DNA of 64,000 nucleotides from Golubevia sp. BC0850. Taxonomy: Eukaryota; Basidiomycota; Exobasidiomycetes; Golubeviales; Golubeviaceae. Under the pieces are notes generated by a model. The model saw only the letters and a list, made by a program, of their open reading frames with translations. It searched no databases and was not told where the DNA came from. The stretch's first letter is position 1. The number at the start of each line of letters is the position of its first letter. The stretch lies in NCBI GenBank assembly GCA_012976225.1, contig JAAVVG010000031.1, positions 1 through 64,000 on the forward strand, written 5' to 3'. Below, piece by piece: positions 1 through 64,000 of the stretch. The position numbers and the translations under genes were made by a program.

Positions 1-117
1 TCTTCGTAATGCTATCTTTTCTGTTTTTGTTTTTGTCTGGGGGTTTTCTTTGGGTGGGAAGGATTGGAACATTTTGGGGTGGAAACATGGTAGTAGTTCG
101 ATGCTAACCCTGACCCT

Positions 118-1440
118 ATTATTATTATTATTATTATTATTGATTAACATCTGAACGGCGTCTTGGTGTAGACATACAGATGTGGGGCACCTCCGAGGAT
201 GGGTCCCAGAAAGGGGGGGGGGCAAATATGACAACGAGAAAAACTGGTCTAAGGCATTAGGCCTGCCTTAGAACCTACATCAGAAAGAAAGAAATCGAGG
301 CGACCAGGAAAAACCCAATGGGAAAACCTAGTCGCAGCGAAGGGGGGGGGGAGATTCTACATGGGAAACCCATTGAAAAAGGGAAGGGGGGAGAGGAGAT
401 ACCGTAAACAGAAAGGTTCTTGTGCTGTAGAGAAAGGTCCCAGGGCAGATCTTGTTGCTTGCACTTTTCAGTTCCAGTTCCGGCCTGTCTCATTCTATCG
501 AGTGTTCCGATGGGGAGCGAGAAGCGGGAGGGGAAGGTGGTGGCAGTTGGTGGAAGGCATTGGTGGCTTTGATGAAATTCAGGAATCCCAATTCTCCTTT
601 CTTCGAGTCCAGGATCTCCTCAGAAGAGAGGCAGTGGGGGCACGTTCTTCTTGCTTCTTCGTGTTTATACTTCTCATGGTAGGCTGCAAAGTCTCCGTGG
701 CCCGTTCTTGCTTGGACCAGCCGGCTGTAGTATTTTCTTTGCCACTTCAGGCACGTCCTTGGAGTGCCCGATGGCGGGTGGATGGCATATTTCCTGTACG
801 AGTCTTCTCTGATCTCTTTTGTGTTGCTCTCCCACATCTTCCTCCAATCCAGTTCTCTCCTCCTCTTTGATTCCCTCTTTGCAAACGCATTTGTTGGTCT
901 TGAACTCGTACTCCCAAAGCTTGCTCGCCCTTTGGCTCCATCCTTGGCCTGTTGATCTGCCTTCTCGTTTCCTTCAATGTCCGTGTGTCCAGGGACCCAA
1001 TCCAAGTGGATCCGATTCGACGGATTCCTTTCTAGCCAAGCGCAGGCATTCTTCTCCAGCTCGTGGAATTGGTTCTGGCTAGAACAGACTGGTGAGTTGA
1101 GAGCTAGGGAAAGCACTGCGGAGTTGTCCAAGAAGACAAAGATACGAGAGATGCAGGAGAGTTGGGGGGAGTTGGGTATCAAGTGGATTGCCTGTTTGAA
1201 TCCTTCATTCAGGGCGACTGCCTCTGCGTCAAACACCTCTGCTCTGCTCCCCATCGGTATGTTGCCATTCGCGACCTCCTGGTACTGGTGCCAGATGGAG
1301 TAGCCTGCGCCAACACCGATCCTGCCAGTCCTTGGTGGGTGGCGATCCTCCTCCTCCTCCTCTGAAATTGACTCACCGCGTCTGTCTAATTCTAGCCTCG
1401 AGCCATCCGTGTATACGATCGATCAGGTTTGCCTCACCCT
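118..1440 (-). mobile_element. 5'-truncated LINE (non-LTR retrotransposon) tail with RNase H domain
   Basis: Read on the minus strand, this is the 3' part of a non-LTR retrotransposon. An RNase H fold is visible with its catalytic set: YTDGS near 1403, the RAEVFDAEA glutamate near 1240, FLDNSA near 1125, and the closing VPGHTDIEGNEKAD near 1000. A C-terminal zinc-knuckle-like segment with ARTGHGDF and CPHC follows and stops at 490. Beyond the stop lies an untranslated tail that ends in an AAT repeat (ATT repeated on the plus strand at about 118-141), as in fungal Tad/I-type LINEs. No reverse transcriptase or endonuclease part is present upstream, so the copy is truncated at its 5' end, the usual result of incomplete target-primed insertion. 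Poly-G runs lie near 214 and 343. The exact 5' limit is uncertain. Confidence 0.8.
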
Positions 1441-2785
1441 AATCCTGGGTTTGACTGCACGAGTTTCTTCTAATTGAGGTTGAAGTGATTCCAGGGTAGG
1501 AAGATTGAGGTGATTCTGATTACGGGTGGCGGCAATCTTCTCTACTGTCTTCCGCTTCTTCTTGATCTTCCATTTCCAATCTCAGCAATCTCAGCTTCTC
1601 GAATTTAATTTCTCTTGATTCCTTTCCTTGAATTCGGAGATTTTGAAGTGTTTAGCATTTGGAATGACTGAATCTCCAGAGTTTGGATGAGATTTGCATT
1701 CTCTTGAAATTGATAGATGATCACCTTACCATGACAGTAATAAATGAGGCAGACGGAAGGACGGCGCTCAAGCTGGAAAACTGGAGATTGAAAACGTCCT
1801 AGTTAGTTTGTTCAGGGGGACTTACTTGAATTTATTTAAATAGTTTTATTTCAGGGTAGCTCCTTGTGATGGAAAGCTGAATGGGCTCCAAGCTATAGTT
1901 TAAGGAACTGTATTTCTATAAAATGGCCAATCTGGAACAATTGGAAAAAACTGGTTCTGGAAATGGCGACTCAGAGAACAGGAAAAAAGAGTAAGAAAAT
2001 GGGATACACTTTGAAAAGTTGGTTTGATTTGTACACTGTGGGTAGTTTGATTTGGGTCTGGAAGAAAAACTGGGAAACAAAACTTGGGAGATGATTGATT
2101 GGGATTTGGTTTCGAATAGATAAAAATGAAAATGAAAACAAAAATGAAAATTGAAAACGAATATTGAGGTTTGATTCTTTGAACTGGGTTTGAGATTTGA
2201 GACCTTCTTAACTTTCCCTACTGCTCTTCTGAGGCAAAAGAGGGCAGGGCTGCAAACCTGGAAGAGGAAGGAGAAATGACTGGATTTGGAAGATTGGGAA
2301 TTCTTTGAACGGCATCTTTCTTCTTTCTTCTCGACAAATTCTTTAAGACAAGCTGGAATCTAGAATTTGATAGAGTCCTACCTTGTTATCAGTTGGAAGG
2401 GAGATCAAGATCTTGTGTTGATGTCCTTCGAACGCTTAGGGTTAGATGAGAGGATGAGATCTGGAGGTTTTGGCATTCTTGCAATGAGATTAAGTTAGAG
2501 GTTGTTTAAACTTGAGATGGTATCCGTTGAATTTCCATGACCTGTATGAGCTTGGACATATCTGGAGAGGATATGTCTTGGCCATTTAAGGTAGAGATTT
2601 GGAATTGTAGAGGTCTCAACCTTTCCATTTCTCTTTGAATTCTTGAATTGAACCCCCCATCCTTGTCTGTTCTTCTCTTCTTTGATGCTTCTTTTGCAGG
2701 CTGAGAAACCAGGAAGAATTAGAAGATGAGGATGGGAATGGATTCATGGCTTTCGTTGTTGCTAACTTAATTGGCCTTCTTCATA
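1441..2785. other. AT-rich spacer without recognised gene
   Basis: About 1.3 kb with no open frame of note on either strand. The sequence is AT-rich with A-tract-like runs (about 2100-2160). I see no repeat boundary or RNA gene in it. Confidence 0.5.
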
Positions 2786-3096
2786 GAGCTGGGCGCTGTA
2801 TAGCGTATGGTATATACAGTGTCCCTCCAAGCCCATACTGATCCGTACTGGTACACCTCGATTCTGAGAACCATGAAACTGATCTGTTCTTGCTACTGTC
2901 AGTACAATACCGATACTGGTGCACTGTTGAGTGTCGAGGCTCTTGGTTCTCCCTCCAAAAGGACTTCAGATTTCTAAAGATTCTTTCATCTGCTTACCTG
3001 AGTAGCTAGAAATCTATTCAAAGGAAATACTGACCTCCGAAATAATGAAAAGGCCATACACCAAAAACAGCCATATGCCCATACAGCACCCAGCTC
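2786..3096. mobile_element. MITE, 311 bp, with terminal inverted repeats and TA target duplication
   Basis: The left end GAGCTGGGCGCTGTAT and the right end ATACAGCACCCAGCTC are inverted copies differing at one base. Each end is flanked directly by TA (2784-2785 and 3097-3098). The element has no coding capacity. It contains internal short repeats of the type TACTGGTAC / TACTGGTGC. TA duplication with short inverted ends points to a Tc1/mariner-type non-autonomous element; the superfamily is inferred from the TA alone. Confidence 0.75.
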
Positions 3097-3274
3097 TACT
3101 TCTTCACCAGCTACGTAGGTTCCAAGGATGTCTGTATAAGAAGAAATCCATCTTAGTCAAATTTCATTTGAGGGGGAGATAGTTAATCAGTTTCTGACCT
3201 CTTCTTCAAATTCTAGAAATTGATCTTGACTTGAGCAGATAGGGGAAGTTAAAAAGCCTTCCAAATGTCATCAA

Positions 3275-3495
3275 GACCTCAATCGTCTCTGAAAGGATTC
3301 TCTCTCACTCTCTTGCTTACATGCCTGCGCATGTGTCAGTGGCACTCTTTTCTTCGTATTGTACAGTTCTCCTTGCAAATAGATTAGTTTCATTGCCACC
3401 TATCAGCTCAAATTCCTCCTACTCAACCTCATCCTTCCTCGACTCTTCACCATACGCTGGTTCCCAGTCCAACCTGGGAGCTGGTCTTGAAAGGT
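3275..3495 (+). mobile_element. LTR fragment, same family as the LTR at 24905-25194
   Basis: This stretch matches, in inverted orientation, most of the LTR at 24905-25194. Shared stretches include TCTCTCACTCTC, AGTTTCATTGCCACC and GATTCCCAGTCC-like sequence in the same order. It is an old, diverged partial copy whose outer end is missing. Confidence 0.65.
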
Positions 3496-3593
3496 GTTGT
3501 GTGAATACCGTATGAGTCTTGGGTTCAATTTTTGCTCTGGTTTGTTGTTCTCCTACTAATATCTTCTCTTTCCAACAGTTCTGACGTTTCTCC

Positions 3594-4964
3594 TCAATCC
3601 ATCATGACGAATAGATTGCCTGTCACTGTGCTGATTACGCCCAGGTAAGGTTGTGTTCCTGCATTGCTTCGAGTGCCAATGTCTCTGACCCATTTCACTC
3701 TGATTTTCACTCCCTTTGTAACTGTTATCAACAGACCTCTGAGGAGGGCGGTGGTAATGAGGAATTGGATGGGCCAATTGAGGTTGGTGATTGAAGGTGG
3801 GAGTAGAAGGGAGAGCTTGCATGGAGGCCACTGGTTGCTGAGGTGGTGATGGCGGTGGCTCATCAGCAGACTGCATAGAAGCAGTTGCGTTACCGCCGCT
3901 CTTCTTCTTCCATTTCTGTTTCTGTTTCCATTTCCGTTTCCTTTCCAGTTCCCGTTCCCAGCTCCAGCAGCAGCAGTTGGGCCTCCTGACCCAGCTCCAT
4001 TCCCACCAGCGGCTTCGTCCAAGGACCTCTTCTGACCAGCGTTAACCCCATTTCCGTTTAGGTAACCTGCATCTAGCTCCGTCTGGAAGTAGGCTTGGAG
4101 CTCCATTGGGCTGAAGACCATTCTCGTTCCTCTCTTAGTCTTAAGGAAGAACTTGATCACCATGCTTTTGTACCAGGCTGGGGGTAGCTGTTTGATGATG
4201 ACCATAGCAGCGTAGGTAGTAGCATTTGGTTTGTCTTGGTCCAACTGGAAGGCTTCCAGGATCTTAGAGTAGTTGGCCAGGTGGATCATGATTGGCTGGC
4301 CCCTGTTCTTGGCTACCCGACTACCGACAGCTTTCATTTCCTCCAAGGGTAAAATACCAATGGTCTGGTCGAATCCTTGAAGATTTCGTCTTCCTCTTGT
4401 TTGATTGTGTTCTTCAAAAGATCCCACCCACCACATCCGTCCTAAAGAAGATCGATCCACCACTTCCCAGAGTTCTAGAGTAGAGCTTTGAGACCTCCCC
4501 CTTTGTCCTAGCTCCCTTGATCCTAGAGTCGTGGGCAATGACTGCATCAAACCAACGCTTCAGTTGAAGTAACCAGAGAAGGTTGGAGACACGATTGTCC
4601 TCAGAGAGTTTATAATTGTTGGAAGGGTGAAAGTTGAAGAGCTTGCTGATACTGGAGAATTGGGAAAAGGCCTCCATGGCGTGGGGAGAAGATGATGGTT
4701 GTTTAGATTCGAGCCGTTCACAAAGTGAGCCGCCTTTTGGAACTTGGGACTGTCGGACATGTGTAACATTAAAAGAACAAGTTCCGGTTTGTTCGGTCCG
4801 AATTCAAACGTTAGGGATTCAAGCATCAGGAAGGAACAAATCCAAGGCTCAAGAAGAGGATTGCCTCTGAAGTCTGAAGCTACTTCCACAAGCTTAGGTG
4901 GGTAAAGATGATTGAACTTCCATTTGTTTCTTTCCAGATTTAACTGTTTGGTCTTATGCTTCAC
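3594..4964 (-). mobile_element. LTR-retrotransposon gag fossil (Copia-like)
   Basis: A minus-strand relic of a gag-type structural gene. It shows a pattern of the LSEDNRVSNLLWLLQLKRWF kind followed by conserved helices, and then a tail rich in Gly, Asn and Arg (about 3900-4010). No protease, integrase or reverse transcriptase was recognised next to it. It is broken (at least two breaks) and looks old. The family assignment to Ty1/Copia rests on general gag resemblance and is moderate at best. The LTR fragment just below (3275-3495) lies in opposite orientation, so the two may belong to different insertions. Confidence 0.5.
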
Positions 4965-5783
4965 CGCTTATTCTCGAAAAAGACTGCAGAGTTCAATCGG
5001 CGGCGTAACCCTACCTTCAAGCCCATCACGATGGCCCCCCTCTTGAATTGGGAATCCTGGCTCTGAAGAGCCTAATTATCAGATCAAAACTTTCCAATCA
5101 GAGAAAAAGCGAGTCTGAAGAGTACTTTCACTCAGTCTCCAGCCCAGTAGTGCCTCCTGTCTCGCATCACCTCACATATGTGGTTCGGAGTCAGATCATT
5201 TTGGGTCGCCTTGTATGTAACTTGTGATTTTGAGCAATTTGGGTTACACACCTGACGTAGTCGCCTTTTCAACATCTGAAGACGTGGAAGAGGAAGGAGA
5301 CACACAATTTAGAAAGAGAACAAGACAAATCAGACTTGGACTCTAGCCTGACAGGCAACTTCTTTAACACCAACTTTGGAGAACATGGAAGAGTAAGAGA
5401 AGAAAAGAAGATCGCGATGTTTTGGATTCTTTGTTTTGGACCAGATTGAGAGGGAGAGGGAGAGGGGAGAGGGGAAAGGGAGAAAGATAGAGAGACTGGG
5501 AAGGGTAATTCTTTTCCCTCTTCCACTTGAGAATTGTTGGACCTGTTGGGAACAAAGAGAAGTGAAGAACGCGTTCAAGATAAGTCAGCTCTTCAGTCAT
5601 GGAGCTTCTCCAAACTTTGTGTTCTTGATCATTGGTCTACACTCACATTCTCAACTCAACCACTCCCCCCCCCTTTCGCCAAACTAATCCTCCAAATCTC
5701 GAAGCGCCTCCTCCATCTCTTCAACGTGTCTTCTGACCTCCAGCTTCTGAGTATGCGTGAGATCTGATTCATCTGATTGAGCT
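4965..5783. other. spacer, including a GA-rich low-complexity stretch
   Basis: No gene recognised. A purine-rich AGAGGGAGAGGG-type tract lies at about 5446-5500. The strand-specific frames seen here are short and compositionally biased. Confidence 0.5.
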
Positions 5784-7773
5784 TCAGACACAGATTTGAA
5801 ATCTTTGAGTTGAAGGTGAGCTTGTTCCATTTTTTGAGAAATTGGAGTTGTTTGGTGAGAGGTGGAAGATCTGTTCATAATTCAGGGTCCTGGTTCGGGA
5901 CTCCAATTGTCTTCCTCCTCCAGGTCTAGGTCTGTCCGATTTCGAGCTTTTTGACTCAGCTTCTTCACCAGAGGGCTTCTGTCTAGGTTCCCTCTTTCTC
6001 TTTCCTACAGAAGAATCTGGAGAATCTCTGGCCCCTAGCTCTTTCTCAAGGAACTCTAGAGCAAGAGGTAGACATCTGCTTTGAGACCATCCATGAGAGG
6101 AGATCTTTGTAGCTCTGCTTTCATTGGCAGAGGCCCACTTGATGGCTTTTCTCAAAGCATTAAGGACAGCGGGAGGGAAACCACCTGGAGGTGGTTCGCA
6201 GGGTCGAATCAAGGTGAGAGTTGCCATTTCTTTTAGTGAAGAGACGACTCCTGTAGTATTCGAAATGATGATCGGCAACAATCCTGCTAGAGGTCTCTGA
6301 GTCAGCCACTTGTTGTTCGCCCAAAGAACTGAGATGGAACTGGCAGACGAAGAGTGCTCGACCAGAGAGACCGCTTTCAGTCAGAGGAAGTCTTGCGATT
6401 GGCAGGAGAAGATTGACTTAGTCTTTCTTGCTATTCTGCTCCACTGCTGAAGACAGTAGGGAGTTTTGGGAAAGGAAGATAAGGTAAGTACTCATTGTTG
6501 AAAGATCGAATGCCTGAATCAAATTCCATACTGACCTCCGCTCGTTGGGTCCTCTTGAAGAAGTTCCACAGCTCTCTGATGGTCATCACTGCTCAAGATG
6601 AAGGTAGCAGGACCAGTACTTCTTCCTCCCAAAGCACTTTGACGTTCATGAAAAGCTCTGACAAAGGCTTCAATCAAAGTGGAGTTGAAGACACCTGCAA
6701 CACCTACGACCGACTGAGAGGCTATGGAAGCTTTGACGGCATATTCTAGCTTCCTTAGTGATTAGTCGCTCTTGGTTTGAATTGTGCTCAGCTTTCCAAT
6801 CAGCTGGCTCATCCAAGCATCTCCACCAAGAAGATTCGATATTTGTTGAGCAGGGAAGAGTGCTTCCCTGGTCAAGCCTTCCATATGAAAAGTAGAGAGA
6901 TTGACTAAAGTGCAGCTTGAAAAGACCAAGGAGGTGGAAGTTTGGGAGGTTGAGGCTCGTAGAAGTTCCTCTTGCTCCTCGACTACGGCTCTCCTCTAAC
7001 CCAAAGAGCGAGACGGTCTTCTGACTGTGTAGGAAACCAAAAGGAAAAAAATCAGTAGCTGAGTTCTTCGACATCCAAATCTTCTTTGATCCTTTGGCTG
7101 CTGCCTCTTCTTGCTTCATGACCCTCACCTACTCTGTTACAGGGCCCATCATAGCAGCCCGATCATCCTATGGTCGAACTCTACACAAGTCTCAAGCTCT
7201 GCTTGATTCTGAGGCAAGCGCATAGACCGTTTTCCCTTTGTCCCTTGTCGTTGTTGCACACAGACCATATGTTCCCTTTGTTCCCCTCCCTCCTCTCTAA
7301 CTGTCTCCTTGTTCTTTGTGTTCCCTTGTTCTCTGATCCTGGGCTGTGTTGTTCCAACCTTTGTTCCCAAAACCCCTTTGTTTTGACTCTCAAACACATA
7401 TATAAACCACCACTCATTTGTACATAAATAATTCCTCATCCGATATTCTATTGTTCTCTGTCCTAAATCTTCAGCTCTTGTTGACTTCCAGCCTATTCTA
7501 CCTTCGTAACTGTGCCCCTCGTATCGCCATCAACCCCCGTAACATACTCCTTCTCCCCTCAGACAGCATCACCCATCCTTCCAGAGATGAATCACACCAG
7601 CACTCACTTGTTGGGGTTTCTTCTTTCTCCTCTTCTTCTACTTCCTTTTCTTTGACCTCCGTCTTGACGTCTTCCTCCTCTTCCTCCTTGACCTCTTCCT
7701 TCGCTTCGATCCTCCTCAAGAAGACTCTCTTCTCATCCTCCCAACCCATCTCTCCCAGCGTCAGATCACCCAT
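5784..7773 (-). CDS. orphan protein, about 373 aa, four exons, with a solo LTR inside intron 1
   Basis: I do not recognise this gene. The model has exons 7608-7773, 6827-6982, 6536-6745 and 5784-6373, and all phases are consistent. The intron 2 acceptor is preceded by a CTAATC branch-like site. The protein starts with an acidic Lys/Glu-rich stretch (roughly residues 20-55). A conserved-looking middle follows, including SIASQSVVGVAGVFNSTLIE and later PLAGLLPIIISNTTGVVSSL. It ends in a polar tail with a KRKREPRQK basic cluster that could be a nuclear localisation signal. Intron 1 (6983-7607) contains the solo LTR at 7135-7544. Without that insertion the intron would be about 210 nt. Upstream exons cannot be excluded, because serine-rich frames continue to about 8130. 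Function is unknown. Confidence 0.55.
7135..7544 (+). mobile_element. solo LTR, 410 bp, target duplication TACTC
   Basis: The element starts TGTTACAGGGCC and ends CCCCGTAACA, so its tips form the inverted pair TGTTAC/GTAACA. It is flanked by TACTC on both sides (7130-7134 and 7545-7549), a perfect 5-bp target duplication. A TATATAAA box near 7400 gives plus orientation. No internal region is attached, so it is a solo LTR left after LTR-LTR recombination. It lies within an intron of the minus-strand gene. The intact ends and duplication suggest moderate age. Confidence 0.85.
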
Positions 7774-8190
7774 GAGGTGGTTGAGCCTCGGAGTTAGGTT
7801 TAGTTTTTGATGGAGAAGTGAAGTTGTTATGAGAAGATTTGATCTTGCCAGTCCTCTTCGTCCCAGTTTGAGAACTCTGCCTTCCAACTTCCACTTCAAA
7901 TTCGAGGTTGCTTCATTCTCCTTTCCCTCGAACTACATCTTGATTCTTCAAAACTCGTTCGTTGGCCTGAGGTTTGCTTCGATTTTGACCTTGAAGATTC
8001 GTTGGTTTGTTGCGAGGAGATTGGGGTTGAGAATGGTTGACTCAGAGAGAAAGGATGGAAGTGGAATTGGTAAAGGTGAAGGTTGATGACTGAAGGAAGA
8101 CACGACGTTTTGAGAGAATGATCAAAGAGAAGCAAAATGGGAGAGGAAGCTGAGACCTGATGTCTTTAAGCTGCGAAGAGAGGCACCATC

Positions 8191-8580
8191 TGTCACAGAT
8201 CCTTGGTACCCTCGACCCCTTTGTTCTTTCTTTTGTCTCCATGTCTCTTTGTCCCTTGTTCCCTTGCCCCTGTTCCTGTGCTACATTGTTCCAACCTTTG
8301 TTCCTAAATCCCTTTGTTCTTAACTCTCAAACATATATAAAGCACTCCCCAATTGTACATAGATAGTTCCTCATCTGATATTGAATTCCTACGTCCTTTC
8401 TACCTGCTCAAGTTCCTTAGTCCCCTAAGTCAAGTCTCAACCTCAAGTCTTTGCCACTCCACCCTTAGCCTTTGCCACCAAGTTCCCAACGCTGATTCCC
8501 AACTGCCCTCAGCCTTTGTCAAGTCTCAAGTCTACCTCCTTAGCACTCTACCTATCTTCTACTAGTTAGCCCCCGTTACA
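8191..8580 (+). mobile_element. second solo LTR of the same family, target duplication CCATC
   Basis: It begins TGTCACAGATCC and ends CCCCCGTTACA, flanked by CCATC at 8186-8190 and 8581-8585. It shares long stretches with 7135-7544: the TTGTTCCAACCTTTGTTCC block, a TATATAAA box and the AATTCCTCATC/AGTTCCTCATC block. The two copies have diverged clearly, mainly in their 3' parts. Separate target duplications show two independent insertions, not the two ends of one element. Confidence 0.85.
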
Positions 8581-8679
8581 CCATCGAAAGAAAGGATTAG
8601 TTGCGCAAATCGACACAAGAGCTCTCCCTGTCAAAAGATCGAAACTGTTTCTTTGGACTTACAAAAACCAATGCTCTCT

Positions 8680-9785
8680 TCAGATCTCAACCTCCCAAAA
8701 TCCTGGCTCTAATAACCAGTCCACCACCTCTTGCACCTCTTCTGACGCTTCAGCAGAGAGCTTGTTGAAGTGGATGACGAGCTTCTTGAGTGGTTCCATC
8801 TTGATTTGATCCACTTCTAGTCCGTTTTCCACGTTCTCTTTTCTTGCTCTGAGGAGAGCCAACAGATCCTTGTGGGGTTCATCTGAAGTTAATCTCAGGA
8901 CTTGAAGGGTTGGACATCTAGACGTGAGAAGTTCCCAGTTATACAGGAACCAGGCCCAGAGTTCGTGAATTGCAGGTAGATTTGAGTTGATTCGGAAGGT
9001 GAAGGAAGAGCTTCAAGGTCGGAGGAAGCAACATCCAGGCTGGGAATCAATCGTTCATCTCAACCATCTCCAGCACCTCTAGATTGGGAACTTGAGGTTG
9101 AGGGGATTCTTCACCTGGAAGCAAAGTATTGGGCCGAAGAGAGAGATGCTTGAGAGATTGGGAGCAGTGAGAGGGTACACTTCTGCAAGTTGAGAATGAG
9201 AGTTGAGTTCATCTACTTTCAAAGAAGTGAGAGTTTGAAAACGAATCAGATGACTGACGTGGAGGTGGATGGAAGGTGGTGATTCAAGACCAGCAATCCA
9301 GAGAATTTGAAGAGATCCAGATTTGATTATACTTGACTTCAGAAGTTGAACCCTCGAGGCAGAATCCAAAGCTCAGAACTCAACCAAGTTGGTTAGCTTT
9401 ACAAGTAGTGATCCTGAGAGTAAACTCAGAGTTTGACGTGTCTGACTGTTAAAACCTTTGAGAGCGATGTTGAAAAGGCGGAGAGCTTGCTTTGATTTGA
9501 GGATCAGTTGAATGAGTTGCTCGAGGTCTTGCGATTCCTCCTCTTTGACTATGGTGGATGGAAGCTCCTCTAGAGTTGATCCGCTCTTCTCATCAAACTG
9601 ATCGACCACCGACTGGATCTCTTCCAACTTTCTCTCTGGAAGCAACACTATCCTCCAGAATACCCTATTTTCGTCCATCAACATCAACCATAATCTGCTC
9701 CTTTGTCCCCAAGATCTTAAACATAGTTAGGAGAGTCTCTGAGGGTAGGACGTCGTTGATGTATCTCAGTCTAGATGCCACTGGC
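8680..9785 (-). pseudogene. F-box-type protein gene, apparently decayed
   Basis: The first frame starts at 9785 and shows an F-box-like core, VLPSETLLTMFKIL, near its start. The following coding-like sequence continues in another frame from about 9690 (ENRVFWRIVLLPERK), meets a TGA near 9370-9372, and runs on in that same frame with leucine-rich segments (TLTSLKVDEL, APNLSSISLF). The 3' part at 8680-8880 ends ...VVDWLLEPGFWEVEI. No credible intron of normal size accounts for the frame change near 9690, so I call it a decayed member of the F-box/LRR-like family also seen at 50032-51651. If intact, such proteins act as substrate adaptors of SCF ubiquitin ligases (family knowledge). An unusual exon structure is the alternative explanation. 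Confidence 0.5.
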
Positions 9786-11359
9786 ATTTCTTGTTGATGA
9801 GGATGATTTGAAGGTATCCAATGAGAGAGAAACGAGGACTGAGAAGGCCAGAGGGCAGCGAGGAGCAAAGAAAGAAGATGGAAGGGTAAATGATACATCA
9901 ACCAGCCTGATCGATTTTCGTGAATACAGACTTACCTATTGCTTCAAGGAGAGAAGCAGCAGAACGCAATCTGGTTGAAGCCGATAAAGCAATAAGGCTA
10001 AGGCTTCACGACTCGATCCAATTTGAAGAAGCTCCTCTAAAGTCCAATTTCTTCGAAGTCAGATAAGAGGTACGTCTGAAGAAGGGTAATTCAAATTCAG
10101 TTGATACTCTTAGAAGACTCGATAACAAAACCAAGTCGATACAAGCAGGTAGTCAGCGTTGGAAGTTTGATATTAGGAAGCTACGGTTCTTTGGGAGTCT
10201 CTTCAGATCCAGTGCATTGAAATGATTGGGCTTCCCAGCCTTCTGTCGAAAGCAATAGCTTTCTGATTGAGAAGCAGAGGAAGATACAGCCCAGCAAGAT
10301 CTTCTGCTCATTCTTAGGGAAAGAAGCAAGACGATAGAAAGTGGGTTAAAAGTTGATGGGTTCAAGATGGAGCGTCTAGGTGGGTCAGTGGAGAAGGTGG
10401 TGGATTGGCATTGCATTCAGAGCCAAGAATTTTGGGAGGCCGAGATTTGAAACAGCTTTTGTCAATGAGTGAGTACATGTGGATGAGCAAGCAGGATTGC
10501 TTGTCTACGCAAAGAGACTTTGACTGATCTTCCTTTACCTCTCTCTACTTCCACAGCTACTCACTTCAGCTTTTCAAACACTTCCAATCCGGACTCAAAG
10601 AAAGAGGTCTTTCCCTCTATCTTAAATCTTATACCAATTGTTGTGAAACTCTAGATACGCAACAAAGACGTCACCGAAGCTCGCCTTCCCTCTTTTCCAA
10701 TTCTTTCATGTAATTCCTCTTCTTCTCTCCATCGTTTTTTCACTTCTCTTCAACCATCTCTATCCCCTCATAGATCATCAGATCCCCTGTTGATCAGCTT
10801 CTCTCGCCTGTTTCAAGACTAGGTACTAGGCCTTCTCTTCCCTTAAATTTCCCAGTCTGAAGAGCAAAGGTACTCAAAAAGCATCTCAACAAGCAGAGGG
10901 GGCAAAAACAACAATGCCATTGCTACGATATTTACGATAAAGGTTGAAACCAAACCAGAGGTTGGAAGCAAAGAGCCGATTGGGGAAAAGGATAGAAAGA
11001 ACAAAAGAAGAACAAAAAGGAAAGGAACAAGGCCTGGAGAACCTGAAAAAGTTTGAGAAAGAAAAAAGTGACGTTTCGGATTGATATCTCAAGAGAAGAA
11101 GGAATGGTTGTATCTAAACGAGAGACTTCTATAGGTAGGCTTTGATGGTATAGAATTTCCAAGAGTTGTTTTGAGTAAGCTAATTATCATGGAAATTCTC
11201 ATTTAAAGACGCGATAGACTGAAAGAATTGGTGGAGATGGAGGGAAAAATAAGTCAGAACTCGTCGCGAAGAAAGCTAGCTAAGACTTCGCTCTTCTGCT
11301 TGCTGTTCGAATGAAAGAGAGCGAAAAGAAACTTGGAGAAACAAAAAGTCTGTCTGAAC
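9786..11359. other. spacer downstream of the NADH dehydrogenase gene
   Basis: About 1.6 kb. Frames on the minus strand at 9786-10420 are short and may be further relics of the F-box region. From 10420 on I see no gene, only pyrimidine-rich (10500-10830) and purine-rich (10980-11070) stretches. Confidence 0.45.
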
Positions 11360-14089
11360 TCACTCTCTACCCCAGATCCCACGTTTGATGTAATCAGCCA
11401 TGAGCAAAGCTCTCGTCCTTGTCGAGACCTGTTCCGATAGATAGAAAGATCTCCAGGCGTCTGAGGTGTTTAAAACAGAAGCGGAAGAAATCTGGTCAGT
11501 CAATCGCGTCATGTCTTTTTCCAACAGGCATCATCAGCGGCCTTCTCCAGTCAATACTCACACATAGCCAGCAATCCACCAGCGAAACTACCGAAAGGTT
11601 CTGGAAGCGGTAGATCAAAAGCAGCAGCATTTCCAATATATGCCAAAGATCCTAAATTCGTGTACTTGAAAGGTTTGTAATGGGCATCATCAATGTCACA
11701 CATTTCTTCAGCAGTATGAGCATAAATGTCTTCTCCAGAATCTCTTTTCTTTGCTAATTTGTTGAGTTTCTTAGCTAGATAAGAACCTTGTTGAGAAGCT
11801 ACTTGAGCTCTGTAGTAATTTCAGAGAGAAGAGATAAAGAGGTGAGTGCCAAGAAGGGGGGGGGGAAGGTAAAACTCCTTGAGCAGAAGCGAAGGGACCG
11901 TTGAGAAAGAGATAACACTCACGTAGCAGGTAAACTAGTCATCTTCTTCTGAGTTTCCAAAAACATCTCAGCGATTTCATTCAAATTCAATTTGCCATCT
12001 TTATCCAAATCATGTTTATCAAAGACTTCATTCAACTTGGTGAAATGTTTTGAAGCCAAAGGGAATTTCCTACCAACCGAGTTAGCCAAGCTTTTAAATT
12101 CCATAAAGTTCAATTTGCCATCTTTATCCTTATCATTAGCTTCAACGAATTCATAAAGGTAATCAATGAGTCTGGTATCAATGGTACTAGCATCACCTAA
12201 AGCATACATACTTCCTAAAGGACTACCTTTAACTCTCAAATGAGAATCGATTTGAATCGCTTTCAAATGAGATTGATTTGGAAGTCTTTGAGTTAATTGT
12301 CTTGTGAAAGGTGACATAGCGATTCCAGTTGACCATAAGGTGAATCCACTTGGAACTTCAAATTCACTTAGTTTTCCGTTCTCATCCTTTCTTGTGTAGA
12401 CTACTTTATCTTTTTCAACTCTTTTGACTCTAGCATTCACTATGATGTTAACCTCATCTCTACCGAATTTCTTCTCTGCGTATTCAGAGATCTTTTCAGA
12501 ATAAGTGTTGAGGATATGTTCTCTAGATTGAATCAAACTGACTTTAGCATTGGATCTCAAGATTTTGGGATAATAGGTTAAAACGTCTTCATTCAACATA
12601 TCATAAACTGAAATGAGAGGGAAGGAGGAAAGTCTTGTTTGATGAGTAAATTTCTCTTGACGACAGGACCCATTCTTCCCACCTCGTTCTTCTACTCAAC
12701 TCACTTTCAGCAGCCGTTTCAACCCCAGTAGGTCCACCTCCACAAACGACCATACTCAACAACCTTTCTCTTTCCTCAGGACTGGTAGTAGGTAAACTAG
12801 CGATTTCCAAATTATCCAAGATATGACTTCTAATCTCTCTGGCATCCTTGATAGTTTTCAAATGAAAGCAATTTTCCAATCCAGGTACACCATGAGTATT
12901 AGTAACGCTTCCAACAGCAACTATCAATCTATCATAAGGTACGTAAACTTTCTTTCCTTTAGTCTCTTTTCTTTCTCCATCCCCAGCAGAGTAAGATTTT
13001 GGACCTTCATGTTGACCTGAGAATTCCGAAACTCCTTCATGACCAGAGATGACGTCTACTTCTACGAATCTTTCCTTTCCACCTTTTGAAGGTGGTAGAT
13101 CTGATCCCATCACTACATCCACTGCTGCTCCTTGAATGTAATGACCTTTGACTCTTGAAATGATTTTACGAAGTGGTTCTACTAGGGAACGAGGTTCTAC
13201 CGTCCCTACTGTTGCAGAAGGTAATAGAGGTGTGAAGAGGTAGAAGTTTGATGGAGAAATGATAGTGACGTTGTATTTGTGTGGGTCGAGGTTGCTTAAT
13301 AGAGCCACGGCTGTTGAGAAAAGGGAAGGGCAGAGTTGGGAAGGAGGTCAGTGACTAGGGAGAGAAGACTGAGTTCTTCGAGCTCCTCATTTGATTTGAG
13401 AGTATGTTAAGAACTCGATTCAACTCAAGTGGTATCAGACCGAATGAAGAGAGGTATGAGAAAGAAAGGAGCTGTTCTTTTTGAGTTTCCAAGACTCCTG
13501 CCGTCTTTGCCTTTCTCCTCTGACTGAACTCTACCTAGATGTTCCGTCCCAAACACTTGTCTATCTCGGTTTATCTGCTCGCTTCAATTCAATGAAAGTA
13601 CTCACCAGCCCAACCTCCTCCAACGATGACCAACCTCTCCTTCTTGCAATCACCTTTTGATTCCTCATCTTGTTCATCTTCCAATGAATCTGATACAATG
13701 GGTAAATTCTTTGGACCACCAGGTTTTGGATGTAAAGCTAAAGGAGTTGCAGGAACGTTTTCAACGTGAGCCTCTCTGTAAGTTAAAGCGTCATGAGCTA
13801 GAATTGCAGTCGTAAGAGCGATGACTGAGAAAACGATGGAAGAACATCCCCAGAAAGTCCATCGTAGATAAGGATGTCGTTTTAGGAAAGTTAAAGAGGC
13901 AGGTTGAGTGACTGTAGTTGTAGGTGTAGGTGTAGGTGTAGGTGTAGGAGGTGGTGAAGTTGAAAATGGATGATAAGCTGCTGCTACTACTCTAGAATTT
14001 GAAGTTAATCGTTGAATTAAAGTTGAAGTTGATGATGATTTCAAGGCTGACCTTAAAAGTCTACTCCTATTTAGTAGACTCATTCTCAA
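11360..14089 (-). CDS. NDE1: external alternative NADH:ubiquinone oxidoreductase with EF-hand insert
   Basis: This is a type II NADH dehydrogenase that oxidises NADH at the inner mitochondrial membrane and passes electrons to ubiquinone without proton pumping. Exons are 13606-14089, 12705-13310, 11923-12607, 11562-11809 and 11360-11460 (707 aa, all phases match). The N-terminus (MRMSLLNRSRLLRSALKSS) is basic and Ser-rich like a mitochondrial presequence, then carries a Pro-Thr repeat and a membrane segment near residues 60-80. The first dinucleotide-binding motif GGGWAAVALL spans the exon 1/2 junction. The second is VVCGGGPTGVETAAE. Two EF-hand loops, DKDKDGKLNFME and DKHDLDKDGKLNLNE, sit near residues 530-590, as in calcium-responsive external enzymes. 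The C-terminus YAWRSFYLSEQVSTRTRALL is the family's closing membrane anchor. Confidence 0.93.
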
Positions 14090-14300
14090 AGATTGAATTG
14101 GAGGAGGAGAAGAAGAAGAAGAAGGTTAGTTTGGAAGAAAGTTGAAACTTGAGTGGAAAGCAGATCCGAAAACAGCAGCAGGTGGAGTTGCAGCTGCAGT
14201 TCACGTGCTTGGGTCTTGTCGAACTTCCTTCCAGCATCAATAACCCACGACTTTGGAGCCATTCCATTCCATCCAACTTTAACTTTTAACTTGAATCAAG

Positions 14301-15486
14301 ATGATGAGACCTGAAGGAGGAACATCAAATCCAAATTCACACTCACTTTCAGCAACAGAACCTTCAGATGATTCGCCAGCCTCACAATTCTTTGCACAAA
14401 CTTCTTTAGCTCAACAACGAGTTCAATCTTTCTTAGACAGTACCACTCCATTTGTTTCACGAAGATGGGGTTTAACATCATTCCTATTATTACTATTCGT
14501 TTTACGTATAGTATTCTCTCAAGCCTGGTACATAGTTTGTTACGCCTTATTCATTTACCTTTTAAATCTCTTCTTAGCTTTCTTACAACCCAAGTTCGAT
14601 CCAGGTTTACAAGCTGATTTAGCTGAATTGGATGTAGAGGAAGGTGAACCTGGTTTACCTACAAGCAATAGTAATGGTGCTAGTTATGGAAAGATGAATG
14701 GTGGAGCGAATGGAGGAGGAGGAGGAGGTGGTCTGATGAGTGGAATGTTTGGGAATGATACCCTAACTGGTAATGGGAATGGTCAGGGTGATGAGGAGTT
14801 TAGACCTTTCATTAGGAGGTTACCTGAATTCAAGGTGAGTTGGAATAGGTTTCATTCAAGCTTGGAGCTGTGGGATGGGTAATGGTGTGAGAATCTTCTG
14901 AAACTGCTGGACATGATCCCCTTGAAACTACTGTCTCTCATCCTTGGAACTCTCACAAAGGGTTCAGAAAGATCAGTGACCATCGGTGCTTGCACAATGG
15001 AATGAACAAGAAGATCTCCTACCTCATCCCTCGTCCTCACGTTCTATGCCATCTCACACCAAACCTCTCACTCTATTCTCCTTTCTCCTCTCAGTTTTGG
15101 CTCTCAGCGACTCAAGCGATCGCAATTTCTCTAGTCTGTACTCTTTCAGACATCTTTGATGTTCCAGTCTACTGGCCAATCCTCTTGATGTACTTCTGCA
15201 TCTTGTTCGCTATTACCATGAGGAGACAGATTCGGTTAGTAGTTCTCTGTTTTTTCACAAATTGGTCACAAAGTAGATCAGAATGTCGTTGTATCTTCCA
15301 ATCCTCAACTAAATTTGCTGATCCTTTTTTGAATTGCTTTCCAAATCGCCCTTCTCCCTTTCCTTCTGGAATGTTTTCACTTTTCCTCCCCTTCCACACA
15401 ACATATCTCCGTCTAGTCATATGATCAAATACAAATACGTTCCCTTTGATCTAGGAAGGAAAGCTACCTATGGAGGTGGAAAGTAA
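14301..15486 (+). CDS. RER1: Rer1-family ER retention/retrieval receptor
   Basis: Rer1 is a Golgi membrane protein that recognises polar membrane segments of escaped ER proteins and returns them through COPI vesicles. Exons are 14301-14834, 15095-15234 and 15417-15486 (247 aa). The sequence shows a family-typical start (SFLDSTTPFVSRRWG), two closely spaced membrane segments (SFLLLLFVLRIVFSQAWYIV, then YALFIYLLNLFLAFLQPKFD), and a Gly/Asn-rich linker of roughly 80 residues longer than in yeast. Exon 2 supplies the third and fourth hydrophobic segments (FWLSATQAIAISLVC; VYWPILLMYFCILFAIT). The ending MRRQIRHMIKYKYVPFD is highly characteristic, and the protein closes with a Lys C-terminus. The gene is divergent from the NADH dehydrogenase, with 211 bp between start codons. 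Confidence 0.93.
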
Positions 15487-15946
15487 GATGAAACATTTTC
15501 TTCATAGAAGATCGGATTTCTTCAAGAGTAGAAAGAAAAGGAAATTCAATTCATACGAAGAAGCTTTCTGAACCTGAAGGACCATTCCTTATCCCTCCTC
15601 TTCCTTTTCTTCCTCCTTGTCGATCAAAGTCTCTTTGCAAGGTCATCACAATTCCATTCCTATAGAACCTTCGAATTTCTTTGGATACTCCCGCTACTTC
15701 TCTTTCCTATCTGTATCATCTATCCCAATCCCTTTTTCCTTTGTCCCTTCTTTTACTTTATCTTACCCACCCTCCTTTTCGTTTAGATTCCAAGGTTCCT
15801 CGTTTTTTCCCCAGCCTTTGCTTTTGAAGAAAAAAAAATCCAATTTTTGGGCCATCACCCTCGGGCTGTGCTGTGAGATTCCACGTTGTGAACCTTGGTT
15901 CCATTTCCCAACGACAACAAGACAAGACGAGAGCAATCGAAACAGG
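15487..15946. other. RER1-SEC9 intergenic region
   Basis: 460 bp between RER1 and the SEC9 start codon. It is pyrimidine-rich at 15700-15830, as expected for a fungal promoter. No separate gene is seen. Confidence 0.5.
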
Positions 15947-17851
15947 ATGCCGTTGTTTAAGAAAGTGAGTGATTGGCAGAATGATGAAAGGTTTGAATGA
16001 GAAAGTAAATCAGGTAAGATTGGGTTGGGTAGAAGAAGAGAGGAAACAGATAGAAGCCAGAGTGGCAGAGGGGCAGAGGGGCAGAGGGATAGATCTGACT
16101 GCCTCTCCTCGAACGAATCATGATTTCAGCTCTAAGGATTGGCAAGAGATGTAGTGATCATCATTAGCGGATACTCAAAGCCTTCAGACTTGAGAAGCCA
16201 CTCAGCTTGGGTTGAGCTGCATTTGATTCTAATCTAATCTAACCTCCTGTTAAACATCTCCTTCCCCACTCAACCTTCTACTAATCCCCTCTCTCTTGAT
16301 CTTCCCCTTAGTCTTCAAGTTCCAAAATCCCTCCAGTAGATTCAAACCCACCTTCAAATGGAGGATCTTTCTCTGGAGGAGCTGGTTATCGTAACCCACC
16401 AGGTCCAGGAGCTCCAGCTGGTAGAGCTCCAAATGGTTTTGGATCAGCTCAACAAGGATACAATCAAGGAGGTACCGGATATGGTCAACAAGGAAGTGGC
16501 TATGGTCAACAAGGAGGTCAAGGTGGTTATGGAGGACAAGTAGGTCAACCTCAACCTTATCAAGATAGATTCCCAAATGCTAAACCTCCAAGTGGGAATT
16601 TAGGTAAAGGTTATGATGAGATGTATGGAACTAGTCAGAATCAGAGGAATGGAAATAACTCCTACTCTCGTGGTGGGGTCACAGATCAAGATTTAGAAGC
16701 TGAATATGGAAGTAGAGGAGGAGGTGGTGGTGGAGCTGGAAGAACCGAATACGATGAATATGGTGGAAGTAATAACAACAACGGATATGGACGATCTCAA
16801 GATCAAGAAGGAGAAAGAAATGAAGAAGACGATGAAGTTGAAGCTGTTAAACAACAAATGAGATTTACTAAACAGGAAAGTTTGAGCTCTACTAGGAATG
16901 CATTGAGATTGGCTAGGGAAGCTGAGGAAACTGCTAGTGGGAGTTTGTTGAAGTTGGGTGATCAGAGTGGTGAGTCATTTGGGATAGCTTGAGGTGTGAG
17001 AGATGAGAGGGAGGGAAGGGGGGTTGAGATGTAGGACGATTTGTGTGGGGGAACTGGGAATTGACGATGAAGATTGAGGCTCGGAAACTTAGGAGTGTTT
17101 TTTGATCTTTTACGTTATTTCTGATCGAAGTCGTCCAGTCCAAATCTAAAAGATTCAGTTCGAAGTCAACCTATCTCACCTCTCTTTCCCCCTTCGCCTT
17201 CCTTCCCATCTCCTCTTTCCCCTTCCACCCTTTTATCTTACCTAACCTCTTTTAACAGAAAAAATCGCCAACACGGAACGTCATCTGGACATGGCCAAGT
17301 CTCATTCCTCAAGGGCCGACGACAACGCTAGAGAAATCACAGCTCTGAATCGTTCAATCTTCAGACCAAATTTCCAATTAAACAAGCAAGGAAAAAGAGA
17401 TGCAGAAGAAGCTCGAATTTTGAATCGACACATTGAAGAAAGAGATGAAAGAGAAAGAGTTAGAGCGGAAGCTTTGAAAGCTCAAAATCGAGTGGATCAA
17501 ACTATGGGAGGACCAGGTTCAGGTAGATTCACAGGTGGAAGATTCGGTTCTGATAGATTTGGTTCCTCAAAATCCCAAGGCCAAAATGAAGAAGAGAAAA
17601 AACAGAATAAAATGAAACAGAGAGGTAGATTTCAATTTGAAGCTACTGGTTCTGATGATGAATTGGAAGATGAATTGGATGGAAATTTGGATGAAATTAG
17701 TCAATTGAGTGGTAGATTGAATAACCTCGGTAGAGCTATGGGAACTGAAATTGATGATCAAAATGAGAGAATTAAGAGGTTACAGGATAAAACTACTAGA
17801 TTGGATGAGAGAGTTTATGGAAGTACTCAGAAGTTGGATAGGATCAAGTAG
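15947..17851 (+). CDS. SEC9: Sec9/SNAP-25-type plasma-membrane t-SNARE
   Basis: This protein contributes two SNARE helices to the exocytic complex formed with Sso- and Snc-type partners at the plasma membrane. Exons are 15947-15964 (only 18 nt, MPLFKK), 16312-16969 and 17259-17851 (422 aa). Residues 7-130 are rich in Gly, Gln, Pro and Tyr (GYGQQGSGYGQQGGQGGYGG). The first SNARE motif covers about residues 190-250 (FTKQESLSSTRNALRLAREA, then ERHLDMAKSHSSRADDN). The second is near the end (LDEISQLSGRLNNLGRAMGT), with a central Gln and the closing LQDKTTRLDERV. No cysteine cluster for palmitoylation is seen, as in yeast Sec9. The long first intron (347 nt) directly after a tiny coding exon often signals a regulated 5' region. 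Confidence 0.92.
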
Positions 17852-18719
17852 GCTGGATATCCTTAATTTTCACTTTGATTTTCTGATTTTACATTAATTT
17901 TTTCCTCTTCAAGAGCCCAAATTATCATACCTTCCCGCAACTTCACTCATGACATCTACCCTGGACACTTTCTCTTCTCTCGAACTCCAACACTGACTAA
18001 AAGACTCGACTCTGACGAAGACCTCACTTCCCAAGCCTTTGTAAATAAGACGCTATCCCTCAATACAATCTCTTTTCTTTAGCCTCACTTTGGGTACAGA
18101 CTTGTCACTTAACTGTTCTTTAGTCGAGCTCGTACCCTTGAAGAGGTGGCTCTGCTAGCATTCTTCTGGCTCGTTCGATATGCTCTTGTAGACGTCGTCC
18201 AAGTAATATGCGCCTTCGGCATCCCTCAAAAAAAGGCTTGGTCAGAAGCTGAGACTATAACGTGCGAGAGTGCCAAAATAAACTCTAATTGGTGAAGGAG
18301 GCCCGTCGTCATGTCTACAAATTTGAGGCGATGGAGACTTGTGGAGGCGTATCAATTCGATCTGGGTAATGATGGAAAAAGGATTGAAATGCGATGTCTG
18401 ATGCGGTGAAGGCAGAATGAGAAGATGATTAGAGGAGAAGAACAAAAGTGAAGAGGATGCATGGCAACGATGGAGGGGTCTGGTGGATTTCAAATTAGTG
18501 TCTAAGCGGAAAGTTAAGGTCTAAATAGATGGATGACATAAATTGTCAAGTGTTAGGATAGATTTACTGGATTATCTTGATGACAGTGTAATGTTTTGAA
18601 GTGAGCAAAGGTCAATGAAAAGCGAAGGAGCTGGGGGGAAATAAGTGGGCTCGACTGCTCGAAACTCTATGAAGGGCAAGGCGAATCGAATTTAGCGTTG
18701 AGGGGAAGTGGCAGATGCT
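17852..18719. other. spacer downstream of SEC9
   Basis: 868 bp between the SEC9 stop and the convergent small gene. It probably holds both 3' UTRs. No coding frame with support was seen. Confidence 0.5.
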
Positions 18720-19586
18720 TTAATGGTGATGAGAAACTGCATCTAGAAAAACCTCGAAATCTTCAAAAGGGAAGTTTTCAGAAGTGATTAACACTTTAGG
18801 ACGAAGAAATAGACCTCTGCGTTTGGAAGACTTATTGATAGAATCGACCTTTTTCTCGAGGAACGAAACATCCTCCTGGCTGAATAGTGAAGTTGAGTGT
18901 TCTTTAATCGAATCTAGGCGACGACTTTTGACGGTAGTAAGTTCTTCCATAGATTCAATTGAGCTGTCTAAGTCTTCCCATTCTATGCAGGAGATAGAAG
19001 ATAAACTGCACTTGCTCTTTAAGACCGAAGCAGCAAATTCAGGGGTAGAGGGAATTGAAGACGAGAACATTGAAGATGAACAAGAAGTTGTTGTGCTGAA
19101 ATTTTCTTCCCCCTCGAAGAATGAAGGGACTGGCTTTCTTCTCAACTTGTTTGCAAAGTTCGAGACTCTAGGCGTTGAAGTTTCTACCTTGGTCGAGCTT
19201 TCAGTCTCGTCTGATTCTTCCGCATCTGTTCTCCGCTGTGTCGTTTCTTCTAACTGCACTTCCAATAGAGGTTGAATTGGCTTTCTTCTGATTTGGAAAC
19301 TTGGTCTCTTGAGACTCATAGAGGGTCGGCTTGTGGTTTTCGACTGTATTCCATCCTTGTCAATCCTGGCTCTACTCGCTTGTCTTAATTCCCTTGTTGG
19401 CACTTTAGATAGGAGATTGACCGCCTGACGTAAGGCTCTCAGCTCCTCCAAGTCTTGAGGCCCAGAGGCGGAAGATACCAGGTTGAGGGCTACGTTAAGA
19501 TTCTGGGCTTCAAATCTGTCTTCGACAGTGTTGGTTGAAAGTTCTGAGGTGGATGCAACCGAGGAAGTCTTGGTACGACGCAGCAT
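18720..19586 (-). CDS. hypothetical Ser/Glu-rich protein, 288 aa
   Basis: A single open frame of 288 codons that I do not recognise. The start MLRRTKTSSVAS follows a clean upstream region. The sequence is polar and mostly disordered-looking, with a helical stretch near residues 25-65 (ALNLVSSASGPQDLEELRAL) and basic clusters (KRPSFQIRRKP; RRGLFLRPK) that could be nuclear or phosphorylation-linked motifs. Serine content is high. It has no signal peptide and no membrane segment. A real gene is plausible because the frame is long and uninterrupted, but introns at the 5' side cannot be excluded. Confidence 0.5.
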   Translation of the reverse strand: MLRRTKTSSVASTSELSTNTVEDRFEAQNLNVALNLVSSASGPQDLEELRALRQAVNLLSKVPTRELRQASRARIDKDGIQSKTTSRPSMSLKRPSFQIRRKPIQPLLEVQLEETTQRRTDAEESDETESSTKVETSTPRVSNFANKLRRKPVPSFFEGEENFSTTTSCSSSMFSSSIPSTPEFAASVLKSKCSLSSISCIEWEDLDSSIESMEELTTVKSRRLDSIKEHSTSLFSQEDVSFLEKKVDSINKSSKRRGLFLRPKVLITSENFPFEDFEVFLDAVSHHH

Positions 19587-20654
19587 TTTGTTTGAGGATT
19601 AAAGGAGATTGGATGGCAGAATCAAAATTTGTCTTGGAGGATGATGAGTTGGTGTAGATGGAGATTGAAATCTAAAGAAAAATGAAGAGGAAATAGATGA
19701 GTCCAAGGGTTTTGGTTGGATATCTCGACGAGGCATGGGATGGCTACTCACAAGGTGCTGGAGTTGAGGCAAGAGATTCAAATGACCGAAAGCGTGAGAG
19801 ATTAGAGAAGCAGAGAAGAAAACAATGATAACGGGAGAGGTCCTGGCAAAGTCAAAGTCGAAAAGTCAATCGCTTTATATTGCTCGTGTTCTCAGAAGCC
19901 GGTCTAGCTGCGTGAAGTTGACTCTCTCTCTCTCTCCACTTAGAGCTTCACAGGAAGACTGGGACCGAGACATTGTTGTTTAGCGGATCCGATCAGAGTT
20001 CAAAATCCAAATTCCTCAATCTGAAACAGGGCAACCTCGTTGGGTTTACTATTTTTGGGACCCGTCTCACTGCTCTCGATGTTCTACGTTTCAAGGAAGA
20101 CACCTGATCCGGATCAGTACTGGGTTCCATAGAGCTTCTCTTCACTTTTCTGTTGCGGAGAGTCAGACGTCCACTCACGAAGAGGGGCCGGTCTAAAGAC
20201 GTCTTGAGCCTGGACATTATCTCAATGCGGTTGAAGCAACGACGAATGAGAGCTTACCACGATCTCAAAAGTCTTTCAGATTTACGAACTGCTCGAGCTG
20301 AGAAAGTAAAAAAGAAGTAAATTGAGAGGAACGAGAGATAGAGCACAACTTATGCAACGAGAGATGAGATGATGATAGCAGTGAAAATAGAGCACAAGAT
20401 TAGAAGATATCCAAATGATTTACTGTAGATGATGGAAATTTCTTTATAAGTGCATGACCTGAAGGACTGTGTGTAAGCAGCAACGACTGCATCCTTAGAG
20501 AGTTTGCGAGTTAACATGAACTAGAGGTGGATGATCGGAAAAGAAGACGAAGAGATTTGACTGAGAGGCGAACCGATAGGACGCAAAATGTCAGTCGAAG
20601 CAGTTCACCAAATCAAGCATCTCGAATACCACTCACCTGAAAGTTCGTTCAACT
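19587..20654. other. spacer, possible small minus-strand frame
   Basis: About 1.1 kb. One 74-codon minus-strand frame (19993-20217, start MSRLKTSLDRPLFVSG) is basic and could be a small protein or an exon, but nothing else supports it. A (TC)n run lies at about 19924-19938. Confidence 0.4.
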
Positions 20655-23600
20655 TCAATTCTCATCCGACAGGGGGGGCGAGAATAGACCTTTCACCTGA
20701 CTTTCTTCCAAGTGAGATCGACGAATTTCCGATTTAAAAAGCCATTTGAGGAGAGTCTTTGCCAAAACTTCACGGGGAGCAGGCTTTGATAAATGATCGT
20801 CCATACCTGCCTCGATGGCTTTCTCCCTTTCGTTCTTCGTCACGGAAGCAGTGAGCGCTACGATAGGAAGTGTTCGGACGTGGGGATCGTTCCAACTCCT
20901 AATGAGCTTGGTCGCTTCGAGACCATCCATTTCAGGCATGTGAAGGTCCATAATTATCAAGTCCCACTTTTGAGGTTCCCTTTCAATCAGCTGAAGAGCT
21001 GCTCTTCCGTTTTCCGCTGCGACCGCTTGATATCCGAGCTTTTCGAGATTCTTCAGGACGATAGTCTGGTTGACTTTGTTATCTTCGGCGACCAGAATCC
21101 ACACCTTTTTCTTAGGCTTTGGAAGAGAACGAGACGAGCCAGCTTCCATGACTAAAGACGAGTGTTGACCAGGAGGAGTGATCGGCAAACTGAGTTTGAA
21201 GACCTCCTTCTTGAGCGGGATCTCCATCTGGGAATCAATGTTGAGAAAGAAGAAGTCAGAACGAAACCTTTATTTTCCTTGCTCTCGTTCAATAGAAACA
21301 TGCACTCACCCAAGCTCTTGTACCCTTCCCACTTTTTGACTCCAGTCCTATCCTTCCGTTCATGAGCAAGACTAAATTCTTGCAGATAGCGAGACCTAAA
21401 CCCGTTCCTCCATATCTACGAGCAGTACTACTCTCTGCTTGAGTGAAAGGATTGAAGAGCTTCGAGAGTGTCTTTTCGCTAACTCCTACGCCATCATCGT
21501 CAATCTCACAGCGGATAGTCATTTCTTCGTGATCTTCCTTTAGAGTGAAAGTGTTTAGAGAGATTGAGCCTCCAGATGGGGTAAACTTGATGGCATTTGA
21601 AAGCAAATTCACAAGAACCTGACGAATACGTCCTCCATCTCCTAGAAGTGGACCGGCGTAGTTGAAATTGGAAGTCTCGACGAATCTTAGACCTTTCTTC
21701 TCGCTAGAGAAGGAGAGCATCTTCTTTGTGTCCGAAAGAATAGCCTGCAGGAGGAAAGGAGAGCTCTCTATCTCCAGTTTTCCAGCTTCGATCTTCGAAA
21801 AGTCGAGAATGTCGTTGATGATCGTGACCAAAGAGTTTGAACTTCGATGGATGCAGCGCATAAATTCACTCTGTTCCTCCGAGAGATTGGTGTCCAGAAG
21901 TAAAAGCTCTGACATTCCGGAGATGGCGGCCAGAGGAGTTCGGATTTCGTGAGACATGTTGGCCAAGAATGTACTCTGTTAATGGGGAAAGGAGAAGAAG
22001 TCAGAAGAGAAATCGCTTCTCCGTACTTGGAAGAAAAGGAAACGCAAAACTTACCTTCAGCTCAGATGCTTCTCTTGCTGCGTTGGCAAGAGAAAGAGCT
22101 TTCGATTTTTCTTCTTCTGCTCTCTTTCGATCCGTGATATCGACAGAGGCTCCCGCAACACCGATGATCTTAAGAGTTGACATTTGATCGCAGAGAAAAG
22201 GCAGAAAGCGTGTGAAGTGACAGGGGAATGCGGATCCAAGACAATGCAGGCTTCTTCGAGAGACGTGGTTGTAAAGTAGAAGGCAAGACATAGATGGAGA
22301 TTGACGGACTCACCTCTCCTTGATCTCCATCAGAAGTTGCTCTGAGAGGAGTGAAGGCGGTTCTATACCACCTTGAATCTAGCTCCTTCTCTCTTGTGGA
22401 GGGGACCCCAGCCATTGCTAGTTCCAACGCCTCTGAATCAATTCGAGGCCAGACTTCAAAAATGGACTTTCCGATCAGAGAGGATTCTTCTTCGATGTCT
22501 GTAGAAATCAGCATCCAAGCAATGGGACCTTGAGCTATGGTTAGGATTGAGGACTGGTCGATCGCTGGGGAGAAGGGTACCGATGGCGAGAGGTTTGGGA
22601 GTTAGGACGCTTCTAGTGACCTAGTGACAGGGCAAGCTACGGTTCACCACTCACCCCATAGAGTAGTCTTCGTGTGGTCTAGAAGTTCATGAAGTTGCTC
22701 TTGAGCTCTTCTAGACTCTGCCAAAGCTAGAGTTTGCTGTAGGTACGACGTGAATGAAGAGAGAAAGAGAGTCAGTCGAGTGAGTCTTGATTCGAGTCAA
22801 GACTAGAACCGAGGAGAGCTTACCGAGTGAATATCGGTTGAAGATCCGACCCTGGGGGCAACAAGAGAAGAGAGAAATCCAGAGGTGTTTAGGCTTCGAT
22901 ATTTGACATGTTTTGGTTTCTCCTTTTCCGAAAGTGCTCACCATTTGAAGATCTCTCCTTCGGAATTCCTTATCGGCAAAGCTCTCCCTATCATCGTCCT
23001 CCAGGACCCATCCGATCTTCTCAGACGATACTCTGTTGAAAAGAGCTCTCCAGAGCGCAAAGCAGCTGACCATCCAGTCGAGACTGTTTGGAAATCATCT
23101 TCATGAACTCTGTAAGATTGGGACATAATGTGAATTGCTTTAGTTCGCTTACTATCTTGCGTGCTGCTTGCTCGATTTCCGAACTCACAAATTCGCCCAG
23201 TAGGTTCCTTTGACATCATCTAGTGATGCTCCCGTAAACTCCAACCACGATGTAGAGCACCAAGAGATCATTCCAGTTGGATCTGAGGTCCAGATCGGCT
23301 GATTCAAGGTCTCACAAACAGATCTAAACCATTTCTTACTTTGCTCCTCTACATGTCTTCTCTTCTCTAGCTCTTGCGAAGTGACGTCCTTACTAGCGAT
23401 GTATCCACCGATGTGCTGCATTTCCTTGTCTCGCTAAGAAGACGAACACCGGAAAAAGGAAGAAGAAAAGTTCAAGTTTGACAAGAATCCCAAGGGTCAT
23501 TTGAGAGGCTACTCACGAGCGCCTTTCCATTGCACTCCAAGACTCTTCTACTATCAACTTGATTCGTGTCATCTATCAGTCCGACATGGAATCTTTCCAG

Positions 23601-24355
23601 AGTCTCCCCCAACACACCTGTTCGATAAATCGGCCAGGGTTGATGAACTGGAGTTAGAACCAAAGAGAAGAAGCATCCTTGTTCTCGATGTGGAAAATGA
23701 GGATCCTTCTGATTCGGAATCGCCCAAGCTGAAACTCCCACTTCCATCAGTAAAGGAACTGTGCCGGAATCCAAGAATGAGACTTTCGTGAGTACTGGAG
23801 AAAGGAGCGAATTCCGGAAATTTCGAGCCTGTCGGAATCAAAAAAGATAAGAACAGGTGAGATCTATGTAGCTGAACGGCTTTCGAAGATCCTTGAATCT
23901 TGAAAACCTCGACATGGCTCACAGCTTCTCTTAGAGCGTTCTCGAAGGCAGAAAGTGATTCTCTCTCAATCAAATCTCGATAAGATCCACCTGAATAGGA
24001 GGTTGTGTGTAGCGTCTGTCGGAAGTTGAGGAGGACAAGGAGAAAGATGAGCAAAAACCTCCACCCAGGAGAGCTCTCTCTTTGAAGGGGCAAGATCAAG
24101 TGTGAACCCCCAGATTTCCTATGATTTATAAGAGAACTCTGAGTTCATAGAATTGACATGGAACCGATTCTACTTCCTCGAGCCTTCATCCATCATTCTC
24201 CAGCTCCTCCACTCCAACGTCCCTCTACTCACCTGTTCAGCCAGATGACTCATCCTCTTGATGGATCCATCTGGTGCTAGTACCAGCATAGATACTGGAG
24301 CAAAGTCAATTGCCCTCAGAGTTATCTCAAGTTCCATCTCCTTCTCCATCTCCAT
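20655..24355 (-). CDS. PAS-domain hybrid histidine kinase (two-component sensor)
   Basis: A sensor kinase that autophosphorylates on His and passes phosphate to its own receiver Asp, normally feeding a Ypd1-type phosphorelay. In order on the minus strand: a start at 24355 with a PAS-like opening (APVSMLVLAPDGSIKRMS); a second sensory part at 23480-24015; a clear PAS at 23185-23421 (NQPIWTSDPTGMISWCS) with its PAC end near 22960-23110 (YRLRRSDGSWRTMIGRALPI); another PAS at 22290-22510; then the H-box MSHEIRTPL near 21950, the ATPase N-box LVNLLSNAIKFTPSGG, the G-boxes DDDGVGV and GGTGLGLAI, and the receiver domain with LIIMDLHMPEMDG (phospho-acceptor Asp) and the DDHLSKP signature. At least eight introns split it; the PAS-region boundaries are approximate. 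No membrane segment, so probably cytosolic. The ligand is unknown. Confidence 0.88.
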
Positions 24356-24904
24356 TTCCGTCCTCCTCTGGTAATCCCTGATCGACTAGTTGCAGTAGAT
24401 GATTGCAGGTTCGGCACTTGACTTGGACGCGACTTGACTTGCGAAGAAAGGTAGGAAGTAAGGTTGAGGCTTTGAGGTAGTATGTTGAGAAAAAAAGCTT
24501 TGAATCCTCGATGAAAATGAAGAGAACGGAAGGAGATTCAAAAAATCATCCGGACATGTCAGATTTAGATTCAGGGCAAAGGACGTGACCATTCCCCGCG
24601 GATAGATAGAGGTTTGGAGAAGAAGAAGAGTGAAAAGGTGTTGGACGTTCAAAGAAGATCGAGCGAAGAGACGGTGGAAGTTATGAAGCTGCGAGGCTGC
24701 GAGGTTGCAGGTAGATAGGCTTGAGGGAGAGAGCAGAATGAAGCCTGTCTGAGACTCTGACTCTCCTCTCTACCACTCTGTAGGACCTCTCAGTGATCTA
24801 ATTCCATCTCAACCGACTCGAACGATTTTAGAGTGGAGATGGGTCGCTTGACTCTCTGAAAACAGAGCGTCGGAAGCAAGTATCCATTGTTGCCACCAGC
24901 TCAC
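24356..24904. other. upstream region of the histidine kinase
   Basis: 549 bp without a supported gene; it presumably contains the kinase promoter. A third LTR family begins at its far end. Confidence 0.45.
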
Positions 24905-25194
24905 TGTCACGACCAGCTCCCGGGTTGGACTGGGAATCAGCGTATGACGAAGAGTCAAGGAAGGATGAGTTGAGCAGGAGGAAGTCGAGCTGCTCGGTGG
25001 CAATGAAACTAATGTTATTCGCAAGGAGAAGTGTAATTACGATACAAAGAAAGGAGTGCTGCTTATACTTGCGAGGGCATGTAAGCGAGAGAGTGAGAGA
25101 AAAGCCTTTCAGGGACGACTTAGGTAGGGATTGCTGACGTGTAGAAGGCTTCGGAAGGCGACCGGATGTAGTAGGGCGAGTTCCGAGCGTGACA
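24905..25194 (-). mobile_element. LTR, 290 bp, second family
   Basis: On the minus strand it starts TGTCACGCTCGG and ends GCTGGTCGTGACA, giving terminal inverted tips TGTCACG/CGTGACA. A related, shorter copy lies inverted at 3275-3495. Directly beyond its 3' end the sequence GTGAGCTGGTGGCAACA resembles a primer-binding region, so a scrap of internal sequence may remain. I see no matching target duplication. It is a fossil copy. Confidence 0.7.
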
Positions 25195-25712
25195 CCCACC
25201 CTCCATTATTGTCACTGCAGTTTCTGACTTTCTACTCGAAGAAGAAAGTTCAGCAGCCTCCAAAGTAAGAAGTAAACAGAGGGAGGATCTTGTTACAAGG
25301 AATCGAAACGAAGGGAAACAGAAGAAGAGAGAAGAAAAAGGGAGACAGAAGACCAACGTTGAGCCCCGTCATACTCATACTCTTACAACTTACAACCAGC
25401 CAACCGAGAAAGACAGATAAAGGCAAAGAAAAAGTGGACAATTACAAAGAAAGGAAAGGAAAAGAGAAAGTAGACAGTTACAAAGAAAGGATTACAAAGA
25501 CAGAAGCGGCAATAAATAGCACAGGGAATCCGGAATCTGTTGTAACCTGTTTTACAGAGTCCCATTATTGGAATAAAAGGAATTGGAAGAGAGTGAAAGA
25601 GCAAAACAAGAAGAAGAATAGAAATAAATAAAGATTTGAAAAAGAAGAGACCAACTGAGAAAAAGGGGAGGAAGCAATGTTGATGTTGAGAATGTCTTGA
25701 AGGATAATCGTA
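25195..25712. other. purine-rich spacer
   Basis: Composed largely of A and G on the plus strand, with near-repeats of ACAATTACAAAGAAAGG / ACAGTTACAAAGAAAGG at 25438 and 25476. No gene recognised; probably the 3' flank of the gene at 25713. Confidence 0.45.
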
Positions 25713-28711
25713 TCATCGACCCAAAACCTTTGCCTCCTCCTTTGAAACAGCTCTCACTCTCTTCCTAGGAGTACCGTTGAGGGAAGGTGAGCTATAGTGA
25801 CGAGAACCCTCTTGCTCTTCAAGTCTTCCCGGAGTGAGCTCGCCGAAGTCGAGCACCCTAGCTCCACCGTTTCCACTGCGACCGCCCTTCCCAGATGAAG
25901 TAGGAGTAGTAAGCTTAGAGCTCAGTCCACCTAATTGAGGAGTGGTTCCACCAAAGCTTGAAATCGATCGAGGTTGAGGGCTAGGTGAGGTCCTCACGAA
26001 GTCGCCCATCGTGAACTCCGAGCCTGGCGTCTTCGGAAGCTCAGCATGGTTAGAAAGGGGTGTTTGAGGTTGAATTCGAGAAGTGTAATCATCAGAAGTT
26101 TGAGGTAGGGAGACATTGGAGGCAGGTGGGGTTTGAGAGCTCGAGTCTTGACTACTTGGATCCGATTGAGACTTGAGGTTCAGATAGCTGATAGCAGAGC
26201 TGGAACTTGAAGATTCTTGAGAAGAGACTTGGAGTTCATTTGAGCCAGGTCGAAGATTTGTATGAGGTATTCCGTCGAAAGTACCTCTGCTCTTCTCTTT
26301 GGTCGGCTGAGAGGGCGAACCCGCAAATAGCAGCATCGTTTCAGCCGCTTCTCCATCGTCTGGAACATCTGAGTCATTGGATGGGGTTGTCGGTCGAGTT
26401 TGAGACCTAGTTGAAGATCTTTCTTGTTCTCGTTCTCTCTCTCCATTCAGAACGACTGGTCCGCACAAAGTCTTTCGAAGTGGAACGTTCGCCGACCTTT
26501 CTTGCTTGTCACCTTGACCTCGACGAGAGTAGTCTGGAGACCAATAAGAGCCGATGTCATCCCTTGGACCCCTAGAATGAGATTCTCGATGCTGACTTGG
26601 AGAAGACCTGAGATCCGACGGTCCTCTGAGAGGCGAACCGTGATTGCTGTTACTTCCTTGAAGTCCAGCTAGAACAGAGGCTACCCTGTCTCTTTCGAAC
26701 TGGTCTTGATCTCCATCTCTCATCGAGTCGATGTCCATTCCTTCGTAGTAGTCTTCCGAGGCTCTCCTTCCACGAGATAGGTGATCTCTAAAGCTCGATT
26801 GGTGAGATCTTCCTGGAGTACCTGCGAATCTACCTAGACCTAGACCTTGAGCTAGAGAAGAAGCTGGATGTCCATTCGGCAAGACAGGTGGACTTCCTTG
26901 AGAAGTGGAGAACCTCTGGCGAGAAGGGCTCGAAGAAGGCGAGGGCCTCAACCCCACACCAGCAGAGAAGATTCTCGCTCGTCGACTAGTTGGAGAGGAG
27001 GGAGGTCGAGAGTGATCCGATCGAGTGGAGGCTTCGCAAGAGGCGTCGAACTTAGATGTCCTATGGACGAGACTTGGGCTTGAAAGGTCGACTTCACCTC
27101 CCATCTTCCTCCTCTTGCTCGGAGAAGGCGACTGACTTCCAGCCTTGGAGTAGCTTCCGAGTTCTGAGCCTCTTCTTCCTTGAGAGGAACGTCCTGGACT
27201 CTGGTGATAGATAGGGAGCAGAGGTTTGGCGAAGGCGTCCTTGTGTTCCTTCTGCCTCTGCTCCTTCGTCGGCTCGTTGTGAGGGTCCCAGTCTTCAGAG
27301 GGCCCTCCCATTGCCCTTCTGGAAGGCGAGCCTAGTTGAGGAGAAGAAGCTTTCAAGCTTAACTTGGCAGAAGTCGAGGTTCCAATTAGATTCCCAGTGT
27401 TCATCGTGTGCGTGGAGGAAGTAGAGGCAGAGAGAGAAGGAAAAGGCGATCTCGCTTGCGTGATAGAGGCGTGAGTTGAAAGTTGAGATGAAGAAGGCGA
27501 AGGCGGTAAAGACTTTCGTCCACCTGAAGTCATTGTTGGGGTTGGTGCCAACAATGAGCTAGTCGGAGTCTTGGGTGTGATTGAGGTGGTTGCTCGATTG
27601 ACAGAGGATGTTGAAGAGGTACTCGACTTGCCTTGAAGTAATCCGCTCTTTTCGAAAGCTTTCCCAAAGATGGCGCTGTAGATTGATTTTGGAGCTTCGG
27701 CTTGAAGAGCGGTTCGAGAGTCTGGAGGGGGAGGAGTTCTAGGATCTCGATTGGCAATCGGGCTACTCTCTAGACCATCGATTTCCAAGTCTTCCAGGTA
27801 CTCAGAGAACATCGAGTTTTCCGTTCGAGGAGTGTCGTCGTAGTCGAAAGAACCAGGGGAGACCTCGTCCTCCATCTTGATCACTTGATTCTGGCTCGGA
27901 TTCCACGGGGCATAGTCTAGGCTCGGCTGCCATTGAGGTGGGCCAGTTGAGTCCGTCCTGATGAGATCGAATTGAACTCCCATGTCGACTCCTTTGGAAG
28001 GCTCCTCTTCAGTCTCGTTGCCATGATGAGAGATACCTAGCCCCAAAGATCCGTGGTTTGAGAGAGCGTTTCGACTGAACCTTTGAGCGAAAGACTTGGA
28101 ACCTGATTTGGAAACGTTGAAGGCCAACCTGTCGAGTAGTGCTTGGGCCGTCTGTGGTCGGGAGAGGTGTAAGGAAGGCAAGTGAGAAAGCAGGCGCATG
28201 ATTAAGCAGGGAAGAGGGAGGATGGTAGAGGTTAAGTCCACTCTGAGATGGCAGCACGTTGGCATAGCCTGGTCAAAGAGCCTGTCTGAAAGTCCGAACA
28301 GATCTCAAGAGAGAGAGGATCTATCTTACTCCATCTCGTAGCGTCCTGCTCAAACCTCCAGCACCAAGCGTGTCGCAACCGCATCCAAACCTCTACGACC
28401 AACCACACTTGACGACTCACCTGCTCTACACTCCGACTCCTGTTATCCCTTTTTATCGGACTGATGCTATCTTCTCTCTCTACTGCAGCCTTGCCGCTCC
28501 TATCCTCCTCGTCTGCCAAGTTTGCTGCTGCTTTCCCTTTCACACCACCACCTCGATGATCTGGTGACGTATTCGAAGATACGGCAATGTCTGCTATCTG
28601 TGATGATCTGGCGGTTATCATCCTTGACCTAGATTTGCTTGGTATGATGTTTGAAGGATCCATTGGGATGGAGTCCTCCTTAGTTGAGGTTGATTCGATT
28701 TGAAGGATCAA
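25713..28711 (-). CDS. long Ser/Pro-rich putative nuclear regulator, about 909 aa
   Basis: Exon 1 is 28421-28711 and exon 2 is 28151-25713, with matching phase. A start at 28663 (MDPSNIIPSKSRSR) is an alternative to 28711. The protein is largely disordered, with many SP/TP dipeptides typical of CDK or MAPK targets. Conserved-looking islands are the N-terminal QTAQALLDRLAFNVSKSG, an acidic block near MFSEYLEDLEIDGLESSP, the RKTLCGPVVLNG block, GEAAETMLLFAGSPSQP, and a C-terminal ARVLDFGELTPGR followed by TPRKRVR. The AAETML..SPS motif recalls fungal cell-cycle or clock-controlled repressors of the Whi5/Ccg-8 type, but that is only a resemblance and I would not name it. No membrane segment or catalytic domain is visible. 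Confidence 0.65.
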
Positions 28712-29320
28712 GGCGGTGGAGAAGAGAACTCTGTTGAACGGACCTGATAGCTCGAGATTGAAGCGATACTAGTAGATATAATAGATGTAGTTGAAGAATG
28801 GGATGCAGTTGGGTAGGCGATTGAAGGTCCCGAATCAATTTCCATTCAACTCGGAGGATTGAAGGTTGGATGGATCTGTGGCGTGTAAAGGGGTCTTGGG
28901 TTCAAGACTGGATAGAGAGTTGTTGAAGGATGACTCTCTCGAACCACTTGATCGATTCCGATTGGAGGAAAGAAAAGAAAGAAGATGAATACTTGCGGGC
29001 GAAGAAAGGAGGAGAGGAGGATGGGAAGGGCGAAGAGGGGGAGAGAAAGAAAAGTAGAAATGGACGCGACGCTGCTTTGGCGCTATTGAACAATGAAAAC
29101 AGTGGAACACTTCCATCTCCGATGGAACACTTCCATCTCCGATGTAAAAGTCTGGAGAAGTTCCAAATTCTAACACTCAATGGTCGAAAGGAAATTTGGC
29201 CCTCGAGAGGGAGAGAGAGAGATGTGCGAAGTGAGTTTGAAGTTGCGATTGGAATTGCTGGTCGATGTTGAACAGGACAAGAAATGGAATCAACGTGTTT
29301 GAAAATCGGTTTGAGAAGGA
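28712..29320. other. intergenic region between the Ser-rich gene and SLD5
   Basis: 609 bp, probably the promoter of the minus-strand gene to the left and the 3' flank of SLD5. It contains the 20-bp tandem duplication listed separately. No supported gene. Confidence 0.5.
29103..29142. repeat. two perfect tandem copies of a 20-bp unit
   Basis: The unit TGGAACACTTCCATCTCCGA occurs twice back to back. Within it GGAACACTTCC is nearly palindromic. It lies upstream of the gene starting at 28711 and might be a duplicated regulatory site; that is inference. Confidence 0.7.
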
Positions 29321-31068
29321 TCATAGTAATTCTATTCCACCATCATTTATCAGATGCCGGATCAACTTGTATCGCAAGAGATGAATTGTCCCTCGACCTA
29401 ACTGAATCGTCGCCGCGTTTTCGCCACTGCGTTCGCGCAGGTTGGAGTCAGAAACAAAGAAAGAGACATGAGAGAACACAGTTAGAGATACGAGGGAGAG
29501 TGGGCAACTCGGATAGAGACGGAGAGACGTCAAGTAGGATTAAAATCCCTCGATACTCACGAATTAAACCTCAGAGGTCCGCAATCCTTCCTACATCTGA
29601 TGAAGACTGGCTTTTCCAGATCCGGCGTGACGACTAAAGTAGAAGTAGAAGCATAAAGAAGCAGTGGTGTCAGCTCTGTAGTTCGGAGAGGAAAGAAATT
29701 CTTCCAATTGCCACTCACTCATATGGCCGCGTGGACTTCCTTGCCCAGCGTCGTCTAGCCTTCGCATCTCCTCCGGCATGAAGTCAAGAATCGAGGTTTT
29801 GAAATGAAGAGCTTGAATTTCTTGATATCTGTGGAGGCGGGGCGAAGTCAGATTAAAACTCCATCGTGAGAAATGTTGGGAATGAGCCAAACTCACTTCT
29901 TCGCATAGCTTAATTCTACATTGGACAACCGCCTCTGAGCGCTTGGGGTCGAGCATATATGAGCAGCGAATCGTTCTATCTGTTTCATTTGGAGGAAAGG
30001 TGGAGAGGGTTGATGCGAAGGGAGAGATCAGTTTGTCTGACAAAAACAAGCATCTCCGTGAAGATGAAGCGCTCTGTTGAAAGATGCGTATCTAGGCTCA
30101 CCTTGTCTAGTCGACTTCGTAGATATGCTCTTAAAAGCCACTTAGCTCTTTCAACGTCTAGTTGGACTAGAGATAACCTGAAATGTTCTTCGTCTGAAGT
30201 CGAGGCATCTGAAGCTAGAGATTCGAGAATCGTCTACAAAGAAACAGACGCGAGAGTAGGTGACAGCACGAGTGTCACAAAAGTATAGGTTGGAGGATCA
30301 AGTTGGAGTAATGGGTGTGAGAGAAGGAAGTGTCAGAGGTGGGAGGGAACGTCTCAGCATAGATTCTACATGCTCTTCCTCATTTTCGCAGCTCGTTAGA
30401 ACACCGTATCTGATCAAGCTGTCCTTCGATCTCGGAGCTGTCTGATAGGTCCCTCGCAGCACCAGCCTTGTCCTGTCCTACCTCCCATCTTCAAAACAAA
30501 GATCACTCACCACCTGCTGTCCAATTTGTTCCACCACACTATCAACAATATCTTCCATCCAATATAGCAATTCAGGACTGGCTCTTTCATTAGCCCAAGC
30601 TCTCCCTAACTTTGATATCTCAGCTTCATCTTCTCCATGAGGTAAATCTTCATCAAAGTTCATATCTGGCACAATAGCTGGACCCATTCCGAATCCAAAA
30701 GCGTTTAAATTTGAAGCTATGTTCCTTGAATCATCATTTCCGCTTCTAAATCTATCCCCTGAAGAGGAATTGTCATTAGAACCTGAACCAAAGTCTTGAC
30801 CAGCTGTCCTCCCATTCCTTGATCCTGATCCTGAACCTGAGCCATTCCCGAGACCTAGTCTTGCTCTTATTTTCGCTCTCTTTTGTTCTAGAGTATCGTC
30901 ATTCATCCAGCTATCGTCGTCCTCGGCATCGTTGCTTTGCGGACGATTCCGACTTGAGGAAGCTCTATCTCTACTTGAAGTTGTATCATTGGAAGATGAT
31001 CCTGCATTGTTTCGTTGAGGTTGAGATTGAGCATCCTCTTCATCAGATAACGAATAGAAGTCGGGCAT
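29321..31068 (-). CDS. SLD5: GINS complex subunit Sld5
   Basis: Sld5 is one of four GINS subunits. GINS joins Cdc45 and the Mcm2-7 ring to form the replicative helicase at forks. Exons are 30511-31068, 30102-30233, 29897-29979, 29719-29828, 29561-29633 and 29321-29426 (353 aa, all phases match). The first about 130 residues are an acidic, Ser/Asn-rich extension absent from yeast. The conserved helical domain starts at LGRAWANERASPELLYW. RLSLVQLDVERAKWLLRAYL and RSRLDK form the core GINS helix. The C-terminal beta domain runs from TPDLEKPVFIRCRKD to the final RGTIHLLRYKLIRHLINDGG. The second exon opens after a CTTTGTAG acceptor. Confidence 0.92.
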
Positions 31069-31718
31069 GGCAGGTTGAAGGAAGCAGGATGAAGTTGGTG
31101 GTCAAGAAGAGAAGGAGCGTCACGTCTTGGTTTCTCGGGGCTGATAAAGTTGCAAGGAGTCAGGAATTCTATAGTTCCCTTACGATTCTCAGCAAGTTCA
31201 AAGATTTGATCCCAAAATACAAACGTTCACCTCAAGATCAAGGTGGAAAGAGGATGAGTAGGCGAGTATCAAGGAGAGATAAAACAAACGATTACTTTTT
31301 GATTGAAACTATTACAATTACTTTATTCTTCTCTCTTGCCAACACCTATGATGTTTTTTCTGAATGATTTTCTTGTTGAATTTGACTGCGAAATGGATTT
31401 CTTTTCAGAACTCCGGATTCTTTTGGGTGGGTCAAGAGAAAGCAAGGCTTTCTTGGGAAAAGGAAGAAGAAAGGGCAAAGACGTTAAAAGTGGGAGAAAG
31501 AGGATAGGTCGGTTTCGTTGGAGCTAGAAGTAATGAAGAGGAAGAGAAAAGGTGATGAAGCAGGGGGGCGGGAACGTGAATCATAAAGGAAGGAAAAGCT
31601 TGGAAGAGGTAGATCTTGACGGGTTGAGGTCTAGTTCAGCGAAGGCGGAGTTTGTGAAAGAAACCACTTGAACTTGCTGCTCGGAGAGAAAAACCATCAA
31701 ATCCTATGCTCGAGGAAC
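31069..31718. other. region between the KH gene stop and the SLD5 start
   Basis: 650 bp between two minus-strand genes. It should contain the SLD5 promoter and the KH-gene 3' UTR. No other gene seen. Confidence 0.5.
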
Positions 31719-33642
31719 TTATGCGGCAGCAGGAGTCTCGTCGTTACCAGCGTTGGCAGCGGCGACATCATCCTCAGCAACAGTGGAAGTTCTACGTTCC
31801 TTTTCGGTTTCGAGCTGAATGATGAGGAAGACACCAGAGATAAGATCAGCGGTAAGTCAGCAATCGAATAAAGAAAGCAACAGCTGAGGAATAATAGAAG
31901 TGGCATACAGTCGATGAAGACCCCTCTGACTGACACTCACCTGGTTGTATAGTAGGAATAGAGCCTTCTCGTTAGCCTCTGGAGAACCTTGAATAGTGAA
32001 CATACGTTCTCCAGTCTCATCGTGAGGAACCTTAGCGATTGAGATTCTACTTCCACTCAATCTTCTGATCTCGGTGATCTTTGAACCACCCTTTCCGATG
32101 ATGCAACCAACCATATCAGATGGGATCGAGATATTCTGAGTTCTCATGTTGGCAGCATCGACAGCCATTCCTGGGGCAGCAACTCCTGGAATAGATGGAG
32201 CAGCAGAAGCACCACCAGCGATCAAACTTCCTCCTGGACCGACAGCGGCACCAGCTAGAGCTTCGGCAGCAGCTGACTGTCTACGACTTCCTGAACCGCC
32301 GTTGGAGGCCATACCGAAGTCTCCTTGACCAGGTTGAGAAGCACGTCTTCCACCTCCGACGTTGTATCCACCCATTCCACCAGTCAAATAGGCAGGTCCT
32401 CCAGATGGACGTCTGCTTCCTTGTGGTTGTAGACCTCCGACCCCACCAGCAGCTAGGACACCAGCTCCATCAGTGGCAGATGGGTGGTAGAGAACAGTTC
32501 CGTTGGAGCGTTCCTTGTCCTCGACTAGACATTTGGCGATCTCGTAGACTGCGACGCGAATGGCTTCGACGGTTCCTTGGACTTCTACTACACGCTCGGT
32601 TGAGGAAGGTAGCATCTCCTTTGAGGCGACCATACGAGCTCCAGAGACGTCTTGAATGTGTTTGATCTTGAGACCTGCACGTCCGATAACGGTTCCCATG
32701 AGGTTGTGAGCGATGAGGAGACGAACGGCGGTGAGAGCGTTTGGAGCTGGGGTGATTGGGCTAGTTGATGGATCAGCAGTGACTGGGTTCTCTAGGATGG
32801 TTTGTCCGATGAGAGAGTAGGCCTGAAAGGGAGGGAGACATGATGAGAGGTGGAGTTTAGCTTGTGAGATCGAAGATCTGGAGCAGCAGCCGATGCTCCC
32901 TCATCGTCACAGTCCACCCAGGTACAGCAGAAGAAATGAGGACAGATTCTGAGCACCCTATTCACAATCAATCTCGAAAGAGGAGATAGACGATGCGTTC
33001 CCAAGCATGAGCAGAGATGTTGACTTTTCTTCCTAGCTCCATCTTGCCCTCACTTCGGATCCCAATCTCAACTTTCCAACTTCCCTTTCCCTCTCAACTT
33101 TTGATCTGAACTCACCTTTGCAATTCCTTCTAAAGTTCCACTGACACTCAAGACACGATCGTGAACTCCTGGTACGACCTTGGAGACACCAGCCTTGACA
33201 CCAGTGTTCTCACGAAGTTCAGCTACGTTTGAACCAGACTTTCCAATGATGACACCAGCTTCCTTGGTTGAGACCAAAGCCCTGACGGTTAAGATTGTGG
33301 TTGGATCGATTTCGACCTCTTCCATGGCATGAGTGAGTTGATCTACGTTGTCAGAGCTGCCGGCAGCCTCTGGGCTGGCTTTAGCTGCTTCAGAAGAAGT
33401 GGATTCGTTTAGCTGCACGGCAGCTTGAGTGACTGATGGAGAGGTGATGGGCGTACCTGCGCCAGAATCGGTGGCTTTGAGATTCAACATGGAAGATGGG
33501 AGAAAGAGTTGAAGGAGAGGAGAGGAGAGAGGTAAGAGCGAGGGAGAGTGAGCGAGGTGAAGAAAAGTTGGGCTTGGACAGCGACGACACAGCAAGTCGG
33601 TGAAATCTAGAGAAGTCAAAACTTACGCTTGATTTCGGACAT
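31719..33642 (-). CDS. three-KH-domain RNA-binding protein (PCBP/Hek2/Rnc1 type)
   Basis: A single-strand RNA-binding protein of the poly(C)-binding group; fungal members control mRNA localisation, stability or telomere-related functions. Exons are 33627-33642 (16 nt, MSEIK), 33116-33474, 31941-32822 and 31719-31814 (450 aa). The three KH motifs show the GxxG loops in AGVIIGKSGSNVAELRENTG (about residue 85), LMGTVIGRAGLKIKHIQDVS (about 170) and MVGCIIGKGGSKITEIRRLS (about 370). A long Gly/Ala/Ser linker separates KH2 and KH3. The first intron directly after five codons is inferred from the clean GTAAGT donor and CTCAAAG acceptor. A downstream start within the transcript (MLNLKATDSG, 33491) is the alternative. 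Confidence 0.88.
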
Positions 33643-34653
33643 GGTTTTAGATATGAAACTTGATTAGAAGAAGGAAGGGAAGAGCGATTGAAAGAAGTAA
33701 GAAAGAGAGGAAGAAGTTGAAGAAATAGAAAGGAAGAAGGGTGGGCGAGTCGGATGAGAGAGGAAGAAGAGTGGGAAGAGAGAGAGAGAGAGAGAGAAGG
33801 GGACGGAAGGGATGAAGTTACTTGATATTTCTTGGGGAAAGAGGAATAGCAAGTAGGATTGTGATTGAGTTTTGATGAGTTGTGTGTGGGAAGGAAGATC
33901 AAGCAGCCAACCAAAGGCGCTACAGAAAACAGCCAAAAAAATCGGTCAATCTTCAAAATTAGCTTTACAGGTTGTAAAGACTTCTCAATGTTTCATTCTC
34001 CTCCCTTTCTTCCCACTAGAATGTTGTTGCAAATGCTGTTAAGGATTCCTTCGAAGGGTAGGACTTCTCTGGATTTACAGGTGCCTGTGATTCTCATCTA
34101 CCTCTCATCTCTCCTCGTGATCTTCCCGCAGCCCCGTCTGACATTTGCGCTGCTTCAGTCTTTCTCAGAGAGAGCTAGAATAAGTAGAACCTGCGATGTC
34201 CAAGACAGAATTTTCCGAAAGCAATTTCTGCCTCGAGGCAGGGCATGTCCTTCTGCGAGACTTAGGTACCACCCGTCAGACTTTTGGAGGTCTTGAGGAT
34301 ATTGGACTTAGGGTTGACTGAGGCAACTGAGGAGATGTGAGACGTGAGACTCTTCGTGATTTTCCATCTTATCTTTGCTCCAGCAGAGGTTGTAAACCGG
34401 GAACAGACCTGGTGAGGCCTCAGAGAGAATCGTCGGGATGTGCCACGGAGACCGTCGAGCTCCACCCACTCCCTTCCTTCTTTGACGAAACTTTTGCTGA
34501 GATTCCTCCCTTCTATCAGATCCTAGAGGCTGGCTTTAAAGGAGGGAGATCAAAGAAGGGCTGAGGTGAGCAATTCCCACCGCGACGCGACTGCAACTTC
34601 GCAACTTCATCCCACCTCCCTCCTCCTTCCTTTCATCCTTCCCCAAAATTATA
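33643..34653. other. divergent promoter region between the KH gene and TOF1
   Basis: About 1 kb between two start codons facing away from each other. It has GA/CT-rich stretches at 33690-33800 and 34590-34640. No gene is supported inside. Confidence 0.5.
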
Positions 34654-36223
34654 ATGGATTCCGACGATGAACTAGAACTAATAGAAGAACACGATCTAGA
34701 ATTGACCTCCCAAGATTCACGTTCAGACAACGAAGCAAGAAGGAGAACAAACACCAAATCAAAGAAATCAACTACAAAGCGAAGAAATCAAGACTCAAAC
34801 TGTGATCCTTTCGCATCTGACAACGACGATGATCTGGTATCAGCTTCAGATCAAGAACCAGATCCTTATGGAAGCCAGCAAGAGGATGGAGAGACTGAAC
34901 AATCTAGACAGGATTCCCACTTCCAACTCTTGAAAGCTACTGTCATTGACATCACTAGTGCTTTAGGTGGATTAGAGGAGAGAATGGATGATAATGGAAA
35001 GATCATCAGTGAATACATCATTGGAGATGATTGTCTACGTGAGTATCTTCGAATTTTGACGCGATTTGGGATGCCAAAGGTGGGAGGGAGGTGGTGTTGG
35101 AGGAGCAGCAGCAGCCTCAATCTACTTCGAGATCCTATCGATTCGCTTCTAACCCCTGCCATTCCAATCCTGATCTATCTTTCACAATTCTCTCAGGGTG
35201 TCTCCGTGATCTCAGAACTCTTTGGAGGCAGGATGATCAGGACTCCTCAAGACTGATCCCTCGCGTCTTCTCAGAGGTCAGCGTGCTTCAGAATGGCTTG
35301 ATTCCTCTGCTGCTAAAGGTTGCTGGTACTGATGAAAGAGGGGATAAGATTGCTTTGGCTTGCAGTGAGTAATTCTGACGCGATCGAATGGAACAGGCAA
35401 TGGGAAGTCGGAGGAAAGCGAGGTGGAAATCAGAGGGGAACAGGTACAGAGCTTAGCTGGAGTTGAAGGGCTCAATGGAACCTCTCTCCACTCTCCCATT
35501 CTTCTTCAGCCGATCTATTGACTGCTGTCACCTGGCCAATTGATGCCATGGCTGAGTTGGCAGAAGCTATCAACAAGGACGATGATCCGAAATCAATGCA
35601 ATTCCTCCCCGCTTTGGAAAGAGCTCTGGTCACCTACAAGGCCTCTATTTTACGCATTAGATCTGGAGAATCTCATTTGAGAGGTTCTAAAGGTAGAGAC
35701 AGAGATGTCTTGTCCGTGATCATGCGTTACATTCTAATGCCATGTCTACAGAAACCTAGACCTCTCAGGACGGAAAGAGACATTGGGACCATCTCGATGT
35801 GCTTACATCTCTTCAGGAATCTACTGGCTATCAAGGATCCGATCGCTACTACTCTATCTTCTGCAGACGCTATCGCAAGCTCTACTCTTCAGTCAGCTTT
35901 AGTGGTAGCTATGGAGAAGAGCTTCGTCTTGGGGACGATTCTCATGTTAGCTAGCAGTGCTGAAACTAGAGATTTCGAAGCTTGGAACGCTGTCGCTAGT
36001 GACTGTGTCTTTCACATCTTCTCTGGAAGTAGTCCTAGAGTTCTAGCTCTGGGTAGTGAAGCTAAGATGGCCGGAAGTAGTGTCTTGGTGGAGGAGAAGA
36101 AGGAGGAAGAGGAGGACACTTTCGGTGCTATCTTCCAAGAGAAGCCAGCCCCCAAGAAGGTGAGTAATTCAGCGATAGCTCCTTCTCTCTGCAACGTCGA
36201 ATGGAAACTTATTTGTCTGTCTG

Positions 36224-36262
<39 letters not shown>

Positions 36263-39200
36263 CCTCACAGCCGGTTTCCGACTTTGGAGCTTTCCTGGCA
36301 GCTGAGGCAGCTCAAGAGCGTCACAGAATCTCAGTCAGTGGAAATGCCAGACATTCCAGATTCTCTGGAAGTTTCACCTTCACCGGTTCTACTGGGCGTA
36401 AGCTAGTCTCAACAGATCCAAACACTCTACGTAAGAGTGTTCAGCAACTTCAAGATGAAAACGATTTGAGATCAAAGAGAACTTTCAGAAGAAAAAAGAC
36501 AATGCAAGAGAGAGGTGCTCCTAGACCTAAGACTGAATGGACTAGAGATGCTAGGAACCTTCTCAAGGAATGGGCGGATATGTTTATGAAAGATGGATTC
36601 GAGAGTGAGTATCAAGACCTCGTCGAATTAGAGACAAAGTTCGTTGAAACTAACGTCCTCCCTCTCTGTCACCCTCACTTCAGCTCTCACTCGATCAGTG
36701 CTCAAAGACATCCGTTCGGAACGTGAGAAGCTGGGAGATCTCGACGAAGCTCGTGTCAGAGTCATGTATCTGGGAGCTTTCTTTCTAGAATACTTCCTGA
36801 TTCGAAGAGAGAGTTCAGCTCGTCCCTCTACCAATCCAAGTCGACCAGCAGCAAAGGAAGTTCAAATTCCTGCAGATGGATCTCCTCAAGCTCAAAATCC
36901 GTTAGAGAATGCCTCCAAGGACAAGGATTTGCAAGCTTGGCCTGCTACTCTCATCGGAGAATGGCTGGAGCCTTGGGCCTTCAAGATGGTCACTGTTCGT
37001 TCTTATTCATCTCTCGACAGTAAGAACTGGTTAGAGTTTGTCACTTCTGTTCAGCTCTGGACTATTCTTCTCAGGATAGTCGACCTTCTCAGTAGAAGTG
37101 ACGACAAGGATGAAGCTGAAGCTGCCGATGGACTGCAAGGTCAACTCTACTATCAATCCGAAGCTCTGGAGACCTGCAAATTGGTAGCTAACTCTTACAA
37201 GACTCAGAGTTTCACCTGCTTGGAGAACATCATCAGTTTTTCCTTCTTCATGCCGAAGATGTTGGAAAGGTACGCAAGTGACAAGGAGAACATGTTCGTC
37301 AAGGCCAAGAAAAAAGCAAAGAGTGCTAGGAAGAAAGCTCTGGAAGAAGGAGACGAAGAAGCGGCGGAAGCAGCTCTGAGAGGTGGTGATGAAGCTATTA
37401 AGGAGAAAGCTGAAGACATGTTCACCGAGAGAAGGTTCGTCTTCCAAAACTTCCAGACCAAGTTGACTACCAAGAAGCTAGCTGATGCATGCGTCACTTA
37501 CTTGAGTAGATGGAGAGAATTTTCTGAACCTGGAGAACATCTAGCAAGAGTAGTTGGAGTCATGCATCGAATTGCAATCAAAGCTCAAGATTACAGAACT
37601 TTCTTCCCAGCTCCTCATAGAATTACTTTCAGAGCTCTTCTAGTTTCTCCTCTATTCTCTTCTTTGGAAATCTACAACAAGACAGCAACTTCGGATCTCA
37701 AGAAACTGCTAGAATTCATTTTGAAGAAATTCGACAAGTTGGACGAGGAAGAACAGAATCGATGGGTCTCTGCTAAGATGCCTAGAAGTCAAGCTAAAGC
37801 TGCTAAGTTGGCTGCTGAGATCACTTGCAAACCCGGAGTCTACTTGAAGGATCAATTCGGAGTAGCGGTCGGTTTGTTGCTTTCTAAAGAAAAGATGAAG
37901 TACGTCCTTTGGGTAAAGAATGCGCTTGAAATGGCTAGTGCTCAGAGAACTGAGATCGTAACTCATACAGATGGAGATCTTGAGCAAGGAAAAGGTGCAA
38001 CTGAAGTCGACTCTGATGACAGTGATGCGGAAGATGGTGCTAATGGAAAAGGAACAGTCCCATCTGACGAAGCTCTCGCTCGATTCGAGCCACATGGTGA
38101 GATGAAAAAGTTGCCGTAGGCCACACATTCTCCTCAGCATTGTTGACTCACCTTCTATTGTCTACCCATCATCTCCCAGTTCTACGATACGAAGGAGACG
38201 CAGATTTGGAAGAAGACGCTACCAAGATGCCCGAGCTCAAGTTGCTTTGTCGTCTCGCTGGCCTTCAGAGCGATGAGGGTGAGTATGAGCGGAAGGATCT
38301 GATGCATAGTGAGACTGGAAGCTGACTTTCTTTTCCCCTTCCTCCCCTCTCAGCTGATCCTGTTCGTTGGACCTGGACCGTTCCAGCTCGTATCTTTCCT
38401 TCTCATCTCAACGCTGACATCGAGTCGATTGAGAACTTCATTCGTGATCCTCTCGAGACTAATGGACTTGAATTATCAAGCTACGTCAAGAAGGTCAGGA
38501 AACCATCAGTTCGAAAACCCAAAGCAGCCAAGCCAACCGACAACAACGACGACGATCTTCAAACCGCAAGTTCAGCTTCCTCTTCTTCCGATTCCGACTC
38601 TGCTGAGTTCCAACAGAAGAAGCAGCAGGCAAAGAAGGCTAGAGCAGTCAAGAATTCGGACTCATATTCTTCTGGCTCTGACGCTCCGGTTGAGAAGAAG
38701 AAACGGAACATCATCAAGGCGAAAGCTTCTAAACCAAAGAGAACCATCATTAGAAACAAGAGTAGCGTCAAAGTCTCAAGATCTCCAAAGAAGAAAGACA
38801 ACAGACCTCAATGGACTCCTAATGATTTCATCGAAGACTCTGAAGAAGAGAGAGCTCTCGTTGATAAGTTGTTCGCTGAAAGAGAGGCAAGGAGAGCTGC
38901 CGGTGGTGGAGAAGTTATCGCTATGCCTCGCCCTGTCCCAAAAGCTACCAGAGCTCCAAACGACAGCGATGCAGACAGTGATGATGAAGACACTGGCAAC
39001 GGTTCTTCTTCTAATCGACGCTCAAGATCAAGACGTTCAGAAGAGACTACTCCTCCAACCAGTTCTCCAAAGAACGACGCAGCTACTTCGAAGAGGTCGG
39101 ATGCTCTATTCTTAGGAAACAATGCAAGTGACGATGAAGAAGACGAACTGGATGAAGATCAAAACGATGGTCAAGACGTGGAGATGCAATCTCCAACTCC

Positions 39201-39411
39201 TGCCTCTCGTTCTGTCGACAAGAGACAGAGATCAGCTTCACCCTCGGACTCAATCGCTTCTTCCACTGCTGTCACTCAGAACAGAATGCTCAAGACTCAA
39301 GGAAAGAGGTCTGCGGCTGTAATCGATAGTGATGAAGAGGAAGAGGAAGCTCAGGAGAGCAGTATGATCAAACGTCGTCGTCCGCTTTTGGTCGATTCGG
39401 ATGATGAGTGA
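34654..39411 (+). CDS. TOF1: Tof1/Swi1/Timeless replication-fork protection subunit
   Basis: Tof1 pairs with Csm3 to stabilise stalled replication forks, enforce fork barriers and relay the S-phase checkpoint. Exons are 34654-35038, 35197-35364, 35510-36159, 36271-36604, 36684-38096, 38180-38278 and 38354-39411 (1368 aa, all phases match). The Timeless N-terminal domain begins after an acidic Ser/Asp leader at about residue 90 (LLKATVIDITSALGGLEER), with CLRDLRTLWRQDD and LTAVTWPIDAMAELAEA following. A conserved middle includes RRKKTMQERGAPRPKTEWTR. The C-terminal region has RWTWTVPARIFPSHL. The last 350 residues are charged and SD/SE-rich with repeated basic clusters, typical of casein-kinase targets. 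A (TC)n microsatellite sits in intron 3. Confidence 0.92.
36226..36258 (+). repeat. (TC)n microsatellite in TOF1 intron 3
   Basis: An uninterrupted TC dinucleotide run of 33 bp that forms the pyrimidine tract before the TTCCTCACAG acceptor at 36270. Its length is likely to vary between strains. Confidence 0.9.
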
Positions 39412-39825
39412 GAGGGAGATTTTGCAGTTTGATTTTTTTCTCTTCTTTACTTTGTACTTTTAGATTACTGGCTATTTACTTTCTCGTTTTGTCTCTTCTT
39501 CCGTGGAGTTCGTGGCTGCCCTTTTTACGACCATCTCAATCACATTAGTTCAACTCTGTTTATTTCACACTACTCCTTCTTCCATGAATCCATACTCATA
39601 TGAGTCTATAAAAAAATTGAAATCTGTGACGGCTACCGAGAACAGACGTGCTCTCTGCAGCGATTCAAGAAACGTAGTTGGTAACCGAAATGGTGACATA
39701 GGACTTTCCCGATGTCTATTAAATACTGAGTCTGTATAAACAAAATGTCTGACATCTATGAAAAGCGTGAAGTAAACGGTGACTAAAAAGGGGTGACGAG
39801 TCGATGAGAATTCCGGTGTTGTCTC
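39412..39825. other. convergent 3' region between TOF1 and the R3H gene
   Basis: 414 bp between converging stop codons. It contains the palindrome ACTCATATGAGT near 39596. No gene. Confidence 0.5.
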
Positions 39826-41220
39826 TCATCTCAGATTCTCCACGCTCCCCGCCAAATCAAGCGAACCAGAATGAGCATCAGAATCAGAATCACAATCGGC
39901 ATAAGCTTCCATCTCTTCTTCTTCTTCTCCTGCTTCAAAAGTTTCAATGTTTGCCAAAGGAGATGAAATATGAGTTTTCTCCAATCGTTTCTCTATCGTT
40001 GAAGTTTCAGGTTTTAAAGTCATATCTCCAATTTCATCATTCCCAATTTCATCTTGATTCTCAATTTCAACCTCACTAGATTCTCCAACATCTGAAAGTC
40101 CATCACCAGATCCAGATCCAGATCCGTCCTTTTCACTATCAGAAGATTCTAAATTCCTCAAACTAGAAGTTTCAGATTGACCTTCACTTTCCCATACCAC
40201 AGATCCACCTTCAATATCAGTTCCGATATCAGTAGTTGGAGGAGTTTCTATCAAACCCCTCCCTAAGCCCCTTACTAAACCTCTTCCACCTCCAACTCTC
40301 CTAACTTCTGACATCTCACTCCCAACAGAAACCTCACTAGAATTCGAACCAGATCTTCTTCTAGTAGTTCTATCTCTACCTCTTCTTCTATTTGATCCAG
40401 GTTCTCTAGCTAAAGGATTTGGATTTAAGATAAAAGTTTGTCTAATCCCAGAGATGGGACTGGTTTTGGATGAAGAATTTTTAGAAAAAGAACAACAACC
40501 ATAGATTCTAGCTAAACAATGAATTGCCAATCTTAAGAAGTTGTCTTGGATGAACCAGATTAGAGAATGGGGGTGTCTTGAGATTTCGGCTAGCTGAGGC
40601 AGGTTTAGATTTGTGTTAGACTTCAAAGAGGTTAATGATTTTGAAGATGAGGGCTCCGAGATTGAAGTTGAAGAATCTAAAGAAGGACCTGAGGTATTCT
40701 GAAGTTGGTCTTGAGTTATTTGGGTTTGAGAACTTGAGGTCCGATCCTCAAAATCAAAAGAAACCAATTCTCTAAAACTTGGTTTCTCATTTTCAGAAGG
40801 AAGATAAACTGAAACCTCCAACCAGTCTCTTAATTCCCTTTCAGCTATCAAGATTAATCTTTGAACTGGTCCTATATCTCCGTTCAGTTCCATCTGCAAA
40901 TCTCTTCTTTTCCCAGCTATCCCTATCGATTTTTGCAACCTGCTCCCGTTTCTCCTACTTCTGTTCATAGACTTTGAACCAGCTTGAATATGGACACCAA
41001 ACTTCTCCTTCAAAATTCTCTGAGCTTCTTTCAATCCCAAAGAGAATTGACCATTGTCAGCACTTGAGGCATCGAAAGATGGGATTTCACCAGTTAGAGG
41101 GAATCCTGGTGGGATTGAGAGAGTTGAAGATGAAGGTCCACGAATTGGATTTGGATGAGATAGAGAATAGTCTTTGGTCGATGGTCGGGTTATGTGCGGA
41201 TTTGAGATGAATCGAGCTGG
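39826..41220 (-). CDS. R3H-domain protein, 5' end uncertain
   Basis: R3H domains bind single-stranded nucleic acids. The central segment DNFLRLAIHCLARIYGCCSF, followed shortly by RQTFILNPN, fits the R3H pattern: Arg, three residues, His, then hydrophobic and Ser residues. Upstream lies SKSMNRSRRNGSRLQKSIGI and a helical GPVQRLILIAERELRDWLEV. The C-terminal half is acidic and Ser-rich. The frame is open upstream of 41040 to about 41220 (PSTKDYSLSHPNPIRG), then meets a CCCCAG acceptor-like site without an in-frame ATG. At least one 5' exon is therefore missing from my model and may lie in 41230-42140. The partner and RNA target are unknown. Confidence 0.65.
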   Translation of the reverse strand, partial: PARFISNPHITRPSTKDYSLSHPNPIRGPSSSTLSIPPGFPLTGEIPSFDASSADNGQFSLGLKEAQRILKEKFGVHIQAGSKSMNRSRRNGSRLQKSIGIAGKRRDLQMELNGDIGPVQRLILIAERELRDWLEVSVYLPSENEKPSFRELVSFDFEDRTSSSQTQITQDQLQNTSGPSLDSSTSISEPSSSKSLTSLKSNTNLNLPQLAEISRHPHSLIWFIQDNFLRLAIHCLARIYGCCSFSKNSSSKTSPISGIRQTFILNPNPLAREPGSNRRRGRDRTTRRRSGSNSSEVSVGSEMSEVRRVGGGRGLVRGLGRGLIETPPTTDIGTDIEGGSVVWESEGQSETSSLRNLESSDSEKDGSGSGSGDGLSDVGESSEVEIENQDEIGNDEIGDMTLKPETSTIEKRLEKTHISSPLANIETFEAGEEEEEMEAYADCDSDSDAHSGSLDLAGSVENLR

Positions 41221-42141
41221 GGAGAGGAGAGTGGGAGAGATAAGGCATGAGGCATGGGATGATTAGATCTCAGTCTTATTTATGATAGGGGTCGGTATCT
41301 TCATATGGGGCTGCCCCATTCTTGCTCACATGAAGCAACTCATATGAAGCAATCTCAATTCTGCTTCATGTCAAAATCCTCCGAGAATCATGTCAGGTCA
41401 GACCTCTTCATATGAGGCAACATGAAACAAGCCTAGAAAAACAAGACTGAGGTCCAGAACAGTCTATCAGTTGGAACAAAGAAAAGTTTGCAATGAGTTA
41501 AAGGCTGAAGATGTAGTCTTCTCGGTCCTTCTTTTCTTCCAAAAGTGAACTATCTTGTTCCATTGTTCGACTTTTCACCTTGAAAGTCCCTTCCTCTCCC
41601 TTCTTCTCTCGATCTTGGGCTTTCATTCTCTTTTTCAAAAAAACGGTTCTTTAGGTCTCCATTTCTTGCAGCTTGAGGGTAAGCTTCTGAGACCTTGAGC
41701 GCTTGACTTCTCTTCCTTTTCCACGAGCTGATCAGCTTTCATCATCACTGCCCCCAAAGTACGGCTCTGCTCTCTCTTCATCTCCACTTTGTTTATGCTT
41801 TGAACTCATATCTTACTTCATTCTACCTCATATGAACCGAAACCTTCCTTTCTCTCCCTTTCTGTCCATATGAGTCATGAAGTGACAAGGGCTCACAGTA
41901 AGAGAAGAGGGTCAAATCGCTTTATCTGAAGCTCTCCATTTCTCGCTTCGTATGTTCAGAGCACCCAGAAATGAAGGTCATGTGAGGTGCCTCACATGAG
42001 TATGAAGCATGACCGAACCGAGTTTCTCAGAAGAGGGACCTGAGCGTTTGAAAAACTCGATGGAACCTCATGACTGAAGCCAATCGAGCTCTATGAATAT
42101 GGTCAAGTAGAGATCGAGGAAGCTTTAGAATCAATAGAGCG
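41221..42141. other. spacer with a cluster of TCATATGA motifs
   Basis: About 0.9 kb without a supported coding region. CATATG-centred sites occur at 41302, 41341, 41409, 41830 and 41868, mostly as TCATATGA or CTTCATATG, plus near-variants such as CTCACATGA. It may hide the first exon of the R3H gene. Confidence 0.5.
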
Positions 42142-42691
42142 TCAACTCGGGAGAGATGACTGATGAGTAAGGTGAGGTTGATCACTCTCTTCCCCTTCTG
42201 TGTGGATGCGATACCTCTTTTCTGCTTCATCTTTCACAGACCTTATTTCAACTATTTCCCTCCCTTTCCTTGCAGTCTGCCTGGCCATACCATCCTGAAT
42301 ACTAACCATTGTCATACCTCCGTTTCCTTCTCTTTCCCATTTCCTTCTCCTTCTTACTCGTCGTTCCCATTGCTCTACTGCCTCCAATAGTGTTAGATTG
42401 CAAATGCCTCAATCTAGGATTCACCAGAATTGAAGGCATTGAAAGTGGTACAGGAGCATCTTTATCTTTAGTTGGCTCAACTAATGAAACGTTCTGAGAG
42501 GTAGAAGCATCTTTGAGTGGAGAAATCGAGGTAGAAGTTGAGCTTGTCGGTAGAATTGAAGTATTGCCAGTTATCTTTGAATCATTTGAAACTATAGAAT
42601 TAGAGATAGAATCTGGCATCTTGAAATGGTTGTGGTTGTTGGCTGATTCAAGCAAGATGATTCTCTTTCTCCTTCTCATCATCTCATCCAT
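42142..42691 (-). CDS. small hypothetical protein, exon structure unresolved
   Basis: It starts at 42691 with MDEMMRRRKRIILLESANNH, only 61 bp from the REX3 start on the other strand, so the two share a bidirectional promoter. The first part is Ser/Thr-rich; the end is highly basic (KKEKEMGKRRKRR) in one frame. A second overlapping frame at 42142-42387 (WERRVRRRRKWERE, then KDEAEKRYRIHTEGEE) also looks coding. An intron around 42390 could switch between them, but I could not find a phase-consistent pair. Product unrecognised. Confidence 0.35.
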
Positions 42692-42752
42692 CTCAACTCA
42701 CCCACCAATCATCATTATCGTCATCGTCTGGGAATAATTGAAAAGGATTTCA

Positions 42753-45700
42753 ATGTTCAAATCACTTGGGCTTTTATCTTCATTCGATTGTCCAACCACT
42801 TTTGGTCCAAATTCAGATTCTCGCATCGATTGTTCATCAATCAGAACTCAATGCCCATTCAATCATCCTAGTAATAAACCTTCAGCCTCAACTTCTAATC
42901 CTCTACCTCTAAATCTACCCAATACAGTCAAAGATAAGTCCACTCCAAGCTCGAATCAACAAGTTGGTCTACAACTTTCACTTCCACATTCTCCTCCAGC
43001 TATAGAGACGACTCCCATCCTCAAAAAGGCAAGGAACTCTTATAGTAGTGGTGGTGGTAGTGGTAGTATTGGTGGGAATGGAATTGGTCAGCAGAGAATG
43101 AACTCAGAGGCTTCAGGTTCAGCTGCAGGTTCAGATGGTTGGACTACTGTCGTGAGTTATTAGTTATCGTCCAGCTCGGATGTCAAGGAGTGGATCAGAT
43201 AAGAGAAAGGCGATAGCCATGTCAGCTCAACAGGGGGTCGTAGATAGTTTGAAAGGAACCAAGGAAATCTCTTAGGTTCAATCGAGGAGACGAGGCAAAT
43301 GCAGAGAGCAAAGAGGGGTAGGTAGTCCATCTGATTCCATGCTTATCACCCACCTCTATCTGCTTCTGCCCTTCCCTCGCATACAGTCATCTCAATCCCA
43401 AAACCCCTCAAAAACCCCTCAACTCACCTTTGCATCTCATCCGAAAGTTTCTCAAATCACTTTGAACGCTAGACAAAACTCTTTAAAAGGGATTCACTCG
43501 TCTCTATCAGTAATCTATTCTCCTCTAACTTCTTCTAAATCACAAATCTTGAAAAGTTTAGGTTCAAAGCTTTTACATGATGTTTCTTTAGAACAAGAAT
43601 CAGAGATTTTCAAGACTTCTAACAAGCATAGTTATAAGAATGCTTGTATTACTACTTTGGTTGGAATTAAAAAACGAGAGTTGGAGCAGGTTAGGAAGTC
43701 TGTTGAAGAGGCTTTGGAAGCTGGGAAAGATGTAAAGGCGTTTTATGAGGAAAAGGAGAAAGAGAAAAGTGAGGAGAATTTTGGAAAAGAAGAATTAGCA
43801 ATCAAAGTCTTATTGGACTCTTGTTCTGAATTGGGAACTCAATCTCAAGTCATCAGTAAAAGAAATTCAAGACAAGAACGTAAGACTAATGAATTGACTA
43901 GGGAAAGACTTTTGAAAGTCGGCTTTGAATGTCCGATTGGGGAATTGAGCAAATGGGATTTCGTTACAAATGAAGATTTGAAAATCGGTGGGATCGAGGT
44001 TCAAGGTGGTGGAAGTAAACCAGATTGTGAAGGTGAAAAGAAAGTTTGCGAGAGATGTGATAGAGAGTTCATAGTTAGAGGAGAGGAAGATTTTGATGGG
44101 GAAAGGGGTAGGGAATGTCATTATCATTGGTGAGTAAATTGGGTTTGGTGAATTCAGGATGCTCTATAGCTATTGAGTTTTAGTCAACTGATCTCAGTCT
44201 CTTTTCTTGTCCTTTGAAACCATAGGGGGAAACGAGTGAGTTCTCTCATCGACTCAAAAGCTTTTCCTCTGACAAGTACAACCTCATGACCCTTCTTTAT
44301 TTTACTTTTCTCTTCACTTTCTTTCTCGCCCTCTCTCTAGGCATTCGAAAAAATTGGAGGTACCAAAGTTCAAATCTGGTTATGTTGTTCTAGACCTGTT
44401 GATTCTGGAACCGCTTTAGGTGAAACCACATGTTCTGTTGGACCTCATGTTTTCAAAATCAAAGATGTTTCAACTTTGCATCTTCAAGAGGCTTTTCTTT
44501 CTTATCCTAACTCTCAACATGAATATGCGGGTCAAGATGTTGAGATGGAAGAATTCTCTAATGACTCTAGCTCCTCTTCTTCTTCAAAGAAGGTATTTAA
44601 GAATGGAAAGGGAGTTGGAAAAGAGAAGGGTAAAGGTAAAGCAACTTCCTTCTTAGAAGTAGCAGCTGCCGATTGTGAATTGAGTTATACAACTTCTGGA
44701 ATGAGTCTTACCAGAGTCACAGTTTTGGATGAGAGAGGTGGAGTGGTCTTTGATAGTTTGGTTAGACCTAGGTCTAAGATTATGGATTTTAATACTAGGT
44801 TGGTCTTAGCGAGCGGATTATCGGATGAGATGAATTGGATTTGCTTGCTGACCTTGTTTTCTTGTTGGCTGTCTTTTATTCTAACAGATTCTCGGGTATC
44901 AATCCCAAGGAATACTACTCTCAACTTGATACCATGCCAGATTTGGAAGAAGCAAGAAGACAAGTGATGCGTTTAGTCGGTCCCGAGACGCTGTTGATTG
45001 GACATGGATTGGAGAATGATCTTAGAGCTCTTAGACTGAGTGAGTTGCATTCACTTAAATTCACTTAAATTCATCATTTCGTTTTCAATTCCTTACCTTG
45101 CTCATACTCTTTTTCTGTCTTCAGTTCACACTCGCATAGTCGATACGACGATGTTATTCCCTCATGCAAGAGGTCTACCTTTTCGTCAGAGTCTAAGGTA
45201 TCTAACCTCCAAACATCTAGGAAAAATCATTCAAGTCAGTTCAAGTACTGAAGGTCATAGTTCTGCTGAGGATGCTAGAATGGCATTAGAGTAAGTCAAA
45301 AAGCTCGTCGCATTCAATTTTGAAACCCTGTTGACTCTTCTCGACACTCTCTCAGACTTGTACGCTGGAAATATATCAACGACCCTCACTCTCCCTGGCC
45401 TTCTTCAACACCTTCCTCTTCATCATCATCATCATCTACATTCCTCAACAAGTCTTCTTCATCGATCTCACCAGCTGGAAAGTCTTCATTCCCATCTCCC
45501 TTCAATCCACCACCCTCTGGACCTTCAACACCTTCTTCTACAAGCTCTCGTCCATCTTTACCCAAAAAATCTCTCGATTTTTTTGGTTCTCCGAAAGCTA
45601 GTCCCCGACCTAGTCCAAGACCTTCAGCAACTCAAATCCCTTCAGCTCCTTCTAACTTCAAGAACAACAATGCTTTCATCCCTCGAAATCCGTCAAGATT

Positions 45701-45941
45701 TAACAATTTACAATCTTCTTCTACAGTCAAAGATGCCCCTAGAAGCCCCCGAGCGATGAGAGGTATCAAGACTGAAGGAGAAAGTCCCAGGAGAGTTGAC
45801 AATGGAATGCCATCAGAAGGAGAATTGGATGAAATTTGGAAGGAAGAACAAGAGAAGTTAATGAAGCAAAGAAAAGAGAAGGAGAGAAAAATTAAGGAAG
45901 GAATGCAGTTGATGCCTTTGGGAAGAAAGAAAGAAAAGTGA
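42753..45941 (+). CDS. REX3: RNA exonuclease Rex3-type (DEDDh 3'-5' exonuclease)
   Basis: A 3'-5' exonuclease that trims structured RNAs such as the RNase MRP RNA in yeast. Exons are 42753-43151, 43387-44129, 44226-44235 (10 nt), 44341-44798, 44888-45039, 45125-45290 and 45356-45941 (837 aa, all phases match). The N-terminus MFKSLGLLSSFDCP plus a following Cys/His set (CSSIRTQCPFNH) is the family's CCCH-like finger. A Cys/His cluster around 44050-44130 (CERCDREF, CHYHW) continues across the micro-exon. The nuclease core has AADCELSYTT (first Asp/Glu pair), LLIGHGLENDLRALRL (second Asp), IVDTTMLFPHARG, and GHSSAEDARMALEL (last His and Asp). Most relatives carry Met after DCE; here it is Leu. 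The C-terminal 190 residues are Ser/Pro-rich and disordered. Confidence 0.85.
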
Positions 45942-46164
45942 CCGGGTTTCTCTGTTTTCGTTTGTAATTATATTCTTCAGTTTTTTTTGTATTTCTACCA
46001 TGATCGCATGATCTTTCTTTCGATTTTTGTTGTCAGAAAATAATCCTCTTTTTGACTTGCTCGAGCTATGTAGAGAAATTTGGGAAGCAAAAAGGGAAAA
46101 AGAGATCGAACCCCTTTTTTTCTCACTACGCCCAACGCCTCAGTCGTGACTGAGGGAAGATGGC

Positions 46165-49100
46165 ATGCTTTCCGACATAAACACGGACCGAGGCAAATTT
46201 TTGACGTCTTTGTTCAAGGAACTTGCGATCTCGAAGTCAAATTTTCTTTCCTTCTTCCCACTCAACATCAATCAAATGGTCGCTTTACATCAATTGGTGG
46301 AAAGGTTCAAGAACCAGCCTGTCGATTCCTCTACCTTCAAGCTTCCAGACTTTGATGGAGATGAAACCCAAGGTAAGTCTGATCCACTTGCGATTCAACG
46401 AATACTTGACTTCGGAGCTAACGAGCCAATTCTCCTCAGAATTAAGAATTTTTCTAGAGTCATTCTTTCACTTTGTAATGCCTCACACTTTCTATGCTCA
46501 GATCTATATCTCTATTGGAACGATTTCAATTTTGATTTGTTGGGGATTTCTGATCATAGTGAGGAAGATTCTTTGAGATTAATTGCGAGAGATGATGCAA
46601 CAAGACAGAAACTCAAACCACCTCGCATCCAACTCACTCACTTTTGTATGTACCCATCTACTTCTCTTCACTATCAGGCCAAACAGATCTGGGAAAGGAA
46701 GTTCTGGGTTTTCAGGACGCAGCAGACTTCTTCCAACGTAAGGTTGATTGTCCCCAATTCTACGGCTTCGTTTGTCTTGTTTGAAGGGGTTGTAAGTCCT
46801 ACAAGCTTTTCTTTATGATTTTTCCTCAAATTTTCATGGTACGAAGATAAGAGACTCCTTCTGATCGCTGACTGTCGTCTTCCATCCTCTTTGAAAACTT
46901 CAACTTTTTGCTCCTTCACAGTTTGCGTTCACTTACTTCGGTTATTTCTTTTGGGCAAGGGCCATTGATGAAGACCATGCGGATCCAAGAGGTAGAGCTG
47001 CTTTTATGCTTTGTGTTTGGATTCCTTTAGTCATCGGAGCTCTTGGGGCCAGTTGGGGAAGGTGAGTCGCTTGGGAAAAGAATCGAGTAGATACGCAGCG
47101 GAGCAACCATCAGCCAACCTCTCCTTTGTCAAGCAGCTACTGATCATTCTCCTTCTCCACTCTCTTGACCTTAGCTTCTTTCTCTGTCCAGGAATACTTT
47201 CACGGACGAAAACAGGGGGTGGAAGATTTGATGTCTCTAGATTCATCCCATCGGCTTTCATCTTGAACATTCTTTGCGTTGGATTTCCTCTCTTTTTCAC
47301 TATCGTTATGAGCGTTCTCGCTTCCAGGGCCGAGGAGAAGTGGGGTGAGTGAAGAGAGCATCGCTGTTCTCATCGTCTCTCTTTCTTAGCTGAACCTGAA
47401 GCCTGAAGCCTGAACTATGCTTTCTAATCTTCTCTTTCCTTCTCCATCAGAGATGGCCCTGGGTTCATGGAAAAAGTTAGATGAAGAACTTCAACTTCAA
47501 GTTTCAGGTGTAATCTCTTCCACTCAAATCTCTGAGGCTTTAGAAATCTGGGCCACTTGGTCGCATGGTCAGCAAAATGAGCCCCTGGTTTGACCTTTCT
47601 GATCCGGGATTGTTGACCATCAATCTCTCTCCTTTTACTTCCTTGCTTTAGCGTTCTGGTGGATCTCTACTGGCTGGCTCCTTTTCTGCTGCACTGCTTC
47701 GACCCTCTTTCTTTTCTACTCCTCTGCTTCTCTATATCTGATTTCAACAGTGAAAGATCAGATCAAAGCAACAGGCTTCGTTTTTGGTGGTTTCAGAAGT
47801 CTCACGAAGACAGTTGAGTTCAAAGGACAGGCTAATCAATTGGAACAAAAAGAGGTCAGGGAGGAGGCAGAAAGGTGGGCTCAAAGATTTCGCGCTTTCT
47901 CTCTCTCTCTCCCTCAACCGAATCTCGATCTGATGCATCTTCTCAATGATCAATGCCTTTCCTCCATCTCAGAGCCGCCCAGTCTACATTTTTTCCTCCT
48001 GTGAAGAATCCGGAGAACAAAGTGAGACTCTAACGTTTCCGATCTGGTTTTCTGAAGTCGATCTTAGCTCTCACTGACTCTTTCTCTTTCTCCTATGTCA
48101 TTCGTCTCGTTTTTGTTTCTTCAACAAGATGGCGAAAGCTAAGACTTCATCAGAGAGAGCTGAAGTTCTCCGTTCAGCCTTGATCAACATCATCATCATG
48201 TCTCTCTCTATAAACACTGCTGGTGAGTGAATCCTTTTCTTCCATTTCATCTGAGATTTCTGAGGTGATGTCGCAGACTTCTAACCGTGATCTTTGACTT
48301 CTCCTTAGTATTGGGGTACATCGCCAACACGATGTTCGTGGCTGTAACGATCTACGAGGCTTCAGTGAAAGGCCCTCACGAGCTGACAAAGATCTACATG
48401 TGAGAAACAAAGTATTGACAGGGCCAGAATGTTTCCATTGTTTCGCTTCTCCTTACTGAGAAATCTTTCTTGTGCTTCAAATTACTCTCCTCTTTCTAGA
48501 ACCTATAATCTCGTGGCATCCTACTTAGCAATGGTATTCGGAACGATTAGGTAAGTGAAAGCAAACAGCTTCTAGTGAAACTCAATCTCAGAGTCGAGAA
48601 CATAACCTGACTTTTCAACTTTCCCTTTCACAAAGTTTCTCCAATATCTTCTTGAACACCTATCATACGTTCTTCGAGAATCTTCTCGAGTCCAGGATTC
48701 GTTCTCGTACAGGGACTAGGAGTAAAGAGATTATTCAGATGAAAGGAAGTGGACAAGCTGAAACTCCCGCCAAAGATCTGGCCCCTGATTCAAACGAAGT
48801 CGATACCTTTGGTAACGTCAGATCAATGGAAGAGACTGAAGAAGGTTTACGGTTCGAGACTCATTCAGAAGAGAAGTTCCAAACTGCAAGTACCAGAAGA
48901 TATCTGAACACTCAAAAGTCTTTTGGAGCCATGAGCACCGCTAGCGAAGGTTTCGTTCAAAGAGACGACAGCTTTCTCAGTGAGAGCTTTTTCAATCCAA
49001 CCAATACCGCCTACAGCTTCAATCCCACTCATAACTCTGAAGCTGCTCAAATGGAATCTGTCTTTGAAGGTGAAGGAATCGACTCGGTGATAGGATCTCC

Positions 49101-49347
49101 AGACCATATTCACGAATCAAGATCTTCTTCAAGAGATTATCTAAACGTCGACAACAAGAGTAAACAGCCAGAAGAGAAACTAAGAAACAAGAGTGAAGCT
49201 TTCAGACATGAAAGTATCGATCAAAGTCAATCTCATAACAGCTTCTCTATCGACGACCATCAACAACAGAGGTGGGATTCTAACAAGTGGACAACTCCGG
49301 AAGTTTGGGATCCTCAAAAGTTGACTTCAGATGACGAACGTCTGTAG
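46165..49347 (+). CDS. orphan multi-pass membrane protein with about 7 helices and a long tail
   Basis: I do not recognise this family. Twelve exons fit in phase: 46165-46372, 46440-46558, 46678-46791, 46922-47061, 47226-47344, 47451-47567, 47652-47874, 47973-48021, 48129-48222, 48309-48399, 48500-48550 and 48636-49347 (678 aa). After a soluble N-terminus of about 95 residues come hydrophobic segments: IYISIGTISILICWGFLIIA; FVLFEGVFAFTYFGYFFWA; AFMLCVWIPLVIGALGA; FILNILCVGFPLFFTIVMSV; FWWISTGWLLFCCTASTLFL; ALINIIIMSLSINTAVLGY leading into MFVAVTIYEA; and YNLVASYLAMVFGTIRSFSN. A polar tail of about 215 residues, rich in Ser, Glu and Asn, follows. No signal peptide. Seven helices plus a Ser-rich tail resembles receptor architecture, but no GPCR motif is visible, so that is speculation. 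Confidence 0.7.
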
Positions 49348-50031
49348 CTTTCCTAAAATTTGGTGTTGTCACTCTCGCCTCCCTTACTTTACAGTTCGCT
49401 CTTTCTCAAATTACCAAGTACCCACGCCTGTCAAGAAGAGGAATACCTGTTTCCAAACATCCCTTTGCATCTGATTTCACTGAGTAGATTATCTATCTTC
49501 TTTCTTTTGCTGTACTGTCACCTTTTTCCCTTATTTATCTCTGAATTGAGTCTAGCTTTCTTTATTAACTCTTTGTCGTCGACCTAAACCGAAATGACTG
49601 AACACCCAAACAATGCCCATGACGTGCCAGCAGCCTCCTTAGACCATCAAAGGCTTGGAACTAAGATTTGTAAATGAGATCTACATTCCGTTTTCTAGGG
49701 TGCGTCTCTGATGAGCTCCTTGTTGACTGAAAGCTGAATGGCAACACGCCTTCACGCCGGAAGTACGGCTTCACACGAACAAAGTTGCTTCTACTTATCT
49801 TCCCCACTCTCAGCACATTTCAAAATAATAGCTTTCAAAATTGTTCTCGGAGCATCCATTCTGAGAGAGCCATTACAGAATCGAGAGTCTAGTTCTTTCC
49901 CCCTTATTCTCCCCAAATTTTCAAAGTCTCTCTCTATCTCTCCATCTCCATGACCACATGTCGACTGACTTCTCCTTGCTCGACCAAGTATTACATGGTC
50001 TGAAATTGCGAGTGGTCTTTCGGAATTCTCG
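49348..50031. other. convergent spacer
   Basis: About 680 bp between the membrane-protein stop and the F-box-like gene stop. Minus-strand frames around 49800-50030 are short and unsupported. Confidence 0.45.
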
Positions 50032-51651
50032 TCATTGAGAAAAAGGAGAGATCCATTCCTCAGCTGAAAGACAGTTCTCTCCTTTGGTTTCATCGCCAAC
50101 TGGAAAGTGAAGGAAAAGGAGGCGGGAAGCTGCGAACAGATGGAGTGTATGAATCAGTAAGACGAGGTTTTCCACACTTGACTCTCCTGTCTGGCCTGCC
50201 TTGATGGTTCTCAGCTTGACCCTCCCACTCGCGACCCTCTCATTCTTCTTCAATAAACTTCTAGCGTCTTGCCAAAGATAGATAGAGCAGAAAGAGACCG
50301 CCTCCATGCAGCTGTCATCGACTGGTTTAGCAGGTAAAGCTATTTCTTTTAGTTTGGAAGAACCTCGGTCGAAATGATGCTTGATAGTAACCTCTCTTCT
50401 TCAAAATCTTCGTCGCAAACACTTCCATCATAAACCCAGTAGCAAATTAGTTGAATTGTCTCCACACTTGGTATAGAAGAACCTAGATTGTCTTCTTTCA
50501 TTGAGGTCAGGAGGACGTCATTGAGACTTAGGATTTTTAGTGCCTTGAAGACTGAGAGATCCATTTTATTTGAATGTTGGGCATGGATGAGATGAAGGTG
50601 TTTCATTGTAGAGTCAGAGCTTGAAAGACTTGAGAGAACATCTACTGCAATGTTCGATCCTGCACGATTTCCAGAAGTTGTAACCCCGCTTCCCACCAAT
50701 ACCTCCAGAGAATCAAGAGACTCAGCAACCTGAAGAAAATGATAATTTGTTTCTGTCTCCAAATTGTGTCCCACCAAAGCTGTATCTTCTTTTCTGTGTC
50801 TGTAATTTAACCACCCCTGATTTTTGTGAGAGCCTTCATCCCAGAGTATGATTGGTCTGATAGCTAGCTGCTTGACTCGGGATAGACCTTTCAACATTTT
50901 GGAGTACTCTAAAAGATAGTTGTAGGAATCATAGTCGAAGTTGAAGGAAAAGCTACTTGCAATAGAAGCAGAGTCAGTCAAAAAGAGTCTTTTCAATCCT
51001 TGAGTCAGGACTAGAAATGGACGAGTCTTCCCACCTCTTGTTTCCAAGAAAAGAAAGACGGATCTTTCGCCTCCTAAGATCAGGCAGTGGAGGTTCTGAC
51101 ACTTGCTCAAGAGGCTCCCCAGGATTACCAGCTCAGCTTCGGTTTGATTTGGCTTTCTTCCAGTCGTAGGAGATAGATCCTCCCACAACTTCCTAAAGGA
51201 AAATCACCCTTATTTCCTAATTCGAAGTTGGAGTTCTTCACCTCCAAGAGTCGAATTTGAGCACCGAAGGCAGGCTCTCTTTGGAGAAGACGATAGACCG
51301 AACGTAGCGACTGAATGGTGAGAGTGACACTTTGAAGCAGATAAGGATGCCATTTCGAAAAAGCGGATCTTGAAGTCAAGGCGAGAGATAGGAGGGTGGA
51401 GTCTCTCAATCTGTTGAGGTGAAGAAAAAGAGGCAACAGGTTTGCTTGGGAAGGCTGTAAGAAAAAGCAGCGTGAGCGGAAGAAACTTACCTTCTTCTGT
51501 CTTCCAATTTCTCTCTCCAGTCTTGCCCGGTCTCTTCTTTCTCAGCCCAACTCCGGATAACTTCGACGACGGCAGGAACGACATCGTCTTGAAGGTTGCT
51601 GAATGTCGCTGGGTCGTTCTTTGAGTAGTCAGTGGCGTGTTGCTGGCCCAT
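50032..51651 (-). CDS. F-box-like/leucine-rich protein
   Basis: Probably a member of a fungal F-box-like family (SCF substrate adaptors). Exon 1 is 51491-51651 (start MGQQHATDYSKN), exon 2 is 51242-51410 and exon 3 runs from 51179 down; their phases match. The F-box-like part spans the first junction: DDVVPAVVEVIRSWAEK, then LLSLALTSRSAFSKWHPYLL. Leucine-rich segments follow (KCQNLHCLILGG, KALKILSLNDVLLTS). In the exon 3 frame a stop appears at 50349. The sequence after it in another frame (EIALPAKPVDDSCMEAVSF, SLLKKNERVASGRVKL) clearly continues the protein to 50032. A short intron or a frame slip near 50400 must explain this, and I could not place it. It is related in style to the decayed copy at 8680-9785. 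Confidence 0.6.
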
Positions 51652-52293
51652 AATTTGAGATCTGAGTATAAGCAGAAAAGATAAGATGCAAAATCAGACC
51701 TGAATTAGCAGTAGTCAGCTCATGCTCCCGCGAAGGGGGACAAAGCATCAAAGGCTTTGCAATTCAGCCTGAGATTACGTACTAACCTTTTCTGTTTGAA
51801 GCTGATGGGTTTTGACGAAGGTATTTAAAGTAGAAAAAAGGATGCGATGGTCAGGAAAGAGGAGAGAGGAGGGTCTGGGTTTTCCAATTTTGCACGCAGC
51901 GCACTGCTTGGAAAATCGCCGAGCTGAACCAATCTCAGACCCCTTCTTTCAAAACTTCTTCTTATTGCCCAAGAAGTGAGAACGTTGAACAATCTTGCCA
52001 GAGGGAGGTGAGTTCTACCTGACTTCACAGTTCCCGTCAATAGAGTTACAGCAAGAAGTAGAGGGGAAGTGAAGTGACCCAAAAAATTACTATCTGTAGG
52101 TTCTGGGAGCCTGAAATAGGGACACTTTCTATTAGTCAGCATCTTTGTGGCTTTCCTATCATTGGAGTCAATTGGGCCTGATTCGACTTTCCTGAAAGAA
52201 ACCATCTTGTAAGGGTCCACCGACTTGAGGTGGAGAAGATTTCTTCTCGTAAACTTCTTTGCCTCTCAACCAACAACTCCAAGAGCAGTCAAA
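51652..52293. other. divergent promoter region
   Basis: 642 bp between divergent start codons (F-box-like gene and DUF3140 gene). No further gene supported. Confidence 0.5.
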
Positions 52294-52765
52294 ATGGTCA
52301 AATCCGACGATCAAGTCATCAAAGAATTCAACAAACTTGTCAACATGGAAGTTTCAGATTTAGAATCCTGGCTCAAAACTTCGGAGTCTAAGAATGCGGG
52401 TTGGGGAGAACGAGATGAGAGCGTCGGTCATCAGTCTGGTAGAAAGATCGTAGACATCCTCAAACGCAATCCAAGTAAGGAAGCTGAGAACTATGAGGAT
52501 GAGGATTTGGAGCACATGCGTAAAGTGGCTGCTTATTGTAACAGGCATTTGGCACAAGAGTGAGTACTGAAAGGATTAGGTCATCTACTGATCGCCTCCT
52601 TTGCTTGACTGCAAGCTGTATTGGACCTCTCCTGACCCTTGAATCTTTACATTCTATTTCTGTCTTAACAGATCTCATCTGAAAGATAGCAAGAGCGGGG
52701 AAGAATTACAGGAGAGCAAGGCTTACAGATCCTTAAAGAATTGGGGGCACGACATGCTTGCTTGA
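52294..52765 (+). CDS. DUF3140-family small protein, 119 aa
   Basis: Exons are 52294-52559 and 52672-52765. The sequence fits the DUF3140 family known from bacteria and fungi: an opening FNKLVNMEVSDLESWLKTSE, the GHQSGRKIVDILKRNP block, HMRKVAAYCNRHLAQ, and the terminal RSLKNWGHDML. The family size (about 100-120 aa) matches. The biochemical role is unknown. The protein is soluble, highly charged and has no targeting signal. Presence in both bacteria and fungi suggests an ancient transfer or wide conservation; the normal intron shows it is long settled here. Confidence 0.8.
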
Positions 52766-53357
52766 ACCTTTGATCCTGTCTTTTTCCGGATTCTTTGTAA
52801 CTAAATCACGTCTGTAGATTGAACATAAAAATTGAGATCCATTCACCAACATTCTGATCGACGTAGACAGCCGTCTTTCTGAAGGGTGGCGGGACAAGAA
52901 GACAAGCAAAGTCCTTACCTTCAGGTTGAAGACTCCTTGTATACTGATCATTTCTTGAAGCCGACTCTGCTTCTCTAGTATTGAAGATTTCACGGATCGT
53001 GGAGCAAGCAACTTTGGAATCCTCAAGATTCCTGAAGCCTGAGCCCTCTGAACCCTCTGAACCCTCTGAGCTCTTCAACTTGGCTTGTCTCTCAGACTGA
53101 AAGCTTTAGAATCTACTATAGACGAGCTGAGATTTTCAGAACGCTAGATCATCTCTTAGATTTGGAGACCTGGGAGCACGTGGTTCGATAGAGAAGGCGC
53201 CAACCTCTCCACTCCAATCCTTTCGCTCAGAATTCAAGCTTCAATTCAACGAGTCAGTAAAGAGAACCAACCTCAGAAATAGAAAGCACTACCTTGCGAT
53301 TGAGTGACTGACCATTCTCCACTTCTTCACCTTCAGTCCTCCAACTCTCAATCTATC
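52766..53357. other. spacer with a 9-bp tandem repeat
   Basis: About 590 bp. CCCTCTGAA repeats three times at 53044-53070. No gene supported on either strand. Confidence 0.5.
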
Positions 53358-54965
53358 ATGCCGCCTCGTTCTAAGCCAACTCTTCCAGCTTCTCTATTCA
53401 CTTCCGCCAACAAGTTGCCTTCAGCTCTAGCCACTCCAGCTGGAGGTCATCCTGCGACTAGACCAGAAGAAATCACTCTCGTCTTATCTGGAACGGCTGG
53501 TCACAAAGCTTCTGATCAAGCAATTCAACAATGGCTAGCCCGTCAAGATGGATTCTCTCAAGGCAAAGATGGAAAGAAGTCTCATATAAAGAGTGTGGTA
53601 TATCAGTTGGCTAAAGGAGAAACGGTGGAGGTGCTGGATAAGATGGAAGTAGCGTGAGTCCACAGGATCGTGATAAGAGTCGGACAGATGCGACAGAGTT
53701 GGGGTGGGAGAGGCTGCCTTTTTGAGAAGAGGAACTCAAGTTATTCAAGTTGGAAAGGCAGTGCATATATGAGGTCGTCATCTGGAGAAGGGCTGGATCA
53801 TAGAGCGAAGGCCTACTCCGCTTGCCAGCACCTCATCAATTCTGATTTACCTTTCCAACTTTCTGTCCGCCCTCTCTCTCATCTTCTCTACATAATTCAC
53901 CTCAGTCTAACGACCAGTGGAATTCCGATCACTGCCGTCACAGCACTATTGGATCTTCCTCCAACGCTGCCTCCTCCTTCAGCTCCACCTCACAATTCCC
54001 TTTGTTTCTCAATTCCTACCATCACTAAAGTATCTCAAATCAAAGACAGCCTACCTCAATGGAACGAAGTCCTACATAAAGCTCATGAAACCACTTACAC
54101 TTTGGAATTCAATCTAAGTGAAGATGAGAAAGTCAGAGAAAGCTTTGAGGAACTTTTGGGAAAGGATTTCGAGTTAAACTCCAAAGATGAGCAGCAGAAG
54201 GAAGGAGATGCTGAAGTTGACACTTCTAAGGGAGCCAAGTTCGTGATTGGTGAGTCAGATTTGGGTTCCGAGTGCTACGTGAAGGCATTTGAATGTATGC
54301 TAGACTTCTTTCTCGCTGACTCGCCACTCTTTCCTTCTAAGATAACTTCGGATCCCCTCCGCTGAACCTGTCGAGCTCTGAGCTTTTGAGAAGCGATTCT
54401 CTTCGTAATTGGGCCGAGTTCATGTCGCATCTAGCTCTTCACCCAAGGATCTTCGTGAAGCTCTCTCCACTATCTCTACCTTCAAGTATTCTTCCCTCAT
54501 CTTCACCAGCAAGTTCCAGACCTTCAGATTCAACTTCCAAAATCTCGGATACCGTAACCTCAGTCACTCAAGGCATCAAAGATATCGCCACTAGCATCTC
54601 TTCTTCAACCGAATCTGACGCTCGTTCCGAGCTAGGGCGAAGAATGAGAATCTTCTTAGATGTTCTGTTGGAAGCCTTCGGAGAAGAAAGATTGATTTGG
54701 GCTACTAAATTGGATGCTGGTGACAAGGTTGCTGTCGGATCTGAGAAGGTTGATACCGGTCTCGATCAAAGTAAGGAATGGTTCGAATTGGTCAGAGAGA
54801 AGTTCGCTGATATGGGTGTTGAGACTACTGTTATGGACAAGATCTTCAAAGAGTGAGTAGAACGGAGATGGTGACTACCAAGTAAGAATTCACGCTGACC
54901 TTTTAATTTGACTTTTCCCCCCTCTCTATCGCTTCAGCAACGCCTCGAAGGTCTACAGGCTTTAA
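53358..54965 (+). CDS. amidohydrolase-related fold protein, apparently degenerate
   Basis: Exons are 53358-53653, 53906-54249, 54342-54852 and 54938-54965 (392 aa, all phases match). The C-terminal half looks like the amidohydrolase-related TIM-barrel family: DNFGSPPLN, FMSHLALHPRIFVKLSPLS, MRIFLDVLLEAFGEERLIWA, and a closing MDKIFKENASKVYRL with D for E at the exon junction, matching the usual last helix of such proteins. Key metal-binding features of active members are not seen: no HxH near the N-terminus, and the FGSDWP-like strand reads IWATKLDAG. It is therefore probably non-catalytic or a divergent subfamily. The long insert near residues 120-210 is charged. I cannot name a substrate. 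Confidence 0.6.
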
Positions 54966-55325
54966 GGATAGCAATCAACCCTCAACTTTTCTCTGCCCTC
55001 TCAGTCCCTCTGCGCAAGTCTTCGATTCCTAGGTTTTATCTTTCGTTTTCTTCTTTACTTTACTCTTCAGTCCATTAAGTCTTTGTATCTTCTTTCTATT
55101 CTTCTTTCAACTACACTTACACCTCGATCCTACTTCAATGAAAGTCAGAGACCGAACTCTCTTACCTTGAAGTGTCTCCAGCAATGGAAAGCGAAATGTT
55201 GAAACAAGAGGGCGTAACTCGAAGATCATAAGAACATGAGGCTGGAGAGTCGAAGTTCCCTTTGAGACGTCAGTTCCTTTTCTTAATCTTCTGCACTAGA
55301 AATAAGAATGGCATTCTTACACCTC
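54966..55325. other. convergent 3' region
   Basis: 360 bp between converging stops; T-rich after 55020. Nothing else seen. Confidence 0.5.
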
Positions 55326-56488
55326 TCAATTTCCTTTACATCGTTCAGTCTCCAGTCTTGAAGCCACCTCAGCGCATAGATGTGAACTGTCAGTATCTTC
55401 AGGGGTTGGAAGTTGATGAGGGTCGGAGGACGAAGATCCAGAGGCCTGGGACGAGTCGTGGGCTGAAGAGAGTGGAGAGAATCCTTCATCAGATCCCCAA
55501 CGTCCGAGGTTAGGATTGGAAGGCCAGTCTTGTCTGGCGGTTTGAGGGAGATGACCTTGGGTCCCGTTGACATAAGGAATGGAAAAGGCAGAGGCGAGTC
55601 CGTCTTGATTTCCGTTTCCGACCGACAGACCTTTGCTTCGTAGCATCGTCAGCGCGAGATAATTTACGAGATTCGGATACTGATGCGGCATCTTCCATTG
55701 GGACGTCTCCATCTCCAGTAGACTCTGGAAGTCCAGGATCTTGAGAATGTGGGATGGTTCCAGTGACAGTCGGTTGATAAAGGTTGGCTTGTTGAACTCC
55801 AGGTCCGTTGTGAGGATGGGATCCCTGCAAACCCTGAGAAGCCTCAGCTGCTTCTGGTTGGTTCCGACCCTCTTCCCTCGATTTGGGAGCAGCGCCGGTG
55901 GTAGCAGCTTTTCTTTTCCCAGATTGTCGACCAATTGAGCCTCCGTCGACCTTGTGGTTAGGATCGTTCCCGTTGACATACTTGGGTACGAAGGAAGGAT
56001 GGGACCGAAAGCACCTGGAAGGTATCTGTAAAGGAAGATCAGAAGGAAAGCTACGTCAGTTGAAGAATTCCTCCTGCTAATCCCCACCCCTTGACCTCGA
56101 CACTCACTCGTGTTGACCGTCAATTTTGAAACAGGTAATCCCTTTCACCCCAAATCTCTCCATTAGATAGTGAGTGTAGATCACAGTCTTGGAGCCCTCC
56201 TTCTGATAGGCATTTCTGACCACAGTTTCGCCAGCGGTGCACAAAAGGCGCCAGTGCAAAAGTTCAGCCTCGATGACAGCTGTCTCTGAATTGAGCTGAA
56301 TCAGCTTCGGGTCCCATGACGGAGGCAGGAATGTCCAAATCCACGGCTGAAAGGTTGGGCGCAAGAGAAATTGTCAAGTCAGCGCTGTTCAACATGTTGA
56401 CACGATGCTCCCTCGCAGAGAAAGAAACCAGGTACTTACCTGAAGTGGTTTGCATCTGGGATAAATTTGAATGATCTGATGTGAGACT
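55326..56488 (-). CDS. orphan protein, 5' end unknown
   Basis: Three exons fit in phase: 56440-56488 (partial; the sequence before its CTGCAG acceptor is unresolved), 56108-56346 and 55326-56025. The best conserved-looking part is exon 2, beginning PWIWTFLPPSWDPKLIQLNS and ending GVKGITCFKIDGQHE. Exon 3 opens with YLPGAFGPILPSYPS and becomes polar and Ser-rich near the end (SSSSDPHQLPTPEDTDSS). The second reading frame through 55510-56020 is also open for over 100 codons and equally natural in composition, so the exon 3 frame is not certain. No family recognised; no signal peptide or membrane helix. Confidence 0.45.
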
Positions 56489-58765
56489 CTGCAGGATGAA
56501 GTGAGGCTTGATTGAAGTTGAAGGAGAAGGAGGAGTTGATGAGGGTGGCGAAGAAGGGAGGAGAAGGGAGAAAGAAGGAAAAGGTAACCCCTTTTATAGG
56601 TTTTCAGTTCCCTAGGAAAAAGTCTGTTATTCTGAAAGTGAGACCATTTCTCGTATGATAACAAGTCGTGGCAAAGAAAGAGTAGCCGCCTTGAGATATG
56701 AGTCTCTTCAGCTCTCGAGGCATGGCAGGAACCATGTCGAATGCAGCAACCAGGTGCGTCCTCATGTTCCAATCAAACTTGGATTCCGATAAGTAAAATC
56801 AGCTTCGAAACCCCAAGTAGGCAGGGGAACGGCAGTTCTAAGGGGATTTAAGAGAAATCGAGACTCATTTCTCTGGCTACTCTTCGCTTTTCGCAAATTT
56901 TGATTTCTCATTTCCTTCGAACAAATCTCTAGTTTACCTTCTTTTCCTCTCAATTGAGAAGCCCCGAACGTCTTCAGAGCTTTTGAATCGAAAAGGAGGC
57001 TGTCGCTGGCTGTCTTAGACCGCAGTCCACGAAAAGTTTCGTCAGTGAAGGGAATCTTTGATTCCTTACTAGGATGTGCTCTCTTCTGATATGAAGCTCG
57101 AAAGCCATTCAGATCTTTTCAAGATTCAAATCGAAAAATTGGTGGTTCCCCGTCACATGGAAACATTGAATCGCTCAAGGTGAGAAAGGAAAACAGAATG
57201 TTGACCGACAAAACCCCTCCTGCTCGTGACTAGCTAGCTTCAATCTCAAGGGCAAGCGAATTTCGCTTCTTCAAAAAGCGATGTGAACATTTCTGAGCAG
57301 GGGCCTTTCGGAAAGAGCAGGGACAAGGAGGGCAGGTGGGAGAAGGGGCCGAGTGCTGACGACTTCACGTCCTCGTCACTATGACGTTCTCGTTCTTCCC
57401 TTTCAACCTGCCTTTCCCTCTTTGAGACATCGTCCAGAGGGAAAAAACTCTCATAGGGGAAAAACCCTCATCGAGAATCGGGGGGGGGGGGTCTCTTCAG
57501 AATCCAAATATCTCTTGAAGCCGCCTTTTTCTCGATCTCTGGCTGCTGGCTGATCGTTCCAATTTCAGAATCGAGGCGTAAGTGCCAAAGGTTCACATTC
57601 AAAAAGGTTTTCTTTTTCTCTTGTTCCAAATCTTGAAATCCCGAGACGACGAGTCGTAGCAAGTGGCAAACCAAAGTCCTTACACGCATTTGGGCGGATG
57701 CCCGCCGAATGCTCTCTGATGAATCCGACAGAAAAAGTGAGCTCTGAATCTAACAGAGGATTTTTGGCTTCTGACGATAGGGAAGAGCCGGGGAGAGAAG
57801 CGGCTTTGAAAGTGCAAGCAAATGCAAGAAAGATGAAGATGTGACAGCGATAGGTGGCAAAACGACACCTTGTCGAGCGAGCGTCGCTCGATTCTCTAGG
57901 CTTCGACCCGCAGTCCACTGGATGTGATGAGTTTGGGCATTAGCAGCGAGAAGAGAAGGCAGGGAAGGCGCCTCGTGATCGATATGATCTCAAAGAGGTT
58001 CGTCTCACTCTCATTAATCTCTCCCCAAAGCTACGTTTTGCAACTTTATCAGTTCAGCAATCGCCACAGTCCTGTAAAAACTGTAGATGATGGTTGCCGA
58101 TTTCGTGCTTTGTTGCTGCGTCGTGCTGGCTAGTTCCAAGTTCCAGGAAGCAAGGTCAAGAACGCCGAAAAGGATGTCGTAGAGACTTCTGATACTATAA
58201 GAGATAAATTGAAGTTGACTCGGGCACTGAGGAAGCGGAAGCAAGAGTAGAAGCAAGAGCCTGCATGGAAGATTCACGTTGAGACGATTCTCCTGCTGTC
58301 TCTATCTGTCCAAAGCCAACGAGTACTTTGCCATGGAAAGGAACACTTCAGTTCGAGCTCCTCTCAAATTTATAGTGAGTTCTGTATTTTACCCATCGCA
58401 AGGAACGCTGATGGTTCTCTGTCGAAGAAGTGGTCTAGAAATCGACTGACGGGAGTGTCTCGACCCGACTACACTATTACGCTCTTTTTATTCTCACTTG
58501 ACTGTATTCTTTTCGCTTCCCTGAGTTTGAAATCAGCGAAAGCTCGGCGTCAAGATTGGGAGTGCGTCAGCATACAACTCTCATGAGTCAAAGACAGAGG
58601 GCGACTCCCCAACAGAACTACTCTGGGTGATGATAGGCAGACGATGGAAGGAGGTTGAGCATTTTGATTGCAAAATTCTGCAAGAAACACACACAAAAGT
58701 TGATTAGAGAAAATGAAGAGCAACAGTGAGCGTGAAGACGAGGTGGCAACAAATCAAGCGGTCTA
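56489..58765. other. gene-poor region
   Basis: About 2.3 kb with no gene I can support, apart from possible 5' exons of the gene at 55326 in the first 300 bp. An 11-nt G run begins at 57481. Two minus-strand frames with signal-peptide-like starts (57918 and 58277) are discussed under rejected items. Confidence 0.45.
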
Positions 58766-59202
58766 CTAGGTAATAGGGTTGAGATTGGAGAGTTTGAAGG
58801 GGTCAAAGTAGAGTTGAGAGAAGATAGGCAATCCATAAAGATGATGAACAGGTTGTCGGAGCTGGTTTGTAGCACCGCAGTCTTTGAAGTACTTGTGAGG
58901 CACGGAAAGGGGACGGACGCTGAGAGGCTGCCTGAGGGTATAGTAGAAAGACTCGAAGAGCGGCAAAATGGACCAGAACTAGGTTGAATTCAAGAAGTCA
59001 AAAGGACAAGAAGGCCTAATGATTGGCTTGAGCAAGAAGAGAAGATCTAAATCACGGAGAGGGATGTCGAGATTGGACAAGAAAGCAACGGACACAGGCA
59101 AGGCCAATCTCTCACGTGATAACCCTTTAGATCTTCAAATTCAAGGTCTGGTTCTGCTAGCGCAGCACGCACGTAGATTTCAGTGATGCCGACGATTACG
59201 TT
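58766..59202 (-). CDS. small orphan gene, last two exons visible
   Basis: Exons 59116-59202 and 58766-58978 are in phase, with a CCCCACAG acceptor before the first and an AACCTAG acceptor before the second. The encoded sequence runs NVIVGITEIYVRAALAEPD, then ESFYYTLRQPLSVRPLS, KYFKDCGATNQLRQPV, and ends KLSNLNPIT (about 99 residues shown). The first exon with the start codon is not found; a short exon near 59250-59285 ending in AAG before GTAAGA is possible. Function unknown. It lies back to back with the secreted repeat gene at 59526, sharing the region between them. Confidence 0.4.
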
Positions 59203-59525
59203 CTGTGGGGAAGTCGCGACGCCTTTTTAATCATGGAACTTGGATTAAGATCTTACCTTGCCGCATCTCGCCCTCTGCAGTCTTTCACGCTTTCACAAAA
59301 GTGCCTAGAGTTCTTCTTTACTATATGTAACAAGTTATGTACTTCATTTGCATGATCGCGACGAGAGATATCCGCTTTGATTGGGTTGCACATCTGTCTA
59401 GAGCTCTGTGATCAGCCCCACACCCCCCCCCTTTTCTACTTAAGCCAGCAATCTTTCCTTCGACTTCGAAGTCCCCACATCTCATCTTCCTCTACCTTCT
59501 CAAATTCTTCAAATTTACTGCAAAC
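59203..59525. promoter_or_regulatory. shared upstream region of the secreted repeat gene and the orphan at 58766
   Basis: About 320 bp. Just before the secreted-protein gene there is a C9-type run (about 59421-59430), then TTTTCTACTTAAGCC (possible TATA-like element near 59440) and a pyrimidine-rich leader CTTCCTCTACCTTCTC. That layout is typical of a strongly expressed fungal gene. No binding site can be named. Confidence 0.35.
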
Positions 59526-60202
59526 ATGGTCGCCATCAACACTCTCACCATCCTAGCTATCTTCACTGCCGTGGTTTCTTCCAGCCCAATCACTGAAGAA
59601 AAGAGACTTCTCGTAGGTCCTACCAGTCCTCCAGCTGGATACGTCAACAGTGGGAAACCTTGTGATGATAAGTACTTCTGTACCATCCTAGAAGGCCAAC
59701 CAAAGGGTAGTGTGAGTAAGGTTTTCTGTCCGAGAAAACAAAAGTCAAAAGACGGATTTCAACATTCAAACGCTGTCTCTCTCTGACCCGAGTGAAACTG
59801 ACATCGACGTCTTTGTTCGTATTCTCCTTTTCTAGGTTTGTGTGGGAGGTAAAACTGGAAGTGTAACGGGAATGTGCTACAACCCTCCAGCTGCCAGCTC
59901 AGAAAAAAGACTTCTGGTCGGTCCTACCAATCCTCCAGCTGGATATGTCAACAGTGGGAAACCTTGCGATGATAAGTACTTCTGTACAATCTTAGAAGGC
60001 CAACCAAAGGGAAGTGTGAGTATTATTCTTGGTTCATATCGAAAGTCAAAAGACAACGGACTTGGTATGAATGTATGACTCTCTGAAGCTAGCGTCTGAC
60101 GTACGTTCTTTTCACCGTCTTCTTTCTCTTCTCTAGGTCTGTGTGGGAGGTAAGACTGGAAGTGTCACCGGAATGTGCTATAACCCTCCTGCTACTAACT
60201 AG
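59526..60202 (+). CDS. secreted Kex2-type two-repeat cysteine protein/peptide precursor, 143 aa
   Basis: Exons are 59526-59711, 59836-60015 and 60137-60202, all phase 0. Residues 1-20 (MVAINTLTILAIFTAVVSSS) form a signal peptide. After PITEEKR come two units of 60 residues, each starting LLVGPT and preceded by Lys-Arg, the Kex2 cleavage pair. Each unit holds four Cys in the contexts GKPCDD, KYFCTI, SVCVGG and GMCYNPP. The units differ in almost no residue before their ends (SPP versus NPP), whereas their DNA differs at about nine mostly third-codon positions. Each unit is cut by an intron after GS; the two introns keep a shared AAAGTCAAAAGAC patch. It is probably processed in the late Golgi into two disulfide-bonded peptides and secreted. 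It could be a small-secreted effector, a peptide signal or a RiPP-like precursor. No known family recognised. Confidence 0.88.
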
Positions 60203-60788
60203 CTCGATGAGCGCCTAAATGTTGAACTCCTGTTTTAGTCTTTGAGACCCAATCTCTGTCGATACCTTATCTAGGTGATCACTTTTTCTTTGAGTAACAA
60301 AGATCATACTTTTTCATTCCAAAAACACGTTCCATGAAGTGAAGGTCTGTGGATCAAGAAGGTCCTACGATCATGCTTCTTGCGAATGTGATGGACCACG
60401 AGAATAATCTCTCGAGGCTCCAAAAGCCCAACCCTTCAAGCAGCAAGGTCTGAAAAGCAATTCTGCTCAACCACAGCCTGAATATCAAAAAGATCAAAGA
60501 GTTAGAATTAATTAAGATTTGAAGTAGTAACAAAAAGACTTGTGTATTCTTTTACATTCGAGAGAAAAGAGGACAGAGAAACCAGTCTTGAGATGATTCG
60601 TTCTTGTTCGACCCTGTTCTAGAGGCATATTTGAAGGGTATAACGGTATCTTTTCCAGCATTCTCGATTTTCATCTTGCCAATTCATTTGTTTACTTGAA
60701 GGTTTTCGGTTGTTCTGATTTCCCAACTTTCCAATCTCTTCGTCCTTGCGGTTTGACTATTTAAGGCTTGAAAATCCAGAAAAGGGGT
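60203..60788. other. convergent spacer
   Basis: 586 bp between converging stops. AT-rich, no gene seen. Confidence 0.5.
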
Positions 60789-61936
60789 CTAACTAACAGA
60801 TCCCAAAACCTTCATCGCCAAAGCTTTAAGTACCTCAGCTCTTTGACTTGCACCTAAATTCATGAAAACTTGAGCTACAGATTTACCTTTTGCGTCTCTG
60901 ATCGCCCCTAGTCGATTTCCTATTACTGCTCCACCTATTAGACCTGTGAGGTTGTTGCCATCAGAAAACAAAAGGTAGGAGGAAGGGAAGGAATGGAAAG
61001 GTAAAAAAAGAGAAGGGTTTCAAAAGGGACCAGATTCTTCTTCTCTCCTCTTCCGGGCTGTGAAAGGAAAGAGGAGAAATACTACTTGAAATAGTCCCTT
61101 GACACGCTAGCTTTGTAACGACCCCTTGGAACAAGAGCAGACAAAGTCAATAGCTCAAAACTCACCAGGTATGTTTCCCATGATAAAACCTAAACCAGCA
61201 CCAGAAGCTGATCCAACCCATGACCAAATCGGAGCTACCCGCTCTACTTCTGGACGTAAGAGATCTGAGAAGATGTCGGTGAAGACCGCTTCGGCTAGAG
61301 AGGGGAGAATGGGAGGTTAGTAGGTCAGTCAAAGGATTGGAAGACATAGAATGAATGACTTTCTCTCCTTCGTCTTTCTCCAGTATGAATCCAACCACAT
61401 GATATTTGGAGTGACATCAAATCGTATTTCATGTTTGGGTCCAGGATGATGATTGAGGAGTGGCCTACCACCTCCAACGCTGCGCAGCTTGTCCTACTTT
61501 CCTCTCGACTTCTCCTCATCTCAACCGCATACTCACGCTCAGGTTGAGCACTACCTTCTCGAGCACCACTACTACTGCCTGCTCCCTTTCCAGCTCCAGC
61601 TCCACCAAAGAAAGAATTAAAGAAACTTGCTGAACTAAACTGTTCTTTCTCAGGATCTCCATCTGGACCGAACCAATTCCCACCTGGCATGTTCTGTGAG
61701 GATTTTCTAGCTTCATCATAATCAGATCTTCTTTCTGAATCTGATAGAACGTAATAAGCATCCGCTACCGATTGAAACCTGGAAGTGTAAGATTTACGGG
61801 CTGAAGGTGATGCGTTTGGGAATCTGTCTGGATGACATGATAGCGATTGTCGTTTATAGGCTTCTTTAATCTCTGAAGTTGTGGAAGTTGGTGAAATGTT
61901 TAGGGTAGCGTAATAATCTGGCAGAGAAGAATCCAT
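60789..61936 (-). CDS. J-domain (DnaJ-like) co-chaperone with glycine-rich hydrophobic tail
   Basis: Exons are 61537-61936, 61166-61294 and 60789-60943 (227 aa, all phases match). The J domain occupies residues 5-75: DYYATLNISPTSTTSEIKEA, the essential HPD in SLSCHPDRFP, then SVADAYYVLSDSERRSDYDE. It should stimulate an Hsp70 ATPase. A Gly/Ser/Ala linker follows. The last two exons encode a Gly-zipper-like hydrophobic region (SWVGSASGAGLGFIMGNIPG; GLIGGAVIGNRLGAIRDAKG), which may insert in or lie along a membrane. The end is a helix, AQVFMNLGASQRAEVLKALA. The location is not clear; there is no presequence. Fungal relatives with this J plus Gly-zipper layout exist but I cannot assign a name. 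Confidence 0.85.
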
Positions 61937-62074
61937 GATGGAGATGCTGATGCTGAGAGGGTGAAAGACTGGACGTGGAGATAGAAGAATCGGCAGTCCG
62001 GTTTCTCTTCACAACCAATCCCATCATTCTTCCTTTTCTAATTTACTTCAACAACCTTATCAATTCACTCAATC

Positions 62075-63856
62075 ATGACCAAGAAGATCACTGAAGCACC
62101 TCTACCAGAGATGGGATTGGAATCCCTCTTCGGTGTCAAAGGAAAGGTAAAGCAAGAATCAGAATCAGAATCGCCAGTTCAGTAGAAGTAGAACCCCACA
62201 CTTTCCTATATTACTTGCACTCATCCTCAAACCCCCTCCCTTCCTGATCTTTCTATCTTTCTATCAGATCGCACTCGTTACTGGAGGAGGAACTGGAATC
62301 GGAAAGAGTGAGCACCATTTAACCTCCAATCACCTCGTCCTCCCCATCTTTCTAATCTTCTCCTCTCCCTCTTCTCCCTCTCCAGTGATGGCCGCTGCCT
62401 TAGTCCGTAACGGAGCTAAGGTTTACATTGCATCTCGTAAACTTCCAGCAATTGAGAAATCAGCCAACGAACTCTCAGCTCTCTCACCTTCAGATTCTGG
62501 AATTTCCGGTCCAGCTTGCATTCCAATTACCGCAGACGTTTCTTCAAAAGCGGGTTGTGATGATTTAGCTTCCAAGATTAAAGAGAAAGAAAGTCATTTG
62601 GACATTTTGATTAATAATTCAGGTGCTACTTGGGGAGCTCCTTTGGATAACTTCCCAGAAGAAAAAGGTTGGGATAGGACTTTCAATTTGAACGTCAAGA
62701 GTCAGTTCTATTTGACTGTTGCGTGAGTATGATTGGAGATTGAGAATGAAAGAAAAGGAGTATCAAATGGATTTAGCAGGTCTTATTTGTAGGAAGGCTG
62801 CAGGTTGGTTGGAACAAGCGGAGATAGAGCAGGGAGCATGAGTCTATCTCCAATCTCTCTTGAATCTGTCTAACACTCCTCTCCCCTCATGCATTTACAC
62901 TTTAAGTCTTCTTCCTCTACTTGAAGTTGGAAAGTCAAACACTAGTGAGTGTGTCTCTTCCCTTTCCACTATCTCCACAGCCTTTCTGACATTAAGCCCT
63001 TCCCCTTGTTCACTCCCCCGTACTTCTCAGAACAAGCATCAGTCATCATGATCTCCTCAGTCGCAGGATTCGTCCCAATGGCTGGAGGTCCTCTAGCTGC
63101 TCCTGGAACTGGAACTTTCAGTTGTAAGTTTATCAACCATTTCTAATTTCTATGAGCGAGCTTTGACTCCTCTTTCTGGGGAGATCTCGCTCTTGACCTT
63201 CTTGGGAGAATCTCTTTTCAGATTCCTTCTCCTAAGAATCTTTCCAGGAGGTCCAGCATCTGACCTCACCCTTCTCGAACGTTTCCACCTGCTTCTTTCT
63301 TTCCACCTCTCTGTCCCCCTGCCACCGTTACCTTCCTTCTTTCAACTCCAATCTCGGTATTCTACTTGACGACTTCTAGACCAACCCTCGAAAGCCGCTT
63401 CAATCCATCTAACCAGAACTCTAGCCAATCAATTAGCAGAGAAATACGTTTTGGTCAATGCTATTTGTCCAGGAGTTTTCCCTTCTTTAATGACTGCTTA
63501 TGGGTTGAATGAGAACAGGGAGTTATTCGATGAGAGTCAACCTACTGGTGAGTGGAGCACTTCATTCTTTGTTTCAATCCCTATCGCTTTCTCTCCCTCA
63601 AGAAGAAAGTTGGTCGAGAGAAGGATTCTTCTCTCTTGATTGATCTTCGTCCCATCCAAAGCCTACCCCGAGGTCTTCTGATCATCTTCTCCCCCCTTCT
63701 CCTCTCTCAAAACCATGATGAACAGGTCGTGTCGGTCAACCTCAAGATATCGGAGGTCTCGCGGTCTTCTTATGTTCGAGAGCCGCTTCTCATATCACTG
63801 GAGCTGCGATTCCAATCGATGGAGGTCAATCTATCCAATGGATGCCTCGTCTTTAA
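62075..63856 (+). CDS. short-chain dehydrogenase/reductase
   Basis: An NAD(P)(H)-dependent oxidoreductase of the classical SDR family, closest in layout to RhlG/3-oxoacyl-reductase-like fungal enzymes; the substrate cannot be told. Seven exons: 62075-62146, 62268-62307, 62386-62722, 62907-62944, 63031-63123, 63380-63547 and 63726-63856 (292 aa, all phases match). The cofactor loop TGGGTGIGK spans the exon 2/3 junction. The NNSG motif ([12 protein letters not shown]) marks the central strand. The catalytic Ser is in [10 protein letters not shown]. The Tyr-Lys pair YQPSKAAS has its Tyr codon split by intron 5. The closing [12 protein letters not shown] is standard. Exon 4 is only 38 nt and was placed by phase and by its fit to the family (LLPLLEVG). 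Confidence 0.9.
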
Positions 63857-64000
63857 GGGACCCTGTAGTTGCGAAATATTCTCCGAGGTGGAAGAAGTTC
63901 GAAAGGCAGGTGCAGAGGTGGCGGGAGTAGGGGGTGAAAGGGATGTTCATAAATTGAGATTCCGTACGTGTCAAACCATTTAAAGTGTCTTTTCTTTGGA

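Follow-up and report, generated by a model that had tools for sequence, protein, structure and literature searches.

A small gene at 59526–60202, on the forward strand of the window (the whole 64,000-nt stretch of Golubevia sp. BC0850 DNA analysed here), probably encodes a two-copy, Kex2-processed precursor that would release two near-identical disulfide mini-proteins. The argument, made from sequence throughout, draws on the placement of the Lys-Arg pairs, on a duplication that took in exon and intron together, and on the contrast between silent and replacement changes in the two copies.

Gene model and precursor layout

The gene has three exons (59526–59711, 59836–60015 and 60137–60202), which join into a spliced frame of 432 nt coding for 143 amino acids; coordinates and frame are as given in the preliminary description of this DNA. 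Its parts are as follows.

59526–59711, + strand: exon 1, 62 codons, with the N-terminal hydrophobic stretch, the pro-piece and unit 1 residues 1–35
59526–59582, + strand: probable signal peptide, residues 1–19, cleavage site estimated
59583–59606, + strand: pro-piece, residues 20–27, closing with the first Lys-Arg (59601–59606)
59607–59711, + strand: unit 1, first part, residues 28–62, with two of its four cysteines
59712–59835, + strand: intron 1, 124 nt, phase 0, GTGAGT...TTCTAG
59836–60015, + strand: exon 2, exactly 180 nt, phase 0-0, with the second part of unit 1, the Lys-Arg linker and the first part of unit 2
59836–59910, + strand: unit 1, second part, and linker, residues 63–87, closing with the second Lys-Arg (59905–59910)
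59911–60015, + strand: unit 2, first part, residues 88–122
60016–60136, + strand: intron 2, 121 nt, phase 0, GTGAGT...CTCTAG, a diverged copy of intron 1
60137–60202, + strand: exon 3, with the second part of unit 2 (residues 123–143) and the stop codon at 60200–60202

Splicing of both introns as modelled is well supported by sequence features. Exon 1 starts at the first in-frame ATG past an upstream stop and ends against a GTGAGT donor; read unspliced, the frame meets a stop within intron 1 at 59784–59786. A CTGAC motif starts 38 nt before the end of intron 1 (with another at 53) and 41 nt before the end of intron 2. The 222-nt intron of the neighbouring DnaJ gene also has a GTGAGT donor and an AG acceptor, and its joined exons keep the frame.

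The most hydrophobic nine-residue stretch of the protein, by hydropathy, is residues 9–17, and the −3/−1 rule places signal cleavage after residue 19. The two units open at residue 28 and residue 88, so that the period is exactly 60, and unit 2 is 56 residues long because a stop codon stands where the linker would come. Lys-Arg occurs only at residues 26–27 and 86–87 (there is no RR, KK, RK or other KR in the protein), each pair preceded by Glu and followed by Leu-Leu. Cysteines lie at 46, 52, 64 and 76 in unit 1 and at 106, 112, 124 and 136 in unit 2, spaced x5, x11, x11. Lys-Arg before each unit, four cysteines per unit and the 60-residue period had all been read off the sequence in the preliminary description, and all are borne out. 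The 143-residue protein has no N-glycosylation motif. The predicted products are 58 and 56 residues long (5.83 and 5.70 kDa when oxidised); a structure prediction for exon 2 alone (mean pLDDT 54.1) is too weak to use.

Predicted Kex2 processing

Since Lys-Arg stands exactly at the unit starts, nowhere else and in the same context, the protein looks like a Kex2-cut precursor. The hydrophobic N-terminus, judged by hydropathy, would direct it into the secretory pathway, where each unit would fold and its four cysteines would form two disulfides. By analogy with the known Kex2/Kex1 pathway, Golgi kexin would cut after both Lys-Arg pairs and a carboxypeptidase would remove the Lys-Arg left at the end of the first product. 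The cell would secrete two peptides that are almost the same, about 58 and 56 residues long, and a single transcript would supply the mini-protein twice over. The two copies arose by tandem duplication of a block, as the sequence shows, and the silent and replacement changes point to later purifying selection on both.

According to the available text of PMC8528282, Kex2 favours Lys-Arg at P2–P1 and aliphatic residues at P4. Here P4 is taken by Glu at the first site and by Ser at the second, neither aliphatic, so cleavage at the predicted sites may be partial. These P4 residues, and the presence of two units only, would also suit an uncut secreted two-domain protein that loses its N-terminal pro-piece or nothing, the second Lys-Arg lying in the linker by chance or being protected by the fold. 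The same reading gains from the fact that binding can be stronger when a tandem pair stays in one piece. We nevertheless judge it unlikely, because Lys-Arg is found at both unit starts only and with the same Glu and Leu-Leu flanks, an arrangement needless in a plain linker.

The enzyme that the processed-precursor reading calls for appears to be encoded in the genome, where one kexin gene was found (G000:C5). Its main exon matches solved yeast Kex2 at E 2.1e-119 (residues 36–407 of 407), and a P-proprotein match of 64.3 bits spans positions 1–62 of 86 before running into a stop; the remaining P domain is apparently in another frame, as expected at an exon end. For a tree, relatives were taken from the 8000 candidates sharing most words, only these being scored and those more than 1.75 times the query length being left out; of the 120 rows listed, 11 carry an organism name, and the 23-row tree takes in 10 of these, 12 of the 109 others and the query. 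In this tree the kexin groups with those of Malassezia: it falls within an eight-row set, itself included (96/95), which together with Malassezia caprae and one further row makes a ten-row set (100/99); the rows of Agaricomycetes, Cryptotrichosporon, Backusella and Ascomycota lie outside it. Support is weak at the deepest fork (83/71), and the root only serves the drawing. Going by this one gene, the fungus would belong to the Ustilaginomycotina or to a close relative of that group.

The exon structure also allows for a second product. Exon 2 being exactly 180 nt and phase 0-0, its skipping gives an in-frame precursor with a single complete unit, whose mature part would consist of the unit 1 residues up to the tail and then the unit 2 tail. 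That the gene makes a new, relative-less disulfide peptide from a precursor switched between one and two copies by such splicing strikes us as improbable; if it were true, peptide dose would be set by splicing, and more units could be added as 180-nt exons.

Duplication of exon and intron, and selection on the units

Both introns are phase 0 and cut the two units at one codon boundary, that separating residues 35 and 36 of the unit. Aligned to one another they score 51.5; intron 1 paired with each of 500 random 121-nt stretches, drawn from the window's first 58 kb, scores −20.9 on average and 16.0 at most. Under another scoring scheme the introns score 89.5, the best of 200 shuffles being 50.5. 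Homologous introns in matching positions imply that exon and intron were duplicated together, as had been proposed, and on these alignments the locus is a tandem duplication of a block made of exon part, intron and exon part. As a result of such a block duplication, exon 2 is no unit in itself and joins the closing part of one to the opening part of the next. For the first exon part the direct repeats lie 304 nt apart and for the second 301 nt, the introns differing in length by as much.

Two other accounts of this region were rejected. An assembly artefact would not leave 16 of the 56 shared codons different and the introns diverged, and the first 20 bases of the introns differ without a codon pattern (4, 1 and 2 differences by position), against a coding role for them. 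A separate observation is a 13-nt stretch (59741–59753 and 60042–60054) identical in both otherwise diverged introns, which could be a coincidence or serve splicing.

Up to the point where the tails part, the units have 54 codons in common, with 13 silent changes and one replacement (at unit position 7, Ser to Asn), leaving 53 of 54 residues identical; third codon positions account for 12 of the 14 differing bases. The statement that the exonic copies differ mostly at silent positions thus holds, the silent excess (13 of 14 changes) having a binomial P of 7.5e-8 and, with rounded site counts, a Fisher P of 1.2e-8. The ratio of dN to dS between the units, proposed as a check in the preliminary description, is about 0.02 by the Nei–Gojobori method (dS about 0.45, dN about 0.008). 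The shared stretch closes with two further codons, both of them replacements (Ala/Thr and Ser/Asn), at the place where the unit 1 linker meets the unit 2 C-terminus.

Purifying selection and conversion limited to exons had both been offered as causes of this pattern. Conversion rather than selection could account for protein copies this alike beside diverged introns, but it would erase silent differences too, and 13 remain. Intron divergence (JC) is 0.18, 0.20, 0.37 or 0.55 under four gap settings, cheap gaps giving the low values; the dS of 0.45 lies inside this range and exceeds the intron figure in three of the four settings, the two being of the same order in a comparison that depends on gap costs. 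Silent divergence comparable to that of the introns argues against exon-limited conversion, which we reject as very unlikely, and for selection on the peptide. The data fit purifying selection that holds both units to the same sequence.

Relatives, role and known precursor types

Searches for relatives returned the gene itself. No second locus turned up in the fungus's genome (25.77 Mb on 64 contigs): all three first-look candidates of the protein search matched, and the three matches are the gene's three exons. Pfam gave a single match at E up to 1, to DUF4027 (E 0.45, below its cut-off), and none to the mating-factor family MF_alpha; NCBIfam gave one match, far below cut-off, and PDB sequences gave chance-level matches only (best E 0.16, or 0.082 with a two-row profile). 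Among about 5.8 billion proteins, annotated fungal proteins included, there was no relative beyond P0001, the unspliced exon-2 frame of the same locus, which stands for two member sequences on two contigs and was reached with the whole protein (one of three candidates) and with the unit (one of one). Candidates in this search must be of similar length and have five-residue words in common with the query, so it may overlook distant relatives. Viral contigs searched with P0001, possibly with own-genome records left out, held 16 stretches fitting the pattern and 0 confirmed, and among open-licence PMC papers we found none on two-unit, cysteine-rich Kex2 precursors split by introns. The unit sequence, unrecognised in the preliminary description, likewise found no relative in Pfam, NCBIfam, the PDB and the protein database.

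Pfam was also run on 20 ORFs of the window (19 of the 48 with at least 150 residues, and one shorter), and six have a match, the first two being near neighbours of the gene.

61328–62008, − strand: DnaJ protein
62151–62723, + strand: short-chain dehydrogenase
31860–32900, − strand: KH-domain protein
35467–36723, + strand: Timeless
11922–12695, − strand: oxidoreductase with EF hands
493–1422, − strand: weak RNase H domain frame (27.2 bits, cut-off 25.8), near the window start

The RNase H frame is possibly a mobile-element remnant. Nothing among the 20 scanned ORFs resembles a peptide-modifying gene, in a region where genes are cut by introns.

What the peptides would do is a matter apart from how they are released. 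A host-directed secreted effector, of the K2PP (Kex2-processed pro-domain) or repeat type and in two copies, is compatible with the proposed processing and is a possible, if rather doubtful, role. It would sit well with the outcome of the searches, many effectors being without relatives. Its short pro-piece, Kex2 site and small cysteine-containing mature part would also be like K2PP effectors, described in the available excerpts as having an N-terminal pro-piece that ends in a Kex2 site, followed by the mature part (PMC8528282), and as being cysteine-rich in some cases (PMC10942635). Here, if the signal is cut after residue 19, residues 20–27 make up such a pro-piece, and the Kex2 site that closes it lies within the protein's first half; the difference is that in K2PP effectors a pro-domain comes off one mature protein, whereas the second Kex2 site here would release two. 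Two old copies nearly without replacements (one in 54 codons) are unlike an arms-race gene, however, and no second locus was found in the genome. With one of 54 residues changed against about a third of silent sites, we would guess that the peptide is self-directed, acting in the wall, in adhesion or in signalling, and is not a fast-evolving one aimed at a host; the strong constraint would speak for a fixed partner or structure.

An alpha-pheromone-like or modified, ustiloxin-like (RiPP) precursor shares the plan of signal, Lys-Arg and repeats as far as the excerpts describe it (PMC6339444, PMC7329392) and is highly unlikely: both Lys-Arg pairs are followed by Leu-Leu and not by an XA/XP (STE13) signature, the unit has 54–58 residues against 9–24 for alpha pheromones (PMC6339444, in part), MF_alpha has no Pfam match, and the 20 scanned ORFs hold no UstYa domain (DUF3328), for which a genome-wide search was empty, as was its control. 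A ustiloxin-type RiPP is thus not supported by what is a weak test. Of the Kex2-processed repeat form suggested earlier, the general plan of repeats and Lys-Arg stands and the alpha-pheromone version does not.

That plan is the one of KEPs (Kex2-processed repeat proteins), defined by a signal peptide, internal repeats and Kex2 sites between the repeats (PMC6339444), and both KEP surveys, in their available text, leave out proteins of fewer than three repeats (Le Marquer 2019, PMC6339444; Umemura 2020, PMC7329392). In Coprinopsis cinerea, KEP knockouts were made without apparent phenotype, according to the accessible part of PMC9769878, a warning that the role of a KEP may not be easy to discover. 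The present gene resembles KEPs in its probable secretion signal, near-identical repeats, Lys-Arg between them and a kexin in the same genome. It differs in having two repeats, below the surveys' quoted minimum, in a unit of 54–58 residues with four cysteines that is probably folded, and in that each unit is split by an intron, with exon 2 spanning two units. It fits the KEP idea and fails the surveys' working rule of three repeats. The term undescribed system, for which it was first named the best candidate, is therefore too strong, the overall plan being known already; new to the searches made are the peptide sequence and the two-unit, intron-split layout.

Ustilago maydis, a basidiomycete of the Ustilaginomycotina, offers a further likeness in Rep1, the repellent precursor, which is likewise of repeat form and is cut by Kex2. 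The 37-residue peptides of Rep1 control hyphal wall properties (PMC6339444) and, as multiple short peptides, form amyloid-like fibrils (PMC8528282), in the portions of these papers available. Compared by these partial descriptions only, Rep1 differs in yielding multiple fibril-forming short peptides and not two cysteine-rich units. Potato type II proteinase inhibitors, tandem cysteine-rich units cut from one precursor, work alike in outline; they are a plant system with eight cysteines per inhibitor against four here, and the sequence comparison is the Pfam scan only. The title of PMC2259423 names both tandem duplication and circular permutation for their repeats.

If the two-copy, Kex2-processed reading is true, the gene would represent a class of Kex2 precursor (two-unit, cysteine-rich and probably folded) that is ruled out by both surveys, and so marks a blind spot in them. 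To our knowledge, the combination of no relatives found and strong constraint between copies is unusual for small secreted fungal proteins. The lack of found relatives, together with very strong constraint between the copies, suggests a fixed role, and surveys that accept a pair of near-identical units, each with Lys-Arg at its start, could bring further such precursors to light.
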